Below are positions 1-64,000 of a stretch of 64,000 nucleotides of DNA, piece by piece (positions within the stretch are counted from its first letter, which is position 1; the number at the start of each line of letters is the position of its first letter). The notes beneath the pieces are model-generated. The model worked only from the letters and a program-made list of their open reading frames with translations. It searched no databases and was not told the DNA's origin. Source of the DNA: Faecalicoccus acidiformans. Its GTDB lineage: Bacteria > Bacillota_I > Bacilli_A > Erysipelotrichales > Erysipelotrichaceae. Position numbers and translations under genes: made by a program. The DNA is taken from contig NZ_JACHHD010000006.1 in NCBI RefSeq assembly GCF_014202635.1, positions 1 through 64,000 of the forward strand, written 5' to 3'.

Positions 1-4
1 AAAA

Positions 5-77
5 GGGGTCAATTCACAGACCCCTAAAATGGTCCCCTAGATTGACCCCTAAATAGACCCCCAAATTGAAGACCCCT
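5..77. repeat. GACCCCT short direct-repeat cluster
   Basis: GACCCCT or a one-base variant occurs at about 19, 32, 44, 56 and 71, spaced 12 to 15 bases apart and separated by A/T-rich spacers. A reverse-complement copy (GGGGTC) lies at 5-10 and can pair with any of them. The rest of 1-201 holds no gene that I can support; a promoter for the gene at 202 probably lies in its second half. The function is unknown, and the left window edge cuts the context. Confidence 0.6.
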
Positions 78-201
78 AATTATTTTGGATACCCGCTTTT
101 TTGTCTTTTTTAGTACGAGAATTCTCAAAACTACCTTCTTATTTACAAAATATATGTTTTAGGGTATTCTGTAAACAGACATTTTAGCATGGAGAGAGAG
201 T

Positions 202-861
202 ATGGGATATATTATAGCGACGGTATTGGTGGCTCTTTGTCTGATAGCGGTACCGTATTATTTAAGAAAACGAACTTGGACTAATTTGAACCAAGAGATC
301 ATGGAAGAAGATTTCGATACTTTTTATTATACGTTAGATTCTTTTAAGTGTAAGATGAGCATGAGTGCTTTTGAACGTGAAAACATGCGATTAAGCGGAT
401 ATATTGCGCAAAATCGTAAGGATGATGTTGAAGAGCAATTGAATATGATGTTGAATATGCGCATCAAAAAACAGCAAAAGTTAGCGCTGTACCAGCGTGC
501 ATTTTATTACTATATCGGACTAGGCCGAGCCAAGAAAACGCGCGATATGATCGATTTGGTGCAAAGTATCGACCCGAGTGCATCCCAAGATCTGGAGATT
601 CAATATAGTATCCTGATCAAAAGAGAAAGCAGGTACATTCAAGAGATTCAAGATCGCATTGATCGCTTATGGGATGGCAAGTCTGAAATGGATCCTTCTA
701 AAGAGATGGCCGTTGGAACTTTGGAGTATTTGCTTGGTCTTCAATACTCTTATAATAACGACATCGATAATATGAATCGTGTTTTTGATCTGGCTTTAAA
801 GCATTGTGCCGGAACGCCATACGAAGAATCTATCTTAAAAATCAAGAAACAAAAAGCATAG
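202..861 (+). CDS. Membrane-anchored helical protein of unknown function
   Basis: The 219-residue protein begins with one hydrophobic segment (about residues 3-20, followed by RKR), so it is probably anchored with an N-terminal membrane helix and a cytoplasmic body. The rest is predicted mostly alpha-helical and charged, with an alternating pattern that recalls TPR-like repeats, but no diagnostic motif is visible. The start has a purine-rich ribosome site (GGAGAGAGAG) directly upstream. The malic enzyme gene follows 38 bases after its stop, so the two may be co-transcribed. I do not recognise the family, and no function is assigned. Confidence 0.75.
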   Translation: MGYIIATVLVALCLIAVPYYLRKRTWTNLNQEIMEEDFDTFYYTLDSFKCKMSMSAFERENMRLSGYIAQNRKDDVEEQLNMMLNMRIKKQQKLALYQRAFYYYIGLGRAKKTRDMIDLVQSIDPSASQDLEIQYSILIKRESRYIQEIQDRIDRLWDGKSEMDPSKEMAVGTLEYLLGLQYSYNNDIDNMNRVFDLALKHCAGTPYEESILKIKKQKA

Positions 862-899
862 AGCATTCTATGTTTTTTCTATTTCAGGAGGGAGAAAAT

Positions 900-2072
900 A
901 TGGATTACGCAAAAGAAGCATTACGTTATCATGCAGAATGGAACGGAAAGTTGGAAACGGTACCTAAAATGCCGATCCAGAATCGAGATGATCTTTCCAT
1001 AGCGTATACGCCCGGGGTGGCAGCTCCTTGTTTAGAGATCCAAAAAGATCCCAAGCTTTCGTATACCTACACCGGAAGAGGCCATACGATTGCGGTGATC
1101 AGCGATGGAAGTGCTATTCTGGGATTGGGAAATATTGGTCCGGAAGCAGGGATGCCTGTCATGGAAGGAAAATGTGTTCTTTTTAAAGCCCTTAGCGGAT
1201 TGGATGCCATTCCTTTGTGCCTGAATACTCAAGATACCGATGAACTGGTGCAGATCATATCTTCTTTGGAACCTAGTTTTGGAGGAATCAATTTGGAAGA
1301 TATCGCAGCGCCTCGTTGTTTTGAAGTGGAGAAACGACTGCAGGAGAAAATGCAGATCCCGGTATTCCATGATGATCAGCATGGTACGGCTATTGTAGTC
1401 AGCTCCGCTATCGTCAACGCGCTTCGGTTAGTGAAAAAAGAGAATCCGAATATTGTGATCAACGGGGCTGGAAGTGCTGGTTGTGCAATCGCCCGATTAT
1501 TGCTGGATCTGGAGTTGGGCAATGTGATCTTAGTGGATAAACAAGGAATCTTGGAGAAGAACATGGAGCTGACAAGCGGACAAAGAGCGTTGATCGATCG
1601 CTTGAATATTCATCATCGGACAGGCACTTTGGCTGATGCACTAAAAAATGCCGATGTTTTCATTGGCGTCAGCGCAGGGCATATCGTTTCGAAAGAAATG
1701 ATTCAAAGCATGAATGAAAAAGCGATCGTATTTGCCATGGCAAATCCGATTCCGGAAATTGAACCAGAAGATGCCAAGGAAGCCGGAGCATATGTAGTCG
1801 GAACAGGACGAAGTGATCATCCAAATCAAATCAACAATCTTTTGGCTTTCCCAGGGATCTTTAAAGGTGCCTTGGATGCACAGGCTACAAAGATCAATGA
1901 CGAGATGAAAAAGGCGGCGGTATTTGCGATTGCTTCCTTGATTTCCGAGGAAGAACTGTCCCCGGATAATATTATAGTTTCAGCCTTAGATCCTCGAGTT
2001 GTCCCTGCTGTATCAAAAGCTGTCCAGCAGGCAGCGAAAGATTCTGGCGTGATCAGAAAGTGGGATCGGTAA
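900..2072 (+). CDS. NAD(P)-dependent malic enzyme
   Basis: This enzyme catalyses oxidative decarboxylation of malate to pyruvate in the cytoplasm. The product of 390 residues matches the short bacterial malic enzymes. Visible signatures are YTPGVAAPCLEI (about residue 36), LGLGNIGP, the catalytic and metal-binding stretch NLEDIAAPRCFEVE, FHDDQHGTA, the dinucleotide-binding GAGSAGCAIARLL and the C-terminal GTGRSDHPNQINN. The open frame extends upstream to 804, but the ATG at 900 is preceded by AGGAGGGAGAAA and gives the normal N-terminus, so I use it. The stop overlaps the next start (TAATG). Cofactor preference cannot be read from the sequence alone. Confidence 0.95.
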   Translation: MDYAKEALRYHAEWNGKLETVPKMPIQNRDDLSIAYTPGVAAPCLEIQKDPKLSYTYTGRGHTIAVISDGSAILGLGNIGPEAGMPVMEGKCVLFKALSGLDAIPLCLNTQDTDELVQIISSLEPSFGGINLEDIAAPRCFEVEKRLQEKMQIPVFHDDQHGTAIVVSSAIVNALRLVKKENPNIVINGAGSAGCAIARLLLDLELGNVILVDKQGILEKNMELTSGQRALIDRLNIHHRTGTLADALKNADVFIGVSAGHIVSKEMIQSMNEKAIVFAMANPIPEIEPEDAKEAGAYVVGTGRSDHPNQINNLLAFPGIFKGALDAQATKINDEMKKAAVFAIASLISEEELSPDNIIVSALDPRVVPAVSKAVQQAAKDSGVIRKWDR

Positions 2073-2923
2073 TGGTCAAGGCAGGCTTAGTTTGCGAAGG
2101 CGGAGGAACCAAAGCGGCTTATTCTGCTGGAGTGTTACATTGTTTTCTAGATTATAAAATATATTTACCTTACTGTGTGGGGATCTCAGCTGGCAGTGAG
2201 ATCTTGTTGAGTTATACATCTCGCCAAACGGAACGCCTAAAAGTAACTGGAATCGATGCGCCTTGTCAAAAAGGGGTCGTGGGATTGCGACCGCTTCTGA
2301 AGGAGGGCAGCATATTCGGTATTGAAGCGACCAATGATTTTATTGAGAGTCGGGAACCGCTGGATTTCAAAGCTCTGAATCAAAGCAGTACCAAAATGGA
2401 AATTGGCCTGTATAATATGGAGACTCATCAAGTAGAGTATTATGACCAAAGTTTTGTTGATCCTGAACAGACGATGATCAAAGCAAGCTGTGCTCTTTTG
2501 ATCTTGTGTAAACCTTATCAGTTTCAAGGAATCAAATATATGGATGCAGGGCTGATCGATATGATCAGCATCCACCAAAGCATTCGTCAAGGAAATCAGA
2601 AACATATCGTGGTATCGACTAAAGAAGAGGGTTATGTACGTAAGCCGGCTCCGAAATACCAGTTGGCTTTATCTAATATAATGTATCGCGATCCTGAAAT
2701 CACAGCGGCTTTGAAAAAAAGGCATGAACGCTATAATGAGCAGTGGGAAACGATTCATGAGTTAGAATCTCAAAATAAAGCCTTAGTTCTTCGCCCTCAT
2801 CAGGATTTGGGGGTAACTCGTTATACGACGGATCCTAAAAAGCTGAAACCATGGTATCAGCTGGGATACGATGAAACCAAGGCTAGACTTCCAGAAATCA
2901 AAGAATTTTTAGAAATCGAGTGA
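2072..2923 (+). CDS. Patatin-like phospholipase family protein
   Basis: The 283-residue protein is a cytoplasmic patatin-family serine lipase/esterase. It shows the oxyanion-hole glycines EGGGTKAAYSAG at the N-terminus, the nucleophile elbow GISAG (the serine in GxSxG) near residue 40, and the dyad aspartate in MDAGLID about residue 160. The start ATG at 2072 shares its A with the malic-enzyme stop codon (TAATG), suggesting translational coupling; a GTG at 2060 is possible but less likely. The physiological substrate is unknown. The stop codon lies inside the terminator hairpin, an unusually compact 3' end. Confidence 0.9.
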   Translation: MVKAGLVCEGGGTKAAYSAGVLHCFLDYKIYLPYCVGISAGSEILLSYTSRQTERLKVTGIDAPCQKGVVGLRPLLKEGSIFGIEATNDFIESREPLDFKALNQSSTKMEIGLYNMETHQVEYYDQSFVDPEQTMIKASCALLILCKPYQFQGIKYMDAGLIDMISIHQSIRQGNQKHIVVSTKEEGYVRKPAPKYQLALSNIMYRDPEITAALKKRHERYNEQWETIHELESQNKALVLRPHQDLGVTRYTTDPKKLKPWYQLGYDETKARLPEIKEFLEIE

Positions 2924-2938
2924 AAACTCGGTTTTTTT
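2917..2938 (+). terminator. Rho-independent terminator after the patatin-like gene
   Basis: CGAGT-GAAA-ACTCG followed by GTTTTTTT. The stem begins inside the last codons of the lipase gene, and the T run leads directly into the next promoter. Confidence 0.85.
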
Positions 2939-2941
2939 GTT

Positions 2942-2954
2942 TATAATAATCGTA
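2942..2954 (+). promoter_or_regulatory. Probable leaderless promoter of the HAD gene
   Basis: A consensus TATAAT at 2942-2947 ends only 6 bases before the ATG at 2954. No Shine-Dalgarno sequence fits in between, so transcription should start at or next to the start codon. No good -35 is visible. Confidence 0.55.
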
Positions 2955-3727
2955 TGGCGGTAGGTTATTTTTTTGATCTTGATGGAACACTGTATACCCA
3001 TCGAACACACGATGTATCTTCAAATACCATCAAAGCTTTGAATATTTTAAAAGAGAAAGGAAATCGGGTTTTTCTGGCAACCAGCAGAACCATGGCAGAA
3101 TTAGATCATTTACCAAGCTCTTTGCGGCAATTTCCTTTCGATGGACGCATTTTAGAAGGAGGTGCTCGAATTCTTGATAAAGAAGGCAATGATCTTTTTA
3201 AAGTGAAGATTCCTTCTTCCAGCATGAAGCAGATCCAGGATCTTTGTCAAAGGCATGGATGGATATGGCGCTACAGCAATTCTTTTGGAAATTTTTGGGC
3301 GGTTTTGCCTACGGTGTCAGCACATCATGCGTATTTTAAGCTTTACCTATGTGCACCTACTTATGCCCCTTATACCAATCAGGAAGTGTTGAATGTTTTG
3401 ATCTTTTTGAATGATCCTTCAAATGTAGAGATGATCAAGAGAGGTGTGAAGGACTGCAGCTTTGTGGATTTTCGACATGCGGTTGAAATTCGTGAAAAAA
3501 GTGTTGATAAGATCAATGGCGTCAATTGGTGCAAGAAAGCTTTTGATTTGAGTGAGATCTATTGTTTTGGAGATGGTGAAAATGATATTGACATGCTCAA
3601 GGGTGCCGATCATGGACTTTGTATGGGAAATGGACATCCGCGTCTGAAAGCTGTAGCGGATGAAGTGATAAAAAGTGTGGATCAAGATGGAGTCTACCAG
3701 TATCTTAAAATGAATCAGTTGATTTAG
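2954..3727 (+). CDS. Cof-type HAD-superfamily phosphatase
   Basis: The 257-residue cytoplasmic hydrolase has the HAD motifs in order: FDLDGTLYTH (motif I, residues 6-15), LATSRT (motif II threonine/serine), a conserved lysine near VDKINGV (motif III) and FGDGENDIDMLK (motif IV). It belongs to the Cof/IIB group with a cap domain between motifs II and III, a group that typically dephosphorylates sugar phosphates or other small phosphoesters. The substrate cannot be predicted. No ribosome site precedes the ATG, consistent with a leaderless message. The aldose-epimerase-like gene follows 12 bases later and is probably in the same operon. Confidence 0.92.
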   Translation: MAVGYFFDLDGTLYTHRTHDVSSNTIKALNILKEKGNRVFLATSRTMAELDHLPSSLRQFPFDGRILEGGARILDKEGNDLFKVKIPSSSMKQIQDLCQRHGWIWRYSNSFGNFWAVLPTVSAHHAYFKLYLCAPTYAPYTNQEVLNVLIFLNDPSNVEMIKRGVKDCSFVDFRHAVEIREKSVDKINGVNWCKKAFDLSEIYCFGDGENDIDMLKGADHGLCMGNGHPRLKAVADEVIKSVDQDGVYQYLKMNQLI

Positions 3728-3739
3728 GAGGAGTACAAA

Positions 3740-4594
3740 ATGGAATATGTATTGGAAAATGAACACGTTCGTTTAGAATGTATGGAACAAGCTGGTCAGA
3801 TGAAACACTTTATAGATAAAGATCGAAATGTGGAGCTTCTTTATCAAGGTGATCAGGGATGGTCAGGAAGAAATCCTTCTTTGTTTCCAATTGTAGGAAA
3901 CACTTGGACAAAAGATTATAAAATTGATGGAAAAACATATGCGATGAAAAATCATGGGTTGATTCGTTATGCTGATTTGAAAGGAAAACAAGAAAGGGAT
4001 GCGATTCTCTTTACTTTTGATTCCAATGAAGATACAAAAGCGCAATATCCCTTTGATTTCCACTATGAAATGAGATATACCCTGGAACAAAAAACATGCA
4101 AGATCCACTATTCGATCACAAATACGGGAGTGAGAACCATGCCTTTTACTTTTGGCTTGCATCCTGCCTTTCGCATTCCTCAAAAACCAGGAGAAGTGTT
4201 TGAGGACTATTCTTTTGTTTTTGAAAAGGAAGAGCATGCTAAACAGATGCTGATCGATCGTCAGCCGCATGAATTAAAGGATGTGACTTTTAAAGAGTGG
4301 AAGCTGAGTTATGAAGAGATTTATCAAGCTTTGACGATTATCTACCAAGATCTGCAGTCAAAATATCTGACAGTTTGTTACAAGGGAGAACCAAGAATCC
4401 GGTTCCATTTTGACGGATTTCCTTATCTTGCCATTTGGACACATGAAAAGAAATCCGATTTTATCTGTATCGAACCTTGGTATGGTCATGCGGATTTTGA
4501 ACCTGGCCATGATGACTTCTATACACGTGAAGGGACGATGTGCTTGGAACCAGGCGAAACTTTTGAAACAGAGTATTCTTATGAAGCATTATAA
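3740..4594 (+). CDS. Aldose 1-epimerase (LacX-like) family protein
   Basis: The 284-residue protein has the galactose-mutarotase-like beta-sandwich signatures of the LacX subgroup: NPSLFPIVG (residues 45-53), the histidine in NHGLIR, FGLHPAFRIP with the second catalytic-site histidine, and CIEPWYGHADF near the C-terminus with a conserved glutamate region. The presumed role is anomer interconversion of a sugar or sugar phosphate in the cytoplasm. The ribosome site AGGAGGA lies 7 bases before the ATG. The spacing of 12 bases from the HAD phosphatase suggests a small sugar-handling operon, but the substrate is unknown. Confidence 0.9.
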   Translation: MEYVLENEHVRLECMEQAGQMKHFIDKDRNVELLYQGDQGWSGRNPSLFPIVGNTWTKDYKIDGKTYAMKNHGLIRYADLKGKQERDAILFTFDSNEDTKAQYPFDFHYEMRYTLEQKTCKIHYSITNTGVRTMPFTFGLHPAFRIPQKPGEVFEDYSFVFEKEEHAKQMLIDRQPHELKDVTFKEWKLSYEEIYQALTIIYQDLQSKYLTVCYKGEPRIRFHFDGFPYLAIWTHEKKSDFICIEPWYGHADFEPGHDDFYTREGTMCLEPGETFETEYSYEAL

Positions 4595-4595
4595 A

Positions 4596-4618
4596 AACGC
4601 GGTTATCCCGCGTTTTTT
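4596..4618. terminator. Bidirectional terminator between convergent genes
   Basis: ACGCGG-GTTATC-CCGCGT type stem with A and T runs on the two sides. It serves the epimerase-like gene on the plus strand and overlaps the stop of the membrane-protein gene on the minus strand. Confidence 0.85.
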
Positions 4619-5166
4619 CTTGCTTTGACTCTGACAAGGACGACGATTTGAAAGATCGCGTAAGCGATACATAGTGCTAGAACTGCCCAGCTGGCAATAA
4701 TATAAAGGCCTTGATAATTAGAATAATAACTGTTATAAACAATCAAAGCTCCTAACAGAAGATAAAGAATCGTTTTCAGAACGATTTTTTCGGTGCCCTG
4801 GGCTTCAAAATTAGCATAGTAATCTTTATAGGTTTTTGGCTGGAACTTCTTTACCGGTTGTTCGGTCTGCAAAAATTTATAAAACTTCCATTCCAGAAAT
4901 AACCATACTAAAACAGAAATCGCAATAGATACCCAGAAAGGGACGCCAAACCATTCATTTAATAAAGTAAATAAAACGACGAATACGGAAATCGCCAAGA
5001 TATATCGCTTTCGATATAATTCAAACGTTCTATAATCATAAGTGGGAATATAAACCGCTTGTTTTAAAAATGGATGTTTATAGATCGTTCGATTTTTTTC
5101 ATCCTGATATAAGTTGAGTCCAACAGGAGCTGTGATTTCCTGTTTGACTTTTGAATTTCTTGCCAT
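4603..5166 (-). CDS. Small integral membrane protein, unknown function
   Basis: The 187-residue protein has four hydrophobic segments in two pairs: about residues 54-70 and 74-92, then about 130-147 and 150-177, separated by a basic/acidic loop containing KTYKDYYANFE. The N-terminal 50 residues are polar and the C-terminus is basic (RVKARKNAG). It carries no motif I can assign. The ATG at 5166 is preceded, on the coding strand, by GAGGGAAG at suitable spacing. It is convergent with the epimerase gene and divergent from agaS, so it is probably a single-gene unit. Confidence 0.8.
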   Translation of the reverse strand: MARNSKVKQEITAPVGLNLYQDEKNRTIYKHPFLKQAVYIPTYDYRTFELYRKRYILAISVFVVLFTLLNEWFGVPFWVSIAISVLVWLFLEWKFYKFLQTEQPVKKFQPKTYKDYYANFEAQGTEKIVLKTILYLLLGALIVYNSYYSNYQGLYIIASWAVLALCIAYAIFQIVVLVRVKARKNAG

Positions 5167-5299
5167 AAATCTTCCCTCGTTTCTAGGGGTTATTATAAAA
5201 GAAAGCGCAAAAGATTACAAATTCTATCGAAAAAAGACAACAAATTTGCATATTTTAACCAGAAATGAACATATAAATTTAAAAAGTTAAAAATAAAGG

Positions 5300-5330
5300 T
5301 ATAATAAAAAGTACAAGGGAAGCGATTTCA
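5300..5330 (+). promoter_or_regulatory. agaS promoter with downstream cre-like site
   Basis: TATAAT at 5300-5305 is followed by AGGGAAGCGATTTCA at 5316-5330. This matches the CcpA cre consensus WTGNAANCGNWNNCW at all defined positions but one. A site just downstream of the transcription start would act as a roadblock, as is known for some cre elements. The regulator itself is not in the window. Confidence 0.5.
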
Positions 5331-5345
5331 GAGGAGGAAAAAAGC

Positions 5346-6521
5346 ATGTTAGGAAAAGACAAAAATACTTGGGCAGATCTGACTGCAACCTATACAGCAC
5401 AAGAGATCTACCAGCAGCCAAACACTTGGGCTAAAACGATCGCACAAATTAAAGCAGAAAAAGAGGATTTGAAAAAGTTCCTCGATCCAATCTTGAATGC
5501 CGGAGACATTGAGATCATTTTTGCAGGTGGTGGAACGAGTGAATATGTGGGAAACGCGGTGTATTCTTATGTAAACCGTTATACGGACTTCCATGCCAGC
5601 AGCTATGCTTCTACCGATATCGTAGAAACACCAGAAAACTATCTTTCTCGTAACAAAAAGACTTTATTGATCAACTTTGCACGTTCTGGAAATTCACCGG
5701 AAAGCGTGGGTAGTGTACAAATGGCAGAAGAGATCTGTAAAGAAAATGTATATCATTTGTTCATTACTTGTAACAAAGACGGTGCTTTATCACATTTGGC
5801 AGAAAAAATGGATAATGCTTACTGCATCAATTTGACTCCAGAAACTCATGACCAGAGTTTTGCGATGACATCCAGTTTCTCTAATATGTATCTGGCAAGC
5901 GTTCTGTGCTTCCGCTTGGATGCTTTAGATGAAATGGAAGCAACTATGAAATCTGTCATCGAACAAGGACAGGTGTTCTTAGATGAAGGATATACTAAAG
6001 TTGTTGATCTGATCAATGATTTCTATTATGACCGTCTGATTTATTTAGGAGCAAACTGCTTGAAAGGTGTTGCTCAAGAAAGTCAGTTGAAAACTTGTGA
6101 ATTAACGGCTGGTCAAGTAACAACATTCTTTGACAGTCCATTAGGTTTCCGTCACGGACCAAAATCCGTAATCAATGACCAGGCATTGACGGTTGTTTAC
6201 ATTTCAGATGATCCATACCAGAGACAGTATGAATACGATCTTGTGAAAGAAATGAGCGGACAGCGAAAGAAAAATCGTATCTTGGCAGTAGCTGGTCATG
6301 ATTATCCAGAGATTCGTGAACTGGTAGATACTTATATCAGTTTTGATCTGGATGCACCAAAAGACAATATCTTCTTGGGTCTTGACTATATCTTGGTCGC
6401 TCAAGTATTGGGATTGTATAAATCCATTTCAATGAACTGTACACCGGATAATCCATGTCCAACAGGAGAAGTAAACCGTGTTGTTCAGGGGGTAACGATT
6501 TACCCATACACTGCAAAGTAG
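5346..6521 (+). CDS. agaS: AgaS-type SIS-domain sugar-phosphate isomerase/deaminase
   Basis: The 391-residue protein contains two SIS (sugar isomerase) domains, recognisable from FAGGGTSEYVGNAVY (residues 59-73), NFARSGNSPES (about 109-119) and DSPLGFRHGPKSVI (about 262-275). The length and motifs fit AgaS, the galactosamine-6-phosphate deaminase/isomerase that yields tagatose 6-phosphate; a glucosamine- or other aminosugar-specific relative is possible. AGGAGG precedes the ATG. A PTS EIIA gene begins 11 bases after its stop, and PTS EIIB/C/D lie just beyond the AraC gene, so uptake of N-acetylgalactosamine, galactosamine or a similar sugar is likely. Confidence 0.88.
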   Translation: MLGKDKNTWADLTATYTAQEIYQQPNTWAKTIAQIKAEKEDLKKFLDPILNAGDIEIIFAGGGTSEYVGNAVYSYVNRYTDFHASSYASTDIVETPENYLSRNKKTLLINFARSGNSPESVGSVQMAEEICKENVYHLFITCNKDGALSHLAEKMDNAYCINLTPETHDQSFAMTSSFSNMYLASVLCFRLDALDEMEATMKSVIEQGQVFLDEGYTKVVDLINDFYYDRLIYLGANCLKGVAQESQLKTCELTAGQVTTFFDSPLGFRHGPKSVINDQALTVVYISDDPYQRQYEYDLVKEMSGQRKKNRILAVAGHDYPEIRELVDTYISFDLDAPKDNIFLGLDYILVAQVLGLYKSISMNCTPDNPCPTGEVNRVVQGVTIYPYTAK

Positions 6522-6532
6522 GAGGAAAAACG

Positions 6533-6961
6533 ATGATTGGATTGATTGTAACAGGACACGGACATTTTGCTTCGGGACTGACAAGCAGTCTAAAGCTGAT
6601 TGCCGGAGAACCTCAAAATTATGTAGCTGTTGATTTTGAAGAAACGGATTCAACAGATGATTTGGCAAAAAAACTCACAGAAGCTATGGATTCTCTTTCA
6701 GAATGCAAAGAAATTCTGGTTTTAAGTGATTTAGCAGGTGGTTCACCTTTCAAAACGAGCGTGGAAATCGGATTCCCTCGCGGAAATGTTGAAGTCATTG
6801 CCGGAACGAACTTAGGAATGTTGGTTGAGATCAATTTAACAAGAACTTTCTCTGAAAGTGTAAAAGATCTTGCGGAATCTGCTGTAAACGTTGGCAAGGA
6901 TCAAGTCGTTCGCTTCGTTTACAAACCAGTTGAAAAGATCGAAGTATCTGACGGAATCTAA
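6533..6961 (+). CDS. PTS mannose-family EIIA component
   Basis: The 142-residue soluble protein is a man-type EIIA domain: the N-terminus MIGLIVTGHGHFASG carries the phosphorylated histidine (His9), and LSDLAGGSPFKTS lies about residues 65-77. It passes phosphate from HPr to EIIB during sugar uptake. The long open frame starts at 6455, but the ATG at 6533 has AGGAGGAAAA upstream and starts at the expected first strand. It forms an operon with agaS, whereas its partner EIIB/EIIC/EIID genes are in a separate unit beyond the oppositely oriented AraC gene, an unusual split. Confidence 0.93.
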   Translation: MIGLIVTGHGHFASGLTSSLKLIAGEPQNYVAVDFEETDSTDDLAKKLTEAMDSLSECKEILVLSDLAGGSPFKTSVEIGFPRGNVEVIAGTNLGMLVEINLTRTFSESVKDLAESAVNVGKDQVVRFVYKPVEKIEVSDGI

Positions 6962-6970
6962 ATCGTATAA

Positions 6971-7000
6971 AAATAAGCGAGCATATGGCTCGCTTATTTT
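6971..7000. terminator. Strong bidirectional terminator
   Basis: A perfect 12-bp stem AAATAAGCGAGC / GCTCGCTTATTT with a 5-base loop, flanked by A and T runs. It separates the EIIA gene from the convergent AraC-family gene, whose stop lies at its edge. Confidence 0.9.
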
Positions 7001-8159
7001 ATTGGTTGATCGATTTTGCGTAATCTGTAGGGGACATGCCGTACTGCAATTTGAATTTACGTGAAAAATAATGAATTGAAGTAAAACCAAGCATGTCAGA
7101 GATCTCAGATATCGTATATTTATGTTCCTGAATCAGCAATTTAGCTTGATTGAGTTTCAAATTAGAAATGTAGTGTTTTGGCGTAATGTTGATATTTGAA
7201 CGAAATAGTGTTTGTAGACTGCTTCGTGAGATCGAGAATTTTTGACAGAGGTCTTCCACAGTAAATGCGGTAAAGAGGTTGTTGTGGATGAAGACCAGAA
7301 TCTCATTGAGCAGTGTATTTTCATAATGTTCCTGCATCGGGTTGATATTAGATTCTTCGTCGCTCTTGGTGTCAAACTGATACAGCAAGATCAACACTTC
7401 TTTAAGATAAAGCAAAGCTAATTCTTCACTGAGATATTCTTTGGATTGAATAGCTTTCATAAAAGCGGACAACACATTGTAGATATCTTTTCGAGTTTTA
7501 AAAACACGGTTCATTAAAGAGGCGTCCATATCATTCTTCATATCAAAAGTAATTGTTAGATAAGAACAAGTGCTGTGTTCGTCTGTGCTCTGGGTGTGGA
7601 ATTGTCCAGGATAATAAATGATCAGATCGTATTTATTCAATTGATAAGGCTTGCCATCGATCGTCATATGAAGGGAACCGTGGTCAATGTATGTCAGTTC
7701 ATAAAAGTCATGGCTTTCTCCGGGAAAATCATAATTCGATTTTCGAACTTGATAAAAACAAGTTAAGATTTCTTTTAAATCGATTTTGGAGACGATTCGC
7801 TCATAGATATAAGGCACTTTCATCTTTTTTTGATTTAAGCCGGTAGGGGCATAAGCAATATGGATCTTGCTTGTGTTGGAAATTGATACAAAATTAAAAT
7901 AAACCCCTGGGTTTAAACGGATGACACGGTGAATAACAAATTCACTGTAGTTGATTCCATCTTTGCTGACAACCAGCATTACGATTCCGCTTTGGCAAGA
8001 TAAATAAACAGAGGTGCTGGAATAATAATAGGAGTCGAAGCTTTTATTGTCGATTTGAATCGTATTGGAAATGGTGGCACTGTTTTGCCCGGCGCTTTTC
8101 ATATCATAAAAGACACTTCCGAAGGTTTGGAATAAATAATTTGTTGTTCTTTTTAGCAT
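6999..8159 (-). CDS. AraC-family transcriptional regulator
   Basis: The 386-residue protein ends in a typical AraC/XylS double helix-turn-helix: FTVEDLCQKFSISRSSLQ and ISEISDMLGFTSIHYFSRKF about residues 305-380, finishing with the GMSP-DYAKS signature. A cupin-like sensing domain with HDFYELTYIDHGSLHM occupies the middle. The first about 120 residues form an extra beta-rich region not present in ordinary 290-residue members. I chose ATG 8159, which has AGGAGAG upstream on its strand, rather than the open-frame start at 8186. It is divergent from the PTS EIIB-C-D operon, which it most likely activates in response to a sugar ligand. Confidence 0.92.
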   Translation of the reverse strand: MLKRTTNYLFQTFGSVFYDMKSAGQNSATISNTIQIDNKSFDSYYYSSTSVYLSCQSGIVMLVVSKDGINYSEFVIHRVIRLNPGVYFNFVSISNTSKIHIAYAPTGLNQKKMKVPYIYERIVSKIDLKEILTCFYQVRKSNYDFPGESHDFYELTYIDHGSLHMTIDGKPYQLNKYDLIIYYPGQFHTQSTDEHSTCSYLTITFDMKNDMDASLMNRVFKTRKDIYNVLSAFMKAIQSKEYLSEELALLYLKEVLILLYQFDTKSDEESNINPMQEHYENTLLNEILVFIHNNLFTAFTVEDLCQKFSISRSSLQTLFRSNINITPKHYISNLKLNQAKLLIQEHKYTISEISDMLGFTSIHYFSRKFKLQYGMSPTDYAKSINQ

Positions 8160-8184
8160 GAAAACTCTCCTTTTTTTTAAAATC

Positions 8185-8291
8185 AATCACAATGTGGGTT
8201 AAAAATGAATAGAATGAAGTGAATTTTTAAGAAAATTAACTTTAAAAATCATCTTCTCTATTAAAAAGTATAAACAACTAATCAAAATGTG
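8185..8291 (+). promoter_or_regulatory. Paired AATCANAATGTG sites, candidate AraC-type operators
   Basis: AATCACAATGTG at 8185-8196 and AATCAAAATGTG at 8280-8291 are direct repeats 95 bases apart. The second one ends just before the -35 region of the PTS promoter, which itself has no recognisable -35 hexamer. The first lies at the 5' end of the AraC gene. This arrangement fits activation of the PTS operon plus autoregulation by the divergent AraC protein; this role is inferred. Confidence 0.45.
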
Positions 8292-8315
8292 TAAAGGGAA
8301 AAATCATTCTCATAG

Positions 8316-8359
8316 TATAATGATACCAGATAGATTTCCGTGGAAAGAAAGCGCTATCA
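8316..8359 (+). promoter_or_regulatory. PTS EIIBCD promoter -10 and cre-like site
   Basis: TATAAT at 8316-8321 is followed by AAGAAAGCGCTATCA at 8345-8359, which differs from the cre consensus at one defined position. As at agaS, the site lies downstream of the predicted transcription start. Confidence 0.5.
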
Positions 8360-8378
8360 TTCAGAAAGGAGAGAGAAT

Positions 8379-8855
8379 ATGCCAAACATTCTGTTGACAA
8401 GAATCGACAATCGTTTGATTCATGGTCAGGTTGCTACACAGTGGAGTGGTGTTTTAGGTGCTAACTTGCTGTTGGTGGCAAACGATGCTGTTGCAGGAGA
8501 TGAATTCCGTCAGGGATTGATGAACATGGCAGCTCCAGCTTATGCTCAGACTCGTTTCTTCTCTATTCAGAAAACGATCGACATTATTGGAAAAGCCAGC
8601 CCTGCACAGAAAATCTTTATTATTTGCGAGACTCCACAAGATGTATTAAGACTTGTGGAAGGTGGTGTTCCAATTAAGAAAGTAAATATTGGAAACATGC
8701 ATATGGCCGAAGGAAAACGTCAGGTTGCAACTTCTGTTGCGGTAAATGATGATGATGTTGCCTGCTTCAAAAAATTGCAGGAACTTGGTGTTGAATTAGA
8801 GATTCAACGTGTACCGGATATTGCTCCGGAAAGCCTTGACAAACTTTGGAAATAA
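8379..8855 (+). CDS. PTS mannose-family EIIB component
   Basis: The 158-residue cytoplasmic protein is a man/sorbose-type EIIB. RIDNRLIHGQVATQW at residues 8-22 contains the phosphorylated His15, and the later LVANDAVAGDEFRQ and VNIGNMHMAEGKR segments are typical of the family. It transfers phosphate from EIIA to the sugar bound by EIIC/EIID. The start at 8379 is supported by AAAGGAGAGAG upstream; the frame open from 8340 would add an unlikely tail. It is the first gene of the EIIB-EIIC-EIID operon, 28 bases from EIIC. Confidence 0.94.
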   Translation: MPNILLTRIDNRLIHGQVATQWSGVLGANLLLVANDAVAGDEFRQGLMNMAAPAYAQTRFFSIQKTIDIIGKASPAQKIFIICETPQDVLRLVEGGVPIKKVNIGNMHMAEGKRQVATSVAVNDDDVACFKKLQELGVELEIQRVPDIAPESLDKLWK

Positions 8856-8883
8856 TTATTGATAATTTAAGGAGAAAGTTTTT

Positions 8884-9681
8884 ATGGACATTAATATTAT
8901 TGAGTTAGTGTTATTGGCTGTCGTAACTTTTATCTTTGCGATCGACCAGTTCTCATTAACTGAAATCATCTATCGTCCTATCATCGCTTGTCCAATCATG
9001 GGTATCATCTTAGGTGATGTTCAGACTGGTTTAGTAGTTGGTGGTACATACGAATTGATGATGATCGGTAACATGCCTGTTGGTGGAGCTCAGCCTCCGA
9101 ACGCTGTATTAGGTAGCGTTGTTGCTATGGTGTTCGCTGTTAAAGCTCAGTTAGATGTAAATGCTGCCTTAGGTGCATGTATGATCTTTGCTACATTCGG
9201 ACAGTACATCGTTACATTGCTGTTCTCTGCAGCTTCTGGTTTGATGTCAATGTGTGACAAAGCTGCTGCTGAAGGTAATCCTAAAGGAATCACTAAAGCT
9301 TTGAACATTCATATGCTTTGCTTAGGTGGATTATTCGCTGTTATCGCTATCATTGCTTATGTTGGTGGTACTGCAATGTCTGAACCTTTACAGTCTTTAG
9401 CTGACAATGCTTCTTGGTTCATGGGTGGTTTGAGTGCCGCTGGTGGAATGATGCGTTTCGTAGGTTTCGGTATCCTGTTGAAGATCATGATGTCAAACGA
9501 TCTTTGGGGATGGCTGTTGGCTGGTTTCGTATTCGCTTTGGTTATCGGAAATATCGAACCATTGGCTAGCGCTACATTGATCTTAGTTGCATTCGTAGGT
9601 GTATGCTTCGCACTGTTAGACTTTAAACTTACAACAATGGAAAAGAATGCTCAGCAAGGAGGTGTAAGTGATGGAATCTAA
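8884..9681 (+). CDS. PTS mannose-family EIIC permease
   Basis: The 265-residue integral membrane protein is the EIIC subunit of a man-family PTS. It is hydrophobic throughout, with the characteristic GGTYELMMIGNMPVGGAQPP stretch near residues 57-76. Together with EIID it forms the translocation channel. Codon use is noticeably biased (GTT, GCT, GGT), as expected for a highly expressed gene. The stop overlaps the EIID start by 11 bases. The C-terminus ends in VSDGI, the same five residues that end the EIIA protein. Confidence 0.94.
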   Translation: MDINIIELVLLAVVTFIFAIDQFSLTEIIYRPIIACPIMGIILGDVQTGLVVGGTYELMMIGNMPVGGAQPPNAVLGSVVAMVFAVKAQLDVNAALGACMIFATFGQYIVTLLFSAASGLMSMCDKAAAEGNPKGITKALNIHMLCLGGLFAVIAIIAYVGGTAMSEPLQSLADNASWFMGGLSAAGGMMRFVGFGILLKIMMSNDLWGWLLAGFVFALVIGNIEPLASATLILVAFVGVCFALLDFKLTTMEKNAQQGGVSDGI

Positions 9682-10579
9682 TGTAATGACAACTTATAAA
9701 GATACTACTCCAGCACCTAGAGTTGAGAAGAAAATCTTAAATAAAATGGTTTGGCGTTCAATGCAGCTGCAAGCTTGCTTCAACTATGAACGTATGCAAT
9801 CTGCTGGATGGTTGTGGGCAATGCTTCCTGGTCTTCAAGCAGTTCATAAGAACAAAGATGATTTGGCAGCATCCATGACTCATAACATGGACTTCTTGAA
9901 CACTCACCCATTTGCTGTAACATTCGTTATGGGTATTGTTCTTTCAATGGAACAAGCTAAAACTGATATTCAGACTATTCGTTCTGTTCGTATTTCAGTT
10001 GCTGCTCCTTTAGGTGGTATTGGTGATGCATTGTTCTGGTATACTTTGATTCCTATCACTGCTGGTTTGACTGCAAACATGGCTATTGAAGGAAGTATTA
10101 TCGGACCGATCCTTTACTTCATCATCGCATTTGGTGTTGAAATGGCATTGCGTTATGGCTTGATGTATTGGTCTTACAACTTAGGTATGAAAGCAGTTCA
10201 AATGATGACTGCTAATGCCAAAGCCTTTACACATGCTGCTAGCGTATTAGGTGTATTTGTTGTTGGTGCCTTGATTTCTAACTATGGTTCTGGAACTAAA
10301 TTAGGTATCTCTATCCCTAATGGACAGACTGTTGCTGAAGATGGCGAAACAATGGTAGACGTATTTATCAACATTCAAGATTACTTGAACATGATCTTGC
10401 CTTGCTTGATTCCATTACTGTTTACTTTAATGTGCTACTTCTTAATTTCTAAAAAGGGATGGACTCCTGTTAAGTGTATTGGATTGTTCCTTGTTATCGG
10501 TATCGTTGGTGGTATCTTCGGTATCTGGGCAGGAACTTATACACCACTAGTACCAGTTCCTTGGCAGGTAGTTGCTTAA
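9671..10579 (+). CDS. PTS mannose-family EIID component
   Basis: The 302-residue membrane protein is the EIID partner of EIIC. Signatures include SMQLQACFNYERMQSAGW (residues 31-48), THNMDFLNTHPF and GIVLSMEQAK, then PLGGIGDALFWYTL, all conserved in ManZ/AgaD-type proteins; the hydrophobic C-terminal half anchors it. ATG 9671 follows AGGAGGT at 8-base spacing inside the end of EIIC; a GTG three bases earlier is an alternative. It closes the PTS operon and is followed by a terminator. Confidence 0.94.
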   Translation: MESNVMTTYKDTTPAPRVEKKILNKMVWRSMQLQACFNYERMQSAGWLWAMLPGLQAVHKNKDDLAASMTHNMDFLNTHPFAVTFVMGIVLSMEQAKTDIQTIRSVRISVAAPLGGIGDALFWYTLIPITAGLTANMAIEGSIIGPILYFIIAFGVEMALRYGLMYWSYNLGMKAVQMMTANAKAFTHAASVLGVFVVGALISNYGSGTKLGISIPNGQTVAEDGETMVDVFINIQDYLNMILPCLIPLLFTLMCYFLISKKGWTPVKCIGLFLVIGIVGGIFGIWAGTYTPLVPVPWQVVA

Positions 10580-10607
10580 TTAAAAGCAAATTCTCTCTAA
10601 TTTCCAC

Positions 10608-10641
10608 AAAAAGAGGGCTTCGTATTCGAAGCTCTTTTTTT
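10608..10641 (+). terminator. Terminator after the PTS operon
   Basis: AAAGAG-GG-CTTCG-TATT-CGAAG-CTCTTTTTTT: stem with a small bulge and a run of seven T. Confidence 0.85.
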
Positions 10642-10675
10642 CTTGTTCAAATAAAAAAATGGCAAGCGTTTCTGC

Positions 10676-11254
10676 TTACCATTCAACGATATCTTCATTA
10701 CTATCTGATTTGTTTTGAGTATTTTCCTGTTTTAAGAGAATGTATTCTTTAAAAGGTGTAATGATTCCCGAATCAATCTTTTTATGACTACCTTCCAAGA
10801 TTTGTAATTGATCTTGGAATATCGAAGACTGTGTTAATTTTTCTCCCACCTTGCCGGCTTTAAAAGGAGATGGATCTTTATCCATTTGCATGAACATTGT
10901 CTTTAATTCCATATATTTTGCTTGATGATCAGTTCCCGTGCTTTCATACACTTCGTCAAGAATGGCCTGACAAAACATCTTGACAACACGCATATCAACA
11001 TTGCTTTTAAAGATCAAGAAAGGAATCTTGTCATTGGTTACTTTTAATGGCTGAGACGTGATGAATTTATGGATCAACGCATCATAACATTCATCAACCA
11101 TCGCATCCATATATAAGTTATAGTCTGCATCGGTTTTAGCCCTTTCCTCGTCTTTGATCATCTCAAAGTAGAGCGTCGGATTGATACTGCAATGTTTAAA
11201 AAAGGTCCCTTTAGTTTTTGTGGCATAGAGTACGGGATATTGTTTTTGACTCAT
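10676..11254 (-). CDS. Hypothetical protein encoded with an HNH nuclease
   Basis: A 192-residue soluble protein, mixed charge, with no signal peptide, membrane segment or motif I recognise. The middle (residues about 75-105) is the most hydrophobic part and probably forms the core; the tail is polar and acidic (ENTQNKSDSNEDIVEW). The ATG at 11254 has GGAGG upstream on its strand. Its start lies 55 bases downstream of the HNH-protein stop on the same strand without an intervening terminator, so the two are probably one transcript. It could be a partner or immunity-like protein, or an unrelated housekeeping gene. Confidence 0.75.
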   Translation of the reverse strand: MSQKQYPVLYATKTKGTFFKHCSINPTLYFEMIKDEERAKTDADYNLYMDAMVDECYDALIHKFITSQPLKVTNDKIPFLIFKSNVDMRVVKMFCQAILDEVYESTGTDHQAKYMELKTMFMQMDKDPSPFKAGKVGEKLTQSSIFQDQLQILEGSHKKIDSGIITPFKEYILLKQENTQNKSDSNEDIVEW

Positions 11255-11309
11255 AGAAATCCTCCCAAATGTATTCCTATTCTACTATGATTTTTAATAT
11301 TTGAAAAGT

Positions 11310-12197
11310 TTAGAGAGGATCTCTAAAAATGTGTTTTCGATGATATTCCATATACAATTGACGACTCTTTGTCATCAATTTAGGATCCAGATCATGGAGG
11401 GCAAAATGCTCCGGATGTTTTAAATCTCTGGACATGATGAGTTTTCCGTTGGGGCCAAACGTAATATAGCCCTGGTCAAATAAGAAATCGTGATTTCTGC
11501 ATAGAAGCAATCCGTTGTTGTGGTCTGCGGCCTCAAAGATATGCGCACAGTCTCGGAAAGGCTTGATATGACTCGCAATCAACATATGCGGCATATGGAT
11601 CCCGCAGATCGGGCAGGTTCGATCAAATTCATGCATTAGCGTATCTTTGAAAAAAACTTGCAGATCTTTGGAGATATCACGGTTTGTCGGGATCCCTCGC
11701 TTTGGCATGATCTTTAAGAGAAAATCTTTGCATTCTAAATTGACCATTTCCCGATCTTGATTCTTATAAGGAATCGAAGAATCTTTGTGAATAATGGAAT
11801 CCGTATATAGAATGGATAATGTATCACTGATGATCTTGTGGGGATCTTCTTTTTTGATGCGATCGATATACGAATAAATTTTTTTATCTTTGATCTTGAT
11901 ATCACATTCAGCCAATAACTCTTTTTCAAATTTAAACATTTCCCAAAATGCCAGGATCTCGGGAATACTATTATGTTTTGCCCGGGCAAAGATCACAGCA
12001 CAAGGGAAGAGATCCACTTCATCGCCGATCCATTCTAAGGCATGATGCCTTTGCAAGGTGTTGAGTGTCGATTCAATATATCGTTTAGAAAATTGTGTTT
12101 CTTTTTGTACATCTAAGATCAGTTCATGGCGGGTTGGATTTTCTAAGCTGCTTCCATTGATCGCCAGGATCAACTTTTTTAAAGTGTTTTTATTCAT
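11310..12197 (-). CDS. HNH-nuclease-domain protein
   Basis: The 295-residue protein ends in an HNH domain of the HNH_2 type. TCPICG begins the domain about residue 195, then ASHIKPF provides the first histidine, NNGLLLCRNHDFLFDQGYI supplies the asparagine and last histidine, and it ends in beta strands (FGPNGKLIMS). The N-terminal 70 residues resemble a winged-helix DNA-binding fold, and the middle is of unknown function. HNH_2 domains are found in restriction and other anti-phage nucleases, so a defence role is plausible but unproven. It is the first gene of a two-gene unit with the 192-residue protein. Confidence 0.85.
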   Translation of the reverse strand: MNKNTLKKLILAINGSSLENPTRHELILDVQKETQFSKRYIESTLNTLQRHHALEWIGDEVDLFPCAVIFARAKHNSIPEILAFWEMFKFEKELLAECDIKIKDKKIYSYIDRIKKEDPHKIISDTLSILYTDSIIHKDSSIPYKNQDREMVNLECKDFLLKIMPKRGIPTNRDISKDLQVFFKDTLMHEFDRTCPICGIHMPHMLIASHIKPFRDCAHIFEAADHNNGLLLCRNHDFLFDQGYITFGPNGKLIMSRDLKHPEHFALHDLDPKLMTKSRQLYMEYHRKHIFRDPL

Positions 12198-12272
12198 AAT
12201 TCCAGTTTACCATAGTTTATAAAAAAAATATTGGATGACTTGGATCATTACTTGTCTTTTTCGGTCGTCTGA

Positions 12273-12325
12273 TTGACAAGTATACTTGGCAATGTAATAA
12301 TAGAGTTGACAAGAACACTTGGCAA
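12273..12325 (+). promoter_or_regulatory. Two palindromic operators overlapping a promoter
   Basis: TTGACAAGTATACTTGGCAA (12273-12292) and TTGACAAGAACACTTGGCAA (12306-12325) are near-perfect palindromes. Their start points are 33 bases apart, about three helical turns. The first contains a -35-like TTGACA, with an AT-rich -10 near 12296-12301 between the two sites; the second sits between -10 and the ribosome site. They are well placed to bind the XRE repressor encoded at the end of this operon. Confidence 0.65.
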
Positions 12326-12338
12326 AGGAGGTATTGTC

Positions 12339-12692
12339 ATGAACAAAGATGAGATTCTGAGAAGAAGTCGCAATGAGAATATAGATGGTGATGAAAGAGA
12401 AGTGCTGCTGACAAAATCCGCTGAAAACAACGGATTTAAGGCCATCGCCATTTTGTCGGGAAGCTTAATGGCTTTGGGCTGTATAGGTTTAGCTTCGGGA
12501 GATGTAACAATTCTTGGGATCCAAATGCCTTTTGACATATTGATGTCATTGATCTGGTTTATAGGTATGGGTGTCGAATGTTATTCAAAATATCAAATTC
12601 GTAAAAAGAAAAAATATTTGGTCTATCTATTCGCGTGTTTTATCCTATGCGCTGGAATTGTGATCAAATCTCTTTGGAGGTATTTTTTATGA
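12339..12692 (+). CDS. Small membrane protein, DUF6442-like, first of a pair
   Basis: The 117-residue protein has a charged N-terminal segment (DEILRRSRNEN then GDERE, residues 4-22) followed by three hydrophobic segments near residues 33-52, 57-80 and 94-115. The same N-terminal pattern is repeated in the next gene, so the two are paralogues. The pattern resembles DUF6442-type proteins, which commonly sit beside XRE regulators. ATG 12339 has AAGGAGG upstream. It is the first gene after the paired operators and overlaps the next gene by 4 bases. No biochemical function is known to me. Confidence 0.82.
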   Translation: MNKDEILRRSRNENIDGDEREVLLTKSAENNGFKAIAILSGSLMALGCIGLASGDVTILGIQMPFDILMSLIWFIGMGVECYSKYQIRKKKKYLVYLFACFILCAGIVIKSLWRYFL

Positions 12693-13045
12693 ATCGAGAA
12701 GATGTTTTATCAAAAAGCCGTTATGAAAATAAAAAGGGAGACGAAAGAGAACGTTTATTAAAATACCAATCTTATTCGATCAGTTTTGCGATCCTTGCGG
12801 CGAGTTTGATGATTGTTTCTTTTCTTTCCTATCTTAACGTGATTCATGGGAAGATTCGGATGGGGGAAGTCACTTTTTCTCTATACGAATTAACATTGTT
12901 TCTGCTTTTTGAATTTGGGATCATATTTGGTCTTTCACGATTTGTTTTATTAAAAAAGAAAGTTTCTTTAATTTGGATCCTGATCAGTTTTGCGGGGTTT
13001 CTTATGTTATTTTTAGGAATCTATGGAGTCGGGCATGCAGGATGA
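12689..13045 (+). CDS. Small membrane protein, DUF6442-like, second of a pair
   Basis: The 118-residue protein repeats the signature of the preceding gene (REDVLSKSRYEN then GDERERLL) and again has three membrane segments. Its start ATG overlaps the previous stop (ATGA), and TTGGAGG lies just upstream inside that gene, so translation is coupled. It also overlaps the XRE gene that follows. The two paralogues with a linked regulator form one operon. The function is unknown. Confidence 0.82.
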   Translation: MNREDVLSKSRYENKKGDERERLLKYQSYSISFAILAASLMIVSFLSYLNVIHGKIRMGEVTFSLYELTLFLLFEFGIIFGLSRFVLLKKKVSLIWILISFAGFLMLFLGIYGVGHAG

Positions 13046-13250
13046 GTTGATTTTAAAGAACCGGTTAAAAGAGGTACGCCAAGAAAAAGGACTTTCTCAG
13101 GCTGCTTTGGCAGAACTGGTAGGGGTATCTCGTAATACCATCAGCTCGATTGAGACGGGACAGTTTAATCCGACCGCAAAATTGGCGTTGATTTTGTGTA
13201 TTGCCTTGGATCAGAGATTTGAAGAATTATTTTATTTTGAAGAAGAATAA
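13023..13250 (+). CDS. XRE-family transcriptional regulator
   Basis: The 75-residue protein is almost only a helix-turn-helix: NRLKEVRQEKGLSQAALAEL, then VGVSRNTISSIETGQFNP, then a third helix and an acidic tail. The size and sequence resemble the small YgzD-type regulators that accompany membrane proteins. It overlaps the previous gene by about 23 bases; ATG 13035 is an alternative start. It probably represses its own operon through the paired palindromes at 12273-12325; this is inferred from position. Confidence 0.92.
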   Translation: MESGMQDELILKNRLKEVRQEKGLSQAALAELVGVSRNTISSIETGQFNPTAKLALILCIALDQRFEELFYFEEE

Positions 13251-13278
13251 AAAAGCCGATCGTTTGGGATCGGCTTTT
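13251..13278. terminator. Bidirectional terminator
   Basis: AAAAGCCGATC / GATCGGCTTTT, an 11-bp stem with a 6-base loop between the XRE gene and the convergent KbaZ/GatZ-type gene. Confidence 0.88.
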
Positions 13279-13284
13279 GTCGTA

Positions 13285-14613
13285 TTATTCGTTGACCAGT
13301 TTTTCTTGATGGCTGGCGAATGTATATTCTTCGATCGTATAAGCAACGCGGGCTTTGATCAAGGCTTCAGGTGTATTTTCCAGTTTTCCTTCTCGAACTG
13401 CCGTATATTGGATCGGCATGTATTGCGACAACAATGGAAGGGAAACCGGATGTTCTTTTAAATTGCTCAATAATGTATCCAAAGCTTTTTGAACTTTTGG
13501 ATTTGGCATATAGTAACGAGAACGGTCGGAGAAAGAGTATTGACGTTTGAAGGCAATTTCTTTTTCTGTTCCATGATAGTATGGAGCCCATTTACCTGGA
13601 TTTTCTAACATCACTTCATCTAATACATCTTTAAAATGGCTTGTTTCAAAACCATAGACTTTTGCTAATTCCTCTTCGATCATGCATAAAGAGAAAATCC
13701 CTTCGCGAGCAGCATAAGTCAATCCCGGACCAACTTTCAAGATGCCTACACCATCCTCGATGAGTTCCTTTAATTTATACTTTGTTTGATAATCTGTAGA
13801 ATGGCCTTCAAATACAAGATTATTATAATCTTTGATGGAGGCCATCAACTCTTTGGCTCGTTCACGATCATATTCTTCACATCCGGCATCTTTTTCTTCA
13901 ACACCAGGCTGAACAACAGCAGCCATAACATATTTCCAGGCATCTTGTATACCCATTTCTTCGAACGCTTTTTCAAAAGTGGAAACTGTTGATTTAAAAT
14001 CTTCTGGTTTCGTGACTTGCATGCCGGCATCTTCGCTAACGGCACCGCCAGGAATTGGAACTTCGCTTCCAACGATATAGACTGGATGGATCGCATCTGG
14101 TTTTTCTTCTAAAAGCTCTTGATAAGCTTCTTCGCATACTTTTGCGAGAGTGGCACCTCTTCGGGCAATAGTTTCATCGCTCAAACGAATATTTGGATCA
14201 TCATCAGCCACTTTCATACTAGTATCGATATGGATCTTTGTAAAACCAGCACGGACATAATCATGAACCAAAGTCTTTGCGTATTCCATGGCTTCCGCTT
14301 CTGGCTTGTTGGAAACTGTCAAAGGTCCAAGATGATCACCACCCAAGAAGATGCGATCTTCTGGAAGGCCGGCTTTTTGTGCTTCGCTCAGGCAATATGC
14401 ATAGAAATCTTTCGGAGTCATTCCGGAGTATCCGCCATTTTGATCAACCTGGTTTGCGGTGGATTCAATCAATACACATGAATTTTGTTTGACAGCAGTT
14501 TCGATGGCCGCCTCGATGACAAAAGCATTGCTGGAGCAGCAAGAATAGATCCCTACGGCTTCTCCTTGTTTTTGCCGTTTTATGATGTTTAATAACGGGT
14601 TTTGTTTTGGCAT
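13285..14613 (-). CDS. KbaZ/GatZ-type tagatose-1,6-bisphosphate aldolase accessory protein
   Basis: The 442-residue protein belongs to the GatZ/KbaZ family, shown by GIYSCCSSNAFVIEAA near residue 21, ESTANQVDQNGGYSGMTP, FLGGDHLGPLTVSN and IHIDTSMKVADDD. In enterobacteria this subunit supports the class II aldolase KbaY/GatY that cleaves tagatose 1,6-bisphosphate. No KbaY-type partner is in the window, so the catalytic subunit must be elsewhere or the protein acts differently here. AGGAGG precedes ATG 14613. Its position opposite nagB and near agaS fits degradation of galactosamine via tagatose phosphates. Confidence 0.88.
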   Translation of the reverse strand: MPKQNPLLNIIKRQKQGEAVGIYSCCSSNAFVIEAAIETAVKQNSCVLIESTANQVDQNGGYSGMTPKDFYAYCLSEAQKAGLPEDRIFLGGDHLGPLTVSNKPEAEAMEYAKTLVHDYVRAGFTKIHIDTSMKVADDDPNIRLSDETIARRGATLAKVCEEAYQELLEEKPDAIHPVYIVGSEVPIPGGAVSEDAGMQVTKPEDFKSTVSTFEKAFEEMGIQDAWKYVMAAVVQPGVEEKDAGCEEYDRERAKELMASIKDYNNLVFEGHSTDYQTKYKLKELIEDGVGILKVGPGLTYAAREGIFSLCMIEEELAKVYGFETSHFKDVLDEVMLENPGKWAPYYHGTEKEIAFKRQYSFSDRSRYYMPNPKVQKALDTLLSNLKEHPVSLPLLSQYMPIQYTAVREGKLENTPEALIKARVAYTIEEYTFASHQEKLVNE

Positions 14614-14637
14614 AACATTTCCTCCTACGATATCTTT

Positions 14638-14774
14638 ATTATACTATTTCTATTTGTACAAGTTTATTTTTTTCGTAAAATTTACAAATAAAAAGTATAA
14701 AAGTGTAAACCCACTAAAAAAGATAAAACGTTTACAAAAAAAGAGCTTTGAAACGATTTCCTGTATGTTATAAT
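14638..14774. promoter_or_regulatory. Divergent control region of the kbaZ-like gene and nagB
   Basis: The minus-strand gene has a -10 (TATAAT complement) at 14638-14643, and nagB has TATAAT at 14769-14774. Between them lie an inverted repeat TGTAAAC (14704-14710) / GTTTACA (14730-14736) and a cre-like TTTGAAACGATTTCC at 14747-14761, which overlaps the nagB -35 area. A shared regulator and catabolite control are plausible, but neither is proven. Confidence 0.45.
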
Positions 14775-14799
14775 TTGAATAAATGACGGAGGTATTACT

Positions 14800-15519
14800 A
14801 TGAATGTAATTGTATGTGAAAATTATGATGAAATGTCGGCTAAGGCTTTTGAAGTCATGAAAGAAGTTGTCGCAAAAGGTAATGTCGTATTAGGATTGGC
14901 TACCGGAAGTTCTCCAGTGGGACTTTATCAGTGCATGATCAAAGATCATGAAGAAAATGGTACAAGCTACAAAAGTATTCGAACATATAACTTAGACGAA
15001 TATGTGGGAATTGACCGAGACAATGCACAATCTTATTACACCTTCATGAAAGAGAATCTGTTTGATCATATTGATATTGATCCTGAGAACACACATGTTC
15101 CTTATGGAAACTGCAAAGAAGATTGCGAAGCATATGAAGCACAACTGGATAAAGTTTCCATTGACTTGCAGTTGTTAGGAATTGGACGTAATGGTCATAT
15201 CGGGTTCAATGAACCAGGTACATCATTTGATGAATTGACTCATATCGTGGATTTGACACCTAGTACGATCGAAGCAAATGCTCGTTTCTTTGACAACGAT
15301 ATGAACAAAGTTCCAAAACAGGCAATTTCTATGGGAATCGGAACAATCATGAAATCGAAAAAGATCTTGTTGGTTGCTTCAGGAAAAGATAAAGCTGAAG
15401 CAGTGAAAGCTATGGTCGAAGGGCCTGTGACAACAGATATGCCGGCTTCCGCATTACAAAATCACCCAGATGTTACTGTGGTTGTGGATAAAGAAGCTGC
15501 TGGTTTACTGACAAAATAA
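14800..15519 (+). CDS. nagB: Glucosamine-6-phosphate deaminase
   Basis: NagB converts glucosamine 6-phosphate to fructose 6-phosphate and ammonia. The 239-residue protein, of the short Firmicutes length, shows GLATGSSPVGLYQ (phosphate loop, residues 33-45), YNLDEYVG with the catalytic aspartate, and GIGRNGHIGFNEPG with the ring-opening histidine about residue 130. ACGGAGG precedes the start. It is transcribed alone (terminator follows) and pairs functionally with nagA at 30.6 kb, which lies far away rather than in the same operon. Confidence 0.96.
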   Translation: MNVIVCENYDEMSAKAFEVMKEVVAKGNVVLGLATGSSPVGLYQCMIKDHEENGTSYKSIRTYNLDEYVGIDRDNAQSYYTFMKENLFDHIDIDPENTHVPYGNCKEDCEAYEAQLDKVSIDLQLLGIGRNGHIGFNEPGTSFDELTHIVDLTPSTIEANARFFDNDMNKVPKQAISMGIGTIMKSKKILLVASGKDKAEAVKAMVEGPVTTDMPASALQNHPDVTVVVDKEAAGLLTK

Positions 15520-15528
15520 TCCGTATCA

Positions 15529-15550
15529 GGGAGTGTGAACTCCCTTTTTT
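15529..15550 (+). terminator. Terminator after nagB
   Basis: GGGAGT-GTGA-ACTCCC followed by TTTTTT. Confidence 0.85.
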
Positions 15551-15551
15551 A

Positions 15552-15587
15552 TTGCGCAAAAGCAGCCAGATAGTTTAATATGGGGGT
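15552..15587 (+). promoter_or_regulatory. Leaderless promoter of the sortase gene
   Basis: TTGCGC (15552-15557), an 18-base spacer and TAATAT (15576-15581). The -10 ends 6 bases before the ATG, so the message should start on the initiation codon. The intervening GGGGGT is too close to the ATG to serve as a ribosome site. Confidence 0.5.
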
Positions 15588-16316
15588 ATGAAAAAATGGG
15601 CATATCGTATATTGATGATTGTTTGTATCGTTGTATTTGGTTTTAGTGCATATCAGTTATGGACAATCTATTCAACCCAGAACACGGTCCAAGAGGAAAC
15701 AAAAGAATTGGAAAAACTGGTGGTGACCGATCAGGGGTTTGAACCCGATTGGCAAGCGCTGCAGGCGCAGAATCCGGATATTATTGCTTGGATCGTAGTG
15801 CCGGATTGTGAGATTTCCTATCCAGTCGTTCAGGGCGAGGATAATTCATACTACTTAGATCATACGGTCAATAAAGAAGCAAATCGCATGGGATCGATCT
15901 TTTTGGATGCGGATGCTCCTGCTGATTTTAGTCAGGATAATTCAATTATCTATGGACATTCAGTGGATATCGGCGGTATGTTCACAGCACTTTCTAATTT
16001 TGATGATCTTGATTTTTTTGCATCACATCCGTTTTTTTATCTGCTGACGCCTTCTGCCAATTATGAATGCTCTATCGTTTTCTTTGCGAAGGATATAGAT
16101 GGTTCGGTATACTATACGACTTCATTCGGAGACTTTAGAGAGGAAAGACTATCAGAAATGAAAAATAAGGCTCAATACCAGAATGATGTGGACGTATCTG
16201 AGGGAAATTTCGTGACCTTGTCGACGTGTGATTTGGATTACGGGTTCGATAGTGATCAGCGGCTCATCTTGATGGGAAAGCTAAATAAGACAGAAGAACC
16301 GATCAATGTAGACTAA
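15588..16316 (+). CDS. Class B sortase
   Basis: The 242-residue enzyme has an N-terminal signal anchor (residues 5-27) and an extracellular transpeptidase domain. Catalytic features are the histidine in IIYGHSVD, the cysteine in VTLSTCDLDYG and the arginine in SDQRLILMG, all in class B order with the extra helix region before the cysteine. It would cleave a sorting signal and attach proteins to the cell wall, but no clear substrate is linked to it. It has a leaderless-type promoter, and the start is fixed by the hydrophobic N-terminus. Confidence 0.93.
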   Translation: MKKWAYRILMIVCIVVFGFSAYQLWTIYSTQNTVQEETKELEKLVVTDQGFEPDWQALQAQNPDIIAWIVVPDCEISYPVVQGEDNSYYLDHTVNKEANRMGSIFLDADAPADFSQDNSIIYGHSVDIGGMFTALSNFDDLDFFASHPFFYLLTPSANYECSIVFFAKDIDGSVYYTTSFGDFREERLSEMKNKAQYQNDVDVSEGNFVTLSTCDLDYGFDSDQRLILMGKLNKTEEPINVD

Positions 16317-16322
16317 AAATCG

Positions 16323-16357
16323 TTGAATCTAGTTTTTTTGTGATATACTTATTCAGA
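16323..16357 (+). promoter_or_regulatory. Leaderless-type extended -10 promoter of murG
   Basis: TTGAAT at 16323 is followed at a 15-base spacing by the extended -10 TGATATACT (hexamer 16344-16349). The ATG lies 9 bases after the -10, so the leader would be only 2 or 3 bases; no Shine-Dalgarno sequence is present. Confidence 0.5.
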
Positions 16358-16358
16358 T

Positions 16359-17450
16359 ATGAAAATAGCTTGTGTAACGGGAGGCACGGGAGGACATATT
16401 TATCCGGCGTTGGCCTTGATGGATATGTTTAAAGAAAAAGATCCGGCCTGTGATATTTTATTTATTGGAAATGATGATCGAATGGAGGCCCAATTGATTC
16501 CAGAAAGAGGGTATCCATTCACATCGCTTCATACATCGGGTTTGGTTGGATCGCCTATTCGCAAGATGAAGGCGGTCGGTCAGCTCTTTTTTGCATATCA
16601 AAAAAGCAAAAAGATTTTAAAGTCTTTTCAACCAGATCTAGTGATCGGCTTCGGGGGATATGTTTCTGCGCCTGTCATCTTGGCAGGGCATGCTTTGGGA
16701 ATCTGCACAATGATCCATGAACAAAATTCGATCGTTGGGAAAGCCAATCAATTGGTTATGAACAAGGTGGATCGCATCATAACGTGTTATGAAAAATGTT
16801 CAGAGATTTTCCCGAAAGAAAAAACGGTTTTGTTGGGGAATCCGCGAGCTACGATTGCTAAAGAAGCTAAACTGGATACGGATTATTATGATTCACTGGG
16901 TTTGGATCCCGCTAAGAAAACGATTTTGATCATGATGGGCTCATTAGGGTCCAGCAGTGTTAATCAGTTGATGAAGGATGCCCTAAAAGGAGTCACAGAA
17001 GATCTTCAGTTTCTCTATGTATGTGGGAAAGATAATTTAGAAGATATTGCTTTATTTGAGGGCATGGATCATGTCCATGTCGTAGGTTATGTGGATACAT
17101 TAAAAATATATGAGAAAGTCGATGGAATGATCTGTCGGGCAGGCGCAACTACTTTGGCGGAAGTGACTGCTTTAGGTCTTCCTTCCATCTTGATTCCAAG
17201 CCCTTATGTGGCTAACAATCATCAGTTTTATAATGCCAGTGTACTGGTTGATCAAGGGGCAGCATTGATGATCGAGGAAAAGGATCTCAATGCCGATTCT
17301 TTACACCGGGCGATTGTTGAACTGTTTTTAGATGAAAAGAAGATGCAGCTGGTATGCAAAAATGCTTTGGAGCTGGGGAAACCAAATGCAGCATATGACA
17401 TTATCGAGGAGTGTCGACAATGTATCATTCTACATAAGAGGGGGAAATAG
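16359..17450 (+). CDS. murG: UDP-GlcNAc:undecaprenyl-pyrophosphoryl-MurNAc-pentapeptide GlcNAc transferase
   Basis: MurG makes lipid II from lipid I on the inner face of the membrane. The 363-residue protein starts with the G-loop ACVTGGTGGHIYPALAL, has GFGGYVSAP (second glycine loop, about residue 100), HEQNSIVGKANQ, and in the C-terminal domain the UDP-GlcNAc site GMICRAGATTLAEVTALGLP followed by YVANNHQFYNA. It is the first gene of a murG-murB-divIB cluster, ending 1 base before the murB start. Confidence 0.96.
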   Translation: MKIACVTGGTGGHIYPALALMDMFKEKDPACDILFIGNDDRMEAQLIPERGYPFTSLHTSGLVGSPIRKMKAVGQLFFAYQKSKKILKSFQPDLVIGFGGYVSAPVILAGHALGICTMIHEQNSIVGKANQLVMNKVDRIITCYEKCSEIFPKEKTVLLGNPRATIAKEAKLDTDYYDSLGLDPAKKTILIMMGSLGSSSVNQLMKDALKGVTEDLQFLYVCGKDNLEDIALFEGMDHVHVVGYVDTLKIYEKVDGMICRAGATTLAEVTALGLPSILIPSPYVANNHQFYNASVLVDQGAALMIEEKDLNADSLHRAIVELFLDEKKMQLVCKNALELGKPNAAYDIIEECRQCIILHKRGK

Positions 17451-17451
17451 A

Positions 17452-18348
17452 ATGACGATGAAAGAAAGATTAGAAGTTTATGGGGCAGTGCTATGCGAAG
17501 AGCCTATGAAGAAACACACGACCTATCGTATTGGCGGTCCGGTCGATTATTATATTTATCCGAAAAATGAAATGGCATTAATGCGGATCTTACAGATCTT
17601 AAAAGAAGAAAAACTGCCTTATTATATACTTGGAAGGGGATCAAACATCTTATGCAGCGATGCTCCTTTTCATGGCGCAATCATCAATCTGGATCGCACT
17701 TTGAATGATTTTTTCTTTGAAGACGATCATTTGATTGCCCAAGCGGGATGCTCGTTGATCAACTTATCTGTGGAAGCAATGAAACGTTCGCTAAGTGGTC
17801 TGGAATTTGCTTCCGGGATCCCTGGATCGATTGGCGGGGCTCTTTATATGAATGCAGGTGCCTATAAATCAGACATGGCATCGATTCTAAAAGGAGTTTT
17901 AGTGCTGCACGATCAGAAGATGGAATGGATGGATCCAAAAGATCTGGACTATAGTTATCGTCACTCTGCGTTTCAAAAAAACAAAGATTGGATTATTTTA
18001 GGCGGCTGCTTTCATTTGCAGCCATCGGATCAGAAAGAAATTCGAGAACTGATGGATTCTCGGCGGACAAGACGAATGGAATCTCAACCATTGGAAATGC
18101 CTTGTGCGGGAAGTGTTTTTCGTAATCCTGCATCGATTCCTGCGTGGAAGCTGGTCGAACAGCTTGGGCTTCGCGGTCATCAGATCGGAGGAGCGCAAGT
18201 GTCTTTAAAGCACGCTAATTTTATTGTGAATGCGGATAGAAAAGCGACATGTCAGGATGTTTTGGATTTGATTCAGTTGATCCAAACACGGGCAAAAGAA
18301 GAATATGGTATTGATCTGATCACAGAAGTGGAGCGCTTGATTTGGTAG
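17452..18348 (+). CDS. murB: UDP-N-acetylenolpyruvoylglucosamine reductase
   Basis: MurB reduces the enolpyruvyl group to give UDP-MurNAc, using FAD and NADPH. The 298-residue type II enzyme shows the FAD-binding YILGRGSNIL, GLEFASGIPGSIGGALYMNAGAYKS region (quoted in part), and the catalytic serine in CAGSVFRNP; the C-terminal glutamate is in the GIDLITEVE stretch. ATG 17452 follows GAGGGGGAAAT; the frame is open from 17332 but would overlap murG. The murG end and this start are nearly contiguous, and its own stop overlaps divIB by 7 bases. Confidence 0.95.
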   Translation: MTMKERLEVYGAVLCEEPMKKHTTYRIGGPVDYYIYPKNEMALMRILQILKEEKLPYYILGRGSNILCSDAPFHGAIINLDRTLNDFFFEDDHLIAQAGCSLINLSVEAMKRSLSGLEFASGIPGSIGGALYMNAGAYKSDMASILKGVLVLHDQKMEWMDPKDLDYSYRHSAFQKNKDWIILGGCFHLQPSDQKEIRELMDSRRTRRMESQPLEMPCAGSVFRNPASIPAWKLVEQLGLRGHQIGGAQVSLKHANFIVNADRKATCQDVLDLIQLIQTRAKEEYGIDLITEVERLIW

Positions 18349-19358
18349 GTCGTTTAAAAAAGCGAGAATTTCGTTTCAGTATTCGAACGACTTCCATCCT
18401 TTGCGTTCTCGTTTTTTGCATGTCTAGTTTTTTTGTTTACTTCTTTTCCGAAGATTCAAGAATCAAGGCTTTGGTTTGTACAGGGAATACCTTTTATTCT
18501 GATGCAGAGCTTTACCAGACTGCAAAGATTTCAACGCAGACAAGACCTTTACTGACGCCAAAGTTTGTCTTGGAAGATCGCCTAGAGAGTCTTCCTCTGG
18601 TTCAAAGCGCTTCTGTTTATCAAGAAGGCAAGATATTAAAAATAGAGATTACTGAGCAAACAGTTATTGGATATTATGTTTCTGAGAATAAGAATTATGC
18701 TCTGCCTTTAGAAGGTGATCCCATTGAAATTACAGAAGATCATCTGGAAGATATTGTGCATTTTCCTTTAATTGCCGGTTTTACAAAAAAACAAAGACAA
18801 AATCTCCAAAAACAATTTCAGGAACACCAAGATGTTTTAGGGAAAGAGATCATTGAGAAGATCGCAGAAATTGTTCCGTATGAATCCAGTTATGATGCCA
18901 ATATGCTTCAAATCACGATGCAAGATGGAAATAAGATTTACACTTCATTGGATTCCTTGTATATGCTTTCGAACTATACGAGTTTGTTATCGTCTTTGCA
19001 AGGAGAAAATGCATGTCTTTTCTTAGATTCAGAAAATTCAGCAATCGAAAAAGTAAACTGTGATTCGTTTGATCCTTCAAAAAAAGAAGAAGATAAAAAA
19101 GAGCAGGAATCAGAAGAAAATTCTGAAGGCGAAGAAGCATCAGAAGAAACAGCAACCACGGATGAATCATTAGAAGAAGATGCATCTGCAGCAGAAGAAC
19201 AGCCAGAGGATTATTATTCAACTGCGACAGATTGGGTCGTTGATGATAGCGCTTTTGGGATGCAGTATAGTGCTGCGCTGGATCTTTATTATGATCCTGG
19301 AACTTCAACTTATTATCGTTGGAATGAAACGACCTTATCGTTTGATGTGGTAAATTGA
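18342..19358 (+). CDS. Cell division protein DivIB/FtsQ with acidic C-terminal tail
   Basis: The 338-residue bitopic protein has a basic cytosolic N-terminus, one membrane helix (about residues 16-35), and an extracellular POTRA/FtsQ region (KALVCTGNTFYSDAEL, then LPLVQSASVYQEGKILKIEITE). From about residue 247 to 288 it is almost only Glu/Ser/Ala/Lys, ending in a tyrosine-rich stretch YYDPGTSTYYRWNET. Divisome assembly is the expected role. The start is TTG with GGAG eight bases upstream, overlapping murB. The long acidic tail is unusual compared with typical DivIB proteins. Confidence 0.88.
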   Translation: MVGRLKKREFRFSIRTTSILCVLVFCMSSFFVYFFSEDSRIKALVCTGNTFYSDAELYQTAKISTQTRPLLTPKFVLEDRLESLPLVQSASVYQEGKILKIEITEQTVIGYYVSENKNYALPLEGDPIEITEDHLEDIVHFPLIAGFTKKQRQNLQKQFQEHQDVLGKEIIEKIAEIVPYESSYDANMLQITMQDGNKIYTSLDSLYMLSNYTSLLSSLQGENACLFLDSENSAIEKVNCDSFDPSKKEEDKKEQESEENSEGEEASEETATTDESLEEDASAAEEQPEDYYSTATDWVVDDSAFGMQYSAALDLYYDPGTSTYYRWNETTLSFDVVN

Positions 19359-19402
19359 TAGGGAATAGAGTATAATTATTTGTACGAACAGGAGGTATTT
19401 TT

Positions 19403-19762
19403 ATGCCTATTAATAAGTCAACAGAATACGGACAAATTTCTATTTCTTTGGATGCGATCGCATCTTTAGCCGGCGGCGCCATCACAGAAAGCTACGGTGT
19501 GATTGGAATGACAAGTCAGAAGACGATCCGTGATGGATGGGCAGAATTGTTAAAGAAGGAAAATTATGCCCGCGGTGTCGTTGTAAGCCAGAAAGAAGAA
19601 GGCTTAGTGCTGGATCTATACATCATCGCTTTACAAGGGATTCGTTTAAGTGAAGTGGTGACAGAAGCCCAGAAACGAGTAAAATACGTCCTGGAAAAAA
19701 CATTGGAAGTAAAATGCCTGGCAGTTAATATCTATGTTCAAGGCGTACGTTTAGAGAAGTAG
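19403..19762 (+). CDS. Asp23/Gls24 family envelope stress protein
   Basis: The 119-residue protein has the Asp23/Gls24 (YloU) fold signature: an N-terminal YGQISISLDAIASLAGGAI, then SYGVIGM, VVVSQKEEGLVLDLYI and a C-terminal VNIYVQGVRL. Members are membrane-associated stress or envelope proteins. The gene lies 8 bases before fakA, the conserved YloU-YloV arrangement of Firmicutes. ACAGGAGG precedes the ATG. Confidence 0.94.
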   Translation: MPINKSTEYGQISISLDAIASLAGGAITESYGVIGMTSQKTIRDGWAELLKKENYARGVVVSQKEEGLVLDLYIIALQGIRLSEVVTEAQKRVKYVLEKTLEVKCLAVNIYVQGVRLEK

Positions 19763-19770
19763 GTGTAACG

Positions 19771-21405
19771 ATGGAAAGTATCAACAGTGGATTGCTGAAG
19801 GATATGCTGAAATCAGGAATGAATAACCTGGCAAATCATTCAGCGGAGATCGATGCATTAAATGTGTTCCCCGTGCCAGATGGAGATACGGGAACAAATA
19901 TGAATCTGACTTTCTCAAATGGAGTGAAGGATGCTTTAAAGGAAGATGCTCCTACAGTGGGAAAGATCTGTAAAACGCTGTCTCGCGGTTTGTTGATGGG
20001 GGCGCGGGGTAATTCTGGCGTCATCACATCACAGATCTTTAGAGGATTCTATCAGGCAGTGGAAGATCTGGAAGAGATCGATGCGATGCAGTTGGCGAAT
20101 GCGCTTGTCAATGGATCTCGCGTGGCCTATCGTGCTGTTATGCGCCCTGTAGAAGGAACGATCTTGACCGTTGTTCGAGAAGCGGCGGATTATACATATG
20201 CATACACAGTGACTGAAGAAGTTGAAGATTGTGTAGCTGTTATGCAGAAAATGGTGGAGGAAGCCAATGAATCCTTATTAAGAACCCCGGAACTTCTTCC
20301 TGTTTTAGAGGAAGTCGGCGTTGTGGATAGCGGAGGAAAAGGTTTATGTGTGATTCTTGAAGGTTTCTTATCCGCTTTAAAGGGTGAAGTTGTTGAACTT
20401 AGCGAGAGTACATCGAATGTAGATGCTTCTCAGACGCGCGTAGAGGGCCAGGAAGAAGAGTATGGATTCTGTACTGAATTTATCTTGCGATTAAACGAAA
20501 ACGGTATGCGTCATTTTTCCGAAGAACAATTTAGGGAAGAACTGGCAACGATTGGAAATTCGATCGTTTGTGTGCAAGATGAAGATTTGGTAAAAGTGCA
20601 TGTTCACACTTTAGAACCGAAAACGGCGATTAAAATGGGGAAACGACAAGGTCGTTTTGTGAAATTAAAAGTAGAAAACATGCAAGAACAGCATGACAAC
20701 ATCTTGGAAAAAGAAGAGACTCTGCCAGAATCAGCACCGCAAGAACACAAGAAATACGCTATTATCACTGTGGCACCAGGATCTGGAGTCGATGCGATGT
20801 TCAAAGAACTGCGGGCTGATGTCGTGATAGGCGGTGGCCAGACTATGAATCCGAGCACAGAGGATTTTGTCAGTGCTATTGCAAAGCTGAATGCAGATCA
20901 TATTCTGATCTTGCCAAATAATTCCAACATTGTATTGGCGGCACAACAGGCACAGCAAGTTTGTGAAGATCAAGATATTCATGTATTACCTACAAAGACG
21001 ATTCCACAAGGGCTCAGTGCTTGCGTGATGTTTAATCCAGAAGTTGAATTAGAAGAGAACCTGGAAGAAATGCAGGAAGCAATCGATCATGTTAAGTCGG
21101 GAGAAGTCACTTATGCGATCAAGGATACGACTTACGAAGGATTGGAAATCAAGAAAGATGAATACATGGGAATCTTTGGAAAAGATATCGTTGTTTCTTG
21201 TCCGGATTGTTTAGAAGCAACAAAACGTTTAGTAGATCGGATGCTAGATGAGGACAGTGAACTTGTCACTTTGATCTATGGGCAAGAGTCCAATGAAGAA
21301 CAGGCACAGGTGATCGCTGACTATATTGAAGAAATCAGTGAAGCAGAAGTCGAGATTCATGACGGTAAACAGCCTGTCTACTCATTTATTCTAGGAGTTG
21401 AATAA
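19771..21405 (+). CDS. fakA: Fatty acid kinase catalytic subunit (DAK2 family, YloV)
   Basis: FakA phosphorylates fatty acids bound to FakB so that they can enter phospholipid synthesis. The 544-residue protein has the DhaL-like nucleotide site NVFPVPDGDTGTNM (residues 29-42), SRGLLMGARGNSGVI with the ATP-binding serine/glycine loop, GVVDSGGKGL, and a large C-terminal domain (VHVHTLEP, then NNSNIVLAA) typical of YloV. Its neighbour Asp23 is as in other Firmicutes. No FakB gene is in the window. Confidence 0.94.
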   Translation: MESINSGLLKDMLKSGMNNLANHSAEIDALNVFPVPDGDTGTNMNLTFSNGVKDALKEDAPTVGKICKTLSRGLLMGARGNSGVITSQIFRGFYQAVEDLEEIDAMQLANALVNGSRVAYRAVMRPVEGTILTVVREAADYTYAYTVTEEVEDCVAVMQKMVEEANESLLRTPELLPVLEEVGVVDSGGKGLCVILEGFLSALKGEVVELSESTSNVDASQTRVEGQEEEYGFCTEFILRLNENGMRHFSEEQFREELATIGNSIVCVQDEDLVKVHVHTLEPKTAIKMGKRQGRFVKLKVENMQEQHDNILEKEETLPESAPQEHKKYAIITVAPGSGVDAMFKELRADVVIGGGQTMNPSTEDFVSAIAKLNADHILILPNNSNIVLAAQQAQQVCEDQDIHVLPTKTIPQGLSACVMFNPEVELEENLEEMQEAIDHVKSGEVTYAIKDTTYEGLEIKKDEYMGIFGKDIVVSCPDCLEATKRLVDRMLDEDSELVTLIYGQESNEEQAQVIADYIEEISEAEVEIHDGKQPVYSFILGVE

Positions 21406-21409
21406 AACT

Positions 21410-21441
21410 AGTGCCTGAGAAATCAGGCACTTTCTATGTTT
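21410..21441 (+). terminator. Terminator after fakA
   Basis: AGTGCCTGA-GAAA-TCAGGCACT with a broken T tail (TTTCTATGTTTTT). Confidence 0.75.
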
Positions 21442-21460
21442 TTAGGAGTTTTACAGATTT

Positions 21461-22192
21461 ATGATTTATTTGACAAGTGATACGCATCGTGAAATCGACA
21501 TTCATAAGATCAATCCCGATGAGTTTAAAGAAGGATTACAGATGAATCGGGATGATTATTTGATTATTTGTGGCGATTTTGGATGTATTTGGGATGGTGC
21601 CAGCGGCGATCGCTTTTGGCTCAATTGGTTGGAAACTCTGCCTTGGACGACCTTATTTATCGATGGCAATCATGAGAATTTTGATGTTTTGAAATCTTAC
21701 CCTGTAGAAGAATGGAAGGGCGGCAAGGTGCATCGTATCCGCGAGAATATCTATCATTTACAAAGAGGAGAGATTTTTCAGCTTCAGGGAGAGACATTCT
21801 TTGCCTTTGGCGGAGGCTATTCTCATGATCGGATGTATCGTACAGAGCACAAGAATTGGTGGGCAGAAGAGATTTGTGATCAAAGAGAATGCCAAAATGC
21901 TTTGAAAAATCTGGAACGGGTTGGCTGGAAGGTAGATTATGTTCTCACCCACGATGTGTTCGCATCGCATCCTTTTTCAAAACGTTATTCTGTTTCGATG
22001 GATGGGTATCCTGCGGAAACTGTAGAATTGCATTCTTTTTTAGATAAAATAGAAAAGAAATTAGATTATCAAATTTGGTTTCACGGACATTATCATGTGG
22101 ATGATCTGATCTGGACGAAAGAACAAAGACCTGTTATCAGTTTGTTTGATCGAGTTGTGAGATTAGATAGAATCAAAACGGACCTTCGATAA
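21461..22192 (+). CDS. Calcineurin-like metallophosphoesterase
   Basis: The 243-residue protein has the dinuclear metal motifs in order: a shortened SDTHRE (residues 6-11, where the family has DxH), ICGDFGC, IDGNHENFD, THDVF and FHGHYHVDD. The substrate could be a phosphodiester or protein phosphate; nothing more specific can be said. AGGAG lies 12 bases upstream of the ATG, slightly far. It is convergent with ldh through a shared terminator. Confidence 0.92.
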   Translation: MIYLTSDTHREIDIHKINPDEFKEGLQMNRDDYLIICGDFGCIWDGASGDRFWLNWLETLPWTTLFIDGNHENFDVLKSYPVEEWKGGKVHRIRENIYHLQRGEIFQLQGETFFAFGGGYSHDRMYRTEHKNWWAEEICDQRECQNALKNLERVGWKVDYVLTHDVFASHPFSKRYSVSMDGYPAETVELHSFLDKIEKKLDYQIWFHGHYHVDDLIWTKEQRPVISLFDRVVRLDRIKTDLR

Positions 22193-22209
22193 GAAAGTCC
22201 GTTTTTTTT
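22175..22209. terminator. Bidirectional terminator
   Basis: ACGGAC / GTCCGT stem flanked by AAAA and TTTTTTTT. It ends the phosphoesterase message and overlaps the ldh stop on the minus strand. Confidence 0.85.
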
Positions 22210-23170
22210 AAAGAATGTCACCTAAATTGTCTTCGATTGTTTTTCTTAATGTATCAAAAGAATTGTTGAATCGTTGCTGATCGTTTTCATTGAGTGGCAA
22301 TTTTACAATCTGTTCCACTCCATTAGATCCTACAACACTTGGAGTTCCGATAAAATATCCTTCTCGACCATATTCTCCGTTTTGATAACTGGAAACAGGA
22401 AGAATAGCTCTTTCGTTATTCAAGATACAAGAAACGATTCGTTTTAAGGCCAAACCGATTCCATAATAGGTTGCACGTTTGAGATCGATGATCTTATATG
22501 CTTTGTCACGTACATCAATATAAATGTTTTGGAGTTCGCTAAGATCAATATCGTTTTCATCCAGATATTCCAACAAGTTCTTGGCTCCAATATATGAATG
22601 GATCCATGGTACGAAGCTGGAATCCCCATGTTCTCCCATGATATAGGCGTGAATGTTAGAATCTGCGAAGCCTAAACGTTCGCTCAAAGCGTGTCGTAAA
22701 CGAGCAGTGTCTAAAACAGTTCCTGAACCGATGACATGGTTTTTAGGAAGACCGCTTGTCTTCCATGCGACATAGGTCATGATATCAACCGGGTTGTTGG
22801 CTACGACCAGCAGACCGTTAAAATTGTTTTTCTTTAATTCTTCACAAACACCCTTTGTGATGTTGGCGTTGATTTTGACTAAGTCTAGGCGGGACTGTCC
22901 TGGCTTTTGGGCCGCTCCTGCCGTTAAGACAACGATGTTGGTGTCTTGTGCATCGGCATATGATCCAGCTGTGATCTTCATTTTTGTGTTGGCGTAAAGA
23001 AGACCATCGCTCAGATCCATCTGTTCTCCTTTGGCTTTATCGGCATTCACATCCACCAATACAAGCTCATCAATCCCTTTTTCAGATAAAAGAGAATAGG
23101 CGAAACTCATGCCGACAAAACCGGTACCCACCAACATTATTTTTCTTTTTTGGATTTTTTCCTGATTCAT
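22208..23170 (-). CDS. ldh: L-lactate dehydrogenase
   Basis: This enzyme reduces pyruvate to L-lactate with NADH at the end of fermentation. The 320-residue protein has the NAD fold KIMLVGTGFVGMSFAY, the specificity loop AAQKPGQSRLDL where Gln (not Arg) selects lactate over malate, and the catalytic GEHGDSS histidine. The open frame extends to 23206, but ATG 23170 with AGAGGAGGTA upstream is the right start. About 220 bases upstream to the htrA terminator contain only its promoter region. Confidence 0.95.
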   Translation of the reverse strand: MNQEKIQKRKIMLVGTGFVGMSFAYSLLSEKGIDELVLVDVNADKAKGEQMDLSDGLLYANTKMKITAGSYADAQDTNIVVLTAGAAQKPGQSRLDLVKINANITKGVCEELKKNNFNGLLVVANNPVDIMTYVAWKTSGLPKNHVIGSGTVLDTARLRHALSERLGFADSNIHAYIMGEHGDSSFVPWIHSYIGAKNLLEYLDENDIDLSELQNIYIDVRDKAYKIIDLKRATYYGIGLALKRIVSCILNNERAILPVSSYQNGEYGREGYFIGTPSVVGSNGVEQIVKLPLNENDQQRFNNSFDTLRKTIEDNLGDIL

Positions 23171-23390
23171 TTTTTGAGTACCTCCTCTGTTTGATTCTAT
23201 GCTCATTATAGTGCATTTTCATAGCCAAAACAAACTAAATACTTAAAAATGCATCTGTATCATTGAATTGAAAAAGACCATTGCCCATATCAGAGGAAAA
23301 GTTGAAAAAAAAGCAGTAGATAAGCTTGTTTTAAGTCGGATCATGAGCTAAAGAAGATAAAATGGATCAATCTTTTTTGTACAAAAAGTG

Positions 23391-23420
23391 TAAAAAAAAA
23401 AGAGATCATAAGATCTCTTA
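23391..23420 (-). terminator. Terminator of htrA (minus strand)
   Basis: AAGAGATC-loop-GATCTCTT at 23400-23419, preceded on the plus strand by a run of A, which is the T tail on the coding strand. Confidence 0.85.
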
Positions 23421-24545
23421 AGAAGACTGTTGTCCCAGGGTGACAGTAACGGTTTGAGTTTCGCCATCTCTATCAATTACCATCTCGACCCGATCGCCAA
23501 TCTGATGTTCTCTTAAAATGGCTTTGACTTCGGCAGAAGTGCTGACTTCTTCACCATCGAATTGAACGATACGATCACCTTGCTGAAGTCCGGCTTGATC
23601 TCCGGCACCGCCTTGTACAACTTGAACAATATAGACTCCGTCTTGCATATCACTATTTCCAAGACTTTGACCGGAAGAGTAATCATATAAAGAGACATTC
23701 AAAGCAGGACGGCTGGTCACGGATCCGTTTTCAATCAGTTCGTCGATAATATCTAAAGCACCGTTGATAGGAATAGCGAATCCTAGACCCTCGATACCGG
23801 TTTGGCTTTCTTTTGCGTTAACGATACCGATTAGATTGCCGTTGCCATCAAAGAGTCCGCCTCCAGAATTTCCGGGGTTAATGGCTGCATCTGTCTGTAA
23901 CAGTGTCATGGTTTCGTTTTCTACGGTAATTTCACGGTCTAAAGCCGAGATGATTCCGGTTGTCACTGTACCGCCCAGTTCGCCTAAAGGGTTTCCAATC
24001 GCAATGGCTGCATCACCGACTTGAAGGCTATCGCTGTCACCGATCGTTGCCGGGACAAGATTATTGGCATCAATTTTGATCACTGCCAAGTCAGTTTGAC
24101 TGTCTGTTCCTACCAATTGTGCGTTATATTGATCGCCGCTTGCCAGAGTCACAACGATGGAAGTAGCCCCTTCAATGACGTGATTGTTGGTGATGATATA
24201 TCCATCTTCACTAAAAATGACACCACTGCCGGCTCCTTGTTGAATGTATTGACCAAAGATGCTGTTTCCGCTTGAAACGGATTCCGTAGTGATCTCGACA
24301 ACGCTGGGGCCACATTTGCTGGCGATATCGCTGACATCGCGAATCACTGAGCCGGATGTAGAGTTTCCGGATTGCTGATTGATCGTAATTCCAGAAGAAG
24401 ACCCTATGTTATTAGCTAAATAAGATCCTCCAAATCCAGCAAGACCGCATAGCAAGATCACGCCAATACGAATGCCGGTCACTTTATTGAAATGAACTTT
24501 TTTCTTGGGCTGAAACTCAGGTGGAATGTTTTGATTTTGATTCAT
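23418..24545 (-). CDS. HtrA/DegP-like serine protease with PDZ domain
   Basis: The 375-residue protein is membrane-anchored by one helix (about residues 23-42), then has a trypsin-like domain with His in ITNNHVIEG, Asp in SQTDLAVIKID and Ser in PGNSGGGLF, followed by a PDZ domain (VYIVQVVQGGAGDQAGLQ). It degrades or refolds misfolded exported proteins. The start is at 24545, where AAAGGAGG lies upstream; the frame extends a few codons further. It is a single-gene unit with its own terminator. Confidence 0.95.
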   Translation of the reverse strand: MNQNQNIPPEFQPKKKVHFNKVTGIRIGVILLCGLAGFGGSYLANNIGSSSGITINQQSGNSTSGSVIRDVSDIASKCGPSVVEITTESVSSGNSIFGQYIQQGAGSGVIFSEDGYIITNNHVIEGATSIVVTLASGDQYNAQLVGTDSQTDLAVIKIDANNLVPATIGDSDSLQVGDAAIAIGNPLGELGGTVTTGIISALDREITVENETMTLLQTDAAINPGNSGGGLFDGNGNLIGIVNAKESQTGIEGLGFAIPINGALDIIDELIENGSVTSRPALNVSLYDYSSGQSLGNSDMQDGVYIVQVVQGGAGDQAGLQQGDRIVQFDGEEVSTSAEVKAILREHQIGDRVEMVIDRDGETQTVTVTLGQQSS

Positions 24546-24765
24546 GAAAAAACCTCCTTTATATATCAAAAGGATTTCAGTCGATTCCTTTTTACTTTAT
24601 GGAGGTAGTATACAACTGAAATATGTCAAAAAACAAATCATAAACATGTGAAATTTTAAGAATATTGCACTAAAAAATCAAAAAAATGTGAAAAGTTTGG
24701 ACATTTTCTGTTTTTGCTTCGTTTAAAAGTGTTATACTTTAAAGGTAGTACAAGGAGGATCTGAT

Positions 24766-25893
24766 ATGCCCGCAAAGAAAACGCAGACAAAAAGTACGAC
24801 GGAAAAGAAAGGAACCAAGATCGTTGAAGAAACCAAGAAAACAAAGACGGCAGGAACGAAAACTGCGAAAAAAACAACGTCGAGTTCAAAAACAACAACG
24901 AAAGCTAAAAAGGCAAGTCCGAAGACAGAAACTCTCAAAAATACTCAAGCTGGCGTGGAAACTAAGACCGAAAAAACAGCCGTGAAAAAAACGGCGGCCA
25001 AGAAAACTGCAACGAAAAAAGCGCCAGTGAAAAAAGCACCTGAAAAGAAGACTGCAACAAAGACAAAAAAAGCTGATAAAATCGCTCAATATGAACAATT
25101 TTCACTGGATACATGCATCGATATGGCGCGTGCCATGGGAATTGAAATGGGATATGATCAATACGCTTCCATGCTTTTGGAAGAAGCGGATGAAAAAAAG
25201 ATCGCTAAATCGATTTTGGATACATATCAACTGAATGCTAAAAGTTACAGTTTCGATGAAGATGGATACGATGTTGATTTGATTCCGGTTCTGGTTTCCA
25301 AAGTAGCTGGTACCGTGGATATCAAAGCCAGTGATTTTGCTCTGATGCAAAAAGAGATTCAAGATCATGCACAATATGAGATCTTAGCAGATGGTTTAGC
25401 TAACAATGATGAATATAGTGCTGCTTTTGATCTAGTTAAGCGCTTGTTGATGATTGCTCAGCATAAAGGGCTCACGACGATGGAGCAACTGGCTGGTATC
25501 GTGAAAGAAGATGCTACGACAATGATTGGAAAATTCATGGATGTAGCTTATGTTGTACTGAAAAATTGGCAGTATGATGATGTGAAATATTATGAAAACT
25601 TCCTCTATGCCTTATTAAGTCAGTTTGAAGATCTATATCAGATTTATGAGACTCGTGCCATGATGGATATTGCTGATTTATATATCGAACATGGTGATTA
25701 TGGATTAGGGGATGCCAATTATGGATATATCCTTCGTGAAAACGAGATCAAAGATATGATTTATTACCGCTATGCGAATGCGTATAGAGATATTGATCGT
25801 GAAAAATCACGTGCCATCTGTAATGAAGCATTACAGTATGTAGATGACCGATATACCTATTATCCGCAGATCATAGAGTTGTTGGAGAACTAA
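24766..25893 (+). CDS. Protein with histone-H1-like Lys/Ala/Thr tail and unknown C-domain
   Basis: The 375-residue protein has two parts. Residues 1-105 are almost only Lys, Thr, Ala, Glu and Pro, with repeats like KKTAAKKTATKK and APVKKAPEKK that resemble eukaryotic H1 and bacterial H1-like tails; this part probably binds nucleic acid. Residues about 110-375 are acidic, helical and rich in Tyr and Asp, with no motif I recognise. GGAGG precedes the ATG, and a terminator follows. DNA or RNA binding is inferred from composition alone; a ribosome- or nucleoid-associated role is possible. Confidence 0.8.
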   Translation: MPAKKTQTKSTTEKKGTKIVEETKKTKTAGTKTAKKTTSSSKTTTKAKKASPKTETLKNTQAGVETKTEKTAVKKTAAKKTATKKAPVKKAPEKKTATKTKKADKIAQYEQFSLDTCIDMARAMGIEMGYDQYASMLLEEADEKKIAKSILDTYQLNAKSYSFDEDGYDVDLIPVLVSKVAGTVDIKASDFALMQKEIQDHAQYEILADGLANNDEYSAAFDLVKRLLMIAQHKGLTTMEQLAGIVKEDATTMIGKFMDVAYVVLKNWQYDDVKYYENFLYALLSQFEDLYQIYETRAMMDIADLYIEHGDYGLGDANYGYILRENEIKDMIYYRYANAYRDIDREKSRAICNEALQYVDDRYTYYPQIIELLEN

Positions 25894-25908
25894 GGTTCTC
25901 CTTTTTTT
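25884..25908 (+). terminator. Terminator at the end of the H1-like gene
   Basis: GGAGAAC-TAAG-GTTCTCC followed by TTTTTTT; the stop codon lies in the loop. Confidence 0.9.
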
Positions 25909-25965
25909 CTTGATTTCTTGAAAAAGCTTGGTATCATATATAAGAAATTAAGCGAGGTGTATTAC

Positions 25966-26223
25966 ATGGCTACTCAGTCAAAGATCCCGGAATGGATCTT
26001 ACAGTGTCTGGATCAGTATGGAAACTGTGCATGCGGACGAGCAATCACAAAAAAATTAGGCAAGGATAAACTTTTAGAAGAATTAGAAGCTTTGGGATAT
26101 CCTTGTACCTTAGAGATTTTGGCCGATCAGAAAGAAAAGGCTGCTTATCCTAAGGACGGGACATATATCCTGACAATGAAAACCGAAGATTATTATACAG
26201 AAGAAGACGATGAAGAATATTAA
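25966..26223 (+). CDS. Small acidic-tailed hypothetical protein
   Basis: The 85-residue protein has a helical start (IPEWILQCLDQYG), a CACGRAITKKLGKDKLLEEL segment that could form a helix-turn-helix-like unit, and a very acidic C-terminus (EDYYTEEDDEEY). The open frame begins at 25918, but ATG 25966 has GCGAGGTG upstream and the extra residues look like leader. It is convergent with the isocitrate dehydrogenase gene. The family is not recognised. Confidence 0.7.
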   Translation: MATQSKIPEWILQCLDQYGNCACGRAITKKLGKDKLLEELEALGYPCTLEILADQKEKAAYPKDGTYILTMKTEDYYTEEDDEEY

Positions 26224-26240
26224 ACTTCATCGTCTTATTT
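26204..26240. terminator. Bidirectional terminator
   Basis: AAGACGATGAAG / CTTCATCGTCTT, a 12-bp stem between the small acidic protein and the isocitrate dehydrogenase gene. The plus-strand arm encodes the acidic tail. Confidence 0.8.
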
Positions 26241-27231
26241 CTTGTAGAATGGCCTCAACAAATTCTTTTGTGGATGCCTGGCCTCCCAAATCTGGAGTCA
26301 ATGCCTGTTTTTTTGAAAAGACTTGATCCAAAGCAGTTCGAATAGTTTTTGCAGTTTTTATTTGTCCTATATCGTCTAACATCATGCAGCTGCTCAACAA
26401 GAGTGCTGTCGGATTGGCAATTCCTTTGCCGGCGATATCAGGGGCTGAACCATGGACGGCTTCGTACATAGCATATTCGTCTCCTTTGTTGCAGCTTGGC
26501 AACAGACCTAAGCCGCCAATCAAACCACTGGTCAGATCACTGATGATGTCACCATAAAGATTGGGCATGACCATAACATCGAATTGTTGGGGATGCATCA
26601 CCAGCTGCATACAAGTGTTGTCTACGATCAAGTCGTTTGCCTGGATCTCGGGATAATCTTTGGCAATTTCTTGAAATAAGGACAGAAACAAGCCGTCAGT
26701 TTGTTTCAAGATATTTGCTTTATGTACACATGTGCATTTTTTACGATGATGCCGGCGGCAATATTCAAAAGCTGCTCGAATGATTCTTTGGCTCGCCGTG
26801 CGTGTGATCTTTTTGATAGCGATCACAGTATCTTCGTCAATTTTCTTTTCTTCGCCGATATAGAGGTCTTCGGTATTCTCGCGGAACGTAACGATATCTA
26901 TATTTTTATAGAGCGTATCTAAACAAGGATTTGATTTTGCGGGACGAATATTTGCCCAAAGATCGAATTGATTTCTGAGAGTGACATTCAAAGAACGGAA
27001 GCCTTTCCCAATTGGTGTTGTGATAGGAGATTTCAATAAGATCTTATTTTGGCGAAAAGATTCCAATCCATTCTCCGGAATAAAAAATCCGGTTTTATGA
27101 TATACCGCTTCTCCCACATCAAAGATCTCGAAGGCAAGGTCTGCTTTTGCTTCTTGTAATATTGTCAGGACGGCATCGGTAATCTCGGGACCGATACCGT
27201 CGCCGCGAAATACTGTAATTGTCTGAGTCAT
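26227..27231 (-). CDS. NAD-type isocitrate dehydrogenase
   Basis: The 334-residue protein is a beta-decarboxylating dehydrogenase: FRGDGIGPEITDAV at the start, LNVTLRNQFDLWANIRP (substrate arginines), DIVTFRENTEDLYIGEE and GDIISDLTSGLIGGLGL, ending with the adenine-site EAVHGSAPDIAGKGIANP. The combination, including TFRENTEDLY, favours NAD-isocitrate rather than isopropylmalate dehydrogenase. It lies 17 bases after citrate synthase on the same strand, supporting the assignment. It produces 2-oxoglutarate for glutamate synthesis. Confidence 0.92.
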   Translation of the reverse strand: MTQTITVFRGDGIGPEITDAVLTILQEAKADLAFEIFDVGEAVYHKTGFFIPENGLESFRQNKILLKSPITTPIGKGFRSLNVTLRNQFDLWANIRPAKSNPCLDTLYKNIDIVTFRENTEDLYIGEEKKIDEDTVIAIKKITRTASQRIIRAAFEYCRRHHRKKCTCVHKANILKQTDGLFLSLFQEIAKDYPEIQANDLIVDNTCMQLVMHPQQFDVMVMPNLYGDIISDLTSGLIGGLGLLPSCNKGDEYAMYEAVHGSAPDIAGKGIANPTALLLSSCMMLDDIGQIKTAKTIRTALDQVFSKKQALTPDLGGQASTKEFVEAILQEIRR

Positions 27232-27248
27232 ATCTGTGTTTCCTTTCT

Positions 27249-28508
27249 TTATTCATCGCCTACATATACATTGGCAGGACGAATCAATTTGCGATTGTTT
27301 TGACGATTTTCCAAGTGATGCGCAACCCATCCGGATGTTCTGGCCATTCCAAATAAGGGCGTGAATAAGCTTTCTTCAATCCCTAATAAAGAGTAGGCAA
27401 ATCCGGAATAAAAGTCGACGTTGGCACAAGTTTCGATGTGCTTGATTTTGCGCATTTGATATAATGCGGCTTTTTCAAATGCCTCTAAAGTGCGGAATTC
27501 ATCCATTTTGCCTTTCTCTCGGGCAAGGCTTTTGCAGGCAGTCTTGATCAACTGACAGCGAGGATCGCTTTTTGTATAGATCGCATGACCTATTCCGTAA
27601 ATCAAGCCAGCATGATCAAAAAAGTCTTTTTCCAGAAGTCGCTTGGCGATTTTGCGCAATATCTTTTCATCCGTTGTGACACCATATTCTTCAAAGATGG
27701 CATTGAACATGGCGCTTGTTTTGATGTTTGCTCCTCCGTGCCGAGGTCCTTTTAAGGAGCCTAAGGCAGCACTGATGCATGAATAGATGTCAGTCCCCGT
27801 ACTGGACATGACGACATTGGTAAAAGTGGAGTTATTTCCGCCTCCATGATCGGCATGAAGCATAAACAATAGATCTAAGATCGAGGCTTCCAAATCTGAA
27901 TAGTGTGTATTGCCGCGAATAATGCATAATACATTTTCAGCGATTCCTTTATCTGGTAAAGGATATTTATCGATCTTTTCTTTTTTATAATGACTCAGCA
28001 TGAATAGAGGCATACTGGCCAAAATGTAGATTCCTTTCAACATCCGTTGTTCTAAGGTGTCGCTGTCAGGATCTTGATCATCTCCATAGAGTTTTAAAAC
28101 TTCAATTTGGATCGCATTCAGAAGATTTGAGGTTTTATACTGGATGTCAACTTGACTGGCATCCGCGGTTTTGATGAGTTCTTTGTGAAAATCTAAAAGT
28201 TGTCGATGCGTCGGAAGTTTACCGAAGATCAATAAAAAAGCGGTCATCTCAAAACCAAGGTTTTCTTTTGATCGATGTTGGGCCAGTTCTTCAATGTCGT
28301 AGCCGCGATAGACCAGACGGCCTTGAACGTGAGTTTTCTTGCCGTGCTCTACCTTATAACCTACGACATCGCTGATCTTGGTCAGTCCCACTTTAACGCC
28401 TGTACCATTTTCGTTTCGCAAACCCGCTTTAACATGGTATTTACCATAAAGAGAAGGGTCGATCCGATTGATCGTTTCGTTTTCTAGATAGATCTCTTTC
28501 AGATTCAT
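27249..28508 (-). CDS. Citrate synthase
   Basis: The 419-residue enzyme condenses acetyl-CoA with oxaloacetate. Conserved parts include VYRGYDIEELAQH, the first catalytic histidine in LHADHGGGNNSTF, GSLKGPRHGGANIK and GIGHAIYTKSDPR with the second histidine and the substrate arginine. It is the first gene of an operon with isocitrate dehydrogenase. AAAGGAAA lies upstream of the ATG, and its promoter is back to back with that of aconitase. Confidence 0.94.
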   Translation of the reverse strand: MNLKEIYLENETINRIDPSLYGKYHVKAGLRNENGTGVKVGLTKISDVVGYKVEHGKKTHVQGRLVYRGYDIEELAQHRSKENLGFEMTAFLLIFGKLPTHRQLLDFHKELIKTADASQVDIQYKTSNLLNAIQIEVLKLYGDDQDPDSDTLEQRMLKGIYILASMPLFMLSHYKKEKIDKYPLPDKGIAENVLCIIRGNTHYSDLEASILDLLFMLHADHGGGNNSTFTNVVMSSTGTDIYSCISAALGSLKGPRHGGANIKTSAMFNAIFEEYGVTTDEKILRKIAKRLLEKDFFDHAGLIYGIGHAIYTKSDPRCQLIKTACKSLAREKGKMDEFRTLEAFEKAALYQMRKIKHIETCANVDFYSGFAYSLLGIEESLFTPLFGMARTSGWVAHHLENRQNNRKLIRPANVYVGDE

Positions 28509-28520
28509 CGTTTCAATTTC

Positions 28521-28580
28521 CTTTCATTGATTTTCATATTATATCATAATCTTTCATTTATTTTCATTTTTTGATATAAT
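28521..28580. promoter_or_regulatory. Paired 17-bp repeats in the citrate synthase/aconitase divergent promoters
   Basis: CTTTCATTGATTTTCAT (28521-28537) and CTTTCATTTATTTTCAT (28551-28567) differ at one base and are offset by exactly 30 bases. The aconitase -10 (TATAAT) is at 28575-28580 and the minus-strand -10 is at 28539-28544. One repeat sits just downstream of the citrate synthase -10, and the other covers both -35 regions. They look like operators for a common regulator of the citrate branch; the regulator is not known. Confidence 0.55.
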
Positions 28581-28603
28581 AAGCGACATGAAGGAGAAAA
28601 AAT

Positions 28604-30523
28604 ATGGAAAATCTAACGCATAAGATCTTGAAAGCACATATAATCCGCGGGGAAATGATTCCTGGAGAACCGATTGAGATTCGAATTGATCAAACATTGA
28701 CACAAGATGCGACAGGGACCATGGCCTATATGCAATTTGAAGCGATGGGTCTTCCTAGTGTTAAGACAGAATTGTCAGTGAGCTATGTTGACCACAATAC
28801 TCTGCAGAGTGGATATATGAATGCGGATGATCATGCTTACCTGCAAAGCGTAGCCTCAAAGTACGGCATTGTTTTTTCAAAACCAGGGAATGGAATCTGC
28901 CATCAAGTGCACTTGGAACGGTTTGCGAAACCCGGAAAGACCTTGATCGGAAGCGATTCCCATACGCCTACCAGTTCAGCAATGGGATGCTTGGCAATCG
29001 GAGCAGGTGGCTTGGATGTCGCAAAGGCGATGGCGGGGTATCCTTATCGTTTGACGATGCCTAAGGTCGTAGAAGTCCGTTTGATTGGATCTTTACGACA
29101 TGGTGTTTCCAGTAAAGATATCATTTTAGAATTATTACGAAGATTATCTGTTAAGGGCGGAGTTGGTAAAGTCTTTGAGTATACCGGAGATGCTTTAAAA
29201 ACGTTGAGCGTGTATCAAAGAGCAACAATCACCAATATGGGTGCTGAATTAGGGGCGACCACGTCGATATTTCCTAGTGATGAAAAAACAAAAGAGTTTT
29301 TAGAAAAACAGGGAAGACCAGAGGATTATCGTCCTTTGCAGGCGGATCTTCAGGCTAGTTATGATGAAACAATTGAAATTGACTTGAGCCAGTTAAAGCC
29401 GATGGCAGCATGTCCAAATTCTCCGGATGCGGTTCGCCCGATCACAGAATTAGCAGGAATCAAAGTAGATCAGGTTGCCATTGGATCGTGTACGAACTCG
29501 GGTTATGAAGATTTGATGAAAGCGGCAATGATCTTAAAAGGAAAAAAAGTGTCACCGCATGTTTCCTTGATTATCTCGCCGGGCTCTCGTCAGGTGCTCT
29601 TGAAACTGATTCAAAGCGGTTCACTGCAGATCTTTATCCAGGCGGGAGCCAGAATATTAGAGTGTACTTGCGGACCTTGTATCGGCATGGGACAAAGTCC
29701 AAAAACCGAAGGAGTTTCAATCCGTACGTTTAATCGAAATTTCTATGGACGATCTGGTACCTTATCGGCGAAAGTCTATTTGACCTCTCCGGAAGTGGCT
29801 GCTGCCAGTGCTGTCAGCGGTGTATTCACAGATCCGTCAATGATCGCATATGAAGATGATTTTCCACCGGAGCCGCAGATCATTGATGACGGCATGATTC
29901 TTTACCCTAGTCGTGATCCGGATTCTGTTGAAATCATTCGAGGGCCGAATATCAAGCCGATTCCTCAAAACACTGCGATGCCGTCTTCTCTGAGTAAAAA
30001 AGTTGTGATAAAACTTGGAGATAATATTACGACCGACCATATTGCCCCTGCCGGAGCCGAGGTGTTGCCTTACCGTTCAAATATTGAGAAATTATCAACG
30101 TTTGTTTTTAAAAACAATAAGCCAGATTTTTACGATGTTTGCCAGAACAACCATGGCGGTATTATTGTTGCGGGAGAAAACTATGGTCAAGGTTCGAGTC
30201 GTGAACACGCTGCTTTGGCACCGATGTATTTAGGCATCAAAGCAGTCCTTTGTAAGTCGTTTGCGCGAATCCACAAAGCAAATCTCATCAATTTCGGCAT
30301 ACTTCCTTTGATCTTTGAGAATCCGGAAGATTATGACAAGATTCAGGAGATGGATACTTTACAGCTTTCTGATTTGAAGAATCTATACACTCAACGTTCA
30401 CTAGAAATCTATGATCAGACAAGCGGCCAAAAGATTCGTTGTCGTGTGGAATGTACCGATGCGGATCTGGATTTGATCATGGCTGGCGGTGCCCTAAACT
30501 ATATTCGACAAAACGCTTCTTGA
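28604..30523 (+). CDS. Aconitate hydratase
   Basis: The 639-residue monomeric aconitase carries the 4Fe-4S ligands as GSCTNSG (first Cys, about residue 290) and CTCGPCIGMGQ (second and third Cys, about 350). GSDSHTPTSSAMG and the C-terminal swivel-domain GENYGQGSSREHAALAP are also present. The length fits the shorter mitochondrial-like/clostridial type. It shares a divergent control region with citrate synthase and isocitrate dehydrogenase, so together they form citrate to 2-oxoglutarate. GAAGGAG precedes the ATG. Confidence 0.94.
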   Translation: MENLTHKILKAHIIRGEMIPGEPIEIRIDQTLTQDATGTMAYMQFEAMGLPSVKTELSVSYVDHNTLQSGYMNADDHAYLQSVASKYGIVFSKPGNGICHQVHLERFAKPGKTLIGSDSHTPTSSAMGCLAIGAGGLDVAKAMAGYPYRLTMPKVVEVRLIGSLRHGVSSKDIILELLRRLSVKGGVGKVFEYTGDALKTLSVYQRATITNMGAELGATTSIFPSDEKTKEFLEKQGRPEDYRPLQADLQASYDETIEIDLSQLKPMAACPNSPDAVRPITELAGIKVDQVAIGSCTNSGYEDLMKAAMILKGKKVSPHVSLIISPGSRQVLLKLIQSGSLQIFIQAGARILECTCGPCIGMGQSPKTEGVSIRTFNRNFYGRSGTLSAKVYLTSPEVAAASAVSGVFTDPSMIAYEDDFPPEPQIIDDGMILYPSRDPDSVEIIRGPNIKPIPQNTAMPSSLSKKVVIKLGDNITTDHIAPAGAEVLPYRSNIEKLSTFVFKNNKPDFYDVCQNNHGGIIVAGENYGQGSSREHAALAPMYLGIKAVLCKSFARIHKANLINFGILPLIFENPEDYDKIQEMDTLQLSDLKNLYTQRSLEIYDQTSGQKIRCRVECTDADLDLIMAGGALNYIRQNAS

Positions 30524-30539
30524 GAAAGGAGCGTTTTTT
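30512..30539 (+). terminator. Terminator after aconitase
   Basis: AACGCT-loop-AGCGTT followed by TTTT, overlapping the stop codon. Confidence 0.8.
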
Positions 30540-30576
30540 GTACAAAAAACCCATTAAAAAGTGTAACAGGATGGTC

Positions 30577-30604
30577 GTCAAAGCGCTTTCAGAAAAGGTA
30601 TAAT
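30577..30604 (+). promoter_or_regulatory. nagA promoter with cre-like palindrome
   Basis: GTCAAAGCGCTTTCA (30577-30591) has the palindromic core AAAGCGCTTT of CcpA sites and overlaps the -35 region. TATAAT lies at 30599-30604. Confidence 0.55.
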
Positions 30605-30631
30605 AATACTGAAGAAAAGAGGTAAATAATC

Positions 30632-31771
30632 ATGATCTTACAAAGTACAAGAGTCTGGGTTTTGAATAATTGGTTAGAAGCTCAGATCGAGATTGAAGAT
30701 GGAAAGATTCAGGAAATCTATCCATATGGAACGAAACCAGTCGATAAGGATTACGGAGATAAGCGAATTGTCCCTGGATTCATCGATGTGCATACGCATG
30801 GAGCTTATGGCTTTGATACCAATGATGCCGAAGAAGAAGGTTTGCGTAACTGGATGAAAAACATCGTTAAGGAAGGGGTAACAGGCATTTTGCCGACGAC
30901 AATCACGCAAAGTGAAGAAGTGCTGACGAATGCAGTCAAAAATGTTGCGAAAGTAGTACGCGAAGGTTATGAAGGAGCTGAGATCTTAGGAATTCATTTT
31001 GAAGGACCTTATTTGGATCAAGTCTATAAAGGAGCTCAGCCAGAGCAATATTGTGTTAAACCGGATGTGGAACAATTCCAGCGATACTATGAAGCCAGCG
31101 ATCATTTGATCAAAGTTGTTACGATGGCTTGTGAACATGATGAAGGATATGCTTTGACACGTTTCTGCGTGGATCATGACATCGTAGTCAGCCAAGGTCA
31201 TTCTGGAGCTACTTATGATCAGGCTCGCATGGCTATTGCTCATGGAGCTAAAAGCATGACGCATGTCTATAATGGTATGACGAAGTTCCATCATCGTGAT
31301 CCGGGATTGGTTGGTGCAGCTTTCCGTTTCCGGGACGTATATGGTGAGATCATTTGCGATGGCAATCACTCTACCTATGATGCTTTGAATGATTATTTTA
31401 CAGCGAAAGGACCAAATTATTCGGTTATGATCACCGATTCTTTAATGGTCAAAGGATTGCCGGCCGGCACAAAAACTTTATTTGGCGGCAATGAAATTGA
31501 GCTGTATGAAGATGGAAGTGCTCACTTGACGGATACGAAAGGATTGGCTGGTTCGACATTGAATGTCAATAAAGGCCTGCAGATCTTAGTAGAAAAGGCT
31601 TTGGTTCCTTGGCAGACGGCAATCAATGCCTGCACGATCAATCCGGCTCGCATGATTGGTGTGGATGATCGTAAGGGAAGTATCCAGACGGGTAAAGATG
31701 CAGATTTGGTCGTATTGAATGATGACTATAGTGTAGAAATGACATATACGAAGGGAAAAGAAGCTTTCTAA
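30632..31771 (+). CDS. nagA: N-acetylglucosamine-6-phosphate deacetylase
   Basis: NagA removes acetate from GlcNAc-6-P, giving the substrate of NagB. The 379-residue amidohydrolase shows PGFIDVHTHGAYGFD (metal-binding HxH, about residue 55), HFEGPYLDQ with the metal glutamate, SQGHSGATYDQA, MTHVYNGM and the catalytic aspartate in ITDSLMVKGLP. GAGGTAA precedes the ATG. The gene is alone with its own promoter and terminator. A related GalNAc-6-P deacetylase activity is possible given the AgaS system in the window. Confidence 0.94.
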   Translation: MILQSTRVWVLNNWLEAQIEIEDGKIQEIYPYGTKPVDKDYGDKRIVPGFIDVHTHGAYGFDTNDAEEEGLRNWMKNIVKEGVTGILPTTITQSEEVLTNAVKNVAKVVREGYEGAEILGIHFEGPYLDQVYKGAQPEQYCVKPDVEQFQRYYEASDHLIKVVTMACEHDEGYALTRFCVDHDIVVSQGHSGATYDQARMAIAHGAKSMTHVYNGMTKFHHRDPGLVGAAFRFRDVYGEIICDGNHSTYDALNDYFTAKGPNYSVMITDSLMVKGLPAGTKTLFGGNEIELYEDGSAHLTDTKGLAGSTLNVNKGLQILVEKALVPWQTAINACTINPARMIGVDDRKGSIQTGKDADLVVLNDDYSVEMTYTKGKEAF

Positions 31772-31782
31772 ATCGAATGATG

Positions 31783-31806
31783 GGCCGATACTATATCGGC
31801 CTTTTT
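31783..31806 (+). terminator. Terminator after nagA
   Basis: GGCCGATA-CTA-TATCGGCC followed by TTTTT. Confidence 0.9.
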
Positions 31807-31890
31807 CTTTCAAACAATAAAAAACAATAAAAAATAATAGACAATCAGTGGTGATTCTGGTATATTAAAGGTACTTAGGAGGAATGAAAC

Positions 31891-32568
31891 ATGGAATTGA
31901 TTATCGATTCAGCTGATATTCAAAAAATCAAAAAATTAAATGAACTTTGTACCGTTTCAGGAGTGACCACAAATCCATCGATCTTGACTAAATCAGGCCG
32001 TGAGGCTATGGATGTGATTCACGATTTGCTGGCTATATTAAGCGATGACCAGAAATTGTTTATCCAGGTTGTGAAAACCGATTATGAAGGGATCATGGAA
32101 GAGGCGGAAAGAATTGCTGCATTACGACCTAAAAATATGTATGTTAAGATTCCGGTGACTCATGATGGTCTAAAGGCGATCAAGGAGTGTAAAAAACGCG
32201 GAATTCATACTTTGGCAACAGCTATTTATTCAGCAGAACAAGGATTTTTGGCTGCTTGTAACGGGGCGGATTACTTGGCACCTTATGTAAATCGGATGTG
32301 CAATTATGGCGATGGAGTACAAACCACGAAAGATCTGATTGAGATGCTGAAAGTCAACGGATTGCCGACAAAAGTTGTAGCGGCAAGTTTTAAAAATACA
32401 TACCAAGTTCATGAATTGATCAAAGCAGGAATTCAGGCGGTAACTGTACCATGTGATGTTTTATTCAATATGATCAATCATCCGGCTACTACGATTGCGG
32501 TTGGTGAATTTACAATGGATTGGCAAAGAGCCTACCAGCGTAAACAATTGTTCCCAGAGGCAGAATAA
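31891..32568 (+). CDS. Transaldolase/fructose-6-phosphate aldolase-like protein
   Basis: The 225-residue protein belongs to the small FSA/TalC transaldolase subfamily: IIDSADIQKI at the start, VSGVTTNPSILTKSGRE, the Schiff-base lysine in YVKIPVTHDG, TLATAIYSAEQ and AASFKNTYQV. Members either transfer dihydroxyacetone units or cleave fructose 6-phosphate; substrate choice cannot be decided here. AGGAGGA precedes the ATG. It follows nagA after a terminator, so it is a separate unit in the sugar region. Confidence 0.93.
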   Translation: MELIIDSADIQKIKKLNELCTVSGVTTNPSILTKSGREAMDVIHDLLAILSDDQKLFIQVVKTDYEGIMEEAERIAALRPKNMYVKIPVTHDGLKAIKECKKRGIHTLATAIYSAEQGFLAACNGADYLAPYVNRMCNYGDGVQTTKDLIEMLKVNGLPTKVVAASFKNTYQVHELIKAGIQAVTVPCDVLFNMINHPATTIAVGEFTMDWQRAYQRKQLFPEAE

Positions 32569-32582
32569 TCTGCCTTTTTTTT
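32559..32582 (+). terminator. Terminator after the transaldolase-like gene
   Basis: GGCAGA-ATAA-TCTGCC followed by eight T; the stop lies in the loop. Confidence 0.9.
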
Positions 32583-32597
32583 ATATTTGTTCTTTTG

Positions 32598-32610
32598 TAT
32601 AATAGGGGAC
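32598..32610 (+). promoter_or_regulatory. Leaderless-type promoter of the EamA gene
   Basis: TATAAT at 32598-32603 ends 7 bases before the ATG at 32611. The only purine run in between (AGGGGA) is too close to the ATG for normal ribosome binding. Confidence 0.5.
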
Positions 32611-33501
32611 ATGAGACAAAAAGGATTTTTACTTTGCGGACTCAGTGCCATAAGTTTTGGCTTTGTTCCCTTATTCACTAAAGTTGTGATGCAGGAGGGA
32701 ATGGATGTTGTCGCCATCGGTTTTTTCCGTTTCTTAGGGCTAGGTCTTTTTTCTTTGGGGATGATCCGGCTTCAAAAGCGTCCTTTTTCAATAGAAATCA
32801 AACGATTCCCGGCCATTGTGGCAGATTCTTTTTTTCAGGTTGTGACCATGCTTCTATTAAGCGCTTCTTACTTGTTTATTCCTACGGGCAATGCTACTTC
32901 GCTTCATTTTATGTATCCTGTTTTTGTCTTTTTGATCTTATATCTTTATTATAAGAATCGCTTTTCAGGAATGCAGTGGCTTGCCTTGGTCTTATGTGCT
33001 GCAGGTATCGTTTGTTTTATTGATTTTGATAATATGAACAACTGGATAGGGATGGGCATTGCCATCGCATCGGGACTGACATATGCGATATATATGGTGA
33101 TCTTGGATAAACAAGGTCTGGCGCAAATTGACCCCTTTGTTTTGTCGTTTATCGGTTGTGTTTTGGAAACAGTCTTTTTGGCGATACTGGGGCTAGGGAT
33201 GGGAAGTTTTCATTTGTCCTTAAATGCTTCAGGTGTTTTAAGTCTTGTGATTTTAGCTGGCTTATCCGTTTGCGGAACTTTATTGTTGCAGGTCGGGACC
33301 AGATACATTGGATCAGGAATGGCTTCTTTGTTTTGCCTGTTTGAACCATTGACATCACTGATTTGTGGCTGGATGATCTTGAAAGATCCGCTTCGCTGGG
33401 GATCCGTACTTGGATGTCTTTTGATTTTTGGCGGGATTTTATTGATCTTAAAACCTCCAAAACGATCACAGATGAAAAAAATCAAGTGGATCAAAAAATG
33501 A
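32611..33501 (+). CDS. EamA/DMT-family transporter
   Basis: The 296-residue integral membrane protein has ten predicted hydrophobic segments in two homologous halves, typical of drug/metabolite transporters: LLCGLSAISFGFVPLFTK at the start and a second half beginning near GMGIAIASGLTYAIYMV. GTRYIGSGMASLFCLFEPL is the family's conserved end of the second repeat. It probably exports or imports a small metabolite that cannot be predicted. The start at 32611 fits the membrane topology; the open frame from 32587 runs through the promoter. Confidence 0.92.
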   Translation: MRQKGFLLCGLSAISFGFVPLFTKVVMQEGMDVVAIGFFRFLGLGLFSLGMIRLQKRPFSIEIKRFPAIVADSFFQVVTMLLLSASYLFIPTGNATSLHFMYPVFVFLILYLYYKNRFSGMQWLALVLCAAGIVCFIDFDNMNNWIGMGIAIASGLTYAIYMVILDKQGLAQIDPFVLSFIGCVLETVFLAILGLGMGSFHLSLNASGVLSLVILAGLSVCGTLLLQVGTRYIGSGMASLFCLFEPLTSLICGWMILKDPLRWGSVLGCLLIFGGILLILKPPKRSQMKKIKWIKK

Positions 33502-33517
33502 TCTGCTTTTTTAATAT

Positions 33518-33590
33518 TTAGCACTTTATACTTGCGAGTGCTAAATAATGTGCTATAATACTCTTAGCACATGGATGTATAGAGTGCTAA
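33518..33590 (+). promoter_or_regulatory. Two CIRCE elements (HrcA operators) before clpB
   Basis: Site 1 is TTAGCACTT - 9 bases - GAGTGCTAA (33518-33544), one mismatch from consensus. Site 2 is TTAGCACAT - 9 bases - GAGTGCTAA (33564-33590), two mismatches. TATAAT at 33554-33559 lies between them. HrcA is known to repress heat-shock genes through this element, so heat induction of clpB is predicted. Confidence 0.93.
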
Positions 33591-33605
33591 GAGGAGGGAT
33601 GCTCA

Positions 33606-36167
33606 ATGGTAAATTTTGAACAAATGTCAGAAAGGCTGCAGAAGGTCTTGATGGATTCTGTGAATCTGGCAAAGAGCCATCAACATGCCAGTGTCGATAC
33701 GATTGATGTTTTAGAGGCTATCTATAAGGAAGATGTACTGGATGGATTGTATCAGCGTCTAGGTATCGATAAGCAAAGGGCATTACAGTTGATTGCCCAG
33801 GAGAATCAGCGTGTAGCACGTTCGAGTGCAGCGAATCTGAATTTTTCTATGGAAGTTCAAAATTCTTTGGAAAAGGCGAGTGAATGGGCATCAAAACATG
33901 ACGAAACTTACTTGAGTGTAGCCAGTGTATGGTTAGCTTTGATGTTCAATCGTTCATATATATCAAAACAACTTGTCAAAGAATTTGGACTGCGCCAAGA
34001 AGCGTGTGAACAAGCTGAACTGGAGCGCCGAAATGGTAAAAAATTTGATAGTCCGAATGCCGAAGAAAATGTGGAGGCTTTAAAAAAATATGGTCGAGAT
34101 CTTGTGCAGGATGTTCGAGATGGTAAAATCGATCCAATCATTGGTCGTGACGATGAGATTCGTCGTGTGATGCAGATCTTATCCCGTAAAACAAAAAACA
34201 ATCCTGTATTGATTGGGGAACCTGGGGTTGGTAAGACGGCAGTAGTCGAAGGAATTGCCTGGCGTATCATGAAAAAAGATGTGCCGGAATCTTTAAAAGA
34301 AAAACGCTTGATTGAATTGGATATGGGATCTTTGATTGCAGGTGCAAAATACCGTGGTGAATTCGAGGAGCGTTTGAAAGCAATTTTGGAAGAAGTTAAA
34401 AATGCCAACGGTCAGATCATCTTATTTATTGATGAGATCCATAACTTGGTCGGGGCCGGAAAAACAGAAGGCTCGATGGATGCGGCTAATTTATTAAAAC
34501 CTATGTTGGCAAGAGGAGAACTTCATTGTATCGGAGCTACGACATTCAATGAATATCGGAAATATATCGAAAAGGATGCTGCATTGGAAAGGCGTTTTCA
34601 ACGTGTGAATGTGCAAGAGCCGACCGTTGAAGATACAATCAGTATTTTGCGAGGCTTGAAGGATCGTTTTGAATCCTATCATGGGGTACGAATTCTGGAT
34701 GAGAGTCTGATTGCGGCAGCGACTTTATCTGATCGCTATATTACGGATCGTTTCTTGCCAGATAAAGCCATCGACCTTGTGGATGAAGCTTGTGCAACAT
34801 TAAAAGTGGAAATGGAAAGCATGCCGCAGGAATTGGACGAACTGCAGCGTGAGATCTTGCAGCTGCAGATCGAAAAAACGTCGCTTGCCAAGGAAGAAGA
34901 TAAAAAGGCGATCGAAAGAAGAAATGAAATTGAAGAAAAGTTAGGAAAGCTGCAGAGTGAACGCGACGAGATGCATTCTCGCTGGGAAGATGAAAAAGCA
35001 CTCTTAGCGCATGCCAAAGAAGACAAACAAGCTTTGGAAAGAGCTCGTTTAGATCTGGAACAGGCGCAAAACGATGCCCGTTATGAAGAGGCCGCGCGTT
35101 TACAATACTCCGTGATCCCGGAATTAGAAAAACGCATTCAAAAACAACAAGAGCTCAACAAAGAAGATGCATTGATCCAGGAAACAGTCGATGAAGAAAT
35201 GATTGCGAAGATCGTATCTCGCTGGACGGGTGTCGAAGTGACGCGTTTGGTAGAAAGTGAAAGAGAGAAGCTCTTGCATTTGAAAGATAGTTTACGTAAA
35301 CGTGTCGTTGGACAAGATGAAGCATTAGAATTGGTAACGGATGCGATTCTTAGAAGTAAGGCTCAGATCCAAGATGAAAATCGACCGATTGGCTCATTCT
35401 TGTTTTTAGGACCAACTGGTGTGGGAAAGACGGAAGTAGCCAAAGCCTTGGCAGAACAGCTCTTTGATGATGAGAGACATATAGTTCGTATAGATATGTC
35501 GGAATATATGGAAAAGCACAGTGTTGCCCGGTTGATCGGAGCGCCTCCTGGTTATGTAGGCTATGATGAGGGTGGACAATTGACAGAGGCTGTCCGTCGA
35601 AATCCATATAGTATTGTCTTATTTGATGAAGTGGAAAAGGCGCATCCGGATGTTTTCAATGTGTTGTTACAGATTTTGGATGATGGACGAATCACCGATT
35701 CTAAAGGCGTTACGGTGGACTTTAAAAATACAATCATCATTTTGACAAGCAATCTAGGATCTCAATATGCTTTTGAAGAAAACAATGTCGATCGTTACAT
35801 GGAAGAAGTTAAGCGTCATTTTAAGCCGGAGTTTATCAATCGTTTAGATGAGATCATCGTCTTCCACGCATTGGATGATGTTGCCTTTATTCAAATTGCT
35901 CATAAATTCATGGATCAATTGGCAAAGCGTTTGGAAAATCGGGATATTCATCTTCATGTCAATGATGCGGTCTATCAGCAGATTGCGAAGATGGGTGTCG
36001 ATCCTGTTTATGGGGCTCGTCCTATGAAACGTTATATTCAAAGACAGATCGAAACTAACATTGCCAAAAAAATTATTGAAGCAGGTGCTTTTAAAGAATC
36101 GGATCTATCTGTTGATTTCATAGGCGGACAATATACTTTCCAGATCAAAGAAGTAATATCGCATTAA
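33606..36167 (+). CDS. clpB: ATP-dependent chaperone ClpB
   Basis: ClpB dissolves protein aggregates together with DnaK. The 853-residue protein has the Clp_N repeats (residues 1-145), a first AAA+ domain ([13 protein letters not shown], Walker [14 protein letters not shown], Walker B), a coiled-coil middle domain about residues 395-520 that separates ClpB from ClpC, and a second AAA+ domain ([28 protein letters not shown]). GGAGGGA precedes ATG 33606. It is controlled by two CIRCE elements and ends in its own terminator. Confidence 0.96.
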
Positions 36168-36173
36168 GACAGG

Positions 36174-36207
36174 ACTGTTAAGAGATCATCTCTTAACAGT
36201 TTTTTTT
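36174..36207 (+). terminator. Terminator after clpB
   Basis: ACTGTTAAGAGAT-C-ATCTCTTAACAGT followed by TTTTTTT, a stem of up to 12 bp. Confidence 0.92.
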
Positions 36208-36221
36208 GATATAATACATGT

Positions 36222-36375
36222 ATATAAGAACGGATGTATTTGTTTCGGCAGCCTGGTTGTAAGTATTGAATGAAGTTAAGAAAAGCAGATGCTTTTTTGC
36301 AGAATATCATCATTCCAGCTTGGAACCAGGGTCTGTGTTTCAATGATTTCGTTTTTGTTTTTAAAAGTCTAAAAT
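36222..36375 (+). ncRNA. Candidate structured RNA, possibly 6S-like
   Basis: The 367-base gap between clpB and the sirtuin gene has its own promoter (TGATATAAT, hexamer 36210-36215) right after the clpB terminator. The next about 150 bases can fold into one long irregular hairpin: CCTGGTT pairs with AACCAGG, flanked by CAG/CTG outside and TAAG/CTTG inside, then GAATGA pairs with TCATTC, with a small AAAAGC/GCTTTT tip. A weak outer stem and an internal bubble recall 6S RNA, but I cannot confirm the family. The remainder to 36534 shows only a likely promoter and the AGGAGGG of the next gene. Confidence 0.45.
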
Positions 36376-36534
36376 ATAAAAAACGGGGTTTGGCTACTGT
36401 TAGTTTTTAGAAATGACCATCAGTTTTTTTAGCGAAGCATAGGATGCGGTTATCGTATGATATGTAAAAGGGTTCAAGAGTCTTGATTTGTGATTAAAGA
36501 TAGAATCATTTGGGAAGTATAGGAGGGTCCGCTT

Positions 36535-37254
36535 ATGGAATTAAAAGAAATGATCCAACAATCAAATCGAATTGTATTTTTCGGAGGTGCAGGAGTCAGT
36601 ACGGAAAGTGGGATCCCGGATTTTCGCAGTGATAATGGGCTTTACAAAAAGAAATATCCTTATCCGGCCGAAATCATGGTCTCTCACTCTTTCTTTGTCC
36701 AAAATCCGGAGGCCTTCTTCGACTTTTATTTTAATCAGATGGTTTATCCGGATGCAATGCCAAACGAGGCTCATAAAGCCTTGGCTCGTTTAGAAAAACA
36801 AGGCAAATGCAAAGCGGTGATCACACAAAATATTGATGGACTGCATCAAAAGGCGGGTTCTAAAAATGTGTTTGAGTTACATGGAACGACGCTGAAGAAT
36901 ACGTGTATGCATTGTCATGCGCATTATTCTTTAGAACAGACAATGGAAAACAGAGATTCAAAGGGGATCCCTCGCTGTTCACGATGTGGAGGAATCATTA
37001 AACCGGATGTGGTTCTTTATGAAGAAGGATTGGATCAAAAAGTATTATACGGAGCTGTGCAGGCTATTGAACAAGCGGATCTTTTGATTATAGGTGGAAC
37101 GAGTCTTGTGGTCTATCCGGCAGCTGGATTGATTGATTATTTTCATGGGAAATATCTGGTATTGATCAATAAGTCAACGACTAATCGAGATGGCATGGCC
37201 AATTTAGTGATTCATGATTCTATTGGAGAAGTTTTAAAAGCAGCAGTTGACTAG
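36535..37254 (+). CDS. Sir2-family NAD-dependent protein deacylase (sirtuin)
   Basis: The 239-residue enzyme removes acyl groups from lysines using NAD. Conserved parts are GGAGVSTESGIPDFRS (residues 17-32), TQNIDGLHQKAG, the catalytic histidine in FELHGT, a zinc site CMHC...CSRC, and KPDVVLYEE plus IIGGTSLVVYPAAGL. AGGAGGG precedes the ATG. Length and motifs match the bacterial CobB/SrtN type. It is an isolated gene with a strong palindromic terminator. Confidence 0.95.
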   Translation: MELKEMIQQSNRIVFFGGAGVSTESGIPDFRSDNGLYKKKYPYPAEIMVSHSFFVQNPEAFFDFYFNQMVYPDAMPNEAHKALARLEKQGKCKAVITQNIDGLHQKAGSKNVFELHGTTLKNTCMHCHAHYSLEQTMENRDSKGIPRCSRCGGIIKPDVVLYEEGLDQKVLYGAVQAIEQADLLIIGGTSLVVYPAAGLIDYFHGKYLVLINKSTTNRDGMANLVIHDSIGEVLKAAVD

Positions 37255-37280
37255 AATACAGAATTCTGTATTCTTTTTTT
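37254..37280 (+). terminator. Terminator after the sirtuin gene
   Basis: GAATACAGAATTCTGTATTC, a perfect 20-base palindrome, followed by seven T. Confidence 0.88.
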
Positions 37281-37296
37281 GGAAGGAATGATTTAG

Positions 37297-38643
37297 GTGG
37301 ATTCACAGTTACTGAGAGGATCTGTATCAAAATCTTTGATTTTGTTTTCTTTGCCCATGATCTTGGGGAATCTCTTACAACAGTTCTATAATGTAGCGGA
37401 TACTTTGATTGTTGGGCAATGCATAGGAAGTGATGCTTTAGCGGCTGTCGGTTCTTCTTATACTTTGATGACTTTTTTGAATTCTATCGTACTTGGTCTC
37501 TGCATGGGCAGTGGAGTTTTGTTTTCTATGTACTTCGGGGCGAAAAAATTCGATCATATGAAGCAGACTTTTTTTGTTTCTTTTGTAGGGATCGGAGTCT
37601 TGTCTTTGATCTTGGAAGGATTCTGTTTGATCTGGATGGATCCTATACTTCATATGTTGAATATTCCGGATTCGATTTATTCCATGACGCAGGATTACTT
37701 GTTCGTGATTTTTTTAGGGATCTTTTTTACTTTTCTATATAATTATTTTGCATCTGTTTTGCGAGCTTTATCGGATTCACGAACGCCACTGGTGTTTTTG
37801 GGAATCGCTGCTGTCATGAATATCGTCTTAGATCTGGTTTTTATCTTAGTATTCAATTTATCGGTAAAAGGGGCAGCGATAGCGACGACGCTTTCTCAAG
37901 TGTTCAGCGGCCTGGGGATGATGTTTTATGTGTTCAAGGTGCGTAAAGATCTGATGCCTGCACGTTCACAATGTCATTTTTCTTTTCCGTTATTAAAAAA
38001 GGTTGCCGATTTTTCTTTGTTGACATGTCTTCAACAATCGGTCATGAATTTTGGAATTTTGATGATACAAGGTCTGGTGAATCAATTTGGTGTGATCACC
38101 ATGTCTGCTTTTGCGGCGGCTGTTAAAATCGATTCTTTTGCTTATATGCCTTTGCAGGATTTTGGAAATGCCTTTTCCACTTTCATCGCACAAAATCATG
38201 GGGCTCAACAAGCGGATCGCATTCGCAAAGGGTTGTCTCGAGCCATCCTGATCGCTTTTGTGTTCTGTGTTGTGATTTCTTCTTTGGTTTTTGGCTTTGC
38301 CCAGCCTTTGATGGGATTATTTATCGATCTTTCACAGACTGCGATCATTGCGCAAGGAGTAGAGTATTTGCGCATTGAAGGCTCTTGTTATGTGGGAATC
38401 GGATGCTTATTCTTGTTGTATGGCTATTATCGGGGGATTGGCAAGGCAGGCATGTCTTTGGCTTTGACGATTCTTTCGCTGGGGACGCGGGTTGTTTTAT
38501 CTTATTCGTTCGCAAATACTTTTGGAACCTGGATCATATGGTGGTCGATTCCCATCGGGTGGTTTCTGGCTGATTTTGTGGGAATTCTTTATGGATTCAT
38601 TCATGAAAAAGAGTATTTCAAAATTTCTTTTAAAGATTCTTAG
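37297..38643 (+). CDS. MATE-family efflux transporter
   Basis: The 448-residue membrane protein has twelve hydrophobic segments in the MATE pattern, with the N-terminal SLPMILGNLLQQFYNVADTL and VGQCIGSDALAAVGSSY stretches of the DinF/NorM-type clan, and in the second half FGNAFSTFIAQNHGAQQ. It probably exports cationic compounds by Na+ or H+ antiport. The start is GTG at 37297 with GGAAGGA 10 bases upstream. Confidence 0.94.
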   Translation: MDSQLLRGSVSKSLILFSLPMILGNLLQQFYNVADTLIVGQCIGSDALAAVGSSYTLMTFLNSIVLGLCMGSGVLFSMYFGAKKFDHMKQTFFVSFVGIGVLSLILEGFCLIWMDPILHMLNIPDSIYSMTQDYLFVIFLGIFFTFLYNYFASVLRALSDSRTPLVFLGIAAVMNIVLDLVFILVFNLSVKGAAIATTLSQVFSGLGMMFYVFKVRKDLMPARSQCHFSFPLLKKVADFSLLTCLQQSVMNFGILMIQGLVNQFGVITMSAFAAAVKIDSFAYMPLQDFGNAFSTFIAQNHGAQQADRIRKGLSRAILIAFVFCVVISSLVFGFAQPLMGLFIDLSQTAIIAQGVEYLRIEGSCYVGIGCLFLLYGYYRGIGKAGMSLALTILSLGTRVVLSYSFANTFGTWIIWWSIPIGWFLADFVGILYGFIHEKEYFKISFKDS

Positions 38644-38646
38644 AGT

Positions 38647-38714
38647 CCCCACTTTTTAATTTAAATCGCTAAATTTTAACGCTTTCTTAACATAAACAGT
38701 CAGTTTTAGTGGGG
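38647..38714. repeat. Inverted repeat CCCCACT / AGTGGGG
   Basis: CCCCACT at 38647-38653 and AGTGGGG at 38708-38714 are 54 bases apart, just after the MATE stop. The space between is AT-rich, and the right arm is followed by a G-rich stretch. It could be a weak termination or regulatory fold; no T tail is present. Confidence 0.35.
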
Positions 38715-38804
38715 AGGGTGGTAGTCCGTTTCGAGCTAATATTAAAAATTTGGCACCCATTAAGATATAATTTAATAAATAAAGAAGTGTTTAGAGGATA
38801 CGTT

Positions 38805-39017
38805 ATGAAGTTAAAGAGGATTAGAGATCTAAGAGAAGACAACGATCTGACGCAAGCCGAAATCGCTAAGTATCTTAATGTAACCCAAAGAACTTACTCC
38901 AGGTATGAAAATGATGACCGGGCGATTCCCCTTGAACAACTTGTAAAGTTGGCCGATTATTATAGTACGAGCGTTGACTATCTCTTAAATCGTACCGACA
39001 AAAAAGACCCATATTAA
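38805..39017 (+). CDS. Small XRE-family helix-turn-helix regulator
   Basis: The 70-residue protein is a complete Cro/CI-type domain: KRIRDLREDNDLTQAEIAKY, then LNVTQRTYSRYENDDRAIP and LEQLVKLADYYSTSVDYLLN. Such proteins commonly autoregulate or control a neighbouring gene; the target here is not evident. ATG 38805 follows AGAGGATA; the open frame from 38709 has an unrelated N-terminus. A bidirectional terminator follows. Confidence 0.92.
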   Translation: MKLKRIRDLREDNDLTQAEIAKYLNVTQRTYSRYENDDRAIPLEQLVKLADYYSTSVDYLLNRTDKKDPY

Positions 39018-39043
39018 AAAGTACAAGTTTTGCTTGTACTTTT
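39017..39043. terminator. Bidirectional terminator
   Basis: AAAAGTACAAG-TTTTG-CTTGTACTTTT between the XRE gene and the convergent HAD gene. Confidence 0.88.
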
Positions 39044-39049
39044 ATGGCG

Positions 39050-39832
39050 TTATATTTTGTTGAACCATCCTTCTTTTTCACAAATACGATATATTCCATC
39101 ATCTATATTCGCATCCGTGACAATGGATGCTTTTTCTTTAAGCTCTTCGCAGGCATTTCCCATCGCAATACTTGTCCATTGGGGATCAAACATTACTAAA
39201 TCGTTGGTGTCGTCTCCAAAGACGACGACGTCCTTGAGATCTCCTTGTATCTCTTTCATCATATCCAATATGCCTTGATGTTTGGCATCGTATTGAAAAA
39301 TAAAATACTCTGGAACAAATCGCAGATGGCCTATGGTATTTAAGAGTTTCATTTCGCTTTCTTGTTCTGGTTTGATCGACATGTAGATTTTATAGATGAC
39401 TTTGAGTTTATCATAATCTAAATCGGGTTGAATAAAATAGCGTGTAGGTTCTTGGCGTTCGCCTACTTGCTGGCGGAAAAGATCATTTTTCGCATAGACA
39501 TCAATGGAATCGTCCAGCTGTAATAGAACGCCGATATTGTGCTCTTCTGCTTCTTTGATCAATGCGATGGCTTTATCACGATCTAAAGGGATGTTTCGAA
39601 TCAGGGTATCGTTGATGACAAGACCTCCGCCTCCGCAGCAGACCATGTTATGAAGACCGACTTCTTTCATAAAATTGATCGATTTATAATGTGCTCGTCC
39701 GGTTGCGATGGCTACAAAATGCCCAGCTTCCTGTAATTTGTCTAATGCGGTCTGAGCACTGGGAACGATCTTGTTGGTTTTGCGATCTGTTAGAGTTCCG
39801 TCAATATCAAAGAAAAAATACTTTTTATGCAT
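39050..39832 (-). CDS. Cof-type HAD-superfamily phosphatase
   Basis: The 260-residue hydrolase shows FFDIDGTLTD (motif I), IATGRAHY (motif II), a lysine near the cap end (AKHQGILDM) and VVFGDDTNDLVMF (motif IV). It belongs to the same Cof/IIB group as the product of the gene at 2954, but the two are not close copies. The substrate is unknown. AAAGGAGA lies upstream of ATG 39832 on its strand. Confidence 0.93.
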   Translation of the reverse strand: MHKKYFFFDIDGTLTDRKTNKIVPSAQTALDKLQEAGHFVAIATGRAHYKSINFMKEVGLHNMVCCGGGGLVINDTLIRNIPLDRDKAIALIKEAEEHNIGVLLQLDDSIDVYAKNDLFRQQVGERQEPTRYFIQPDLDYDKLKVIYKIYMSIKPEQESEMKLLNTIGHLRFVPEYFIFQYDAKHQGILDMMKEIQGDLKDVVVFGDDTNDLVMFDPQWTSIAMGNACEELKEKASIVTDANIDDGIYRICEKEGWFNKI

Positions 39833-39892
39833 AAAGGTTCTCCTTTCTGAATATTTGTTAGTTTGATTATATATAGAAAAAAGGATTTCTTA

Positions 39893-39923
39893 CAAAAAAA
39901 CAGAGAAAAATTGATTTTCTCTG

Positions 39924-39926
<3 letters not shown>
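39893..39926 (-). terminator. Terminator of purA (minus strand)
   Basis: AACAGAGAAAA / TTTTCTCTGTT stem with an A run on the plus strand that forms the T tail on the minus strand. Confidence 0.88.
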
Positions 39927-41216
<1,290 letters not shown>

Positions 41217-41364
41217 TTAAACAATACAGAAAAATTATATCAAAACTGAAAATATAGTCAATTTGGATTCCTGAAAACCCGAAGCATTCCATATAGAAAA
41301 ATAAACTTAATCTTTTGATTTTACTATATTTATCGTATAATTAATCCGAATGGGAGATAGTGAG

Positions 41365-41727
41365 ATGAAAAATAGATTATCAAAACGAGAGTTAGATATC
41401 ATGGAAGTTTTGTGGAGCAGCGAAAAACCTCTATCGGCCAATGATATCTTGCATGCTATTCCGGATATTACAATGAATACTATTCAGCCAAATTTGAAAA
41501 AGTTGATGAAAAAAGGATATATTGAGGTAAGTGGTGTAGGTTATACAAAAAACTCTATCACAAGACAATTCTCTCCTTTGATCACACAGGCTACTTATAT
41601 TTCTCGATATTTGGATTCAAAAGCCTTTAAGGATCTGGCTTTATTCTTTGTAGATCAGACCTCGAGCGTTGAAGTGCTCGATCAGCTTCAATCTTATATA
41701 GAACAAAAGAAAGAAGAATTACAATAG
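41365..41727 (+). CDS. BlaI/MecI-type transcriptional repressor
   Basis: The 120-residue protein starts with the winged-helix signature LSKRELDIMEVLWSSEKPLS, then DITMNTIQPNLKKLMKKGYIEVSG (quoted in parts), and ends in a helical dimerisation tail. Related regulators control beta-lactam resistance or unrelated genes; no bla or mec gene lies nearby. The ATG at 41365 has GGAG 8 bases upstream. A second in-frame ATG at 41350 follows a TATAAT at leaderless distance, so a slightly longer leaderless form is possible. Confidence 0.88.
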   Translation: MKNRLSKRELDIMEVLWSSEKPLSANDILHAIPDITMNTIQPNLKKLMKKGYIEVSGVGYTKNSITRQFSPLITQATYISRYLDSKAFKDLALFFVDQTSSVEVLDQLQSYIEQKKEELQ

Positions 41728-41731
41728 ATAT

Positions 41732-41755
41732 AAAGGGTATGTTACGTGCCCTTTT
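41732..41755 (+). terminator. Terminator after the BlaI-type gene
   Basis: AAAGGG-loop-CCCTTTTATTTT, a modest stem with a T-rich tail. Confidence 0.7.
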
Positions 41756-41817
41756 ATTTTGTTGATTAAAAATTAATTGAAACCCACTGGAAAGTGTGCT
41801 AGAATAAACGAGCGCTT

Positions 41818-41891
41818 AGGGGTATAGTTCAATGGTAGAACAGCGGTCTCCAAAACCGTTGATGTGGGTTCAACTCCTGCTACCCCTGCCA
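41818..41891 (+). tRNA. tRNA-Trp (anticodon CCA)
   Basis: The acceptor stem AGGGGTA/TACCCCT, the D arm, the anticodon loop CTCCAAA with CCA, and the T arm GGGTTCAACTCC fold normally, and the CCA end is encoded (41889-41891). An extended-type promoter (TTGAAA at 41778, TAGAAT at 41800) lies upstream. Its 3' end is the left copy of a 22-bp repeat used as an attachment site. Confidence 0.96.
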
Positions 41892-41896
41892 GTTAG
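41875..41896 (+). repeat. Left attachment-site repeat (tRNA-Trp 3' end)
   Basis: A 22-bp sequence starting TCCTGCTACCCCTGCC and ending AGTTAG. It covers the last part of tRNA-Trp and 5 bases beyond, and is repeated exactly at 44617-44638. Confidence 0.85.
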
Positions 41897-41903
41897 TAAA
41901 CAT

Positions 41904-41946
41904 AAGCTCGAAATATCCTTTATTTAAAGGCATTTCGAGCTTTTTG
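41904..41946 (+). terminator. Terminator after tRNA-Trp
   Basis: AAGCTCGAAAT / ATTTCGAGCTT, an 11-bp stem with a 17-base loop and a T run. Confidence 0.85.
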
Positions 41947-41962
41947 TTTTACTTTTATACTA

Positions 41963-42060
41963 TCACTGACCAGATTTCTGACCAGATTTATTAATTTTTA
42001 TCTCTAATTTGTATGTTTTCAATCTCTTTTTTCTTCATACATTTTTTTAAACCAAACATT
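41963..42060 (-). pseudogene. Remnant of an integrase C-terminus (left end)
   Basis: Read on the minus strand, one frame gives a tail ending KSGQKSGQ followed by a stop at 41963, and another gives a short ATG-initiated peptide KKKEIENIQIRDKN ending at 41991. Integrases of Gram-positive elements often end with SGQ-rich tails beside the att site. The fragment is at most about 30 codons, so the call rests on motif and position only. Confidence 0.35.
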
Positions 42061-42069
42061 TTTTGAGGC

Positions 42070-42094
42070 AAGGTGGCAGTACTGCCACCTTTTA
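42070..42094 (+). terminator. Perfect palindrome, terminator-like
   Basis: AAGGTGGCAGTACTGCCACC followed by TTTTAT: an 11-bp inverted repeat with no loop. It lies upstream of the surface protein gene, with no intact gene before it, so it may be left over from a lost gene. Confidence 0.65.
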
Positions 42095-42183
42095 TCTTGG
42101 ATCTTCAATTGTTTTTTATAGCATAGATTGTTATACTTTTTCTATAAATAAGGCGATTTAACTATTTAAAGGAGAAAAACAAA

Positions 42184-44355
42184 ATGAAGAGAAAAGACAT
42201 ATTACCTGTTCTTTTGACTGGAGCTTTATCTGTATCTACATTTGCCAATACATTAAGTGTATTCGCTCAGGAAGAACAGTCAAATGAAACTAATACAGTA
42301 GTAGATAAAATAGATGATGGTAATATACAGAATATAGAAAATGAAATTGCAGATGCGAATACATCTACAGAAACAGAGAAGAAAGATGAAGAATCTATTG
42401 AAACCAATAACGTTGTAGGAAATCAAATCCATGAAATAGAGTCGTTAGAAGACAGTAATTCTATCTCTATAGAAAATTCATCAGAAGAGCCATCAAAAAA
42501 GGAGGTTAAAAACAATGATAAAAATCAAGCCGGAGATTTCCTTGTTGAAGGTGGAGAGAAAGGAATAGATTGGGATTTTACTATACAGCATGATGGAAAC
42601 AGCCCAATAACCATAAAAAAGAATGGTTCTTATACAATTATAGGAAATGGAACAGCAGCAAAGAATTATCAAATTAATATCGATGCCAATGTCACATGTA
42701 CGCTTACTTTAAATAATGTAAATATTGAAGCTATGTATGCAGGTATGAATATAAATGGAAATGCGAATGTCACATTAAATTTGGTTGGAAACAATAGAAT
42801 TGTTGCCGGCAATGTATATAATGCAGGAATCCAATTTAATGGTAGTGGAAATGTGTTGACCATCAATTCGGATGGTACAGGAACATTATATGCAAAAGGA
42901 ATGAGCCAAGCTGGTATAGGTGGTGGAAGTGTCGATGGTATTATCAAGATTTTAGGAGGTACCATTACTGCAACGTCAGACCATAGTTATGGCATAGGAG
43001 GAGCATCTTCGCAAAATATAATAATTGCAGGTGGAAGTGTAAAAGGAAGCGTTTCTAGCACTCCTACCGATGAACAAGGTAACAATCTTTATCTTGCAAG
43101 GTTAGACGGGCTTGCTGGAGTGAACAATGTTACGGTTGATGGAAAAGAATATACTCGATCTGGTAATCATTCGGATGGAGATGGAACGTTCTATCTTTAT
43201 TTGACTGGTCAGGATCATACGATTACCGCAAATGGGAAAACTTATGCGGTGTCTTGGAATGGGGAAAGCAAAAATTTTGAAATTGAAGACGCTAGTTACT
43301 CTGCATCAGTTACTCCTGCTAAAATAACCTTGCCTTCAGTTAAAGAAGGTTATGATCCGCAAGATCCAGAATATATAACTATTAAAAATACCGGCAATCA
43401 AACGATTAAATTAGAAGATCATGGAGCAAATCCTTGGCTTATCATTACGCTTGATAAAAATACTTTACAACCAAATGAAGAAGCCAAAGTTTCGATCAAA
43501 CTAAAAGATGGTCTAAGCGCTGAAAAAAGATCTACTTTATATGCCTTTATCACTTATACCAGCGAAGATGATAGTTATAGAGATCATGCCAGCTTTAAAG
43601 TAACTTATGAGATAATACACGATATGAAATATGTCGAAGCGAAAGAGCCAACTCATACGAGCGAAGGCAATATCGCCTATTGGTATTGTGAACACTGTGA
43701 TAAATACTATGATGATGCACTTGGCACTAATGAATTAAGTTTAGAGGATATAGCTATCCCAAAACTAACGGATCATACAGCAACCGATACTTGGTATCAT
43801 GATGAAAACAGTCACTGGCATACCTGTGAATGTGGAGAAGTCTTAGATAAAGAAGCTCATGAGTATAAATGGGTCATCGATAAAGAAGCTACTGCAACAA
43901 GTGAAGGTTTAAAACATGAAGAATGTAGTATTTGTGGTTATCAAAAAGAAGCAATTGTCATTCCGGTTGTTGGAACAGAAAACCAAGCACCCGTTATTAA
44001 CGCCAAAGACCAGACTTTAACCGTAGGTGATAAGTTTGATCCAATGAAAGGTGTTACAGCTACGGATAAAGAAGATGGTGACTTAACAGATAAGATCGTT
44101 ATTACCAAGAATACGGTCGATACTTCAAAAGCTGGCAAATATACTGTTGATTATGAAGTAACCGATAATGGTGGTACTCGTGTTCGTAAGACGATCGTTG
44201 TGACTGTAAAAGAAAAGACTGCAGCAGATTCTAAGAGAACAAACGGCACAAAGACCAGTGCTGGATTCGGAATTGGACTGTTCTCTTCTTTAGCAGGTGC
44301 ATCTGCTGTAGGAGCAGGAATCTTGTCTGTTCTTAAAAAGAGAAATGGTAAGTAA
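42184..44355 (+). CDS. Large surface protein with carbohydrate-binding-like and Ig-like domains
   Basis: The 723-residue protein has a signal peptide (KRKDILPVLLTGALSVSTF, cleavage near FAQE), an acidic Ser/Glu/Asn-rich linker, then a beta-solenoid-like region (NVTCTLTLNNVNIEA, NVTLNLVGNNRI, residues about 150-300) resembling the Cthe_2159-type carbohydrate-binding domain. It continues with a Cys-rich region (YCEHCDKYY, CECGEV, CSICGY), a DUF5011-type Ig-like domain (APVINAKDQTLTVGDKFDP) and a final membrane helix ending KKRNGK. No LPxTG motif is visible, so anchoring is by the helix or a non-standard signal. It is the only intact gene of the island, so it was probably acquired. Confidence 0.88.
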   Translation: MKRKDILPVLLTGALSVSTFANTLSVFAQEEQSNETNTVVDKIDDGNIQNIENEIADANTSTETEKKDEESIETNNVVGNQIHEIESLEDSNSISIENSSEEPSKKEVKNNDKNQAGDFLVEGGEKGIDWDFTIQHDGNSPITIKKNGSYTIIGNGTAAKNYQINIDANVTCTLTLNNVNIEAMYAGMNINGNANVTLNLVGNNRIVAGNVYNAGIQFNGSGNVLTINSDGTGTLYAKGMSQAGIGGGSVDGIIKILGGTITATSDHSYGIGGASSQNIIIAGGSVKGSVSSTPTDEQGNNLYLARLDGLAGVNNVTVDGKEYTRSGNHSDGDGTFYLYLTGQDHTITANGKTYAVSWNGESKNFEIEDASYSASVTPAKITLPSVKEGYDPQDPEYITIKNTGNQTIKLEDHGANPWLIITLDKNTLQPNEEAKVSIKLKDGLSAEKRSTLYAFITYTSEDDSYRDHASFKVTYEIIHDMKYVEAKEPTHTSEGNIAYWYCEHCDKYYDDALGTNELSLEDIAIPKLTDHTATDTWYHDENSHWHTCECGEVLDKEAHEYKWVIDKEATATSEGLKHEECSICGYQKEAIVIPVVGTENQAPVINAKDQTLTVGDKFDPMKGVTATDKEDGDLTDKIVITKNTVDTSKAGKYTVDYEVTDNGGTRVRKTIVVTVKEKTAADSKRTNGTKTSAGFGIGLFSSLAGASAVGAGILSVLKKRNGK

Positions 44356-44401
44356 AACGATTTAATGATATACTTTCATTGACATACATTAATACCTTAC
44401 A

Positions 44402-44433
44402 TAAGAAGAAGCTGAAAATGGCCTCTTCTTTTT
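44402..44433 (+). terminator. Terminator after the surface protein gene
   Basis: AAGAAGA-loop-TCTTCTT followed by a run of T. Confidence 0.75.
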
Positions 44434-44463
44434 TTGTATGATTCAGAAATTCGAAAAGTAAAC

Positions 44464-44520
44464 TTAATAACCGACTATTTTTAAATTTCCATTTTGACCA
44501 GATTTTGACCAGATAATATA
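44464..44520 (-). pseudogene. Remnant of an integrase C-terminus (right end)
   Basis: On the minus strand the frame reads WSKSGQNGNLKIVGY and then stop at 44464. WSKSGQ tails are common at the C-termini of tyrosine integrases in Firmicutes elements. The upstream frame is open for only about 30 codons and looks degraded. Confidence 0.4.
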
Positions 44521-44616
44521 GTAAAAATACAGGTAATTACACAAAAATGATGCAAACAATATTGAATTAAACTTCATAAAAATAGATAAAATTAAATAAA
44601 AATTGTTTTTTATTTT

Positions 44617-44638
44617 TCCTGCTACCCCTGCCAGTTAG
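44617..44638 (+). repeat. Right attachment-site repeat
   Basis: An exact 22-bp copy of 41875-41896 (the tRNA-Trp 3' end). No tRNA structure precedes it, so it is an isolated attachment-site scar. Confidence 0.85.
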
Positions 44639-44643
44639 GAAAT

Positions 44644-44690
44644 AAGCACTAAATCGGCTTGATATAAAGTTGATTTGGTGCTTTTTTATT
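44644..44690 (+). terminator. Terminator downstream of the right repeat
   Basis: AAGCACTAAATC / GATTTGGTGCTT with a 16-base loop and TTTTTT. It is probably the original terminator of tRNA-Trp, displaced by the insertion. Confidence 0.8.
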
Positions 44691-44756
44691 TCATGTTAAT
44701 GATCGATTGTTTTTTCGACTTAAAATAACTCATTATTTTTTCTTCTAGATAGAGAA

Positions 44757-44813
44757 AAGAAAAAGAGCTGAAACGCTCAATGATTCGTGAAAATCATCTG
44801 TTCATTACAGCTC
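44757..44813 (-). terminator. Terminator of the MoxR operon (minus strand)
   Basis: On the minus strand GAGCTG pairs with CAGCTC around an inner TGATT/AATCA hairpin, followed by TTTTTCTTTT. Confidence 0.65.
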
Positions 44814-45134
44814 CTACTCTTCGATCCATCCGACTGGTGTCGTATATGTATATTGGAATACTTCGAATTCTGGATCGTATTCTTCATATGTAGCTTCAAA
44901 AACGATCTTGATGGTTGTGTTTGGAATGCCCATGGTCACAAGATTGAAATGAATACTGTCCTCATTGGATTTTAAAGGAGTCAAATCTATAAGAGTTCCA
45001 TCCAACCAGTCATTTTCGATCTGAGAGATCGTATCTTTGATGGCTTCTTCTGATAGATCAGAAGAGAATGGGGAATCGATTCCCAGTTGTTCTAAACGTT
45101 TTGGCAAATCTTGAAGTCTTTTATATTGAATCAT
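44814..45134 (-). CDS. Small soluble hypothetical protein
   Basis: A 106-residue acidic protein with a helical N-terminus (KRLQDLPKRLEQLGI) and a beta-rich C-terminal half (TTIKIVFEATYEEYDPEFEVFQYTYTTP). No motif is recognised. It lies 51 bases after the transglutaminase gene on the same strand and has AGAGGAAATAAC before the ATG, so it is probably the last gene of that operon. No function can be assigned. Confidence 0.7.
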   Translation of the reverse strand: MIQYKRLQDLPKRLEQLGIDSPFSSDLSEEAIKDTISQIENDWLDGTLIDLTPLKSNEDSIHFNLVTMGIPNTTIKIVFEATYEEYDPEFEVFQYTYTTPVGWIEE

Positions 45135-45185
45135 GTTATTTCCTCTTTTCGTCCTCTCTAAGATAATCTTTTTTGAGGCAATCTG

Positions 45186-47291
45186 TCAAATGATAAGACA
45201 TCGAATATATCGATAAAAGAGAAGTTTAGGTTTAGGTAATTTCTTTTCTATCACTTTTTTATATAAGTTATGAAACCGAGGAAGTTCATTTTTCGAAATC
45301 GAGTGCGAAGAATAATAAACTTGATGAGCCAGATCTTGCAGCTTTTGGATCGTTTCGAGCTGGAGCTCTGGTAAGGCTGAATGCACTTGATGCACGAAGT
45401 CTTTTTGCGTAAAGCTGGTTTCTTCCAATCCTGGGACGATCTTTAACATATCCAAGATGGAGGCAATATAATTTTTTGCCTTCCAATGCCGCATTGCTTT
45501 TAGATGATGCCGATAACGAATCGCAAACACAATGATCAAGCCCAGGCATAGAATGATCAACGTTATCATGAACAAAGGTTTCATCTTGTTCCAGTTTCTT
45601 GAACCTGCAAATTGATTTTGATTCAATAGGGAGAAATTGGAAGTATCCTTTTTGATCAAATCTTGGAGTTCTTCTTGATCCAGTCCTGGATATGTCGCAT
45701 GGATCTGTCCGTTAGAATCTGGAGTCATTTCGACTGGGGTCCAGCCGACGCCTTCAAAATATAGTTCGACCCAGGCATGTGCATGATCTTCTGGGATCGA
45801 GGCGATATAATGGCCATGATCTTCTTGGAAATCATCAGGGTAGACGACATATCCGCTTACATAGCGTGCCGGGATGTCATACATTTGATACAACAATGCG
45901 GCTACCGATGCATAGTGGATACAATATCCTTTTTGTTGGTCAAAAAGAAATGCTTCTACGACATCCTGGCTTTGTGACATATAGCCAGGGGTCCGTGTAT
46001 ATGTTGTATATTCTTGGAGCAGACGTACGATCATGGCGGTAACGGCATTGCGATCGGTCTTGGGATTCTCTTTGACCAGTTGTTCTAATTTTGGAAGATT
46101 TTCCGTTTCGACATCTGTATACGCAAACTGGATCGATTCTTCGTATGCTTCATTAAAAAAACGCTGATCTTGCGAATATTTATCCTCGGCAATCCGATCT
46201 TTTTGATTCAGATCCAGATAACTGGTCGCATAAAGAGTCTTCTCTTTGATAAAAGAACCTAAGGAATAATAAGGCAAAAGATTCTCATAATCGATCAGAT
46301 CCGATTGAATCATGATTTGCTGCGGCTGACAGTCGGTTTCTTCTGCCAAGGTCATTTGTAAAGAGGTGAGTCTATTCTTGATTTGATACGGGGATATATA
46401 CCCAGAATAGGCGCTTTGGATCAGAGATTCCAGCCGGTTTTCCGTATCTTGTTCCCATTGACCATCCTGATAAGTTGAGCCGGTAAAGCTCTTAAAATAA
46501 AGAGGGCTCTCAATGGGCTCATCGCTTTCGACAGTAAACAACAGAGCATCGTCCGGATAGTTGTTTCCTCTCCAAATCACACCGGAATTCGCATGGTGAG
46601 AATCAATTTCTCCTTTTTGAAAAACGTCATTGATCGTTTCTTCAAAACGCGTGGCCATTTGCGTGGCCGGTGTTTCGATCACAAAAGTGAGCATCCATCC
46701 TAAGACACAACCCATTCCGATTAACCCAAGAGGAAGGATCCAATTCTGGGATTGGGTTTGAATAAGTGGTTTGTACCAGACGAAAACCAGAAATCCAAAT
46801 AATAAAGGGACCCAGTATCCTGAAAAAGAATATCCAGATAGGGCAAAGACACTTAAAAAGAGAAGGATACCTAGCGTAAAGATCCAAGGTTTTGGCCATA
46901 GAACCAGAAAAGTAAATAACCATATCATCAAAAAAATGACGATGAGGCTAAGAAAGGTATTGATCTCTATAGGCATTTTTGTCGCATAAAGAATCAGATC
47001 CATCTCTTCAATCAATTTGTCCCAAAGAAAAATGGAACTCAACAGGATCAGAAAATGACCAATGGCCAAGATCCATATAGATCGATCGGGAAACAAGAAA
47101 TTGAGTGCTAAATAGATGGTTCCGATACCAAAGAAGCCTAAATAAAGAATAAAGGGCACTTCGATCAATGTGATCGAGGCGATGCATGTGCAAAGAAAAA
47201 GAATCGCACCATAAAACAACACACTATCCAAAAGGGTTAGTTTGTGCTGTGATGGGGTGCGATTTTTCTCGATCAGTTTGGAAGGGCGCAT
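45186..47291 (-). CDS. Membrane transglutaminase-like protein
   Basis: The 701-residue protein has six hydrophobic segments in the first about 200 residues, a large extracytoplasmic part and one more helix near 560-580, followed by a cytoplasmic DUF4129-like tail. The transglutaminase core has the cysteine in QQKGYCIHYASVAALLYQ, the histidine in DHAHAWVELYFEGVGW and the aspartate in EMTPDSNG. With MoxR and DUF58 genes directly upstream it forms a widespread three-gene operon, but the true substrate is unknown. Confidence 0.93.
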   Translation of the reverse strand: MRPSKLIEKNRTPSQHKLTLLDSVLFYGAILFLCTCIASITLIEVPFILYLGFFGIGTIYLALNFLFPDRSIWILAIGHFLILLSSIFLWDKLIEEMDLILYATKMPIEINTFLSLIVIFLMIWLFTFLVLWPKPWIFTLGILLFLSVFALSGYSFSGYWVPLLFGFLVFVWYKPLIQTQSQNWILPLGLIGMGCVLGWMLTFVIETPATQMATRFEETINDVFQKGEIDSHHANSGVIWRGNNYPDDALLFTVESDEPIESPLYFKSFTGSTYQDGQWEQDTENRLESLIQSAYSGYISPYQIKNRLTSLQMTLAEETDCQPQQIMIQSDLIDYENLLPYYSLGSFIKEKTLYATSYLDLNQKDRIAEDKYSQDQRFFNEAYEESIQFAYTDVETENLPKLEQLVKENPKTDRNAVTAMIVRLLQEYTTYTRTPGYMSQSQDVVEAFLFDQQKGYCIHYASVAALLYQMYDIPARYVSGYVVYPDDFQEDHGHYIASIPEDHAHAWVELYFEGVGWTPVEMTPDSNGQIHATYPGLDQEELQDLIKKDTSNFSLLNQNQFAGSRNWNKMKPLFMITLIILCLGLIIVFAIRYRHHLKAMRHWKAKNYIASILDMLKIVPGLEETSFTQKDFVHQVHSALPELQLETIQKLQDLAHQVYYSSHSISKNELPRFHNLYKKVIEKKLPKPKLLFYRYIRCLII

Positions 47292-47321
47292 AGGGTTCTC
47301 TTTCTGTATAAATCAACGATT

Positions 47322-48251
47322 TTATTGTGATGAGATCACTAGATCCGGTGGCTCGCCAGGTAAGGCCATAGGAGATGGTTCTTGATGGGCCAAGAGATTC
47401 GCAAAAGTATGATCTAATTCTCTTTGATGATCGATACGATAGGCGGTATCATTCTGATCTTGGTTCCACCATAAGATGACTGGCTGTTTCTGAATTAAAA
47501 ATCCCAGAAGGATCGAATAGACTTTTTGATAGAAACGAGCATCTTCGAGTTCATCTTGCGGCGTAAAACAAGCTTGGATCAAAGGTGTCTTGGCTTGTTC
47601 TTTTTCATAGTCTTTGACCCATATCGTGTCGGTGCGGGAACTCAGTTTCCAGTGAATATGATGAAGCGGATCTTGTTCCTGATATTCGCGAATATTTTTG
47701 ATCTCAAAAGAAGGTTCGCCCACTTGGCCGATCCGCGTTTCAATTTTTAAATCTTGTGATCCTTGTGAGGCTTGTTTCATTTCTAAAAAGATTGGGACCG
47801 GATCTGGCAGGATCACGATCGGGATTGTCGTGTTTTCCTTCGTGCTTTTACGATGAAATAAGCCTAACCAGTCATAGATCCAGATCTTATGAAGGTTCAG
47901 TTCAAAGAAACCGCAGTCTTTTGCGGTAAAAAGCAGAGAATCTTGTAGATTAAATCGTAAAGATGTTGAACTGTACGGATTTTTCAGTGTACAGAACAAA
48001 CGGATCTTTCCGGGTTGCAGACTCCCTTTTTTAACATAAAAAGGGTTGGAAACGCATTCGTTTTTATGAACAACGACCATCGATTCTTTTATCGAAAGAT
48101 GGGTTCGTTTTTGGAAAGTCCAAGTCGAAAGCCATAAGAAGAGGGCGATGATCAATTCGGCACAAAAAAACCACAGGCCCCAAAGACTTTGAAAGAGGGC
48201 ACAGATATAGAAAAATAGGATATGGATTACAAGCAGGAATAGTTTAATCAT
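47322..48251 (-). CDS. DUF58-domain protein
   Basis: The 309-residue protein has two N-terminal membrane helices (about residues 3-42) and a DUF58 domain whose signature EQDPLHHIHWKLSSR and VKDYEKEQ lies about residues 190-220. DUF58 proteins contain a von Willebrand-like fold and work with MoxR ATPases. The start overlaps the MoxR stop by 8 bases, and the transglutaminase gene follows 30 bases later. The role is inferred from this conserved arrangement. Confidence 0.93.
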   Translation of the reverse strand: MIKLFLLVIHILFFYICALFQSLWGLWFFCAELIIALFLWLSTWTFQKRTHLSIKESMVVVHKNECVSNPFYVKKGSLQPGKIRLFCTLKNPYSSTSLRFNLQDSLLFTAKDCGFFELNLHKIWIYDWLGLFHRKSTKENTTIPIVILPDPVPIFLEMKQASQGSQDLKIETRIGQVGEPSFEIKNIREYQEQDPLHHIHWKLSSRTDTIWVKDYEKEQAKTPLIQACFTPQDELEDARFYQKVYSILLGFLIQKQPVILWWNQDQNDTAYRIDHQRELDHTFANLLAHQEPSPMALPGEPPDLVISSQ

Positions 48252-49182
48252 GATCTTTAACCTTGATCGTTTCTAAAAGTTCTTGAATGATATTTTCTTT
48301 GGTGCGTTTCTGGGTATACGCTTTAGCGCTGAGAACAAGCCGGTGAGAGAGAATATAAGGGACTTGGTTTTGTACATCTTGAGGAATGACATAGTCTCGT
48401 CCTTGAATCCATGCCGAGGCTTTTGAGCATTTGACTAATGCCATAGTGGCACGAGGACTGGCGCCCATTTGAATTGTGTCGAGTTCTCTTGTTTTACGCA
48501 CCAAATGCACAATATATTCATAAATGGATGAATCCATATAAATGGATTGAATCTCATCATGGGCTGCTTTGATCATCCAAGGATCGATGGAAACGGGCAT
48601 TTTCTCTATCTTTGGTTTGGAGTCTAGTTCATGTGCGAGTTTCAGCTCATCCTGATAAGTTGGATATCCTAAAGAACACTCTACTAAAAAACGGTCCAGT
48701 TGCGCTTCAGGCAACGCTTGCGTGCCGATTGCTTGATCTGGATTTTGGGTTGCGATAACAAAGAAAGGGTTTGGGACAGATCTGGTGATGCCATCGACTG
48801 TCACTTTACCTTCTTCCATAACTTCTAATAAAGCAGATTGGGTTTTTGGCGAAGTTCGATTGATTTCATCCACAAGAAGAACATTGCAAAAGACAACACC
48901 GGGATGATACAAGAATTTTTTGGATTCACGATCTAAAACAGAGAAACCAGTTAAATCGGTAGGCATGACATCCGGGGTAAATTGAATTCTTTTGAAATCT
49001 AAGCCCAATCCTTTAGCAAAAGCCAAAGACAATGTAGTTTTACCAACTCCGGGAAAATCTTTGAGCAGAACGTGACCTTGGCATAAAAAGGCAAGTAAGA
49101 TCTCACGGATCACTTCGTTTTTGCCAAAGATAATTTTTTGCAAGTTTGATAAAAAGGGTGAGAAATAATTTCTGGTGTTCAT
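48244..49182 (-). CDS. MoxR-family AAA+ ATPase
   Basis: The 312-residue ATPase has Walker A in KDFPGVGKTTLSLAFAK (about residues 37-53), Walker B in LLVDEINRTSPKTQSALLEVM, and sensor 1 in FFVIATQNP. MoxR proteins act as chaperones for vWA/DUF58-type partners. GGAGAAAGG lies before ATG 49182. It leads the MoxR-DUF58-transglutaminase operon. Confidence 0.95.
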   Translation of the reverse strand: MNTRNYFSPFLSNLQKIIFGKNEVIREILLAFLCQGHVLLKDFPGVGKTTLSLAFAKGLGLDFKRIQFTPDVMPTDLTGFSVLDRESKKFLYHPGVVFCNVLLVDEINRTSPKTQSALLEVMEEGKVTVDGITRSVPNPFFVIATQNPDQAIGTQALPEAQLDRFLVECSLGYPTYQDELKLAHELDSKPKIEKMPVSIDPWMIKAAHDEIQSIYMDSSIYEYIVHLVRKTRELDTIQMGASPRATMALVKCSKASAWIQGRDYVIPQDVQNQVPYILSHRLVLSAKAYTQKRTKENIIQELLETIKVKDHD

Positions 49183-49340
49183 AGACCTTTCTCCATTCTA
49201 ATTTTATTCTATCATGGATTATTTGATTATGATTTCTAAAACACGGTTTAGAGGTATTATCGGGCATCAAAAGCTTTTTTTCATGATGCGAAAAACGGGA
49301 ACAAAGAGAAGAAAATATTCACAAAACTTAGCGGTTGACA

Positions 49341-49518
49341 ATGCTGGATATGGATCCTGATAATACACTCAAAATCTTGGAAGATTATTAAGAGAAATAT
49401 CCAGATTACGTCTACAGATGAATATACAGGTATAATTGCGATTCTGCAGAAAACTATGAGTGTTGGCATTACATACGAAAAGATTCATATTCGCTCTAGT
49501 TTTTTTATGGTAGAATGA
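49341..49518 (+). pseudogene. Degraded gene fragment
   Basis: The 355-base gap 49183-49537 holds a broken reading frame. From ATG 49341 one frame gives DNTLKILEDY, a stop, then EKYPDYV; after a frameshift near 49411, STDEYTGIIAILQKTMSVG and ITYEKIHIRSS continue to a stop at 49518. The composition looks protein-coding, but I cannot name the family. The rest of the gap holds the divergent promoters, including TAGAAT near 49512. Confidence 0.35.
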
Positions 49519-49537
49519 GCTCAGGAGGAAACATATT

Positions 49538-50239
49538 ATGAAATATCAGGTTATTGGCGACAGCGATTGCCCTCTCGTTCAGATTGCATTGGGAAATCAA
49601 GAGACAGTTAAAGTGGAAAGAGGATCCATGGTCTATATTTCGAATGTTAGTTTGGAAGGGAAGATGAATAGTTCCAAAAAGGGAATTGGAGGTGTACTAG
49701 GAGCAATTGGCCGCAGTATGACCAGTGGGGAAAGCATGTTTATTACTATGGCTACAGGTACTTCAGATCAAGGTGTAATTGGTATTGCACCACCAATCCC
49801 GGGGAAAATTCATGAGTTGAAAGTAGGGGGACCTACTCAATACCGTTTGAATACGGGTGCTTTTTTGGCATGTGATCAAAGTGTGGAATATCTGATGAAA
49901 AAACAAGATTTGGGTAAGGCAATATTTGCCGGCACTGGCGGTCTCTTTGTGATGGAAACTCAGGGAGAAGGCGATGTTCTGGTTTCTTCGTTTGGTGATA
50001 TTCTAGCTTTGGAAGTTCGTGAAGATCAGCCGCTGACCATAGATAATGAACATGTGGTGGCTTGGGATGCATCTTTACAATATGATATCCGTGTCGCATC
50101 CGGAACGTTTGGTTTTACGACCGGTGAGGGTTTTGTCAATGAATTCCATGGGAATGGAACCGTATTGATTCAAACGCGAAATGTACATAATTTTGCGGAT
50201 GCGATTCGTCCATTTCTGCCAACTTCTTCAAGCAACTAA
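49538..50239 (+). CDS. AIM24/TIGR00266-family protein
   Basis: The 233-residue soluble protein is an all-beta AIM24-type protein: MKYQVIGDSDCPLVQIAL at the start, VKVERGSMVYIS, the glycine-rich insertion, AIFAGTGGLFVMETQGEGDVL and WDASLQYDIR. Bacterial members are widespread, but their function is not established. AGGAGGAAA precedes the ATG. It is convergent with a truncated permease gene across a shared terminator. Confidence 0.92.
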   Translation: MKYQVIGDSDCPLVQIALGNQETVKVERGSMVYISNVSLEGKMNSSKKGIGGVLGAIGRSMTSGESMFITMATGTSDQGVIGIAPPIPGKIHELKVGGPTQYRLNTGAFLACDQSVEYLMKKQDLGKAIFAGTGGLFVMETQGEGDVLVSSFGDILALEVREDQPLTIDNEHVVAWDASLQYDIRVASGTFGFTTGEGFVNEFHGNGTVLIQTRNVHNFADAIRPFLPTSSSN

Positions 50240-50245
50240 ATAAAG

Positions 50246-50280
50246 GCTGAACCTCAAAGAATTCGAGGTTCAGCTTTTTT
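50246..50280. terminator. Bidirectional terminator
   Basis: GCTGAACCTC / GAGGTTCAGC, a 10-bp stem with 9-base loop and TTTTTT; it serves both convergent genes. Confidence 0.9.
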
Positions 50281-50285
50281 AATGA

Positions 50286-51070
50286 TTATACACGATGTTT
50301 ATGTGCTTTTTTTAGAATCATTAATGCAAATAACAAGGTTATACCTATCCAGAATCCGAGTATCAAAGTGTTGAGCCAGACACCTGGGGCAACCATCGGG
50401 TCGCGTACATGTGTGCCAGGAGTGATCATGAATTCGGGATTGTAGAATACAAAAGGACAAAACGGTATCATCCAGTTTGGAAGAATCTCCTGCAGGGCAA
50501 CAGGACCAATCAAAATGGCAAACATGAATATAATCGTCAAGTTTTTTGTAAAATATGAGAATAAACTTGTGAACGCAGCTACAAAGAATGCACCTGTTAG
50601 CCATGCTTTGATACAAGCCCAAAAATATTCCAAGTATGTGATGTAGTAAAAATCATCTTGATAACACCATAGAAAGGAAGCGCGACATGACCATCCTCTG
50701 GGAACCATAAAAATACAGGCAATCACCAAGTATAAAAGGATGATCCCCACAGTAAAGCTCAAGCATAAACACAGATTCGCTAGAATTTTTGCGACAGTAA
50801 TTCGGGTGCTCCCGGTTTTGGTACAAGTGATGATCGAATCCATCTTTGTTGTTTTTTCTTGCGAGAAAGTATTCGCACAAAGTATGGAAAGAACGATCAA
50901 AGTGAATATCAATGACGTTTGTACGACAACCCGAAGAACACTCATAGAAACATTGCTGGTATAGGTGTTATCTAAAGAAGTATAAGTGTTGTCGATGTAT
51001 TTTTCGATATTGGTTTTTTTGGCATGGGGATCCAGATGTAAGATGGGGTCTTCATCATCGTGAAGCGCTC
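50286..51070 (-). pseudogene. ABC-2-type permease lacking its N-terminus
   Basis: The frame encodes about 260 residues: an extracytoplasmic stretch (DPHAKKTNIEKYIDNTYTS) and then six hydrophobic segments ending at KKAHKHRV. It resembles the C-terminal part of an ABC-2 permease, but no start codon or ribosome site precedes the frame, which is blocked by a stop just beyond 51067. The first in-frame ATG (50945) would give only 219 residues. The N-terminal membrane helix is missing, and no ATPase partner is nearby. I read it as truncated by a deletion whose endpoint is close to 51060. Confidence 0.65.
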
Positions 51071-51295
51071 GTGTTCATGGTGGCGGGATTGATCGTTTGC
51101 TGTGTGAGCATTGTGGGGGCACCATTTGTGATGTCATCCAGTTTTATGACAGGCTTGTTACAATTGGGCATTGGATTTCTCGCTGCTGGTTTTTCAATAT
51201 TGGCAGGACTCTTTATGGTCATGGTATCGCGTTTCTTTGTACGGATGACCGGTGGTTTTAGTTGCTGGCTAAAAAACATCTGTTTTGTCGAATGA
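51056..51295 (+). pseudogene. C-terminal fragment of a DUF1700-like membrane protein
   Basis: The frame gives two hydrophobic segments (VAGLIVCCVSIVGAPFVM and LGIGFLAAGFSILAGLFMVM), then RFFVRMTGGFSCWL. This pattern fits the C-terminus of DUF1700/HAAS-type proteins that pair with PadR regulators. There is no ribosome site or N-terminal helical domain, and the frame begins at the same point where the opposite-strand permease breaks. The next gene follows at 51309, as in the usual order. Confidence 0.5.
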
Positions 51296-51308
51296 AGGAG
51301 GTCCATTT

Positions 51309-51512
51309 ATGGAAAAGCTAAAACTTTTATTGGTAAGTGCTGTTGGCTGTATCGTTTTAGGTTTAGCTTGTAGCGCTTATGCATATTTTTCAGGACAAGA
51401 TCTGCAATACGAGAGTGGGCAATGGTACCAAAGTGTGCATTTAGATGAATCAAAGAATCTAAATGTGAGTATTCAATGGAATGATATATCGATTGTTTTA
51501 TTAAGGAAGTAA
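51309..51512 (+). CDS. Short membrane-anchored protein, probable DUF4097 remnant
   Basis: A 67-residue product with one hydrophobic segment (LLLVSAVGCIVLGLACSAYA) followed by SVHLDESKNLNVSIQWNDISI, which looks like the beginning of a DUF4097 beta-repeat protein of about 300 residues, and then an early stop. GAAGGAGG lies upstream. It follows the DUF1700-like fragment and is probably a broken gene, though a short functional product cannot be excluded. Confidence 0.5.
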   Translation: MEKLKLLLVSAVGCIVLGLACSAYAYFSGQDLQYESGQWYQSVHLDESKNLNVSIQWNDISIVLLRK

Positions 51513-51520
51513 ATTTATAC

Positions 51521-51549
51521 TTGCACTCTTTGTGTTTTTTCTTTACAAT
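51521..51549 (+). promoter_or_regulatory. Promoter of the glycine riboswitch transcript
   Basis: TTGCAC (51521-51526), a 17-base spacer and TACAAT (51544-51549). Confidence 0.7.
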
Positions 51550-51561
51550 GCATGGGTAGAG

Positions 51562-51755
51562 TTCGGATGACGAATGCTAGAGAGAGTCTTTGGACCACCG
51601 AAGAATTTATTATTTCAGGTAAAAGGATAGTATTCTGACGAGCCTCTGGAGAGTTCCTTAAATGGACGCCGAAGGAGCAAGCCCTTAGGGGTGAAACTCT
51701 CAGGCAAAAGGACAGGGGATTAGATAGTTTTTATATTTTCTAATTCCTCTTTTTC
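51562..51755 (+). promoter_or_regulatory. Tandem glycine riboswitch
   Basis: Two consecutive aptamers are visible. The first contains AGAGAGTCTTTGGACCACCG and CAGGTAAAAGGATAG; the second has GGAGAGTTC, CGCCGAAGGAGCAAG and CTCTCAGGCAAAAGGACAG, the conserved core. A GGGGATTAG / CTAATTCCTC hairpin with a T run (to about 51755) can act as the terminator of the expression platform. It precedes an AGCS-family glycine/alanine symporter gene, the usual target. Confidence 0.93.
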
Positions 51756-51775
51756 TGATAAAGGAGGATTTTTTT

Positions 51776-53167
51776 ATGGACACTCTTTCCAATGTTTTAA
51801 GTCAGATCAATGATCTTGTCTGGGGATTGCCTTTGATTTGCTTGCTGCTGGGAACTGGTTTGTATTTTACTTTGCGTTTAGGTCTTTTACAATTTCGCCG
51901 GCTTCCGTTAGCGTTTAAACTGATGTTTAAAAAAGAGGATCATAAAGAAGGGGATGTTTCTAGTTTTCAGGCTCTTTGCACTGCCTTATCCAGCACGATC
52001 GGAACAGGGAATATCGTCGGGGTGGCAACGGCGATAATTGCCGGAGGGCCAGGTGCACTATTCTGGATGTGGATTTCTGCGTTTTTAGGAATGGCTACAA
52101 AATATTCTGAAGGACTTTTGGCTATTGTATATCGTCAACGTGATGAAAAAAGACAGATGTCTGGGGGTCCTATGTATTATTTAGAGAAAGGTTTAAAGAA
52201 TAAAACCCTAGGGAAAATATTGGCGCGTTTATTTGCGGTCTTTGGTGTAGGTGTAGCTTTATTGGGGATCGGGACTTTTACTCAGGTTCGGTCGATTTCT
52301 GATGCAGCTCAGATGACTCTGAATATTCCGCCTGTTATAACAGGAATCTTTCTTGTAATTACTGTTGGTTTTATTACGATTGGAGGAATCAAACGGATTG
52401 CTTCAGTTTCAGAAGTCATAGTTCCATTTATGAGTGTTGCTTATATCGCGAGTGTCGCATTGATCATGATCACACATTATCAGGAGATTCCGGGAACGTT
52501 GGCACTCGTGCTTCAATCCGCATTTACTCCTTCGGCAGCTTTTGGCGGAAGTGTCGGAATTACGATGCAGATGGCTATGCGAAGTGGTATCAGTCGAGGG
52601 ATTTTCAGTAATGAGTCTGGGCTGGGAAGCGCACCGATTGCTGCCGCAGCTGCTAAAACAGATTCTTGCGTAGAACAAGGCTTAGTTTCTATGACGGGAA
52701 CTTTTATTGATACGATTTGTGTCTGTACAATGACAGGAATGGCCATTATTATTACACAGTCTTATTTACTTGGCGTAGAAGGATCGGCTATGACGACGAT
52801 TGCCTTTCAAAATGGATTTCCTATTGGTGAGATTGGCGTTTATGTTGTGAATATTGGTTTATTGTTCTTTGCGTTCACAACTATCATCGGCTGGAACTAT
52901 TATGGTGAAAAATGTATTCAGTATCTGTTGGGAGAAAAGGCAATTCTTCCTTATAAAATCCTTTTCATAGTTTTAATTGGGGTAGGACCTTTCATGTCCT
53001 TAGACTTTGTCTTCACTTTAGCGGATATCGTCAATGGATGTATGGCATTTCCGAACTTAATCGGTCTTGTTGCATTGCGTAAGGTTGTTTATCAAGAAAC
53101 AAAAGCTTATTTTATGAATTATCGTTGTTTGAAAGATGCTCAAAAACTGGAAGTTCGATCAGTTTGA
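51776..53167 (+). CDS. Sodium:alanine/glycine symporter (AGCS family)
   Basis: The 463-residue membrane protein has about eleven hydrophobic segments and the AGCS hallmarks GTGNIVGVATAIIAGGPGAL (residues 75-94), then MSGGPMYYLEKGL and FSNESGLGSAPIAAAAAKT. It would take up glycine or alanine with sodium. The glycine riboswitch directly upstream supports glycine as a substrate. AAGGAGG precedes the ATG. Confidence 0.95.
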   Translation: MDTLSNVLSQINDLVWGLPLICLLLGTGLYFTLRLGLLQFRRLPLAFKLMFKKEDHKEGDVSSFQALCTALSSTIGTGNIVGVATAIIAGGPGALFWMWISAFLGMATKYSEGLLAIVYRQRDEKRQMSGGPMYYLEKGLKNKTLGKILARLFAVFGVGVALLGIGTFTQVRSISDAAQMTLNIPPVITGIFLVITVGFITIGGIKRIASVSEVIVPFMSVAYIASVALIMITHYQEIPGTLALVLQSAFTPSAAFGGSVGITMQMAMRSGISRGIFSNESGLGSAPIAAAAAKTDSCVEQGLVSMTGTFIDTICVCTMTGMAIIITQSYLLGVEGSAMTTIAFQNGFPIGEIGVYVVNIGLLFFAFTTIIGWNYYGEKCIQYLLGEKAILPYKILFIVLIGVGPFMSLDFVFTLADIVNGCMAFPNLIGLVALRKVVYQETKAYFMNYRCLKDAQKLEVRSV

Positions 53168-53192
53168 TTTTACTAAAAATTTCACAAACAAA

Positions 53193-53221
53193 TTGACATC
53201 CCCACGAGGATGGTCTAGTAT
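53193..53221 (+). promoter_or_regulatory. Promoter of the FMN riboswitch transcript
   Basis: TTGACA (53193-53198), a 17-base spacer and TAGTAT (53216-53221). Confidence 0.75.
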
Positions 53222-53236
53222 ATGTACGTACAAAAA

Positions 53237-53412
53237 ACTTCAGGGTCGGGTGGAATTCCCAATCGGCGGTTATACTCCGCGAGCCTTTAGGCAGGAACCG
53301 GTGTGATTCCGGTAGCGACAGTTACAGTCTGGATGGAAGAAGATTTTTTGAAATCCTTTTTTATCGTTTTTGTATCCTGAGAGGTTTTGTGACAAACCTC
53401 TTTTTCTTTTTG
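53237..53412 (+). promoter_or_regulatory. FMN (RFN) riboswitch
   Basis: The RFN core runs from CTTCAGGGTCGGGTGGAATT through CCCAATCGGCGG, GATTCCGGTAGCGACAG and AGTCTGGATGGAAGAAG, to about 53342. It is followed by a terminator GAGGTTT / AAACCTC with TTTTTCTTTTT (53381-53412). FMN binding is known to favour termination. The downstream gene is a riboflavin transporter. Confidence 0.96.
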
Positions 53413-53446
53413 AAAAAGGGGGACTGATCGATAAGGAGGTTAATGT

Positions 53447-54061
53447 ATGTCAACAGAATCGATTGTCCAGTCTAAAACATCTCGTGTGCAATGGATCGCA
53501 AAAGTTTCGATTTTATCTGCCGTTGCGTTTCTATTGATGCTCTTTGAGATTCCGCTGCCGTTTTTTCCGCCTTTTTACAAGTTAGGCTTTGATGAAGTGG
53601 CCGTTATGATCGGCGGCTTTGCGATGGGGCCTTTGGCCGGAGCGGTGATTGAAACACTCAAAATAGTTTTGAATCTTTTATTTCAGGGAACAGACACTGC
53701 CTGTGTTGGAGAGATATCTAATTTATTGATTGGATTATCGTTGGTTATCCCTAGTTCTATTTATTATCAACGTCACAAGACAAGAAAGGGTGCGTTGGTA
53801 TCTCTTGTAATTGGTACTCTTTCTTTAGCGGTGATTGGATCGCTATCGAATTACTTTATTGCGTTGCCGGCATATTCTTATTTTTACGGATTGCCTATGG
53901 ATGCAATCGTTGGTATGGGTACGGCTTTGTTTCCGCTAGTTTCCAACACCTTTACATTTGTATTGTTTATGACACTGCCTTTCAATATTTTAAAAGGTGT
54001 TATCGTCGGTATTATTGTATTTGTGCTGTATAAACGAATCTCACCTCTTCTGCATCGTTGA
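53447..54061 (+). CDS. ribU: Riboflavin ECF transporter S component RibU
   Basis: The 204-residue membrane protein has about six hydrophobic segments. Conserved parts include LLMLFEIPLPFFPPFYKLGFDE (quoted in part), AMGPLAGAVIETLKIVLNLL and GSLSNYFIALPAY, typical of RibU, the S component that binds riboflavin in ECF transporters. The FMN riboswitch upstream independently supports this. AAGGAGG precedes the ATG. The shared EcfA/EcfT module is not in the window. Confidence 0.95.
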   Translation: MSTESIVQSKTSRVQWIAKVSILSAVAFLLMLFEIPLPFFPPFYKLGFDEVAVMIGGFAMGPLAGAVIETLKIVLNLLFQGTDTACVGEISNLLIGLSLVIPSSIYYQRHKTRKGALVSLVIGTLSLAVIGSLSNYFIALPAYSYFYGLPMDAIVGMGTALFPLVSNTFTFVLFMTLPFNILKGVIVGIIVFVLYKRISPLLHR

Positions 54062-54087
54062 TTTTCTAGGGTGAGAGATGTTCTCCT

Positions 54088-54110
54088 GCAGGGTTTATCC
54101 CTGCTTTTTT
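54088..54110 (+). terminator. Terminator after ribU
   Basis: GCAGGG-TTTAT-CCCTGC followed by six T; a second weak hairpin precedes it. Confidence 0.9.
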
Positions 54111-54152
54111 GTTTGACAGAAAAAGTATTCCTTAGTATTATATTTAGGCACT

Positions 54153-54240
54153 GGAGAGTTGTCCGAGCGGTTTAAGGTGCAGTCTTGGAAAGGCTGTGTG
54201 GTTAACGCCACCAAGGGTTCGAATCCCTTACTCTCCGCCA
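54153..54240 (+). tRNA. tRNA-Ser (anticodon GGA)
   Basis: The acceptor stem GGAGAGT/ACTCTCC, a D arm, anticodon loop CTTGGAAAG with GGA, a long variable arm typical of serine tRNA, the T arm GGGTTCGAATCCC and an encoded CCA are all present. The promoter TTGACA (54113) with TATTAT (54136) lies upstream. Confidence 0.96.
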
Positions 54241-54249
54241 TGAGTAGAT

Positions 54250-54277
54250 AAGTCCTTTATTGAAAGGACTTTTTTTA
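54250..54277 (+). terminator. Terminator after tRNA-Ser
   Basis: AGTCCTTT-ATTG-AAAGGACT followed by seven T. Confidence 0.92.
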
Positions 54278-54323
54278 TGGCGTGATTGTTGAGAATAGAA
54301 AGCCTTTTTGGATTTTGAATCTC

Positions 54324-55082
54324 TTAAAATAAGATTTGATTTATCGAAGAAAGGCTGATGAAGACAAAAATAGCGATGATTAAGAAGATCAAAATGCCAG
54401 ACACGACTTTCCAATCTTTTTTTGAAACGGTATTATTTATATCTTTTTCTGCTTGTTTACAGAGATCGATATATGCAAGCTGTTGTTCTTTATATTTATC
54501 GATCCTTTCTTTTTTAGACTCTTCTATACGTTGTTGTTTTTCTTCTGCTGATTCTTGTTTTGAGAGAATCAAATCAATTTTATAATGTTTATGATTTAAG
54601 TTTTGTCTTTTGAAAGTCCGGTCTTCTTGCAGGCATTTGGTTTCTCCTCCATATACAATAACGGATAAGGTGTCAAATTGTTGGTTGGTGTAAAGAGAAA
54701 ATAAGCCTGTAGACTTTGTTTTTTCAATCATACCAACAGGTTTATGTTCTAAAATGAGAAGGAGCTGATCATTTTGGTATTTTAAATCAAATTTCGATTT
54801 TTCGTATTTTTTCATAAAACGATAGATCGTTTGGCCTTGTTTTTTATGAGATAGAATACTCCTAGAATCCAAATAAAAATCTGGATTTTCATTCTCTTCT
54901 TGAAATAAGTCTAAAGATTCTAAATGGGAAAGATATTGATCCAGATTTTGAATGGAGTAACATATCTTGGAAGAAACTTCTTCTGGTTCTATATAATAAG
55001 ATACTGGCTTGATAGTTTTTTGGGGAATTTTCTTAGGCTTTAAAAATTGAGCCATAAAGGGAGAATTTGTTTTATTAGTCAT
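54324..55082 (-). CDS. Tail-anchored hypothetical protein
   Basis: The 252-residue protein is soluble and mixed-charge for about 220 residues, with a charged coiled-coil stretch (EEKQQRIEESKKERIDKYKE), and ends in a single strong membrane helix (ILIFLIIAIFVFISLSS), so it is C-terminally anchored. It has no motif I can assign. I use ATG 55082, with GAGGC upstream, instead of the longer frame from 55139. It is divergent from the J-protein gene. Confidence 0.75.
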   Translation of the reverse strand: MTNKTNSPFMAQFLKPKKIPQKTIKPVSYYIEPEEVSSKICYSIQNLDQYLSHLESLDLFQEENENPDFYLDSRSILSHKKQGQTIYRFMKKYEKSKFDLKYQNDQLLLILEHKPVGMIEKTKSTGLFSLYTNQQFDTLSVIVYGGETKCLQEDRTFKRQNLNHKHYKIDLILSKQESAEEKQQRIEESKKERIDKYKEQQLAYIDLCKQAEKDINNTVSKKDWKVVSGILIFLIIAIFVFISLSSINQILF

Positions 55083-55232
55083 GGATTTGCCTCTTTTTCT
55101 AGCTTCATTATAGGAAAAGTAAAGTAGGGATTCAATCAAAAAGGGATTTCTGTAATTGTGTGAAAATATAGAATTTTCATGACTTTTACATAAAAGATGT
55201 TAGAATACTCTGTATGAAAGGAATGTGTGTGT

Positions 55233-55769
55233 ATGCGAGACCCTTATGAAGTGTTAGGTGTATCCCGTGATGCTTCCGCAGATGAAATAAAATCCGCTTA
55301 CCGGAAACTTGCCAAAAAATATCACCCGGATCTTCATCCTGGAGATGAAGAATGTGCTAAAAAGATGCAAGAAGTCAATGCGGCTTACGATCAAATCACA
55401 AATCCAGAAAAGTATCGTTCTACTTATTCACAATATCAACAAGGACAATCCAATCCTTATGGAAATGCATATCAAGACCCTTTTAGCTTCTTCTATGATC
55501 AGCAATCCAATCAGGGCCCTTTTCAGAACACGCATTTTTATTACTATGGGCCTTTTGGGTTTGGTTCATCCAATGGATCTACGCAACGAAGAAGCAGCGG
55601 TTCGTTTTTGCGAAACTTTATTATTTTGATTTTTATCATTAATATGCTTTCGTATTGTTCGCGCTGGTATTATCCTATGTATTATTATTCTGGGGATTCC
55701 AGATCGGCTGAACAGACACAGGAAGAACAAAGAAATCAGTGGAATACAGAAAACAGCGTGGAAGCCTAA
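55233..55769 (+). CDS. DnaJ-domain protein with C-terminal membrane segment
   Basis: The 178-residue protein has a complete J domain ([20 protein letters not shown], then [11 protein letters not shown] with the HPD tripeptide, residues 3-65), a Gly/Asn/Gln/Tyr-rich linker, and a hydrophobic segment ([13 protein letters not shown]) near residue 130, followed by a polar tail. It lacks the zinc and substrate-binding domains of DnaJ. It may recruit DnaK to the membrane. ATG 55233 has AAAGGAA upstream. Confidence 0.88.
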
Positions 55770-56611
55770 TCGGATTCCACGCGATTTTTAATTTCCTGTT
55801 TTAGATAATCCTTGTCTTGCTCTTTCTTTTTGGGAATAAAATTTTGTATGAAGACAAATCGGTCTTGGTTTTTCACATAAAAGAAACTGCAGATGGAGAA
55901 GATTCCGGCACCTATAAAATTGACGAACAGATCTTCCATGGTATCGATAAGACCGATATCAATATATCCTTTTTCAGAAACTACCTCTTTGTTCAATGTG
56001 ACTTCATGAATATCTTCCATGGTAAAACCAGGAATTGATTCATCTACTCCGGCTGAATGAATGGTCGTGATCAACGTATCTTTTTGTGTATCCATTTCAA
56101 AGAATCGGTCCATAGAAAACTCAAAGAATTCCCAAAGGACGCCAATTGTCATTGAAAAGGTAAAAGAGACAATAGCCATATAGATTGGTGAAAGAGTAAA
56201 TTGAATCTTTTGACTGCGGTTGAGTAAGTTGACTGTAGAGAATCCAACAGCGGCACATACAAACCCGTTGATTGTATGTAGAATTGTATCCCAATAAGGA
56301 ATCGAAAAATAATAGTTGTCGATTTCACCTAGGATTTCAGCGGCATAGATAAAGACTAAGATCAAAATCTCTAAAAAAATAGGCAGTTCAACTTTAAAAG
56401 TCAATTGCACAAAGCTGGGAACTAGAAATAAGAGCAACGTCAAAATGCATGTAAAGATATTTTCGTAGTTTCCTAACATAATTTGACGAATTAAAACCAA
56501 TATAACAAGGAACCGCAGAATAGAATAGACCAAAAAGGAAGATCGGTGTTCTCGAACTTCTATTTTTAAGGCAGCAAAAAGACTCCTGAAATAAGTTTTT
56601 ATTTTATGCAT
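55766..56611 (-). CDS. Multi-spanning membrane protein, DUF2238-like
   Basis: The 281-residue protein has about seven hydrophobic segments and conserved-looking polar residues in the membrane part ([12 protein letters not shown] and [11 protein letters not shown]), reminiscent of DUF2238-type proteins. A cytosolic or extracytoplasmic loop of about 55 residues follows residue 165. Its stop overlaps the end of the J-protein gene by 4 bases on the other strand, and its start overlaps the stop of the methyltransferase gene. No function is known to me. Confidence 0.75.
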
Positions 56612-57350
56612 GATGGAATCGACTCCTTAATGTATACATCAAGATTCCTCCGGCAATCGCAACATTGAGACTTTCAAATTGTTCCATTTCGATTTTAATC
56701 AGGTCATCACAAAGATCCAGAAGTTCTGGATGAACTCCTTGTCCCTCATTGCCTAAAACAATTCCATAGGGCTCTTGAACGCGTACTTGGCTTAGAGGTA
56801 CAGATTTTTGATGTAGACAAGTGCCCAAAATTCTCATTCCTTTTTTTTGATGGGCGGATATCACATTCTGGAGATTGTCTCGTTGGATGGGAATATGGAA
56901 AATGGCACCTTGAGAAGCTTGTAAAACTTTTGGATTATAAAAATCAACTGTATGCTCTGAACAGTAGATCTTATCAATTCCAAATGAAAAAGCGGTGCGT
57001 ATTAGGGTTCCGGCATTTCCAGGATCTTGGATATCGTCCAGAATTAAGACTGCATTTTCTTGCACAGGATCTTGTTTTGGTTTTTTACATAGTCCAATGA
57101 TCTTGGCTTGAGAGTTTTGGTTTGATAGTTTTTGTAAGACGGGAGCAGAACAGAAGGTTGTCCGATCTTCAAAAAACGGATTCATTCCTTCTAATAAAAA
57201 GACTTCCATTAGGCATTGGGCACGTTCTGCTTCTTCAATCATATGTGCACCTTCTACAAGAAAGAGTCCAGTATGGTCTCTTTCTTTTTTTGTATGAAGT
57301 TTACAAAGCTGTTTTAAGTTTTTGTTCTGTGTTGAGTTGATGATTTTCAT
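56604..57350 (-). CDS. TrmH/SpoU-family RNA 2'-O-methyltransferase
   Basis: The 248-residue protein has an N-terminal substrate-binding part (GLFLVEGAHMIEEA) and the SPOUT knot motifs NAGTLIRTAFSFG (motif 1), VLGNEGQGVHPELLD (motif 2) and ESLNVAIAGGILMY (motif 3). It probably methylates ribose in rRNA. Overlapping starts and stops link it to the membrane-protein genes on both sides in one minus-strand operon. Confidence 0.94.
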   Translation of the reverse strand: MKIINSTQNKNLKQLCKLHTKKERDHTGLFLVEGAHMIEEAERAQCLMEVFLLEGMNPFFEDRTTFCSAPVLQKLSNQNSQAKIIGLCKKPKQDPVQENAVLILDDIQDPGNAGTLIRTAFSFGIDKIYCSEHTVDFYNPKVLQASQGAIFHIPIQRDNLQNVISAHQKKGMRILGTCLHQKSVPLSQVRVQEPYGIVLGNEGQGVHPELLDLCDDLIKIEMEQFESLNVAIAGGILMYTLRSRFHHA

Positions 57351-57901
57351 GGCTCTATTGTAGCATGCCTTTTGGAAAATGCCACGTTAACTAGGATGAG
57401 GTTCACGAAGGTAGAAAAACTGATCTCGGTACTGGCCGTGATATGTCCCGGGATACAAAGGCAGAGAAAAGAGAATGCGAAGCTAGTCAATAATACTTTT
57501 TCCCAAAAAACGAGATCCTTTTTCCAGCCAAAGTAGGTAAGCCATTCTAGAACAAAAGCACCTACACTTAGAATAGCAAGCCAAACATGAAGATCCTGAA
57601 TCCAAACAGAAGATTGAGGCACATAAGGAATCGTGCAGGAAAGCACCATACTTATACAGATGATCTGATGAAGTCTCTTTTTAAAAGGAAATAATGTTTT
57701 TTGCCAACAACGTAAAGATAGATCATAAAAACCAAAAGCACTTATACAAGCCCATAAGATCAAATAGACCGGATGGCCAAGAGTATTTCCAATGTAACTG
57801 AGGTTATCATAAAAAACATCGATCCAACAAAAGGGCAGCAGGTTGATTAAAGGATTGAAGACACAAAAAATAAACAAATAGATCCATCTCTTAATACTCA
57901 T
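57347..57901 (-). CDS. Integral membrane protein, unknown function
   Basis: The 184-residue protein is almost entirely hydrophobic, with about five or six membrane segments. It has no recognised motif; topology and size recall small DUF998-like proteins, but the match is weak. Its stop overlaps the next gene (methyltransferase) by 4 bases. It is the first gene of the minus-strand trio and divergent from the T7SS operon. Confidence 0.75.
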   Translation of the reverse strand: MSIKRWIYLFIFCVFNPLINLLPFCWIDVFYDNLSYIGNTLGHPVYLILWACISAFGFYDLSLRCWQKTLFPFKKRLHQIICISMVLSCTIPYVPQSSVWIQDLHVWLAILSVGAFVLEWLTYFGWKKDLVFWEKVLLTSFAFSFLCLCIPGHITASTEISFSTFVNLILVNVAFSKRHATIEP

Positions 57902-57980
57902 GAAAAAATTTTATCGTTTTTTTGTTTTTTTGTCATTGTCTACCGTATCTAATAGTGAGGTTACAAAGAGGTGAAACACT

Positions 57981-58967
57981 ATGCAAGAATGGGTCCGCGT
58001 CATTTCAAGAACATCTTCGGCCTTGGACGTTGTTTTAAATCGTCCAGATCAATTAGATGTCAATATTTTCAAGAAGATGGCAGCGGATGATTATTGCCTG
58101 AAATCGATGCTTCATGATCCAAAGCGGGCCTTGATTCGATATTCTACACAAGACCTGGTCACTTTATCCGATTTTTTAGACCAAGTATCCTTTGAAAATG
58201 AAGATGGATATCTTTTCTTAAAGAATCTTTTCGAATGTGCGATAGCAGTCAATCGCAACAAACCTGTCTTATTCGATCCATCATTTGTTTTTGTTTCAGG
58301 ATACGGGGATGCCTTTTTCTTTTTGGTTGTACCTTTGCGTCTGGAAGAATGGATGTTTCAAAAAGTCCAGATTCAGGAATGGGTCCAGTATCTTCGTGAT
58401 CATTTTAAGACGACGACAGATTATGAGATTCCGGGATTTCTGGTTCGGTTTTTACAGGCAAAAGAGTTCTCTTTGCCCAACCTGGTCTTAGGGTTAGATC
58501 AATTAAAACGAACCTTTCATCCGAAACGGTCCATATTTTTCTGGAATCATAAAAAAGAGATCTTTCGTTTAAAAGAGCCAGTTCGCATTTTATACGATTC
58601 ATCTGTTTTATGGCAAGACGAACCATTATCATCTCAAGATCAGACGCAGTTGATTGGCCATACCATTGATCAAGGGGCTTGTTTAGAGTCTCTGCAAGAT
58701 AACCAGCGCTTCGAATTGCGCTTCGAGACTACTTTGATCGGTCGCTCCATCGCATCGGATATACGATTACCTGACGACTCTATTTCCTTAAAGCATGCCG
58801 AGATTCTTTGTGAGAATGACCGATACTATATCAAAGATCTGAAAAGTAAAAACGGTACTTATCTGAATGACAAAAAAGTGATTCGAAAGATGCGCCTCAA
58901 GGATCAAATGGTTATTTCTTTTGGAAGTTGTAGTTTCCGCTTTCATCAAGAAGATGCCGGATCGTGA
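57981..58967 (+). CDS. FHA-domain protein, DUF6382-like, first gene of the T7SS operon
   Basis: The 328-residue cytoplasmic protein has an N-terminal region of about 190 residues resembling DUF6382 and a C-terminal FHA domain (TLIGRSIASDIRLPDDSIS, KHAEI, DLKSKNGTYLNDKK, residues about 250-320) that binds phosphothreonine. Its place before a kinase-like protein and EssC matches T7SSb-type clusters. RBS AGAGGTG precedes the ATG. TTGTCA near 57933 and TATCTAAT near 57943 form a possible promoter. Confidence 0.88.
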   Translation: MQEWVRVISRTSSALDVVLNRPDQLDVNIFKKMAADDYCLKSMLHDPKRALIRYSTQDLVTLSDFLDQVSFENEDGYLFLKNLFECAIAVNRNKPVLFDPSFVFVSGYGDAFFFLVVPLRLEEWMFQKVQIQEWVQYLRDHFKTTTDYEIPGFLVRFLQAKEFSLPNLVLGLDQLKRTFHPKRSIFFWNHKKEIFRLKEPVRILYDSSVLWQDEPLSSQDQTQLIGHTIDQGACLESLQDNQRFELRFETTLIGRSIASDIRLPDDSISLKHAEILCENDRYYIKDLKSKNGTYLNDKKVIRKMRLKDQMVISFGSCSFRFHQEDAGS

Positions 58968-60339
58968 TCGTTACCGACTCTGTAAACATCTGTCTGATAA
59001 AAACAATCTGAAAGTCGATCTGGTCGAAGATCAAATGACAGGGAAACGTTACATAAAAAAATCATTGGACCGCTTACAATGTTCTCCTCTTTTTTATCAC
59101 CAGTTCAAGATGGAAATCGATGTATTGTCTCAAATTCAAACTCCGTATATTCCGCAACTAGTCGATGTATGGGAAAATGATCATTTGATTGCGCTGATAG
59201 AGACATGGTTTGAAGGAGAAGACTTAAAATCATGGGCTCGAGCACATCGAAAAAGTTTGCGACGATGTCGCAAACACTTCGTTTTGGAACTGATGGACCT
59301 CTTGGGAAAACTTCATGAACAGGGATTTCTTTATATTGATCTAAAGCCGGAAAACCTGATTGTCGTACAAGAGCATCTTTGTTTGATCGATTTTAACGCT
59401 TGTATTCCAACGGGTTCTCATCGGGCAAGTTTAGGAACACAAAGATATATGGCTCCAGAGCTTTTGGATTCACGAAGAAAGGAGGAATCAGCAGATATCT
59501 ACACGATAGGAGCTGTGTTTAAGCAATTCTTTCCATTAGGGCTCATACGGTTCTGGCTGTGGAAATGCAGACGAAAGGATCCGTTGAAGAGGTATGCTTC
59601 TATTTCTGAGGCTCGACATGGATTGAATCGGCTGTTATGGGGAAAAAGAATCGGAATTTTAATGATTTCAATCATTCTGTCTGTTTTCTTCTCCATGTTT
59701 CGATCTTTTACACCCGCAGATGTTGTTCAAGAATATGAAAAGGAATTTCTGGAATTACGAGGATCGCGTCCTATCAAGGCACAGGAGCTTTTATCAAAGT
59801 GGATTATCGATCAACGTTTTGAAACAGATGTTTTGAAAGATGCAGATGTAGCTTCATTTTTTTTAGATCAAGGGATCTTGAGCGGAAATGAAAACATTAT
59901 TCAGTATCTGATGGATCATGTGCCCCAAAGAACCTTGGAGTCTCTTTCATTAGAGTCGCAACTGGCTGTTTTACGCTTTCAGGATCCTTTGACATATCCC
60001 AATATACAAAAGCTTTTGAAACAAATTGTTCAGGAACCTTCCGGATTAAATCAAGCTTATCATTTTTTACAATTCGAACAAGTTTTATTGGATAAAGAGA
60101 TCATATTAGAGAAAGAAGAACGAAATCTGGTTAATGATCTGATTTCCTCTTGGAATCAAGAATTAGTTTTAAAGGAAAAAGAGAGTTTCTTAGAACTGAC
60201 ACTTGTTCATACGGAGTACATCCTGTTTTTAAGAACGCGGAATATAAAAGATTTAGATGTACCAGAGCTGTGGCTGCAAGAGTTTCAGAATGAAGAGATC
60301 GTAGAGATCTTTAAGGATTTGGACAGGAGGACAGCATGA
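58954..60339 (+). CDS. Membrane Ser/Thr kinase-like protein (possible EssB counterpart)
   Basis: The 461-residue protein has a cytoplasmic protein-kinase fold (residues about 1-225), one membrane helix (about 234-251) and a 210-residue extracytoplasmic helical domain. Kinase residues present are the lysine in KRYIKKSL, glutamate in KMEIDVL, YIDLKPEN (Asp129, Asn134, with Tyr in place of His), and MAPELLD (about 167). The DFG motif is DFN (146-148). Architecture and length equal those of EssB/YukC, which has a pseudokinase domain. ATG 58954 overlaps the FHA gene by 14 bases and the next gene begins in its stop, so the operon is tightly coupled. Confidence 0.85.
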   Translation: MPDRDRYRLCKHLSDKNNLKVDLVEDQMTGKRYIKKSLDRLQCSPLFYHQFKMEIDVLSQIQTPYIPQLVDVWENDHLIALIETWFEGEDLKSWARAHRKSLRRCRKHFVLELMDLLGKLHEQGFLYIDLKPENLIVVQEHLCLIDFNACIPTGSHRASLGTQRYMAPELLDSRRKEESADIYTIGAVFKQFFPLGLIRFWLWKCRRKDPLKRYASISEARHGLNRLLWGKRIGILMISIILSVFFSMFRSFTPADVVQEYEKEFLELRGSRPIKAQELLSKWIIDQRFETDVLKDADVASFFLDQGILSGNENIIQYLMDHVPQRTLESLSLESQLAVLRFQDPLTYPNIQKLLKQIVQEPSGLNQAYHFLQFEQVLLDKEIILEKEERNLVNDLISSWNQELVLKEKESFLELTLVHTEYILFLRTRNIKDLDVPELWLQEFQNEEIVEIFKDLDRRTA

Positions 60340-62120
60340 AAAAGATACTATGCTTATTGTTTTGTCTCGGCTTGGGAATGCCAATGTCAGTGCTGGCTCA
60401 AGAAGACAAGCCACCACCCGTGGAAGTGAAAGAGGAGCCTGTTTTATCGGTATGGTGTAATCAAAGAGAGGTGCTAGATCATCTTGATCTGTATGACGAG
60501 AGTGTTTTAGAAGTATATGTCGAAGAGGATGTCCAGTCAGTTTCGGTATGGATCGATGAAAACCCTTATCTCTTTGAGATCGTTGATGGAACTTTTGAGA
60601 TCCCGGTGGGGCTGGATAATCAAAAGATACAAATCGAAGTTATCAACGTCTTGGAAGAAACCTTTACAAAAGAAATCCGAGTACATGCATTATCCAATCT
60701 GGAAGCTCAGTTACAATTGGAAAAAACATACACATTAAAAGATACACATCAGATTGAGTTTGGATCGGTTTGTTTAGACAAAGTACAGGCAAAAATCTAT
60801 GTCAATGATGAACTTACGCAGACCATCGACTGTCAGGGAAAAAAACAAGTTTCATTCACTTTGTCAAGATCTGGAAAGATACAAGTGAAACTGGAATATT
60901 TAGATTGCAAAGAACCGGTATTGATCAATGGTTCAGAATCGCTCATGTTTTTCTTTTCGTGTGAACAGCCAAAGATTCAAATTCTTTCTCAAACCACGAT
61001 ATCTAATCAAGACATTCCTATACAATTTATCGGGCCAGATTTTATTGAGAGGGTAGAGGTTCGAGTGGACGATGGACAATCCGTTCATACGTATACAACT
61101 TTAGAAGATCTAACGCTATTAAAAAGAGAGGGAGAAGCAGTCACATATAGAATTACAGTGAATGGCAACGATTTGTTTGGTCGATTCTTTTCACACGATC
61201 AAATTGTAACGATCGATGCCAAGAAACCATATTTAACTGTATTACATGGTGATCAAATCTTGCATCCTGGTACTTTGAATCTGTTCTCTCAGCGCTCAAG
61301 TTTGAACATGGTTTGGGATGAGCCAACGTCGACGAAGGTTTTTGCCTGGGTACAAGGAAAGCAAATTGAAATCGAAAATTTGAATTCTCTTTGGACTTCT
61401 TGGCCTGATTTTTCCGCTTTTTCTGTGTTGATTCAAGGGCAAGATCCAGTGGGAAATGTTTCGAACTATACATTTGATCTTCAAGTGATACCTCCGGTTT
61501 TGCCTACAACTCCGAAAACTCCGATTCAGGATACAATGGAAGAGTTGAAGTCAGAAAAGCAATCCGATGAAAAAGAAGAAAAAGAAATAGAAACAGTCAA
61601 TACAAGTTGGATACCTGGAAATATACAAGATATTCAAAAAGTGCATAGAACATGGAAAATCAATGATTCTCAACAAGTGATATTAGAAAAACAAGAAAAA
61701 GAGATCGAAGATCATACGCGACCGTTGATTCAAGTCCGTGCAGGAAAAGATTGCGATCTTGCGAAACTTCAACTGCATGATCGCGTTCTTATCACTTTAG
61801 TCAATACACAGTCGTATTCGCAAGATCGATTTGTCGAGATTGTGATTAATGGGAAAAAAGCAGACCTGGATCTTTTAAAAAAAGATGTCTTAGGGAATGA
61901 ATTTCTTGAGTTTGTAATTGAAGATCCAACGACGACGATCGAAGCAAAGGCGATTGACAATTCAGATAACATCACGACATTTTATAAAACTTTAAAAGTT
62001 ATGGAAGAAAGACCATTCTCATGGCTGCCCATAATCGGGATTGGAACAATCGTTCTTATCGGAGCTGTGGTTTTGATCATTTTAAGAAAACATGATAAGA
62101 ATCAAGATTTTGAAGGATGA
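60336..62120 (+). CDS. Secreted Ig-like protein anchored by a C-terminal helix
   Basis: The 594-residue protein has a signal peptide (ILCLLFCLGLGMPMSVLAQ), a long beta-rich ectodomain with several Ig-like stretches (VYVEEDVQSVSVWIDENPY, VEVRVDDGQSVHTYTT), a charged low-complexity linker about residues 395-430, and a final membrane helix (LPIIGIGTIVLIGAVVLIIL) with a short cytoplasmic tail. It lies between the kinase and EssC genes, overlapping both, so it is likely an envelope part of the secretion system. I do not recognise a named family. Confidence 0.82.
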   Translation: MKKILCLLFCLGLGMPMSVLAQEDKPPPVEVKEEPVLSVWCNQREVLDHLDLYDESVLEVYVEEDVQSVSVWIDENPYLFEIVDGTFEIPVGLDNQKIQIEVINVLEETFTKEIRVHALSNLEAQLQLEKTYTLKDTHQIEFGSVCLDKVQAKIYVNDELTQTIDCQGKKQVSFTLSRSGKIQVKLEYLDCKEPVLINGSESLMFFFSCEQPKIQILSQTTISNQDIPIQFIGPDFIERVEVRVDDGQSVHTYTTLEDLTLLKREGEAVTYRITVNGNDLFGRFFSHDQIVTIDAKKPYLTVLHGDQILHPGTLNLFSQRSSLNMVWDEPTSTKVFAWVQGKQIEIENLNSLWTSWPDFSAFSVLIQGQDPVGNVSNYTFDLQVIPPVLPTTPKTPIQDTMEELKSEKQSDEKEEKEIETVNTSWIPGNIQDIQKVHRTWKINDSQQVILEKQEKEIEDHTRPLIQVRAGKDCDLAKLQLHDRVLITLVNTQSYSQDRFVEIVINGKKADLDLLKKDVLGNEFLEFVIEDPTTTIEAKAIDNSDNITTFYKTLKVMEERPFSWLPIIGIGTIVLIGAVVLIILRKHDKNQDFEG

Positions 62121-64000
62121 TCGTTGTCTGTTTCAGGAAGTGGATGAGGAACTTGTATACGAAAATCTCAAATTTCAAAAAGAACGAGAATCGATCTATG
62201 TGGTTTTACCGGATCAAAAGATTCGATTATCAAAAAAAGGAGCTCGAATTCAGGCGGAAGACCAAGAATGGATGATCCAACTGGCACCCAATCCAAATAT
62301 TTGGAAATTGCTTCCTGTTTTTAAAAAGATAACTTTTGGCAGGGATTCGACATGCGATGTTTCTTTATCAGATCCAACGATTTCTAAAATCCATTTTGTA
62401 TTGAGTCAGGATCATTTCCAGGATCTAGGCAGTACCAATGGTACATATATCAATGGGATTCGGAAAAAAGAATGTCGATTGAAACCGGGAGATCATATTG
62501 TGTTTGGCAATCAGGAATTGTATTGGTTTGATGAAGTGATGGTCACTGGTTTTTCCTGCAAGGGACAAATATCTGTCATTTCTTCTTTTTCAAAACCAGA
62601 CATTCCTCATTTATCTACGGGTCTTGTCCCTTTGGCAAAATGGGATGTCGTAGAAACGGAGTTGGAAAGTCCTCAGAGTGTGACTCCTATCAAAAAAACA
62701 AAATGGTTTCAAGCCGTAGGCTCTTCTTTTTTGATTTTGATTTCCGGTTTATGCAGTGCCATTGTGATTTGGTTATGGATGCCTGAGCAGAAATCTTCTA
62801 TGAATATGCTTTTGTTGAATTCCCTTTCTATGGGATTGGCCTTTGCCGGCTATGGTTTATGGAATCGACATGTAACTTTTAAAGATCAGCAGACGGATAT
62901 CAAAAAGCAAGAAACGAAGTATTTAACATACTTAGAACAATTTCGATCGCAGATTGTCATGCAAAAACAAAAGATTGAACATATCATTCAACAGCAACTC
63001 CATTTTTATCAACTTGATCTGTCGAATTTCCAAAATCAGGCAGATTGTGATTTTGAACTTTGGATTGGTTATTTGGATGTTCCATGGCTTAAAGTGATGT
63101 ATCGAAAGCCAAATTATCTGCAGGCTGATGAACCATTGTATCAAAGGCAAGCAAACTTAGTAGAAAGTTTATTAACTCCTATCAAGGTGCCCAGGGTGCT
63201 TCATCAGAATGAGTCTGTCTGTATCCACCCTTTATCGGAAGAGATGATTGAGTCTTTCTTTCTGCAGTGGGTTTTGCGCGGCTATCGAAAGGGTCGTAAA
63301 TGGATTTGGATTGATTCCAAAATGAATCCTCATCATCCCTTTTTGATGCATCCTGGTTGTCGTATCAGCGGTCATTCGACTTTGGTTCGGGACAAAAAAG
63401 AATGGGAGTCCTTACAACAAAAGATCGATCCTAAAGATGAATTCATTTTCTTGATTCGAGAATCGTTTGTTGACCTTAGTTCTATTTCACAAAAGATCTG
63501 TATCACTGATGTCATAAAGGATCCACAAAGAGTTCTATCTCCTGAACACATCGCTTGGACTCGGCCTTCAAGGAAACTGTATCGTGAGGTCTGCTTGTTG
63601 CAGAATCAAAAAGAATTGTCTCAATCTATTCTGCCGGCCTTTCAGAAAACAGAGAAAAGTCACAATCGTCCCGATTTGAATGTGATATTAGGAATGACGC
63701 AAGATCATGAAAAAGTGCATTTGGATCTAAGTGAAACTCAACATGGGCCTCATGGATTTATTGCGGGAATGACCGGAAGCGGAAAGAGTGAATTATTAAC
63801 CAATCTTTTATTACAGTTGGTCTCTTTGAATACTCCAAATGAGCTTCAATATCTGCTGATTGATTTCAAAGGTGGAGCTTTTGGACAGGCGTTTTATGAG
63901 TTTTCTCACTGTAAAGGATATCTGACGAATTTAGAAGTTGAAGAAGCTGCACGCTTTGGAATCAGCCTTCAGGCATTTTTGAGACAGCGACAAAAGAGAC
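62092..64000 (+). CDS. EssC-type T7SS ATPase (partial, cut by window end)
   Basis: The first 636 residues are present. They have an FHA-like domain (FGRDSTCDVSLSDPTISK about residue 82, then DLGSTNGTYINGIRK), two membrane helices (about 205-228 and 237-260), a helical linker, and the first FtsK/SpoIIIE ATPase domain with Walker A GMTGSGKSE (560-568) and IDFKGGAF. This is the EssC layout. ATG 62092 overlaps the previous gene by 29 bases and has only weak ribosome-site similarity. The second and third ATPase domains should lie beyond 64000. Confidence 0.92.
   Translation, partial: MIRIKILKDDRCLFQEVDEELVYENLKFQKERESIYVVLPDQKIRLSKKGARIQAEDQEWMIQLAPNPNIWKLLPVFKKITFGRDSTCDVSLSDPTISKIHFVLSQDHFQDLGSTNGTYINGIRKKECRLKPGDHIVFGNQELYWFDEVMVTGFSCKGQISVISSFSKPDIPHLSTGLVPLAKWDVVETELESPQSVTPIKKTKWFQAVGSSFLILISGLCSAIVIWLWMPEQKSSMNMLLLNSLSMGLAFAGYGLWNRHVTFKDQQTDIKKQETKYLTYLEQFRSQIVMQKQKIEHIIQQQLHFYQLDLSNFQNQADCDFELWIGYLDVPWLKVMYRKPNYLQADEPLYQRQANLVESLLTPIKVPRVLHQNESVCIHPLSEEMIESFFLQWVLRGYRKGRKWIWIDSKMNPHHPFLMHPGCRISGHSTLVRDKKEWESLQQKIDPKDEFIFLIRESFVDLSSISQKICITDVIKDPQRVLSPEHIAWTRPSRKLYREVCLLQNQKELSQSILPAFQKTEKSHNRPDLNVILGMTQDHEKVHLDLSETQHGPHGFIAGMTGSGKSELLTNLLLQLVSLNTPNELQYLLIDFKGGAFGQAFYEFSHCKGYLTNLEVEEAARFGISLQAFLRQRQKR

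Follow-up and report, generated by a model that had tools for sequence, protein, structure and literature searches.

The 2.7 kb that follow the tRNA-Trp gene of Faecalicoccus acidiformans are, in our assessment, probably an integrated mobile element that was inserted by a tRNA-Trp tyrosine integrase, has lost this integrase, and now retains its two attachment sites (attL and attR) and one surface-protein gene. This island lies within the window, meaning the whole 64,000-nucleotide stretch of DNA that was analyzed; all coordinates below refer to it, and all features are on the forward strand. The nature of the island is settled by a feature that is absent from a preliminary description of this locus: paired 11-bp repeats (TGACCAGATTT), all in the same orientation, that are located just inside both island ends.

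ARAGORN identifies a complete tRNA-Trp gene (anticodon cca) at positions 41818-41891, which is the integration target and was regenerated by the element. Its 3′ end plus 5 bp forms the 22-bp attL core (41875-41896), and the attR core (44617-44638) is a displaced copy of this tRNA 3′ end. The two copies of the 22-mer, TCCTGCTACCCCTGCCAGTTAG, are exact and are 2742 bp apart, and the match extends to 25 of 26 positions when a 26-bp stretch around the cores is compared. Within 5 kb, the core is the sole exact direct repeat of at least 16 bp in the window. Just two copies are present in the 1.77-Mb genome when up to 2 mismatches are allowed, and a reversed control pattern yields 0 matches. The 3′ end of the tRNA-Ser gene (gga; 54153-54240) has no second copy in the window, and therefore no comparable island is located there.

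Each core is followed by a predicted hairpin with a T run (−20.3 and −23.5 kcal/mol by RNA folding). The intrinsic terminator behind attL (41904-41945), called from the RNA fold and from a hairpin at the same place in the attP of phage contig L121, most likely arrived with the element. The terminator behind attR (44644-44691) is predicted both by RNA folding and by a consensus terminator scan, which reported only this right-hand terminator. It is probably the former tRNA-Trp terminator, because it is the closest in sequence to the tRNA-Trp terminator of a congener, G003 (46/57 positions, versus 41/58 for the attL terminator). Thus, three statements of the preliminary description stand: the end of tRNA-Trp recurs exactly about 2.7 kb away (by ARAGORN and repeat search), each repeat has a terminator of its own, and the duplication is not due to chance. 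The last of these follows from the arm pairs described below and the genome-wide uniqueness of the repeat, which together rule out chance or plain duplication.

The left arm-like pair, TGACCAGATTTcTGACCAGATTT (41967-41989), begins 71 bp past the core, and the right pair, TGACCAGATTTTGACCAGAT (44495-44514), ends about 102 bp ahead of the other core. The left end of the island thus reads tRNA core, terminator, and arm pair approximately 70 bp past the core, and the right end reads arm pair, approximately 100 bp, and core. Short paired direct repeats flanking a core have the look of the arm-type sites of tyrosine integrases, as in lambda-type and Tn916-type recombination. Among 273 family genomes, only this one contains the pattern TGACCAGATTT-N(0-3)-TGACCAGA, and there solely at the two island ends; a 20-base version of the arms with 3 mismatches allowed returned a single additional match, of poor quality, on another contig of the same genome. 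Judging from their sequence and position, the 11-bp pairs are likely to be arm-type sites to which an integrase would bind. The locus displays a regenerated tRNA gene with a displaced 3′ fragment in direct orientation and, by sequence and position, arm-type repeats inside both ends, as in elements inserted into tRNA genes by tyrosine integrases.

The same attachment layout is present in phages. In two IMG/VR contigs (L121 and L069), the order is arms, core, hairpin, and arms, and next comes an integrase that contains both PF00589 and the arm-binding domain PF14657. In two others (L094 and L113), 118 nt separate the end of the integrase from the core, and TGCCATACATC arms lie in this interval. 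From the core onward, L094 and L113 are 100% identical over 1090 bp to the sequence after tRNA-Trp in genome G221, which for this reason represents the exact empty-site allele of that prophage. This pair demonstrates insertion at tRNA-Trp for this attachment layout in the family. Given that the terminator of L121 lies inside attP, a regenerated tRNA-Trp would receive the element's own terminator. These prophages share with the island the core, the terminator past the core, and the tandem arm pairs, but they differ in their arms (TGCCATACATC or a GTGTATA type) and in carrying an integrase and phage genes. The preliminary description suggested a search for complete elements with the same core; these four contigs have that core together with an integrase, albeit with other arm sequences.

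A complete element with TGACCAGATTT arms was not found in IMG/VR or among the family genomes. Eleven IMG/VR contigs with the arm pattern were considered as a parent and rejected, as they look unrelated, most of them showing arrays of the repeat and no tRNA called. We also noted long, imperfect intergenic arrays of TTGACCAGATTT/TTGACCAAATTT in unrelated viral contigs (L131, L133, L134, L136-L139, and L141), with four head-to-tail copies in some contigs and no tRNA called. Arms of the type found in congeners G001 and G003 (see below) were not detected in IMG/VR.

We propose that an element with a tRNA-Trp-specific tyrosine integrase would have inserted at the tRNA-Trp 3′ end. The attP of this element would have comprised the terminal portion of the tRNA gene, a terminator belonging to the element, and a TGACCAGATTT arm pair on each side, with the arm pairs serving the N-terminal domain of the integrase. 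Integration would have rebuilt tRNA-Trp with the terminator of the element (attL) and displaced the old tRNA end and its terminator 2.7 kb downstream (attR), such that the joined site before insertion would be CTACCCCTGCCAGTTAGGAAATAAGCACTAAATCGG, where tRNA-Trp is directly followed by the terminator at 44644. Subsequently, the integrase gene would have been lost along with every mobility gene. An internal deletion is the simplest account of this loss, because the integrase of L094 and L113 sits directly before the attR-side arms, where only 139 bp, the whole gap between the surface gene and the right-hand arms, are found here. What remained would be an island with cargo only, functioning in the manner of a cis-mobilizable element, with both attachment sites and no recombinase. 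We infer this order of events from the present arrangement, and the attachment sites may still be functional. Intact attachment sites and an intact gene fit a recent event and mobilization in trans alike.

No integrase is encoded inside the island, which holds one open reading frame and no PF00589 match, just as the first reading of the sequence had it. An integrase remnant that might be the trace of a deletion was likewise not found within the island, and this result, together with a parent element unseen in IMG/VR and the family, speaks against the proposed history. The genome has eight PF00589 matches, all outside the island, two of which are in genes that read as XerC/XerD-like. An intact 410-aa phage-type integrase gene (L046) is located close to the end of the contig, beside a repressor-like gene, at about 100.2 kb (contig C6 of this genome, G000); this is the contig of the window, and the gene is about 56 kb beyond the island. 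There are no TGACCAGATTT arms at this integrase, which was rejected as a partner because it is just 21-26% identical to the tRNA-Trp phage integrases. A partner element elsewhere in the genome was also dismissed, as the only further arm pair is the poor match with 3 mismatches.

These searches bear on an alternative that we regard as unlikely, in which the island is a living, non-autonomous one-gene cassette that normally lacks an integrase, has complete attachment sites, and is moved in trans, with the integrase supplied by another element that is co-resident or incoming. The cores are identical over 22 bp, both arm pairs and the open reading frame are intact, and no trace of a decaying integrase is present between the gene and the arms, all of which would be expected of such a unit. 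However, neither a second copy with the same ends nor an integrase with the same arms was found in this genome or in the family, and no other cargo was seen between the same ends. If true, this alternative would describe a minimal mobile unit of 2.7 kb and one gene with its own terminator, moved by the integrases of other tRNA-Trp elements and comparable to a gene cassette but with tRNA attachment sites.

Our preferred reading, an element reduced to its cargo, can also be examined at the same locus in relatives. Behind tRNA-Trp, congeners G001 and G003 have the same core and then a terminator and an arm pair of another sequence, TTGACTGTGATTTTGACTGTGATTT. The distance from core end to arm is 70-71 bp in these species and 71 bp in this island, and that from the second arm to the core is 112 bp in G003 versus 111 bp here. 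In G001, the locus is bounded by a BlaI-like gene and the tRNA on one side and by a 106-aa gene on the other, and its cargo includes nucleotidyltransferase-like, RelE/HigA-like, and CPBP-like genes (named by reading). The neighbors of tRNA-Trp in G003 (L043/L044) differ from those in the window, and the BlaI-like and transglutaminase genes adjoin on another contig; this adjacency shows that tRNA-Trp, together with its islands, moved relative to its neighbors. The tRNA-Trp locus of G002 was not found by DNA search. Thus, one sister species has other cargo, one is rearranged, and in one the locus was not found, and none of the three species compared (with one strain of F. acidiformans itself) shows the site of this exact insertion in its empty state. 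In G001, G002, and G003, even the best-matching sequences align with only the C-terminal part of the surface protein, and therefore the surface gene itself is absent there. The comparison with relatives proposed in the preliminary description hence yielded sister species without the surface gene but no empty tRNA-Trp allele. Its reading of an element reduced to cargo is strongly supported by the arm pairs, the attachment site geometry, and the prophage and empty-site pair, but not by an empty allele of the exact insertion.

Repeats of other types follow tRNA-Trp in other genera, namely TGACCACATT in g36 and TGCCATACATC and GCCTACAA in g78. Two g36 loci (L179 and L180) and a viral contig (L082) have TGACCACATT arm pairs, with HsdM/S/R-like or methylase/restriction genes beside the attachment site; tRNA-Trp islands of the g36 type are a hot spot for defense genes, as named by reading. 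Because cargo and arms differ at tRNA-Trp across relatives, we consider this gene a hot spot of turnover in the family, at which the arm sequence varies, the layout is kept, and the cargo consists of restriction-modification genes, toxin-antitoxin genes, or a surface protein.

Some of these loci are layered. On contig C34 of G003, a lone core without a tRNA is flanked on either side by an arm pair at a matching distance. This arrangement can be read as an attR lying beside what remains of a second element, and the g36 and L082 junctions look similar to it. Similarly, the 2.7 kb studied here could be the remainder between a newer attL and an older attachment site, at the edge of a larger or layered region of tandem elements. 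We consider this improbable, since the same repeat is present in both arm pairs, as a single element would have it at its two ends, and no clear arm pair is found beyond 44691. Finally, a segmental or slippage duplication of the tRNA end around a native gene, without integration, might be entertained because the repeat is short and tRNA gene fragments can in principle duplicate, but this reading is nearly refuted, given that the copied part is exactly the 3′ portion used as an attachment site by phages of this group and that arm pairs at both ends would be left without explanation.

The single cargo gene of the proposed element (42184-44355) is the only open reading frame between the repeats and encodes an intact protein of 723 aa. 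From its N terminus, this protein has a signal-peptide-like sequence, an acidic linker, a beta-helix-like region, and a weak Cep192-like Ig match; Cys-rich repeats, a PF16403/Big_3 Ig-like domain, and a hydrophobic C-terminal tail are also present. The signal peptide and the single intact frame agree with the surface-protein gene noted originally, as does PF16403/Big_3 with the Ig-like domains, whereas the carbohydrate-binding-like domains are a guess that finds no significant PDB match. A single-sequence structure model is beta-rich, with a predicted beta-helix-like region and a mean pLDDT of 59; against the PDB it gave no significant match, and pectate lyases and Cthe_2159 were among the non-significant ones. 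Carbohydrate binding and adhesion are thus guesses based on the type of fold, and the protein may be an adhesin. GC3 of the gene is 0.238, compared to values of 0.33-0.43 for seven genes elsewhere in the window, and a search across 294 other genomes of the order returned no relative of the beta-helix region. These two observations support a foreign origin of the gene. Matches to plasmid and phage relatives are confined to parts C-terminal of residue 420. One intact frame in one genome fits a recent insertion as well as an adhesin kept by selection.

Among known systems, the island most resembles cis-mobilizable elements (CIMEs; definition in PMC5704250), whose first description concerned ICESt1-related elements of Streptococcus thermophilus. 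As in CIMEs, attL and attR are retained, integration and transfer genes are absent (their former presence would follow from the proposed history), and the locus carries tandem or successive elements in related species. Unlike them, the island has just one gene in 2.7 kb, and its parent may have been a phage, an IME, or an ICE; no relict genes are present to indicate an ICE or IME origin, and phages have this attachment layout as well. Dehalococcoides ssrA islands without an integration module have been interpreted as possible CIMEs (PMC3146451). In these islands, too, the cargo is flanked by directly repeated copies of the 3′ end of a tRNA-like gene and no recombinase gene is present, but they are larger, target ssrA, involve a serine recombinase, and carry rdhA. 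For Islander, the presence of an integrase gene within the island is a prerequisite (PMC4383910), and islands such as this one would therefore be missed. We conclude that the island is no new system but belongs to a known kind of decayed mobile element, akin to CIMEs and integrase-less tRNA islands, of which it is a very small example. It shows how small an integrase-inserted island with complete attachment sites can become, and paired arm repeats can reveal integrase-less islands that integrase-based finders miss.
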